A stretch of 20,033 nucleotides of DNA from a virus, in IMG/VR virus record IMGVR_UViG_3300002907_000008, positions 1-20,033 of that record, one strand, 5' to 3'. Positions 1 to 20,033 of this stretch are shown here, piece after piece (the first letter of the stretch is position 1; each line of letters begins with the position of its first letter). The notes under the pieces are model-generated. The model was given only the letters and a program-made list of their open reading frames with translations, was not told where the DNA came from and searched no databases. A program made the translations under genes and the position numbers.

Positions 1-1
1 C

Positions 2-193
2 CTGTGGATCGGCGCTACCGGTGGCAACGCGGCGGGCACGGAGTTCGCCTGGCAGGCGACCAGTATCCCGGCCAATAGCTACATCGACTGGTACGGGCGC
101 TTGCGCCTCGATGCCGCGGACTTCCTGGTCGGCGGTGCGGGCACCGCGACGGCCGCCTCGATCCAGGGTGAAGGTGAGATCGGAATCTCGTAA
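2..193 (+). CDS. Phage structural protein, C-terminal fragment (5' end outside window)
   Basis: The open frame enters from the left edge and ends at TAA 191-193, giving 63 visible residues. The residues are rich in Gly, Ala, Thr and Ile with alternating hydrophobics (for example SYIDWYGRLRLDA), as in a beta-sandwich virion protein. The next gene starts 9 nt downstream with its SD directly after this stop, so the two are probably co-transcribed. The adjacent gene has a similar beta-rich, Gly/Thr-rich composition, so both may be tail or fibre components, but no family is recognised from this fragment. Reading frame and stop are clear; the function is inferred only from context. Confidence 0.6.
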   Translation: MWIGATGGNAAGTEFAWQATSIPANSYIDWYGRLRLDAADFLVGGAGTATAASIQGEGEIGIS

Positions 194-202
194 GGAGCGC
201 TC

Positions 203-1030
203 ATGCCTACTCAAATCCTCCGCAATATCATGGGGCGGCTCCTCGGCCTGGGGCCGAACCACGAACTGATCATGGCGGGCAGCAAGATCCTCTATGGCCA
301 CGGCTCGAACCTGGACGCGCAGGTGGACCTGGTCTCCGCTGTCCAGTGCCTGCTCCAGTGCGCGATCCCCTTCATCTCTCCCTCGAGCGGGACGATGGGC
401 AACAACGGGGCGCTCTCGGGAATCACGGCGCTCCGCCAGACCTATCCGGCCGCCTGGTTCGTGGTGCCGGCGAACTACATTTTTGCCGGCTCACTGGCCG
501 GGACGTACTTCGGGATCTGCTCCTCGACCACCGCGGCCCAGCTCTTTGCGACCTCACCCACCATCGTGGGTAACCAGATCCCGATCCCGACGAACCCCAC
601 CCCGTTCGTGTCCACCGGACCCGGTGCGGTCAGCCAGGTGACGGGCGCCAATGTGGCCGCGCTGGTGCTCTCGCTCCCGGGCGCTTCGATGGGCGCTCAC
701 GGCACCATTCGGATGAAGGGGCTGTTCACCAACAACAACAGCGCCGGCTCGAAGCTCGGGCAGATGGGCTTCGGGTCCACGACCATTGCGGGCGCCTCGA
801 ATACGACCAACATCAGCCAGCCGGTCGATCACGAGATCAGGAACCGCGGGGTGCAAAACTCCCAGGTCAACGAGGCCGGCAGCGGCTACGTGGTGACCGC
901 CGGCGCGCCGAACGAGGGTGCTGTGGATACGAGCGCGGCGGTGAACCTGGTCTTCTTCGAGCAGCTCGCCGTGGCCACCGACACCTGTCAGTGGGACTCG
1001 ATCCGCATCGATCTGCTGCGCTCCCCGTAA
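203..1030 (+). CDS. Beta-rich phage structural protein, possibly fibre or receptor-binding type
   Basis: This is a 275-aa protein. The ATG is preceded by AAGGAG at 192-197, 5 nt away, which supports the start. The sequence lacks catalytic motifs and is dominated by Gly, Ala, Ser, Thr and Asn. The first 45 residues (SKILYGHGSNLD) look like an attachment segment. They are followed by repeated beta-strand-like stretches, including AAWFVVPANYIFAGSLAGTYFGI near residues 84-106, and a GAHGTIRMKGLFTNNNS segment in the middle. Similar segments occur in jelly-roll domains of phage fibre and decoration proteins, which is a resemblance from memory and not a search result. It lies directly upstream of the head module, whereas the T7-like fibre gene lies after the ejection proteins. 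It could equally be a head fibre or decoration protein. Confidence 0.6.
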   Translation: MPTQILRNIMGRLLGLGPNHELIMAGSKILYGHGSNLDAQVDLVSAVQCLLQCAIPFISPSSGTMGNNGALSGITALRQTYPAAWFVVPANYIFAGSLAGTYFGICSSTTAAQLFATSPTIVGNQIPIPTNPTPFVSTGPGAVSQVTGANVAALVLSLPGASMGAHGTIRMKGLFTNNNSAGSKLGQMGFGSTTIAGASNTTNISQPVDHEIRNRGVQNSQVNEAGSGYVVTAGAPNEGAVDTSAAVNLVFFEQLAVATDTCQWDSIRIDLLRSP

Positions 1031-1031
1031 G

Positions 1032-1379
1032 GTGGCCAGTGCAGGCAAGCGCGGCAGGGCTCCAGGGACTCCGAAAGCGGAGCCCTGGAAGCCGCCCGAG
1101 TATCGGATCGAGGACGCCTCGGCGCTCCAGCAGATCGCTTGCGGCACGGCAAGCGAGGCGCAGCAGCGCAATGGGTTCCGCTTTCTGGTCGAGATCCTCT
1201 GCGCGACGTATGATCTTTCGTATCGCAGCTCGAGCGCACTCGATACGGCGTTCGCGGAAGGCAAGCGCTTCGTGGGATTGCAATGTGTGAAGTTCGCAAA
1301 TCTGAACCTGGCTGCGCTGCGCGGCCGGCAAACCGAACAGGGGAGCGCCCCGGAACCGAGGGAGAGGGAGAATGGCTGA
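1032..1379 (+). CDS. Small head-module protein, Bbp19-like
   Basis: This 115-aa protein starts with GTG two bases after the previous stop. No convincing SD precedes it, so it is probably translated by coupling. The N-terminus is basic and Pro-rich, as expected of a flexible tail. Residues about 45-95 carry a pattern with a helix containing FRFLVEIL, an aromatic/Ser segment and FAEGKRFVGLQ. This resembles the Bordetella phage BPP-1 Bbp19 family, whose genes lie just before the scaffold and capsid genes, as here. The biochemical role of that family is not established to my knowledge. The 3' end overlaps the next ATG by 8 nt. The gene is secure; the family assignment is moderate and rests on the short motif plus gene order. 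Confidence 0.65.
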   Translation: MASAGKRGRAPGTPKAEPWKPPEYRIEDASALQQIACGTASEAQQRNGFRFLVEILCATYDLSYRSSSALDTAFAEGKRFVGLQCVKFANLNLAALRGRQTEQGSAPEPRERENG

Positions 1380-2541
1380 GGACAAAGGGGCAGGAGCAGG
1401 TGCCGGAGCGGGCGGCGGTGCTGGTGCTGGCGCCGGCGCTGGCGGCGCTGGTGGTGCAGGAGCTGGGGCCGGCGCCGGAGGTGGTGGTGGCACAGATGCT
1501 GCCGCCGTAGCGGCCGCCGCGGCTGCAGCTGCAGCGGCTGCTGCCGCAGCGGGCGGCGGTGCTGGTGCTGGCGCCGGCGCTGGCGGCGCTGGTGGTGCAG
1601 GAGCTGGGGCCGGCGCCGGAGGTGGTGGTGGCACAGATGCTGCCGCCGTAGCGGCCGCCGCGGCAGCAGCTGCAGCGGCTGCTGCCGCAGCGGGCGGTGG
1701 TGGCGGAGCCGGTGATGGGGCGGCTAAGCCCGGGGCGGGTGCCGCCTGGGCGGAGAACTGGCGCGAGACCTACTCCGGCACCGATGAGAAGAAGCTCGCC
1801 GCCCTGAAGCGTTACGCCTCCCCGAGCGATGCGCTCAACGCGCTCTTTGCCGCCCAGTCACGCATCAGCGCCGGGGAGATCAAGAACCCGCTCCCGGCCA
1901 ACGCCACGGCTGAGCAGCTGGCTGAATGGCGCAAGGAGCAGGGGATCCCCGCCACCGCGGCCGAGTACCTCGCGAACTTGCCCGCCGATGTGAAGGTCGA
2001 GGGGCACAACCAAGCGATGGCCGCAGCGCTGGTGGAGCGCATGCACAAGGTGAACGCCCCACCGGCCGCGGTCCAGGAGGGCCTGCGCTTCGTCACGGAC
2101 TGGCAGGCCCAGGTGATCGAGAAGCGCCTGGAAGCCGATGAGACATTGCGCGGCAGCACCGAGGAGGCGCTGCGCGCGGAGTGGGGGAGTGAGTACAAGG
2201 CGAACCGCAACAACATCCTGTCTCTGATCTCCACCGCCCCGGAGGAGGTCGGAGAGGCGCTGCTCAATTCGCGCATGCCCGATGGCACGCCCTTCGTGGG
2301 GACGCCGGCCGCGGTCAAGTGGCTCGCCCACCTGGCGCGCCAGATCAATCCCTTCGGAGCGGTGATCCCAGGGGCGGGAGCGGGCACGCCGATGGGCAAC
2401 GTGGATGGGCGGATCGCGGAGATCGAGAAGTTCATGCACACTAACAACTCGGCCTACGTGAAAGACGAGAAGATGCAGAAGGAATACAGGGATCTACTCG
2501 ATGCCCAAGCCAACCTCAAGCAGCGCGGCGCCGCCGCGTAG
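1372..2541 (+). CDS. Capsid assembly scaffold-like protein with duplicated Ala/Gly tract
   Basis: This 389-aa protein has its ATG preceded by the purine-rich AGGGAGAGGGAG. Residues 1-112 are almost pure Ala/Gly and include two consecutive 47-aa units (residues 13-59 and 60-106) encoded by near-identical 141-bp DNA repeats. From about residue 113 the protein is normal and charged. A WAENWRETYSG segment is followed by KRYASPSDALNALFAAQ and ATAEQLAEWRKEQGIP, then predicted helices up to residue 260. This pattern is common in scaffolding proteins of podophages and lies just upstream of the capsid gene, as T7 gene 9 does. The C-terminal 45 residues are helical and charged, suiting a capsid-binding tail. 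The Ala/Gly tract is unusual for a scaffold and may be a flexible spacer. The scaffold role is inferred from position and the helical region. Confidence 0.75.
   Translation: MAEDKGAGAGAGAGGGAGAGAGAGGAGGAGAGAGAGGGGGTDAAAVAAAAAAAAAAAAAAGGGAGAGAGAGGAGGAGAGAGAGGGGGTDAAAVAAAAAAAAAAAAAAGGGGGAGDGAAKPGAGAAWAENWRETYSGTDEKKLAALKRYASPSDALNALFAAQSRISAGEIKNPLPANATAEQLAEWRKEQGIPATAAEYLANLPADVKVEGHNQAMAAALVERMHKVNAPPAAVQEGLRFVTDWQAQVIEKRLEADETLRGSTEEALRAEWGSEYKANRNNILSLISTAPEEVGEALLNSRMPDGTPFVGTPAAVKWLAHLARQINPFGAVIPGAGAGTPMGNVDGRIAEIEKFMHTNNSAYVKDEKMQKEYRDLLDAQANLKQRGAAA
1408..1689 (+). repeat. Two tandem 141-bp direct repeats inside the scaffold-like gene
   Basis: Copy 1 is 1408-1548 and copy 2 is 1549-1689. 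Reading base by base I find a single difference, T at 1524 versus A at 1665, which is synonymous (GCT/GCA, Ala). The unit is exactly 47 codons, so the frame is kept. Each unit contains a Gly/Ala-rich half, a short Gly-Thr-Asp hinge and a poly-Ala half. A third copy begins at 1690 but diverges after about 9 bases. The near identity indicates a recent duplication, or frequent copy-number change, by slippage or unequal recombination. Confidence 0.95.
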
Positions 2542-2553
2542 GAAGTACACCCC

Positions 2554-2733
2554 ATGGCCAAGCACTGGATCGCGGACGCGGTCGGCTCCAACAAAGGAGC
2601 GCTCCACCGACAGCTCGGAATCCCCGAGGGTCAAAAAATCCCTGCTGCCAAGCTCTCCGCCGCCGCCAGCAAGGGAGGGCTCCTGGGGAAGCGCGCGCGG
2701 GTGGCCCAGACGCTGAGCACGCTGCGCGGCTGA
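2554..2733 (+). CDS. Small basic phage protein of 59 aa, function unknown
   Basis: ATG at 2554 follows an AGGAAG SD at 2540-2545 with 8-nt spacing, and TGA is at 2731-2733. The protein begins MAKHWIADAVGSNKGALHRQ and continues with LGIPEGQKIPAAKL and a C-terminal KRARVAQTLSTL segment. This arrangement (K-W-I, G-A-L-H-R-x-L-G, K-I-P, A-K-L, K-R-A-x-x-A-x-T-L) matches a widespread family of 55-70-aa phage proteins found near capsid genes. I recognise it by pattern and know of no assigned function. The strongly basic composition would suit binding to DNA or to the capsid interior. The next gene's ATG shares one base with this stop, so they are translationally coupled. Confidence 0.85.
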   Translation: MAKHWIADAVGSNKGALHRQLGIPEGQKIPAAKLSAAASKGGLLGKRARVAQTLSTLRG

Positions 2734-2915
2734 TGCCCCTCGCTCCCGGTAGCTCGAGGGCGGTGATCGGCTCGAACATCGCCGAGATGGAGCGCTCGGG
2801 CTACCCCTCGCGCGTGGCGATCGCCGCCTCGCTACGCAACGCCGGCAAGGGGAAATCCAAACGCGCCCCCATCCGGACCGTGCTCACTGAGGATAAGGTG
2901 CCGGGCACGGGCTGA
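2733..2915 (+). CDS. Small phage protein of 60 aa, function unknown
   Basis: The ATG overlaps the previous TGA (TGATG), and no separate SD is seen, so translation is likely coupled. Residues 3-40 read as a family pattern common in phage genomes: a P-G-S-S-R start, then I-x-x-N-I-x-E-M, x-x-G-Y-P, and A-x-A-A-x-L-x-N-A. The rest is a basic Lys/Arg-rich tail. This motif occurs in many small phage proteins encoded close to structural genes, but no biochemical role is known to me. The good family match makes a shadow frame unlikely. It is the last gene before the capsid leader. Confidence 0.8.
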   Translation: MPLAPGSSRAVIGSNIAEMERSGYPSRVAIAASLRNAGKGKSKRAPIRTVLTEDKVPGTG

Positions 2916-2936
2916 GGATTCTGTGGGGTCAATCAC

Positions 2937-2965
2937 TTGCGCGCCGAGCGCCGCCGCGCTATGGT
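2937..2965 (+). promoter_or_regulatory. Candidate sigma-70-type promoter for the capsid gene
   Basis: TTGCGC at 2937-2942 is followed after exactly 17 nt by TATGGT at 2960-2965. The -35 matches TTGACA at 3 of 6 positions and the -10 matches TATAAT at 4 of 6. It lies in the only sizeable non-coding gap and would start transcription near 2972, at the base of a strong hairpin. The match is modest and the region GC-rich, so this is a candidate only. A phage-polymerase promoter is also possible, but its consensus cannot be derived here. Confidence 0.35.
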
Positions 2966-3027
2966 CCGGCGCACACGGACACCCCTCGCGCTCGCGAGGC
3001 GCCGTGTGAAGCAGCGCCGAACTGGAC
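2964..3027 (+). promoter_or_regulatory. Long imperfect hairpin in the capsid mRNA leader
   Basis: The core is two nested stems: CACACGG (2972-2978) pairs with CCGTGTG (3002-3008), and CCTCGC (2984-2989) pairs with GCGAGG (2994-2999) around a GCTC loop. An asymmetric internal loop of 5 and 2 nt separates them. Outer bases can extend it: CGGCGC (2967-2972) with GCGCCG (3014-3019) and GTC with GAC (3025-3027). No T-run follows, so it is not a standard intrinsic terminator. It could stabilise the capsid mRNA 5' end or be an RNase III-type processing site. The structure is read by eye; the role is inferred. Confidence 0.55.
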
Positions 3028-3045
3028 GGCACTGAACGAGCGATC

Positions 3046-3057
3046 GGAGGCGCCTCC
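3046..3057. repeat. Perfect 12-bp palindrome in the capsid leader
   Basis: GGAGGCGCCTCC is fully self-complementary. It lies between the long leader hairpin and the capsid SD. It could be a short RNA hairpin (GGAG, GCGC loop, CTCC) or a protein-binding site. Such palindromes also arise by chance in GC-rich DNA. Confidence 0.4.
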
Positions 3058-3100
3058 CCCAAAGAGGTCACCCCGCCGGACGCCCCGACAGGAACCCCGG

Positions 3101-3127
3101 AAAGTGGGCATTCAAGCCACCTTTTTT
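3101..3127 (+). terminator. Weak terminator-like hairpin with T6 run just before the capsid SD
   Basis: GTG-GGC (3104-3109, with one bulged G) can pair with GCCAC (3116-3120) around an ATTCAA loop, followed by C and TTTTTT at 3122-3127. The stem is only about 5 bp, so termination would be inefficient. The AGGAGG SD begins one base after the T-run. The stretch TTCAAGCC is shared with the strong terminator downstream of the capsid operon (4346-4353). The T-run may instead serve as an unstructured spacer that keeps the SD accessible. Confidence 0.35.
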
Positions 3128-3140
3128 AGGAGGGTAGTCC

Positions 3141-3986
3141 ATGTCGGACACCGCATTCCAAACCCAGTACCGCCAGGAGTTCATTGCTCAGTTCGAGCAA
3201 CGCCAGAGCCTCCTGCGGGACGTGTGCACCACGGAGGCCGTGATCAAGGGCAACACGGCCACCTTTCTGGTAGCCGGTACCGGCGGCGCAATCGCTGTGA
3301 CCCGCGGCGTCAACGGCCTCATTCCCGCCCGCGCCGACAACCTGGCCCAGCAGTCCGCAACGCTGGCCGAGTGGCATGATCTGGTCCGCAAGACCAACTT
3401 CAACATCTTCGCGAGCCAGGGCAACCAGCGCGCGATCATGCAGGCCACCACGATGACGGTCGTCAATCGCAAGATTGACTCCGACATCATCACCTCGCTC
3501 GCCACCGGCTCGGTCAACACGGGAGCGGCTGTCACCGCCTCGCTGGGACTGGTCGCCAAGGCGAAGACGAAGCTCGGGAACGCCGGAGTCCCCTGGGACT
3601 CGAACATCACGTTCCTGATCACCCCCGCGTTCGAAGGCTACCTGATGCAGATCACGGAGTTCGCCTCCCGTCTGTACATCAACAAGCCCCCGAGCGAAGG
3701 GGCGGACCTGGCCTGGCGCGACAAGCCCCAGAGCTATATGTGGTACGGGGCACTGTGGATCGTGCACCCGAACCTGCCCGGTGGGGGAACCGCGGCCGAG
3801 ACCTGTTTTGCTTTCCACAAGAGCGGTATCGGCCACGCGGTCGACTCTGCCGGCATGGAGAGCCCCGTCGGTTACGACGAGGAACAGGCGTACAGCTGGG
3901 CACGTGCGACGATCAACATGGGTAGCGTTGTTCTCCAGAACAGCGGTATCGTGCTGGTCAACCACGACGGCTCGGCCCTGAGCTAA
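3141..3986 (+). CDS. Major capsid protein (HK97-fold, phage_capsid_2-like)
   Basis: This 281-aa protein has an ideal AGGAGG SD at 3128-3133, 7 nt before ATG, which fits the most highly made virion protein. An N-terminal helix (residues 3-30, Gln/Arg-rich) precedes a strand-rich segment and the loop RGVNGLIPARADN at 55-67. After it come a long helix-like stretch and FNIFASQGNQRAIMQ near residues 88-102. This order is characteristic of podophage capsid proteins of the phage_capsid_2 type, an HK97-fold family that assembles the icosahedral shell. The C-terminal half carries strands ending in QNSGIVLVNHDGS. It sits after the scaffold and before the tail-tube genes, as expected. Identification is by motif and context; no protease gene is visible. 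Confidence 0.88.
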   Translation: MSDTAFQTQYRQEFIAQFEQRQSLLRDVCTTEAVIKGNTATFLVAGTGGAIAVTRGVNGLIPARADNLAQQSATLAEWHDLVRKTNFNIFASQGNQRAIMQATTMTVVNRKIDSDIITSLATGSVNTGAAVTASLGLVAKAKTKLGNAGVPWDSNITFLITPAFEGYLMQITEFASRLYINKPPSEGADLAWRDKPQSYMWYGALWIVHPNLPGGGTAAETCFAFHKSGIGHAVDSAGMESPVGYDEEQAYSWARATINMGSVVLQNSGIVLVNHDGSALS

Positions 3987-4002
3987 CCGGAGGACTGCAA
4001 TC

Positions 4003-4299
4003 ATGGCTTACCAAGTAGCAAATCCGCCGGTCAAGCTCAGCTGGGGCCCGATCGCCAACTTCAACACCACGGAAGCCACCAAGGGACCGCCAAACCTGTG
4101 GGGCTACTCCTCGACCGACGCGATAGCGACGGTCAAGGCCGCGAACTACTTCTCGAACGCACAGCTCCTGGGCATGCGTATCGGGGACGCGGTCCTGATC
4201 TTCGACATCACCACGCCGACGATGTCGCTGGCCTTCGTGCAATCGCTGGGCACGGGCAACTCCGTAACCCTCGATGGAACCCCGCTCACCGCCACCTAA
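4003..4299 (+). CDS. Small head-associated protein of 98 aa, possible capsid decoration or cement protein
   Basis: GGAGG at 3989-3993 precedes the ATG by 9 nt, and the gene follows the capsid stop by 16 nt. The protein has no basic tail or catalytic motif. It shows LWGYSSTDAIATV (32-44), AANYFSNA (46-53) and MRIGDAVLIF (58-67), a W-x-Y ... D ... Y-F ... G-D-x-x-x pattern often seen in short proteins encoded right after podophage capsid genes. BPP-1 has a cement protein gene (bbp16) in the comparable place, so decoration is a reasonable guess, but the sequence does not prove it. It shares the capsid transcript and ends 33 nt before a strong terminator, implying high expression. Confidence 0.75.
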   Translation: MAYQVANPPVKLSWGPIANFNTTEATKGPPNLWGYSSTDAIATVKAANYFSNAQLLGMRIGDAVLIFDITTPTMSLAFVQSLGTGNSVTLDGTPLTAT

Positions 4300-4332
4300 G
4301 TCTTGACAGAGACTGGCTCGCTGACGGAACTT

Positions 4333-4365
4333 AAAGGCCCGGCGCTTCAAGCCCGGGCCTTTTTT
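4333..4365 (+). terminator. Strong intrinsic terminator after the capsid genes
   Basis: AAAGGCCCGG (4333-4342) pairs with CCGGGCCTTT (4353-4362) around a loop containing TTCAA, and the T-run extends to 4365. This is a 10-bp, GC-cored stem with a T6 tract, the textbook rho-independent form. It occupies the same relative place as the T7 terminator behind the capsid gene. The next gene starts 17 nt downstream with no room for a conventional promoter, so the later genes must rely on read-through. Confidence 0.93.
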
Positions 4366-4382
4366 CTCACCAGGAGACGCCC

Positions 4383-4859
4383 ATGGCCGAGGCCAAAGAA
4401 CGAGCCGCCCCACCGCCCCTGCACCCCACCCGCAAGCACCTGGCCGAGAGCCAGCGCAACGTGTGGGACTGCGACATCGAGGTGGGCACGAGCCCCGAAG
4501 ATCTGCTCAATCCCGCCTACTGGGCACACAACGCGCGCGAGTTTCGGGTCATGGATCGGATCGAAGCCCACGCCGATGATGGCACCTGGTGGGCCGAGTA
4601 CCTGGTGCAGGATGCGGGTCTGAACTTCGCCAAGGTAGCGCTCCTGCGCAAGATCGACCTGGCCGCCATCACCCCGCAAGGCTCCAGCGCGCTGCTCGCC
4701 GGGCACGTGGTGGAGTGGGGCGGCAAGCACTCCCAGTTTCGTGTGGTGCGCGAGGTGGACCGGAAGGTCCTCAAGGAAGGGTGCAAGACCAAGGCCGATG
4801 CCTTCGTGTGGCTGGAGAACTACGGGCGCTCGATCGCCGGGACCAGTCAAGCTGCCTGA
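4383..4859 (+). CDS. Conserved podophage protein of unknown function (158 aa)
   Basis: An AGGAG SD at 4372-4376 supports the ATG. The N-terminus is charged and Pro-rich. Residues 43-80 contain NPAYWAHNAREF followed by DRIEAHADDGTWWAEYLV, a P-x-Y-W ... D-R-I-E ... D-G-x-W-x-A-E pattern I associate with a family encoded between head and tail-tube genes in many podophages. The C-terminal 45 residues (FRVVREVDRKVLKEG, then KADAFVWLENY) look like a small beta-beta-alpha domain, as in short 'W-x-V-x-x' repeat proteins. Intrinsic terminators on both sides set it apart from its neighbours. A structural or assembly role is likely; none is demonstrated. Confidence 0.75.
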   Translation: MAEAKERAAPPPLHPTRKHLAESQRNVWDCDIEVGTSPEDLLNPAYWAHNAREFRVMDRIEAHADDGTWWAEYLVQDAGLNFAKVALLRKIDLAAITPQGSSALLAGHVVEWGGKHSQFRVVREVDRKVLKEGCKTKADAFVWLENYGRSIAGTSQAA

Positions 4860-4892
4860 AGCCGATCCCCTCCTCCGCTGACACCTGTTTCT

Positions 4893-4915
4893 ACCCCGGT
4901 TAAAACCGGGGTTTT
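4893..4915 (+). terminator. Second intrinsic terminator, before the tail-tube genes
   Basis: ACCCCGG (4893-4899) pairs with CCGGGGT (4906-4912) around a TTAAAA loop, and TTTT follows (4912-4915). The stem is a compact 7 bp with five or more GC pairs and the T-tract is short, so termination may be partial. It ends only 18 nt before the next ATG, leaving little space for a new promoter. With the terminator at 4333-4365 it would step down transcription from head to tail genes. Confidence 0.82.
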
Positions 4916-4933
4916 AACAGGGGAGAAACGACC

Positions 4934-5578
4934 ATGGCTGACCGACTGAGCATCTACAACGGGGCGCTGGGGGCGATAGGGGACCGTCGCCTACTCAGCA
5001 CCACCGAAAATCGGGAGACCCGCCGGGAGCTCGATGGGGTGTGGGATCGCGGTGCGGTGCGCACCTGCCTCTCCCACGGCCTGTGGAAGTTTGCCATGCG
5101 CGCTGCGCAGTGGCTCTACAGCCCTGATTTCACCCCGCCCTTCGGATTCAAGCGCGCGTTCAACCACCCCGCCGACTGGATCCGCTGGGCGGGGGTGTGC
5201 GAGGACGAGTTCTTCAACGTCCCGCTGACTCGGTACATGGACGAGGCGGGGTACCTGTTCTGTGACCTCGACATCATCTACGTGCGCTGGATCTCGGATG
5301 ATCCGCAGTGGGGCATGAACCTCGCCCTTTGGCCCGATGGATTCCAGCGCTACGTGGAGCTGTACTTCGCCAGCAAGGTCGTGACCCGGCTGACCAACAG
5401 CCAGCGGGTGAAGGACGATGTGATGAAAGATCTGGACGCGGCCTTGAAGCGCGCCAAGAGCAACGATGCGATGGAGGATCCGACGCAGTTCCTGCCCGTG
5501 GGCACCTGGAGCCAGGCGAGGCGCGGCCGGCGCACCTGGGGTGGGGATCGGGGCAGCCGCAATCAGCTGATCGGCTAG
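4934..5578 (+). CDS. Tail tubular protein A (T7 gp11-like adaptor)
   Basis: This 214-aa protein has an AGGGGAG SD at 4919-4925. It begins with LSIYNGALGAIGDRRL (residues 5-20), then ENRETRRELDGVWDRGAVRTCL and GLWKFAMRAAQW. This is the hallmark start of gp11-like proteins, which form the ring joining the portal to the tail nozzle. The middle holds the aromatic-rich FGFKRAFNHPADWIR and a strand/helix segment with YVELYFASKVVTRLTNSQ. The length compares with 196 aa in T7. The C-terminal 20 residues are Arg/Gly-rich. It is followed after 15 nt by the gp12-like gene, the canonical order. The assignment is strong by motif and order. Confidence 0.9.
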   Translation: MADRLSIYNGALGAIGDRRLLSTTENRETRRELDGVWDRGAVRTCLSHGLWKFAMRAAQWLYSPDFTPPFGFKRAFNHPADWIRWAGVCEDEFFNVPLTRYMDEAGYLFCDLDIIYVRWISDDPQWGMNLALWPDGFQRYVELYFASKVVTRLTNSQRVKDDVMKDLDAALKRAKSNDAMEDPTQFLPVGTWSQARRGRRTWGGDRGSRNQLIG

Positions 5579-5593
5579 AAGGGGCCTGCTCAA

Positions 5594-8344
5594 GTGCCAC
5601 AGCAGACCCAGGCCACCCTGGCCTTCAACCGCGGGATCCTCTCGGATCTGGGGCTCGCGCGCATTGATCTGACGCGCTATCGGATGGCCGCGCTCACCAT
5701 GGTGAACTGGATCTGCAGGGTCCTGGGCAGCATGAGCCTGCGGCCCGGACTCGGGTACCTCACGGGCACCAAGAACAATCTGCTGGCCAAGGCCCTGCCT
5801 TTCGTCTTTTCCCACGATGATCTGGCGCGCATCGAGGTCACGCAGGGCACAATCCGCGTGCTCATCTCCGATGCCCTGGTCACCCGGCCCGCCGTCACCG
5901 CCGTGATCACGAACGGCACCTTTGCGGGGAGTCTGGCCGGCTGGACGGATTCGGACGAGACCGGGGCGGCGAGCACCTGGAATGCCGGCGGGTTCGCCCA
6001 GCTCGTGGGCACGGGCACCAACAATGCGATCCTGGACCAGCAGGTCACGATCAACGAGAGCGGCATCGAGCATGCCCTCCGGATCGTCATTACCCGCGGG
6101 CCCATCACCTTCCGCTGTGGCACCACCCAGGGCGATGACTCCCTGATCCACGAAACTTTTCTCGGCGTGGGCACACACTCCCTCACCTTCACCCCGGTGA
6201 CCGGCTCGGTGTGGATCCGCTTTATGAACCCGAACATCCCGGCCGCCTACCTGGTATCGGTGGCGATCGAGGGGGCCGGGATCCTCGAGCTCCCCAACCC
6301 CTGGCTGAGCACGGACCTGGGCAACATCCGCTCGGCCCAGTCCGCTGATGTGACCTACGTCGCGGTCCCAGGCTACCAGCAGCGAAAGATTGAACGCCGC
6401 TCGCTCCGTTCCTGGTCGATCGTGCTGTACGAGCCCACGGACGGGCCGTTCCGGGTGCTCAATGTGACGCCCATCACCCTCACCGGGAGCGCGCTCTCAG
6501 GGGACATCACCGTCACGGCGAGCAAGCCGCTCTTTAAGCCCACCCAGGCCGGCGCGCTCTTTCGCATCGCCTCGGTCGGCCAGAACACCGCGGCCAGCAT
6601 CTCCTCGGATAGCACCTTCACCGATCCGATCCGGGTCGATGGCATCGGGGATCAGCGCGCCTTCGCCTGGCAGGTCGCCGGCGTCTTCGTCGGGACGGTC
6701 ACGCTGCAGGTGTCCGTGGGGGCGCCGGGCGCCTGGTCGGATGTGGCGAGCACCACGGTGCCGGCCTTCACCCCGGCCTACAACGACACCTTCGACAACC
6801 AGGTCATGTACTACCGCCTCGGCATCAAGGCGGGCCAGTACACCTCGGGCACTGCGGTGTGTACCCTTTCCTTCAGCGCCGGTTCCATCACCGGGATCGT
6901 CAAGATCCGCTCCATCACGGATTCCACCCACGCGCAAGCCTCCGTGCTCGCCTCCCTCGGGGGCACGACCGAGAGCGCGGACTGGTCGGAAGGCGCCTGG
7001 TCGGATTTCCGGGGATGGCCCCAGACGGTCAAGATCCACGAGGGGCGCCTGTGGTGGTTCGGGATCACCATCTACGGCTCAGTGTCAGATGACTTCGAGA
7101 ACTTCGATGACAACACGCTGGGGCCCAGCGCGCCAATCTCGCGCAGCATCGGGGAAGGGGCGATCGAGAACATCTACTGGGCAGTCTCGCTCCAGCGGCT
7201 CCTGGTGGGCACCGCATCGGCGGAGATGAGCTGTCGCTCCTCCAGCCTCGATGAGCCCCTCACCACCACCAACTTCGTGATCCGCCCCTCGAGCAGCCAG
7301 GGGTCCGATAACGTCGATGCGCTGCGCCTGGACAAGTTCGGGATCTTCGTGCAGATCGGCGGTGAGCGCGTGTTCAAGATGGAGATCGACTACTTCGTCC
7401 AGGACTACAAGGCCGAGGACCTCACGCTCCTGGTGCCCGGCCTCAATGTGGCCGGTGTAGTGCAGATTGCAGTACAGCGGAAGCCCGACACTCGATTGCA
7501 CTGCCGCCGAGGCGATGGGAGCGTGGCGATCCTGGTGCTCGATGCGGCCGAGAACGTGCTCGCCTGGCAGGAGTGGGAGAGCCCCAACGGGTTCGTGGAG
7601 GACATCTCGATCCTCCCGGCGGTGAGCTCGAGCGAGGATCAGGTCTATTACATCGTGCGCCGCGTGATCTTCGGGGTGACGGTGCGCTACCACGAGAAGT
7701 GGGCGCTGGAGAGCCAGTGCACGGGGCTGACCGATGCGCGGCTCCTGGACTCGCACATCATCTACTCGGGCGCCGCGGTGACGACGATCGGGGGACTGGC
7801 GAGCCTCGCCGGCCAGGTGGTCTCGGTGTGGGGCTGGAATAGCGCCGTGCCCTACATCGATGGGAACGGCAACACGGTGGGCCGGGACCTGGGCACCTTC
7901 ACGGTGAGCGCCGGCGGGCAGATCAGCGGCCTGCCCTTCCAGGTGACTGATGCCTGCATCGGCATTCCCTACACCGCGCCCTGGCAGTCGATGAAGCAGG
8001 CGTTCGCGGCCGCCATGGGTACCCCGCTCAACCAGCTCAAGCGCATTGACAAGCTGGGCCTGATCCTGAAGAACACCCACGCGCTGGGCATCCAGACCGG
8101 CGCGGACTTCGATCACCTCGATGACCTGCCGCTCGTGGACCTGCCGGTGCTGCAATCGGCCCAGAGCCTGGAGCCCGGGGAGGCCAATTACGCGGACGTC
8201 GATGCGATCCTCAACACCTACGATTACCAGATGAGTGCCTTCGATGATGTCTGGTCGACCGACTCGCGGGTGTGCCTGCAGGCCGCTTCCCCAAGGCCCT
8301 GCACGGTGCTGGCCTTCGCCGTTGAGATGGCCACGGAGGGCTGA
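5594..8344 (+). CDS. Tail tubular protein B (T7 gp12-like nozzle) with inserted jelly-roll-like domain
   Basis: This 916-aa protein starts with GTG, preceded by AAGGGG (5579-5584) with 9-nt spacing. The family signature at residues 9-60 includes FNRGILSDLGLARIDL, a Y-x-x-x-A ... N-W segment and RPGLGYL. Residues 476-505 hold PQTVKIHEGRLWWFG followed by S-D-D-F-E-N-F-D, another hallmark of nozzle proteins. T7 gp12 has 794 aa; the extra length is largely a block at about residues 105-230. That block begins TNGTFAGSLAGWTDS, ends before GILELP, and looks like a galactose-binding-type beta sandwich. The protein forms the lower tail tube through which DNA and ejection proteins leave. Its TGA overlaps the next ATG by 1 nt. 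Confidence 0.9.
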   Translation: MPQQTQATLAFNRGILSDLGLARIDLTRYRMAALTMVNWICRVLGSMSLRPGLGYLTGTKNNLLAKALPFVFSHDDLARIEVTQGTIRVLISDALVTRPAVTAVITNGTFAGSLAGWTDSDETGAASTWNAGGFAQLVGTGTNNAILDQQVTINESGIEHALRIVITRGPITFRCGTTQGDDSLIHETFLGVGTHSLTFTPVTGSVWIRFMNPNIPAAYLVSVAIEGAGILELPNPWLSTDLGNIRSAQSADVTYVAVPGYQQRKIERRSLRSWSIVLYEPTDGPFRVLNVTPITLTGSALSGDITVTASKPLFKPTQAGALFRIASVGQNTAASISSDSTFTDPIRVDGIGDQRAFAWQVAGVFVGTVTLQVSVGAPGAWSDVASTTVPAFTPAYNDTFDNQVMYYRLGIKAGQYTSGTAVCTLSFSAGSITGIVKIRSITDSTHAQASVLASLGGTTESADWSEGAWSDFRGWPQTVKIHEGRLWWFGITIYGSVSDDFENFDDNTLGPSAPISRSIGEGAIENIYWAVSLQRLLVGTASAEMSCRSSSLDEPLTTTNFVIRPSSSQGSDNVDALRLDKFGIFVQIGGERVFKMEIDYFVQDYKAEDLTLLVPGLNVAGVVQIAVQRKPDTRLHCRRGDGSVAILVLDAAENVLAWQEWESPNGFVEDISILPAVSSSEDQVYYIVRRVIFGVTVRYHEKWALESQCTGLTDARLLDSHIIYSGAAVTTIGGLASLAGQVVSVWGWNSAVPYIDGNGNTVGRDLGTFTVSAGGQISGLPFQVTDACIGIPYTAPWQSMKQAFAAAMGTPLNQLKRIDKLGLILKNTHALGIQTGADFDHLDDLPLVDLPVLQSAQSLEPGEANYADVDAILNTYDYQMSAFDDVWSTDSRVCLQAASPRPCTVLAFAVEMATEG

Positions 8345-8964
8345 TGGATCCCACCCTCATGGACCCGCGCGCCGCACCTGCGAGCATCCTTCGCTCCCCG
8401 ATCGAGCCGCCAGGCCCCCCGCTCGTGCGGCGCATGAAAAGCGCCACCTACACCCGCGAGAGCCTCGCGCAGGTGCGCGCCGATGGGATCGAGCAGCTCC
8501 TCGAGCTGCACTACCGGGAGATCGCGCACTTCCAGGATATTGCGCTCGACGTAGACTGGGAGAAGTACGAGCGGGCCGAGGCGAGCGGGCACCTGCGTGC
8601 CTTCATCGCCCGGGTCGATGGGCGGATGGTGGGCTACATGGCGATACTGGTCGATCACAACGGGCACTACCGCGGGAGCCTGCAGGCCGTCCAGGACGTG
8701 CTATTCATCGAGCCTCGGTGGCGCGGCGGGTGGCTCGCCTACCGCCTACTCCACTTTGCCCACCTCGCCCTCCTGGCCGAAGGGGTGCAGGTGGTGTACC
8801 AGCACATCAAGGCGCAGCACGATCACAGCCGATTGCTGCTCAAGATCGGCTACGAGCTCGTGGATTTGATCCTCGCCAAGCGCCTCGATCGCGACGTCGC
8901 GCTGGCCAAGCACCTCTCGCGCATGGGCTCTGCCGAGCGCAGCGCACTTGAGGGAGGGGCGTAA
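8344..8964 (+). CDS. GNAT-like acetyltransferase fold protein at the T7 gp13 position
   Basis: This 206-aa protein's ATG overlaps the previous stop (TGATG), and GGAGGG lies at 8335-8340. A later Met at residue 31 is possible, since residues 1-30 are Pro-rich and poorly structured. Residues 45-115 contain LLELHYREIAHFQDI, D-V-D-W, RAFIARVDGRMVGYMAI, H-Y-R-G-S-L-Q-A-V-Q-D-V-L-F-I, and after these the acetyl-CoA loop region RWRGGWLAYRLL (125-136). The order of strands and helices matches GNAT proteins encoded in the tail/ejection region of many podophages. The usual Q/R-x-x-G-x-G/A loop reads R127-G-G-W-L-A132, so Trp replaces the central Gly. The substrate is unknown. It may be a virion or ejection-assembly protein and not an active enzyme. 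Confidence 0.8.
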   Translation: MDPTLMDPRAAPASILRSPIEPPGPPLVRRMKSATYTRESLAQVRADGIEQLLELHYREIAHFQDIALDVDWEKYERAEASGHLRAFIARVDGRMVGYMAILVDHNGHYRGSLQAVQDVLFIEPRWRGGWLAYRLLHFAHLALLAEGVQVVYQHIKAQHDHSRLLLKIGYELVDLILAKRLDRDVALAKHLSRMGSAERSALEGGA

Positions 8965-9429
8965 ATGGGTGCCACCGCACTGATCGCCGCGACCGCCGTC
9001 ACCGCGCTGAGCAAGATCGGGGCGGGCAACGCCAAGAAGGCCGAAGCCGACTACTCCGCCGGCGTGCTCGATCAGGAAGCCGGGCAGACCGTGGCGAGCA
9101 GCATCCAGGGCATGCTGATCGAGCGACGGCGGAAGGACCAGGTGGCGAGTGCCGCGAAGGCCTCGCTCGCCGCCAGCGGCGCCACCTCGACCGATCCGTC
9201 CGCCGTCAAGGTACGCGGCCAGATCGAGGGAGCTGGGGAGTACCAGGCCCTCACGAAACTCTACGAGGGGGAGGATCAGGCCATCCAGCTGCGCTCCAAG
9301 GCGACGAGCCTGCGCTCCACCGGGAAGGCGGATCAGACCGCCGGTTATTTCGGGGCGGTCTCCAGCATCTTCAGCGGCGGCGGGTCCTGGTTCGACAAGT
9401 ACGGAGGGGACGCGGCCACCGCGACCTAA
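8965..9429 (+). CDS. Internal virion protein, T7 gp14-like
   Basis: This 154-aa protein's ATG follows the GNAT stop directly, with GGGAGGGG upstream. Residues 2-18 are a hydrophobic Ala/Ile/Val segment (GATALIAATAVTALSKI), a likely membrane-inserting helix. A long charged amphipathic region follows, with NAKKAEADYSAGVLDQEAGQ, IERRRKDQVASAAKASLAASGA and GAGEYQALTKLYEGEDQA. This Q/A/E-rich helical arrangement with the 'ASG.....DPS' turn and 'EGAGEYQAL' is typical of gp14-like proteins. These are ejected first and form the outer-membrane part of the DNA channel. T7 gp14 has 196 aa. The Gly/Ser-rich tail is unremarkable. The gene order before a gp15-sized gene supports the call. Confidence 0.85.
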   Translation: MGATALIAATAVTALSKIGAGNAKKAEADYSAGVLDQEAGQTVASSIQGMLIERRRKDQVASAAKASLAASGATSTDPSAVKVRGQIEGAGEYQALTKLYEGEDQAIQLRSKATSLRSTGKADQTAGYFGAVSSIFSGGGSWFDKYGGDAATAT

Positions 9430-9432
9430 CCC

Positions 9433-11724
9433 ATGGCGGACATCCCCGACTACACCGCACTTGGCACCCCGCAGGCCCCAAGCCCCGCGCCGGCGCGCCG
9501 GCTCGCGCTCCAGGGGGATCTGTCCGGTGAGGTGCTGGCGCAGGCCGGTGAGGAGCTCGGACGGTCCCTTGATACTCTGGGGACCGACATCTACGAGCGC
9601 CAGCAGAAGGATCACATCGCGGCGGTGAACCTCGCGCGGGCGCAATCGAGCAACGCGAGCCTCGATCACCAGATCGCCGTAGAGAGCGCCGCGGAGCAGA
9701 CGCGCCAGGGCATCGCCAATGGGGAGATCCCCTACGAGGAGGCGCGGCAGCACTTCAACGAGCAGGTCGCCGCGATCCCCCCGCCCAACATCCCGAACCT
9801 GGACGCGGTGGGGACCGAGAACCAGAACAAGTACCTGGTGCGCAGCATCGCCACGGCGGGCTTCAAGGTCGACGCCGCGGTGGACGGCGCTCGTCGCCAG
9901 GACTTCAAGGACCAGTTCATCGGGAACATGCAGCGCCTCGATAAGCTCGCCGGCATGCCCGGGGCCGACATCGAGGCGATCAACGCCCAGGCCGATGCCT
10001 TCCGCCCGCTCGCCATCAAGGCGGGCGTCCCGGCCGTTGAGGTGGACAAGGCGATTGCGGACGTGAAGGACTCCAACTGGTTCAACCAGGCCGATCAGCG
10101 CGTCATGCTCGCGAAGGACAACTGGGGGGCGCTCAAAGTGCTCCAGCACGATCTGAGCGCCGCCGACGGCTACTACGCCGGGCGCCTCAAGACCGCGCGC
10201 CGCGATGAGTTGCTGCGCAGCGTGGTCAATGACCAGCTGATCCTCGAAAACCGCGCCGAGCACGAGCACGATAAGCGCGAGGCGAAAGCGGGCCAGGCCA
10301 TGCGCCAGGCGGGCGAGATGATCTCGAGCACCATGCCGCTCTCCGCCCAGAACTGGGCGGAGCTGGGCGCCGAGGTTCAGGGCACCAGCTACGAGGCGGA
10401 GTTCGCCGGGCTCCAGAAAAACGAGGAGAAGGTCCAGGAGGTGGTGCGCATGCCACCTGCTGATCAGGCCCGCTATGTGCAGCAGGAGGCAGGCAAGCTC
10501 GATGCGGCGCAGCCCGGCACGATGATCGAGCGGCTCCAGGCACGGGCGAACTTCGAGCGCCTGCAAAGCGCGGTCAACCAGAACTCGAAGCTGATGACCG
10601 ACTCCCCGATCCTGTGGTCGGCCAATCGCAACGGGACGGAGGTCGCGGAGATCGACTTCACGGGCCTCGCCACCGAGCAGGGCCAGGCGCAGATCGGCCA
10701 GGCGCTCGCCGATCGGATGGCCACCATCCGCGCACTCCAGGCCAAGAACGGCACCCAGATCGGGGATAAGCCGATCCTGCCCCAGGAGGCGGCCGGATTG
10801 ACGAGCTACCTGCAGAGCATCGAGCCCTACAAACGCGCCCTGGTGCTCACCGCGCTCCGCCGCTCCACGAAGGATGATCAGACCTACCAGGCCACCATGG
10901 ATCAGATCGCCCCGCACTCGCCCGTTACCGCGATCGCCGGCACCATGGTGGGCGCCTCGGCCCCCTCACGGACGCCCGTCTGGTTCAACCCCGTCTACGC
11001 CCCGAAGCTCGATGATGTGCAGCTCGTGCTGCACGGGGAGGAACTCCTCAACCCCACCTCGGCGGGCAAGGCCGCTGGGCTCGAGACCGAGAAAGGGGGC
11101 CTGAAAGCCCCGATGCCCATGCCCCCGGACACGGGCCCGAATGGGCTGCGCACCGTCTTCGGGAACGCCACCTCGGACATGTTCCGCGATAACACCCAGG
11201 GGTTCGATGCGTACTTCTCGGTCTTCAAGGACGCCTACGCCGCGCTCCTGGAGCGCAAGGGCAACATGAAGGGGACCCCGGACACCCAGGCACAACGCCA
11301 GGCGCTCCAGATCGCCCTGGGGCAGATGACGACGTTCAACGGCAACCAGGTCTCAGTCCCCCGCGGCATGGATCCCTCCCAGTTCACCATGCTGGTGCGC
11401 GCCGCGGTCAGTCAGCAGGCCAAGGACCTGAAAGCCCCCGCCGACTGGCAGCAGCGCCTCTCGGGCTACCAGCTCGTGGATCTGGGGCGCACGCTGGGGA
11501 GCGGGCGCTTCGGGATCACGATCGGTGGGCTGCCCATGGTGAACCCGAACGGCAAGGGCTACTTCGCCATAGACCTGCGCGGCCAGTACGATCCGTCGCG
11601 CGGCGCCACGCCGGCGCACGAGCGCGTCCGGCCCAATGTGCCCACCGAGGGGTTCATCTACGATCCGGTGGCCCGAAAGCTCATCCCGGATCCGGGCTGG
11701 GCGCGCACGAGCGCAACGCCATGA
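9433..11724 (+). CDS. Internal virion protein, T7 gp15-like
   Basis: This 763-aa protein compares with 747 aa for T7 gp15. The ATG lies 3 nt after the previous stop; the nearest SD-like run (9403-9409) is about 23 nt away, so coupling is likely. Residues 1-35 are Pro/Ala-rich. Residues 35-380 are mostly long charged helices (GEELGRSLDTLGTDIYERQQKD, EHEHDKREAKAGQAM), consistent with the helical tube that spans the periplasm during ejection. The C-terminal third is more globular (GFDAYFSVFKDAYAALLER; GSGRFGITIGGLPMVNPNG). No lytic transglycosylase motif is seen. The last four bases overlap the next gene (ATGA). The call rests on length, helical content and gene order more than on a sharp motif. 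Confidence 0.82.
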   Translation: MADIPDYTALGTPQAPSPAPARRLALQGDLSGEVLAQAGEELGRSLDTLGTDIYERQQKDHIAAVNLARAQSSNASLDHQIAVESAAEQTRQGIANGEIPYEEARQHFNEQVAAIPPPNIPNLDAVGTENQNKYLVRSIATAGFKVDAAVDGARRQDFKDQFIGNMQRLDKLAGMPGADIEAINAQADAFRPLAIKAGVPAVEVDKAIADVKDSNWFNQADQRVMLAKDNWGALKVLQHDLSAADGYYAGRLKTARRDELLRSVVNDQLILENRAEHEHDKREAKAGQAMRQAGEMISSTMPLSAQNWAELGAEVQGTSYEAEFAGLQKNEEKVQEVVRMPPADQARYVQQEAGKLDAAQPGTMIERLQARANFERLQSAVNQNSKLMTDSPILWSANRNGTEVAEIDFTGLATEQGQAQIGQALADRMATIRALQAKNGTQIGDKPILPQEAAGLTSYLQSIEPYKRALVLTALRRSTKDDQTYQATMDQIAPHSPVTAIAGTMVGASAPSRTPVWFNPVYAPKLDDVQLVLHGEELLNPTSAGKAAGLETEKGGLKAPMPMPPDTGPNGLRTVFGNATSDMFRDNTQGFDAYFSVFKDAYAALLERKGNMKGTPDTQAQRQALQIALGQMTTFNGNQVSVPRGMDPSQFTMLVRAAVSQQAKDLKAPADWQQRLSGYQLVDLGRTLGSGRFGITIGGLPMVNPNGKGYFAIDLRGQYDPSRGATPAHERVRPNVPTEGFIYDPVARKLIPDPGWARTSATP

Positions 11725-14700
11725 CCGATCTCAGCCCCTACGAGGAGGAGCGCCTGAGCAACGCCGGGCCTGCGATCAATCCGTGGGAGGGCCCGGCGCC
11801 GGTGAGCACCTGGTCCGGCTTCCTGCACGATGATGACTATGGCTACGCCGCCCCGCTCGCCCGGATCCTCGAGGTGCCAGGCCACGCGGTGGCGGCCGGT
11901 GAGGGCATGCTCGCCGGCCTGGCGCACGATTCCTATGGTCTCGTCGATCATGTCCTCGGGGGGATCCCCGGCGTGCACAAGTACGTCACGCAGCCGATCA
12001 TCGATGAGGCGGACTGGTGGCGGAACGATGCCAAGGAGCGCGTCCAGGCCCTCACCCCCAGCGCCACGCAGGTGGGCTCGGCGATCCAGACGGGCCACTC
12101 CCTGCTCACCGCCCTGACCGAGGCGGGCTTCGGCGGTGCGGCGGCCGGCCCGTACCTCGCCGCCGCGACGGTCGGGGGCAGCCAGGGCTACGAGCGGCGT
12201 GCGCAGCTGGAGGCTTCTGGCGTGGCCCCGGCGCCGGCCGGGTTTATCGGATTGGAGACCGCCGCGACGAGCGCCGCCGGGGTCCTCACCCCAGGGCTCG
12301 GTGGGGTAGGGACCAGCCTGATGGCCCGCTTGCTCACCGGTGCGGGCGCGAACGTGGGCTTCGGGGTGGCCAATCGCTACGCTGATCACCTGACCCTCGA
12401 GGCGGCCGGCTACCCGGACATGGCCCAGCAGCAGAAGGTCTGGGACGGCTACTCGATGCTCTTCGATGCGGTCCTGGGTGCCGGATTCGGCGGGCTGGGG
12501 CACCTGCACCACCAGGCGGGTATGCGCGATCTGAGCGCCCGCCTGGCCGCGCTACGCCAGATTCCGGGCGTGGAGGATGCCGTCATGGCCGCGCAGCTGG
12601 GCCTGCGCGCTCAAGGACTTGGGCCCGGGATCCCCGCGGATCCGGCCGCTGCGGCCGCGCACCACGCCGCGCTCGAGAAGGCCACCGAGGATCTGATCAA
12701 CGGGCAGCCGGTGGATGTGTCCGGCACCGGGGTCGACACGGCCAACTTCGTGCCCTTCTACCATGGCTCCCCGCACGAGTTCACCTCGTTCGAGGCCGGT
12801 AGGATCGGCACCGGGGAGGGCGGCGACAGTTTCGGGCACGGCATCTACCTGGCCGAATCCCGAGCCGTGGCCGACAGCTACGCCGAAGCGCTAGGCGCGA
12901 GGAGCATCCGGCTGGGTGAGAAGGTGGTCGCTCCGAACGATTTCCCGATCGACAGTCCCCAGCGCCAGGCCCTCAGCGCGCTGATGAACCACAACGGCGT
13001 CATTCCCGAAGCGATTGCAGGCCTGCGCGCTCAGGCCAAGGGTGTGGAGGACAGCGCTCATTTCGAGGCCGCCGCAAAGTGGCTGGAGAAAAACCGCAAG
13101 CAGATCAGCTCCACGATCGGGAACGTCTACCAGGTCCGCGTGCCCTCCGAGGCGGTCGGGCGCATGCTCGACTGGAACGCGCCCCTGAAGGACCAGCCAC
13201 CCGCGGTGCAGCAGTACATGCACTCACTCGGCCAGGAGAAGCTCGGAATGCTGGTCAACCACGGGGTGCCGCTGAAGGACTACTCGGTGCTCGATCGAAA
13301 AACCGGGAAGGATCTTTACGAGGGGCTCGCCCTTCAGCATCTCCGCACCGCCGGGGAGGGGGCCGATCACGCCGCCTTCGCCTCGGGCGAGCTGCAGCGC
13401 TCCGGTATCCCGGGCCTGCGCTACCTCGATGCCTTTTCCCGCAGCGGAGAGGCGCTCAAGGCGCCCACCCGCAACGCCGTGCTGTTCGAGGAGAAGCTCG
13501 CACAGGTCGCCGCCCGCGAAGGGGCCCGTCCCTACCAGGCGCCCGAGCAGCCCATCAGCACCGCCGGACTTGATCCACGTGAAACAATCCTCGTGAAGTC
13601 CTTCCAGGACGCGGGGTTACTGGAGGCGCAGCGCAACGTCGAGGCGCTCGAGCAGGCCCTCAACGTGCGCCTGGGCCGCGGAGCACCGGAAAGGATTACC
13701 GCACCATTGCGGCCCGAGGGCACCCCGAGCTCCCCCTCCCCGACCGCACCGGTGGGCAAGCGCTGGTATGCCGATCGTGGGGCGATCCCAGGGGAGCCGG
13801 CGCAGTACCTGGACGTGCAGGGCGATGATCTGGACACCGCCAAGGCGGTGATCGTCGAGCGCCCCATGGAGGGGACGAGCAACTCCACCTGGGAGGCGCT
13901 CCTGCCTGGCGGCCAGAGCCTCGGGGTCTTCGACACTGAGGAGGAGGCCGGCCGCGCGGCCGAGGTCGCGGTTGACAAAACCGGCACCACGTCGGGTTCG
14001 GTTGCCTCGGAGCTCGCAGCTGCTCGAAAGGCCCCGCCTCCGGGCTTCAAGATCCACCCGGATGAGATCCCGCGGGCCGACCCGGGCAAGCTCACCGAGG
14101 CGCAGCGCGCGATCGAGACTCGCTTCGCCGAGCAGATCGCCCGGGACCCGGAAGCCGCCGAGCACCAGTACGCCCAGATTGAGGAGACTGATGGCGGGCG
14201 GATCCTCAACACCGACACCGCGCGCGAGCTCTCGGAGGACTACCTGAACGACAGAAGCCAGTCAGCGGCCGTGCATGAGCCGTCCAGCTGGCTGATCAAG
14301 CGCCTTTACGCCCGGATGCTGAAAGAGGCCCCGAAGCCGGGCTTCGATCCGCTGGTGCTGTTCATGGCTGGCGGCACGGGGGCGGGCAAGACCAGCATGG
14401 TGCGCGCCACCGCCGGGGAGCTGTTCAGCAGGGCGCAGATCATCTACGACACGAACATGAGCGGCCTGGATGGGGCGATCGGCAAGATCAACCAGGCCCT
14501 CGATGCCGGCAAGCGCGCGGATGTGGTGTACATCTACCGCGATCCGGCTGAGGCCCTCGCCCACGGCGCTCTCACGCGCGCCATGAAGCAGGAGGCCCAG
14601 TGGGGTTCGGGGCGGACCGTGCCGCTCGAGGAGCACACCAATACGCACGTGGGCTCCAATCATGTGATCCGCCTGGTCGCGAGCCACTTCGAGGGTCACA

Positions 14701-16370
14701 CGGACGTCGGCCTGCGATATGTTGACAACGCGCGCGGCGCGGGCAAACAGGCCGAAGTTCCTTTGGAGCAGATCCCCCGCCTGGAGTACAATGTCACCCG
14801 TGAGCAAGTCGCGAAAACCCTCGAGGACGAGTACGCCGCGGGGCGCATCTCGGAAGCCGTCTACCATGGATTCGGGGGCACCGGCCCCGCCGGCGAGCCT
14901 GGACGAGCTGGCGCAGCCGGCGGCGCAGGACCAGCGGATGAAGCAGCTCCTGCAGAACATGAGCCGCAACGTGGGCCAGGACGTGCTGACGAGCTAGGCG
15001 CCACCCGAAGCGTCTACACCGCCGCGGGCCGCCAGATCGAGGTGCGCCCGAAGCTGATCGAAGCGGCCGATCTCACCACCAGCGACAAGCCTGGCTACCC
15101 ACAGGATCTGCAACCACGCCAGCGCGGAGAGCGCACCGCGCTCGCCAGCCAGGTGCAGGATATGGCCCGGAACCTCAAGCCCGAGATGCTGGGCCAGAGC
15201 GCCGAGGCCGATCGCGGCGCCCCGATCGTGGGGGCGGATAACGTGGTGGAAAGTGGGAACGGGCGGGTCATGGCGCTGCGCCAGGTGTACGAATCCCTCC
15301 CTGAGCAGAGCACTGCCTACCGTAAGTTCCTGACTGACAGCGGTTACGACATTGCTGGGATGAAGGAACCGGTGCTGGTGCGCGAGCGCGTCACACCCAT
15401 GAGCCCGGCCGAGCGCTCCGCCTTCACGGGCGAGGCGAACGTCGGGACCACGGCCACTTATTCACCGGTGGAACAAGCGCAGGCGGATGCGAAGCTCCTC
15501 GACAGCGGTACGCTGGCGAAGATGGCGGGGGCGGACCTCACCACCTACACGAACGCGGCCTTTCTTCGGGACTTCGTATCCGGCCTGGCGCCCTCGGAGC
15601 GCTCCGCCGTGATGAACCCGGACGGCACGATCAGCCAGGCGGGGGTGCGACGGGTGCAATCGGCCATCCTGGCCAAGGCCTACGGCGGTACGCCCGAGTC
15701 CAATGCCACTCTGGGCCGGTTGCTCGAGTCGACCGAGACGGGCCTCAAATCGACCCTCAACGCCCTGGTGGACGCAGCTCCCGCCTACGCGAGGCTCAAG
15801 CAGATGATCGAGGAGGGGACGATCGGGCGCGAGTACGACATCGCCCCGGCGATCGTGCAGGCGGTCGAAGATGTGGCGCGCCTGCAGCTCACCGGCCAGA
15901 GCCTGACCGAGCACTTCGCCCAGGCCGACCTGCTGAGCCCCAAGGCACTCGCCACCCAGGCCTTCTACGACAAGGCCGGTGAGCGCCTGGCCGGTCGGGA
16001 CAAGGCCGCCGCGGCGCTCATCCGCTATGCCGACCAGGCGATGGCGCAGCGATTGAATCAGGGGCAACTGTTCGGGGACCCCCCGGCCAGCCCCACCGAG
16101 CTGCTGCAGAACGCCAAAAAGCCCGAAACCGGGGATCTGTTCGGACTGCGAACTAAATCCGGGGAGCTCGCCCCCGGGAGCATCGTGGTGAGCGCGGCGC
16201 GCTCGGCGATCGAGGAGCGGCCGAATATGGAACTGCCCGATGAGACTGGCCAGGTGTACCGGGCAAAGGCGGCGCTGCTCGCCACCGCGGAGGCGGATCG
16301 AAGCACCTCGGAGCGGGCAGCGCCGGCGATTGAGGCGGCCACGGACTGCTTCTTGAGGAAAGGGCCATGA
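11721..16370 (+). CDS. Giant polyvalent ejection protein: ADP-ribosyltransferase-like, zeta-toxin-like kinase and DdrB-type ParB domains
   Basis: This 1549-aa protein starts at an ATGA overlap and sits at the gp16 position. Residues about 120-270 are Gly/Ala-rich and membrane-prone. Residues 346-595 look like an ART-PolyVal ADP-ribosyltransferase: FYHGSPHEF (346-354, H348), GTGEG, FGHGIYLAE (371-379, Y376), and an RNAVLFEEK end. Residues about 815-1020 match zeta-toxin kinases: NTDTAREL (830), VHEPSS (851), Walker A GGTGAGKT (884-891, K890), YDTN (D910), YIYRDP, GSGRTVP (R965), and an H-x-N-T-H-x-G segment. Residues 1107 to about 1370 match the DdrB-ParB domain: EVRPKLIEAADL, a P-Q-x-L-Q-P-R segment, ESGNGRVMALR (1177-1187). 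Fusion of such domains defines phage 'polyvalent' proteins, thought to enter hosts with the DNA. Activity is inferred. Residues about 1050-1100 form a collagen-like linker with odd codon use. The ATGA overlap couples it to the next gene. Confidence 0.88.
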   Translation: MTDLSPYEEERLSNAGPAINPWEGPAPVSTWSGFLHDDDYGYAAPLARILEVPGHAVAAGEGMLAGLAHDSYGLVDHVLGGIPGVHKYVTQPIIDEADWWRNDAKERVQALTPSATQVGSAIQTGHSLLTALTEAGFGGAAAGPYLAAATVGGSQGYERRAQLEASGVAPAPAGFIGLETAATSAAGVLTPGLGGVGTSLMARLLTGAGANVGFGVANRYADHLTLEAAGYPDMAQQQKVWDGYSMLFDAVLGAGFGGLGHLHHQAGMRDLSARLAALRQIPGVEDAVMAAQLGLRAQGLGPGIPADPAAAAAHHAALEKATEDLINGQPVDVSGTGVDTANFVPFYHGSPHEFTSFEAGRIGTGEGGDSFGHGIYLAESRAVADSYAEALGARSIRLGEKVVAPNDFPIDSPQRQALSALMNHNGVIPEAIAGLRAQAKGVEDSAHFEAAAKWLEKNRKQISSTIGNVYQVRVPSEAVGRMLDWNAPLKDQPPAVQQYMHSLGQEKLGMLVNHGVPLKDYSVLDRKTGKDLYEGLALQHLRTAGEGADHAAFASGELQRSGIPGLRYLDAFSRSGEALKAPTRNAVLFEEKLAQVAAREGARPYQAPEQPISTAGLDPRETILVKSFQDAGLLEAQRNVEALEQALNVRLGRGAPERITAPLRPEGTPSSPSPTAPVGKRWYADRGAIPGEPAQYLDVQGDDLDTAKAVIVERPMEGTSNSTWEALLPGGQSLGVFDTEEEAGRAAEVAVDKTGTTSGSVASELAAARKAPPPGFKIHPDEIPRADPGKLTEAQRAIETRFAEQIARDPEAAEHQYAQIEETDGGRILNTDTARELSEDYLNDRSQSAAVHEPSSWLIKRLYARMLKEAPKPGFDPLVLFMAGGTGAGKTSMVRATAGELFSRAQIIYDTNMSGLDGAIGKINQALDAGKRADVVYIYRDPAEALAHGALTRAMKQEAQWGSGRTVPLEEHTNTHVGSNHVIRLVASHFEGHTDVGLRYVDNARGAGKQAEVPLEQIPRLEYNVTREQVAKTLEDEYAAGRISEAVYHGFGGTGPAGEPGRAGAAGGAGPADEAAPAEHEPQRGPGRADELGATRSVYTAAGRQIEVRPKLIEAADLTTSDKPGYPQDLQPRQRGERTALASQVQDMARNLKPEMLGQSAEADRGAPIVGADNVVESGNGRVMALRQVYESLPEQSTAYRKFLTDSGYDIAGMKEPVLVRERVTPMSPAERSAFTGEANVGTTATYSPVEQAQADAKLLDSGTLAKMAGADLTTYTNAAFLRDFVSGLAPSERSAVMNPDGTISQAGVRRVQSAILAKAYGGTPESNATLGRLLESTETGLKSTLNALVDAAPAYARLKQMIEEGTIGREYDIAPAIVQAVEDVARLQLTGQSLTEHFAQADLLSPKALATQAFYDKAGERLAGRDKAAAALIRYADQAMAQRLNQGQLFGDPPASPTELLQNAKKPETGDLFGLRTKSGELAPGSIVVSAARSAIEERPNMELPDETGQVYRAKAALLATAEADRSTSERAAPAIEAATDCFLRKGP
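14866..14997 (+). other. Possible nested 43-codon reading frame inside the polyvalent gene linker
   Basis: In the +1 frame relative to the host gene, ATG 14866 to TAG 14995-14997 encodes 43 residues ending with an amphipathic-looking RMKQLLQNMSRNVGQDVLTS. GGAAG at 14852-14856 lies 9 nt before the ATG and could act as an SD. By direct count 41 of 43 codons end in G or C, against 19 of 43 in the host frame over the same bases. Host-frame codons elsewhere usually end in G or C. Part of this is automatic, because the host frame here uses Ala, Gly, Pro, Glu and Arg codons that begin with G or C. It could be a real nested gene, the trace of two compensating frameshifts, or a chance effect. Confidence 0.3.
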
Positions 16371-18967
16371 AGCCGGCGTGTCTTGATGCGGTGGAAAAGG
16401 CGCTCGGCCGGCCGCTCACCGCGGGGGAGGCCGAGAAGATCGAATCGCAGGTGAACCTGCAGATGCGCCTCGCGGGCCGCAAGGACCCCACCGCCTGGTC
16501 AGCGCTTTCTAGCACCCAGCGCCTCGAGCAGGGCGCCAAGGCCGCGGCCGAGGCCATGCTCCACGAGGTGCAGAAAAAGGCGCAGCGCCTGCGCCTGCAG
16601 ATCGGCGTGCACGATCGGATCGACAACGCGCTCAACGATCGGATGGAGGAGCGCGACGAGGCGGCCAAGCGGACCAAGCCCGGGGATCTGCTCCGTGACG
16701 CCTCCGGGATCCTCGCCTTCGATGTGAAAGGGCACGGGTTCACCAGCGTGGAGACCTGGGCGCATTCCATCGCGAACGAGAGCTTCGGGCGACTGATGCC
16801 CCTGTGGAACGCGGTCAAGGGATTCGCCGGACTGTTCGAAGATGCCAAGGGGGTCTCGAGCCTGGTGCGCGAGCTCTTTGGGGAGGACACGGGCGATGCG
16901 GACGCGAAGGCGGCCGCCCGCGCCTGGCACCAGGTGGTCGATGAGCTGCGCGATCGGGCCAACGCGGCGGGCCTGGACATCGGCAAGCTCGATGAGTGGC
17001 ACTACCCGCAGAGCCACAGCCAGGCGCGCGTGGCACTCGCCGGCCTTGCGAAGTGGGTCAGCGACACCCTCCCGCTCCTCGATCGCGCGAAGTACCTGCA
17101 CGAGGATGGGGCTTCCATGTCCGATGAGGAGGTCTCGGACATGCTGCGCAACGTCTACGACACGATCACCTCCGATGGGATCAGCAAGAGCGAGCCTGGA
17201 GCGCCGAAGGGGTACGGGTCCACCGCCAGCCGCTTGAGCCAGCACCGGGCGGTGTTCTACAAAGACGCGGCGAGCTTCCTCACCTACCAGGCGAAATACG
17301 GGGAGCGGAATCTCTGGAGCGTGCTCACCGGGCACATCCGCGCCGTCTCGCGCGACACCGCGCTCGCCGAGGTCGCGGGCCCCAATGCGCGCGCCACCTT
17401 CGATTATTTCAACGATCGGGCGCTCAAGCAGGAGATGGCCCTCAACCCGACCGCGGCCAACAAGATCAAGTCCGCCTACAAGTTCAACCAGACCCTGTTC
17501 GACTACGTGGCCGGATCCCGCGAGGTGGTCAACCAGAAGATCCAGGACGTCGGCCAGGCGTTCCGCAATTTCGAGGTGGCGAGCAAACTCGGCCAGGTGG
17601 TGATCACCGCTCTCGGGGATGAGGCGGGCATGGCCGCCACCGCGTTCGCCAACCGGGTGCCCTGGACGGAGTCCATGGCACGAGAGCTCACCTACATGAG
17701 CCCGGGCAACGCCACCGATCGGGCGATCGCGGCGCACGCCGGACTTGGGATCAACGGCATCATCGGAGGGCTGAATCGCTTCGGCCAGGAAGACCTTCAG
17801 CTCTCCGGTGGTGTGGGTTCGGCCGCCGGCGCTCGGCTCCTCACGGCCAAGCTGGCTAACGCCACGCTCCACTTATCAGGTGCAGAAGCCATGTGGGACG
17901 CGCGCCGGCGGGGCCTGGGCTCGGTCCTGATGAGCTACCTGGGGAAGACGGTGGCCAGCGTCGATCACTTCGCCGACATCAATCCGGCCGATCACGGGGT
18001 GCTCGCCAACAAGGGCATCAGTGAGGCGGACTGGCAGGTGTGGAAGAAGGCTGAGCTGGAGGACTGGGGCATGAAGCACGGGGTACTGACCCCGAAGTCC
18101 GTCTGGAGCATCCCGGATGAGCAGCTGCAGCCCCTTGGGGACCCGCGCACGTTGAAGCGTCACGCTGCCACCGCGCTCCTCGGTCACGTGCTCGAGGAGA
18201 CCGGGATGGGTGTCATGGACACTGGCGCGCGGGAGCGGGCGCGCATGAGCATCGGCACCACCGCGGGCACGGTGGGTGGGGAGCTGGTGCGCTCCGGGAT
18301 GCTCTTCAAGGGATTCTCGGCTTCCATGATGATGAAGCACTGGGCGCGCGCTTCCGACATGCCCACGGGCCGGGACCGGGTGATGTACGCCACCAAGCTG
18401 ATGACCGTGAGCCTGATCCTCGGGGCGGTAGCGAACCAGCTGCGCGCCCTGGTGGCCGGCCAGGACCCGCACAACATCGCCGAGCCGGTCTTCTGGGGTG
18501 ATGCGGCGCTGCGCGGCGGGGGCCTCGGATTCTACGGGGAGTTCCTGCACAGCGAACTCACGAGCCACGACACGAGCCTGATCCCTGCGCTGATGGGCCC
18601 GCTCGCCACGGAGGCCGAGACGATCTGGAACCTCACCGGTGGAGCGGCCTTCAAGGCGATGCGCGGAGAGCGGACAGACGAGGGGGCGCACGCGCTGCGC
18701 TTCATCCAGGGCAACATTCCGCTGCTCAATATGTGGTACACCCGGGCGGCCATGAACCACCTGCTGTGGAATGATCTGCAGGAGGCGGCCAGCCCGGGGT
18801 ACCTCGATCGCATGCAGAACCGCGCCTTCATCCAGAAAGGGACCACCTGGTGGTGGGATCCGCACGAGGGCCTGCCGAGCGCCGCCCCGGACTTCGGGAA
18901 GCTGTGGCAACCCGAGCTCGGGGCTGAGCAGCTTCAACGCCTGAAAGACACCGCCGGCTTGCAGTAG
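16367..18967 (+). CDS. Second large ejection protein (T7 gp16-like region)
   Basis: This 866-aa protein's ATG overlaps the previous TGA and is preceded by GAGGAAAGG at 16355-16363. Residues 20-110 are charged helices. Residues 125-190 (NESFGRLMPLW ... LVRELFGEDTG) and the short DEWHYPQSHSQ segment (209-219) resemble a conserved 'W-x-x-P-Q-x-H' motif of gp16-type internal proteins of podophages. About residues 672-695 form a hydrophobic stretch (YATKLMTVSLILGAVANQLR) that could insert in the inner membrane. The C-terminus has an aromatic-rich end (KGTTWWWDP) typical of this group. No transglycosylase motif is seen. It probably works with the upstream polyvalent protein as the inner-membrane part of the ejection channel. 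The call is by motif and order; specific activity is unknown. Confidence 0.8.
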   Translation: MKPACLDAVEKALGRPLTAGEAEKIESQVNLQMRLAGRKDPTAWSALSSTQRLEQGAKAAAEAMLHEVQKKAQRLRLQIGVHDRIDNALNDRMEERDEAAKRTKPGDLLRDASGILAFDVKGHGFTSVETWAHSIANESFGRLMPLWNAVKGFAGLFEDAKGVSSLVRELFGEDTGDADAKAAARAWHQVVDELRDRANAAGLDIGKLDEWHYPQSHSQARVALAGLAKWVSDTLPLLDRAKYLHEDGASMSDEEVSDMLRNVYDTITSDGISKSEPGAPKGYGSTASRLSQHRAVFYKDAASFLTYQAKYGERNLWSVLTGHIRAVSRDTALAEVAGPNARATFDYFNDRALKQEMALNPTAANKIKSAYKFNQTLFDYVAGSREVVNQKIQDVGQAFRNFEVASKLGQVVITALGDEAGMAATAFANRVPWTESMARELTYMSPGNATDRAIAAHAGLGINGIIGGLNRFGQEDLQLSGGVGSAAGARLLTAKLANATLHLSGAEAMWDARRRGLGSVLMSYLGKTVASVDHFADINPADHGVLANKGISEADWQVWKKAELEDWGMKHGVLTPKSVWSIPDEQLQPLGDPRTLKRHAATALLGHVLEETGMGVMDTGARERARMSIGTTAGTVGGELVRSGMLFKGFSASMMMKHWARASDMPTGRDRVMYATKLMTVSLILGAVANQLRALVAGQDPHNIAEPVFWGDAALRGGGLGFYGEFLHSELTSHDTSLIPALMGPLATEAETIWNLTGGAAFKAMRGERTDEGAHALRFIQGNIPLLNMWYTRAAMNHLLWNDLQEAASPGYLDRMQNRAFIQKGTTWWWDPHEGLPSAAPDFGKLWQPELGAEQLQRLKDTAGLQ

Positions 18968-18976
18968 GAGCAGCCC

Positions 18977-20033
18977 ATGACCGCAACGACTGTCGACCGC
19001 CTGTTTGGCGAATCCTCCTCGGTGGCGGTCAAGGCGCCCGTCCGGGCGGTCTCCAGCATCGCGAACATCACGCTGTCTGGACTGCAGACCGTGGGCGGCG
19101 TGCTACTCGTTGAGGGCGATCGGGTGCTGGTGGCGGCCCAGACCGATTCGAAACAGAACGGCATCTACAACGCCTCGGCGAGTGGGTGGACCCGGGCCGG
19201 GGACTTCAACGATAACCGCGATGCCGTCCAGGGCACGGTGGTGATCGCGCAAGGTGCGCTCTGGGCCTCCTACCAGCTGACCACCCCGAACCCGGTCCAG
19301 TTCGGCACGACTCCGATCACCTTCTCCCCGCCTGCGGCGGGCATGGTCACCCAGGCGATCATCGCCGCGCTCCTCTCGGGCTCGATCTTCAATGCCACGG
19401 TGGATGGCCCTGCCCCGGTCATTCTGCGCCAGGCCTACAACTACTCGGGCGGCACGGCCGGCTTCGTGGTCCCGGTCCTCAACATGCGGGCGGACGTCAC
19501 CGACTGCGGCGCGAACTACCCGTGGACGTGCCTGGCCACGATGTTCAACTCCTCGACGGGCAGCGCCCAGGCGGTCGCCTTTTACGGCCAGGGCTCCAAG
19601 GTGGTGGCGAACGCGAGCCCCACCTGGGGTGCGGCCTTTGCCATCCGGGAGATGACCAGCACGCCCGATCCGACCACGGGAAGCGTGGCCCTCGAGCTGG
19701 ACCTGCAGGCGAACGGGACGGACATCCACTCCGGCCGCGTGATCTGCGATGCGGTGATCATCCCCTACACCCCCTATGGCTCGGGTGGGGCCACGGTCAC
19801 GGCGACCTATGGATACCGCGTGTCCAACGGGAACGACACGCGCAGCGTTGTGAGTTTCCCGTTTGCGCTGGGCATCGGGCTGCAGTGCTTCGCGGGCTTC
19901 GACACCTCGCGCGCCACCTGCACCGCGGCCGCCTACATGCTCGCTCAAGGGCAGGGCATCGTGTTCGATGGGGCCGCGGGCACCCACTTCATCTCCTACG
20001 ATGGCACGGGCCTGGGCTTCCACGCGGCCGGGA
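18977..20033 (+). CDS. Tail fibre or tailspike protein, N-terminal part (runs off window)
   Basis: ATG at 18977 follows an AGGAG SD (18966-18970) 9 nt after the previous stop. The frame stays open to the window end, giving 352 residues. Residues 20-110 form a well-known fibre N-terminal repeat: VRAVSSIANITLSGLQTV, then GVLLVEGDRVLVAAQT, KQNGIYNAS and GWTRAGDF, ending LTTPNPVQFGTTPITF. This domain attaches fibres or spikes to the tail, and the distal part normally binds or cleaves surface polysaccharide. Residues 135 onward are beta-rich with Gly/Thr/Ser, Tyr-Gly turns and two Cys in DTSRATCTAAAYM and GLQCFAGF. The position after the ejection genes matches T7 gene 17. The receptor-binding end is outside the window, so its specificity is unknown. 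Confidence 0.85.
   Translation, partial: MTATTVDRLFGESSSVAVKAPVRAVSSIANITLSGLQTVGGVLLVEGDRVLVAAQTDSKQNGIYNASASGWTRAGDFNDNRDAVQGTVVIAQGALWASYQLTTPNPVQFGTTPITFSPPAAGMVTQAIIAALLSGSIFNATVDGPAPVILRQAYNYSGGTAGFVVPVLNMRADVTDCGANYPWTCLATMFNSSTGSAQAVAFYGQGSKVVANASPTWGAAFAIREMTSTPDPTTGSVALELDLQANGTDIHSGRVICDAVIIPYTPYGSGGATVTATYGYRVSNGNDTRSVVSFPFALGIGLQCFAGFDTSRATCTAAAYMLAQGQGIVFDGAAGTHFISYDGTGLGFHAAG

What the first reader, a model, noticed from the sequence alone, without database searches (positions are those of the whole stretch)
11721..16370. One injected protein carrying ADP-ribosyltransferase, zeta-kinase and ParB domains
Three effector-type domains sit in one 1549-aa protein encoded between gp15-like and gp16-like ejection genes. 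ART motifs (H348, Y376), a Walker A box (884-891) with the zeta-family N-T-D and V-H-E-P leader, and the E-S-G-N-G-R motif of DdrB-ParB (1177-1182) are all visible. Position implies delivery with the genome, analogous to T4 Alt. A zeta-type kinase could phosphorylate UDP-sugars or another small molecule, and an ART could modify host or defence proteins. The particular combination and its role are unproven.
Basis: partly seen in the sequence, partly recalled or inferred. Interest (0 to 1): 0.75.

Follow-up and report, generated by a model that had tools for sequence, protein, structure and literature searches.

The report
Phage ejection protein carrying three effectors
A short-tailed phage has built three enzyme-type domains (an ADP-ribosyltransferase, a zeta-type kinase and a ParB-like domain) into one of the proteins it probably shoots into the bacterium with its DNA, and related phages carry different enzymes in the same protein, so it looks like an exchangeable payload carrier.

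Summary
ORF 11721-16370 (+) encodes 1549 aa. ddrB-ParB (E 8e-32) and Zeta_toxin (E 2e-12) pass Pfam. ART-PolyVal is below Pfam's cutoff (27.1 vs 31.2 bits), but a confident AlphaFold2 model (pLDDT 89) matches phage proteins named ART-PolyVal (E 3e-16), and the family keeps an H348-Y376-D570 triad. The kinase is of the gonococcal ng_zeta1 type, with the catalytic Asp ahead of the Walker A; D832, K890, R953 and R965 are invariant in 64 phage relatives.

One correction of the setting: this is not an extra gene between ejection genes. It is the epsilon15 gp16 position itself (synteny TTA-TTB-GNAT-gp14-gp15-gp16-gp17). A conserved helical N-domain (1-335) and C-terminal tail (Cys in 135/135 relatives) flank a variable middle. 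Relatives carry lytic transglycosylase, ART, zeta, ddrB-ParB, PBECR nucleases, GGDEF or nothing recognised there; the four nearest have GGDEF, zeta+ParB (twice) and ART.

This is a polyvalent protein (Iyer et al. 2017), so the class is known. I did not find the epsilon15-gp16 chassis with swappable cargo described. Ejection and enzyme activity are inferred, not shown.

The parts
11721..16370 (+). Polyvalent ejection protein, 1549 aa (epsilon15 gp16 position); overlaps the genes on both sides by 4 bases (ATGA)
   Evidence: synteny
11721..12725 (+). Conserved N-terminal carrier domain (aa 1-335), helical, Gly/Ala-rich
   Evidence: phrog_1145 E 3.7e-35; alignments A1, A7; AF2 of a minimal carrier
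12753..13514 (+). ADP-ribosyltransferase domain (aa 345-598), triad H348-Y376-D570
   Evidence: Pfam below cutoff; conservation; AF2 pLDDT 89.4; BFVD matches
13515..14060 (+). Linker region (aa 599-780), no recognised domain
14061..14993 (+). Zeta-type kinase module (aa 781-1091), ng_zeta1 layout: D832 before Walker A 884-891 (K890); R953, R965
   Evidence: Pfam E 1.8e-12; profile vs 6EPH E 8.3e-15; 64/64 conservation
14997..16187 (+). DdrB-like module (aa 1093-1489), ParB core 1103-1223 with ESGNGR 1177-1182
   Evidence: Pfam E 8.1e-32; 31% identity to phage P1 DdrB over 1091-1453
16173..16370 (+). Conserved C-terminal tail (aa 1485-1549), G1510, A1540, C1543
   Evidence: Cys in last 14 aa in 135/135 slot proteins; column counts; helix, hairpin, long helix in AF2
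9433..11724 (+). gp15-type ejection/head protein, 763 aa
   Evidence: phrog_992 E 7.1e-36; synteny
16367..18967 (+). epsilon15 gp17-type virion protein, 866 aa
   Evidence: phrog_684 E 2.1e-234; tblastn to epsilon15 and phiV10
8344..9429 (+). GNAT-like gene (8344-8964, epsilon15 gp13 position) and gp14-type internal virion protein (8965-9429)
   Evidence: phrog_1249 E 2.2e-13 and phrog_418 E 6.4e-21

Best explanation
The gene encodes the epsilon15 gp16-type ejection protein of a podovirus, used as a carrier for effector domains. Its helical N-domain and short C-terminal tail are the conserved structural ends that fit it into the ejection machine with the gp15- and gp17-type proteins. Between them lies a spacer that AF2 leaves disordered in a cargo-free relative, and into it three modules have been placed: an H-Y-D ADP-ribosyltransferase, an ng_zeta1-type small-molecule kinase and a DdrB-type ParB module. 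The protein is packed in the head, leaves ahead of or with the DNA, and its middle reaches the cytoplasm. There the ART modifies host or defence macromolecules with NAD+, the kinase phosphorylates a nucleotide-activated metabolite (UDP-sugars are the leading candidates), and the ParB module acts as an NTP-dependent DNA-linked factor, as proposed for DdrB. Shown: sequence, domain identity, catalytic residues, synteny, conserved ends, cargo exchange between relatives. Inferred: virion packaging, ejection, cytoplasmic exposure, all enzyme activities and targets.
For: Domains. Position and conserved ends: gene order identical to epsilon15, phiV10, Pseudomonas YA3, Alcaligenes Piluca and Burkholderia BcepC6B; N-core phrog_1145; C-tail Cys in 135/135 relatives, G1510 97% and A1540 96% of 75 clusters. 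Cargo exchange: slot contents differ between relatives; on a gp17 tree of 42 rows cargo needs at least 15 changes, and the window's clade (100/100 support) holds ART+zeta+ParB, GGDEF, zeta+ParB twice and ART. Minimal carrier model: spacer 327-356 with pLDDT <50 between folded ends. Delivery: epsilon15 ejects internal proteins (PMC8954989), its injection device is described as gp4, gp20, gp15 and gp17/16 (PMC12391199), and the DdrB relative is in P1 virions (39 peptides, 59.5% coverage; PMC9024508). Of 67 loci found by a kinase search alone, 27 have the kinase in a protein with the N-core or directly before a gp17 gene (counted).
Against: No virion proteomics or activity data for this phage or for any cargo-bearing member that I could find. 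Transglycosylase cargo must act in the periplasm, so slot position alone does not prove that the middle reaches the cytoplasm. ART-PolyVal is below Pfam's cutoff, and no PDB fold match is significant (best E 0.068, although the top matches are ARTs). The carrier domain matches no solved structure.
Confidence: 0.72

Rival explanations
1. The cargo acts mainly on the envelope: the kinase drains UDP-activated cell-wall precursors from the inner face of the membrane, weakening the wall for DNA entry or affecting later infection, as Iyer et al. proposed for zeta domains in mobile elements.
For: The kinase is of the ng_zeta1 type, which phosphorylates UDP-sugars; many relatives carry a transglycosylase in the same slot; Iyer et al. 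suggest wall weakening.
Against: ng_zeta1 Lys59 is Arg here (R835) and Asn75 falls in an alignment gap, so UNAM preference is not supported; ART and ParB are not explained by it.
Confidence: 0.3
2. The kinase and ART form one NAD-centred counter-defence unit: the kinase phosphorylates NAD+ or a derived signal while the ART uses NAD+, blunting NAD-dependent host defences.
For: AvrRxo1, named as a structural neighbour of ng_zeta1, is from my own knowledge an NAD kinase; ART and zeta co-occur in three slots; a NUDIX domain sits with a zeta domain in L260.
Against: Zeta occurs alone in many slots; no residue-level evidence for NAD binding; the ART itself needs NAD+.
Confidence: 0.12
3. The middle is mainly structural ballast or decayed effectors with no catalytic role, retained as spacer in the ejection channel.
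For: Some relatives have no recognisable cargo at all, so cargo is dispensable for the core role.
Against: Catalytic residues are invariant: zeta D832, K890, R953 and R965 64/64; ART Y376 and D570 82/82, H348 76/81. Decay would not keep them.
Confidence: 0.05

Closest known systems
Polyvalent proteins of phages and conjugative elements (Iyer et al. 2017, PMC5512222)
   Same: Several effector domains from the named repertoire (ART-PolyVal, zeta kinase, DdrB-ParB) in one phage protein among late genes, predicted to be injected. That paper already cites an Acinetobacter DdrB-ParB + lysozyme protein; the Acinetobacter slots found here have that make-up.
   Different: The passages read mention zeta in conjugative elements and MuF fusions, not in an epsilon15-type ejection protein. 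Conserved N-core and C-tail with an exchangeable middle at the gp16 position were not described in what I could read.
Epsilon15 gp16 (and phiV10 p19) ejection-cluster protein
   Same: Same gene position, N-core and C-terminal tail.
   Different: Epsilon15 and phiV10 forms are 600-634 aa with no recognised effector cargo.
MuF polymorphic toxins of temperate phages (Jamet et al. 2017, PMC5576092)
   Same: Logic: a virion-associated conserved part with variable toxin cargo.
   Different: MuF toxins belong to the DNA-packaging module of Firmicutes phages. Here there is no MuF domain and the cargo is internal, between two conserved ends.
T4 Alt
   Same: Head-packaged ADP-ribosyltransferase injected with DNA.
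   Different: Alt is R-S-E; this is H-Y-D, inside an ejection protein, with two further domains.
Gonococcal ng_zeta1 kinase (6EPH; PMC5923241)
   Same: Rewired order (catalytic Asp block before Walker A), Walker Lys and Arg patch.
   Different: No antitoxin gene beside it; UNAM-specific Lys59 and Asn75 not kept.
Phage P1 DdrB
   Same: 31% identity over a 360-aa ParB module; DdrB is a virion head protein.
   Different: P1 DdrB belongs to the Dar system of a myovirus and has a C-terminal metallopeptidase.

Membership tests
Polyvalent proteins | Two or more distinct effector domains of the known repertoire in one polypeptide | tested here: met
Polyvalent proteins | Encoded by a phage in late/virion gene context | tested here: met
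Polyvalent proteins | Delivered into the host with the genome | not testable with these tools
   inferred from position and from epsilon15 and P1 literature
ART-PolyVal (Tox-ART-HYD2 clade) | Catalytic H (strand 1), Y (strand 2), D (strand 5) | tested here: met
   H348 76/81, Y376 82/82, D570 82/82; in the model H and Y lie in strands 15-22 and 47-50, D just after strand 237-240 (model residue = protein residue - 328)
ART-PolyVal (Tox-ART-HYD2 clade) | Pfam PF18760 score above its gathering cutoff | tested here: not met
   27.1 vs 31.2 bits; fold matches in BFVD support the call nonetheless
Zeta kinase, ng_zeta1 type | Walker A Lys, catalytic Asp upstream of it, Arg patch | tested here: met
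   D832, K890, R953, R965 each 64/64; 6EPH E 8.3e-15; the Arg175 equivalent is off by one in the alignment
Zeta kinase, ng_zeta1 type | UNAM-specific contacts Lys59 and Asn75 | tested here: not met
   Lys59 aligns with R835; Asn75 lies opposite a gap
Zeta toxin-antitoxin system | Adjacent antitoxin gene | tested here: not met
   neighbours are gp15- and gp17-type virion genes overlapping by 4 bases
DdrB-like ParB | Profile match with the conserved Arg | tested here: met
   E 8.1e-32; ESGNGR ends in R1182
Epsilon15 gp16 ejection family | Position between gp15 and gp17 with conserved N-core and C-tail | tested here: met
Epsilon15 gp16 ejection family | Present in virions and ejected | not testable with these tools
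   Guichard et al. 2013 not held; cited in PMC12391199
T4 Alt | R-S-E catalytic triad | tested here: not met
   H-Y-D instead
MuF polymorphic toxins | MuF domain | tested here: not met
   no MuF match in Pfam

The most novel reading that the evidence does not exclude
The epsilon15 gp16 family is a general, exchangeable effector-delivery chassis of short-tailed phages of Pseudomonadota. A conserved N-domain and a Cys-bearing C-terminal tail mark a protein for packaging and ejection, and many different enzymes can sit between them, including ART, zeta kinase, ParB, nucleases and even a diguanylate cyclase.
Probability: 0.6. Interest if true: 0.75.

Novelty: new variant of a known kind. Interest (0 to 1): 0.58.

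Why it matters
If right, a single gene position, recognisable by its neighbours and by a conserved Cys tail, lists proteins that epsilon15-like phages deliver into Pseudomonadota at the start of infection. That makes injected phage effectors findable in prophages at scale and makes the packaging signal, the ejection topology and the effector targets testable in one system. It also places ng_zeta1-type kinases and a GGDEF domain among candidate injected phage effectors.

Tried and rejected
Direct searches of viral contigs with the whole protein and with the ART alone found no relative; alignments were needed. E590 (V-L-F-E) as third ART residue was rejected because that column is D/P/E, whereas D570 is invariant. 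Sequence-profile matches of the ART to PDB entries (gp41, cholix) are chance-level and were not used. NCBIfam gave no family for the protein and PADLOC only a weak match over the Walker A region. Fold search of the carrier gave no significant match; weak membrane-protein matches were not interpreted. No 19-residue stretch averages above 1.2 on a hydropathy scan, so a transmembrane claim was dropped. An antitoxin neighbour was looked for and not found. 'None' in the cargo labels means no Pfam match, not proof of no cargo. The larger gp17 tree lacked the window and has long branches, so the 42-row tree with the window is the one relied on.

Full report
WHAT IS THERE. The ORF is real and as described: 11721-16370 (+), 1549 aa, ATG start. 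It overlaps the genes before and after it by the four bases ATGA and has strong coding periodicity (GC at codon positions 71/50/84%). Pfam gives ddrB-ParB at 1103-1223 (E 8.1e-32), Zeta_toxin (E 1.8e-12) and ART-PolyVal at 345-390 (E 8.3e-6, but 27.1 bits against a cutoff of 31.2).

THE ART DOMAIN. This was the weak link, so I tested it further. A profile built from the window and three annotated phages found at least 585 related stretches in IMG/VR. Across about 82 sequences, H348 is kept in 76 of 81, Y376 in 82 of 82 and D570 in 82 of 82; E590 is not conserved. AlphaFold2 on 40 sequences gives mean pLDDT 89.4 and pTM 0.81, with H348 and Y376 in the first two strands and D570 at the end of a later strand that I read as the fifth. 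In BFVD the model matches phage proteins named ART-PolyVal (E 2.9e-16). In the PDB no match is significant, but the top 24 are ADP-ribosyltransferases (cholix, exotoxin A-like toxins, ParT). Iyer et al. define the polyvalent ART clade by H (strand 1), Y (strand 2) and D (strand 5), which this fits.

THE KINASE. A profile of six slot kinases matches only one solved protein, gonococcal ng_zeta1 (6EPH, E 8.3e-15). That enzyme has a rewired order in which the catalytic Asp block precedes the Walker A, and it phosphorylates UDP-sugars at the 4'-OH (PMC5923241). The window kinase has the same order: D832 (Asp56), K890 (Lys115), and R953 and R965 near Arg175 and Arg181, each invariant in 64 phage relatives. 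The residues that favour UNAM are not kept: Lys59 is R835, and Asn75 lies opposite a gap. So a zeta-type kinase is well supported, but its substrate is not.

THE PARB MODULE. Residues 1091-1453 are 31% identical to phage P1 DdrB. DdrB is a virion head protein in P1 (39 peptides, 59.5% coverage, PMC9024508). The activity of this domain is a prediction in the literature.

THE POSITION. The gene order (tail tubular A, tail tubular B, GNAT, gp14-type, gp15-type, this protein, gp17-type) is that of Salmonella phage epsilon15 and matches phiV10, YA3, YeP5, Piluca, TPWB-05 and BcepC6B. The downstream gene is epsilon15 gp17-type (phrog_684, E 2e-234), not T7 gp16. The protein is therefore the gp16-position protein itself. 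It shares with epsilon15 gp16 a helical N-domain (aa 1 to about 335, phrog_1145) and a C-terminal tail.

THE CHASSIS. I collected 157 further gp17 loci from IMG/VR and from bacterial genomes and read the ORF directly upstream. Of 135 intact ORFs of 400 aa or more (window included), all 135 have a Cys within the last 14 residues. Across 75 clusters the tail keeps G1510 (97%) and A1540 (96%); those clusters were chosen with the Cys, so 135/135 is the independent figure for it, though near-copies are counted. Lengths run from 404 to 1549 aa. The middle holds, by Pfam: nothing recognised; SLT transglycosylase; SLT + ddrB-ParB; SLT + PBECR1; SLT + LPD3; PBECR3; ART-PolyVal; ddrB-ParB; ddrB-ParB + ART; zeta; zeta + ddrB-ParB; zeta + weak ART + ddrB-ParB (L024, L262); GGDEF. 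Where SLT is present it comes first after the N-domain in every case seen. Of 67 loci found with the kinase alone, 27 have it in a protein with the N-core or directly before a gp17 gene (counted); the search alignment was itself made of slot kinases, so this share may be high. AlphaFold2 of a minimal carrier (L016, 422 aa) gives helical, folded ends (mean pLDDT 76) with a disordered spacer at 327-356 where cargo would go.

CARGO EXCHANGE. On a gp17 tree of 42 rows the cargo label changes at least 15 times. The window's clade (100/100 support) contains ART+zeta+ParB (window), GGDEF (L002, 66% identical gp17), zeta+ParB (L027 and L006) and ART (L004). Cargo is thus exchanged while the neighbouring virion gene stays recognisably related. 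The ART matches in L024 and L262 are weak (E 0.0027 and 0.0011), and those proteins are not hit by the window's ART profile. L006's cargo is read from L254, a second stretch of the same contig.

MECHANISM. Best reading: a podoviral ejection protein carrying three effector modules into the cell at DNA entry. Epsilon15 ejects internal proteins (PMC8954989) and its injection device is described as gp4, gp20, gp15 and gp17/16 (PMC12391199). NAD+, ATP and UDP-sugars are cytosolic, so the middle should reach the cytoplasm; a transglycosylase placed first, next to the N-domain, fits a chain that runs from periplasm to cytoplasm, as proposed for T7 gp16. Packaging, ejection, topology, activities and targets are inferred.

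NOVELTY. Polyvalent proteins, including these three domain types, were described by Iyer et al. (PMC5512222), as was an Acinetobacter ParB + lysozyme protein. MuF toxins give a precedent for variable cargo on a virion-associated part (PMC5576092). I found no description of the epsilon15-gp16 chassis, but only open-licence papers were searchable. I therefore file it as a new variant of a known kind.

Noticed in passing
L002 8088-10001: The nearest relative (gp17 65-66% identical) carries a GGDEF domain with an SGDEF motif in the same ejection-protein slot: a candidate injected diguanylate cyclase.
   Followed up: partly
window 5594-8344: The tail tubular protein B homologue is 916 aa against a 712-position PHROG profile, so it carries about 200 extra residues.
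   Followed up: no
window 8344-8964: A GNAT-like protein at the epsilon15 gp13 position, kept in several relatives within the ejection cluster; role unknown.
   Followed up: no
L260 4990-7785: A 931-aa phage protein without the N-core combines a zeta kinase and a NUDIX domain.
   Followed up: no
L266-L269, L272, L274, L276: Stand-alone ORFs of about 340-360 aa end right after the zeta domain (ISExxYxGF), in stretches without gp16/gp17 homologues.
   Followed up: no
L265, L270, L295, L299, L304, L318: The same zeta kinase sits inside very large (about 1900-3700 aa) proteins outside the gp16 slot.
   Followed up: no
L172 2621-8545: A virus assigned to Methanomicrobiales hosts encodes a relative of the window's ART inside a 1974-aa protein near an internal virion protein gene.
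   Followed up: no
window 18977-20033: Tail-fibre-like gene cut off by the end of the contig.
   Followed up: no
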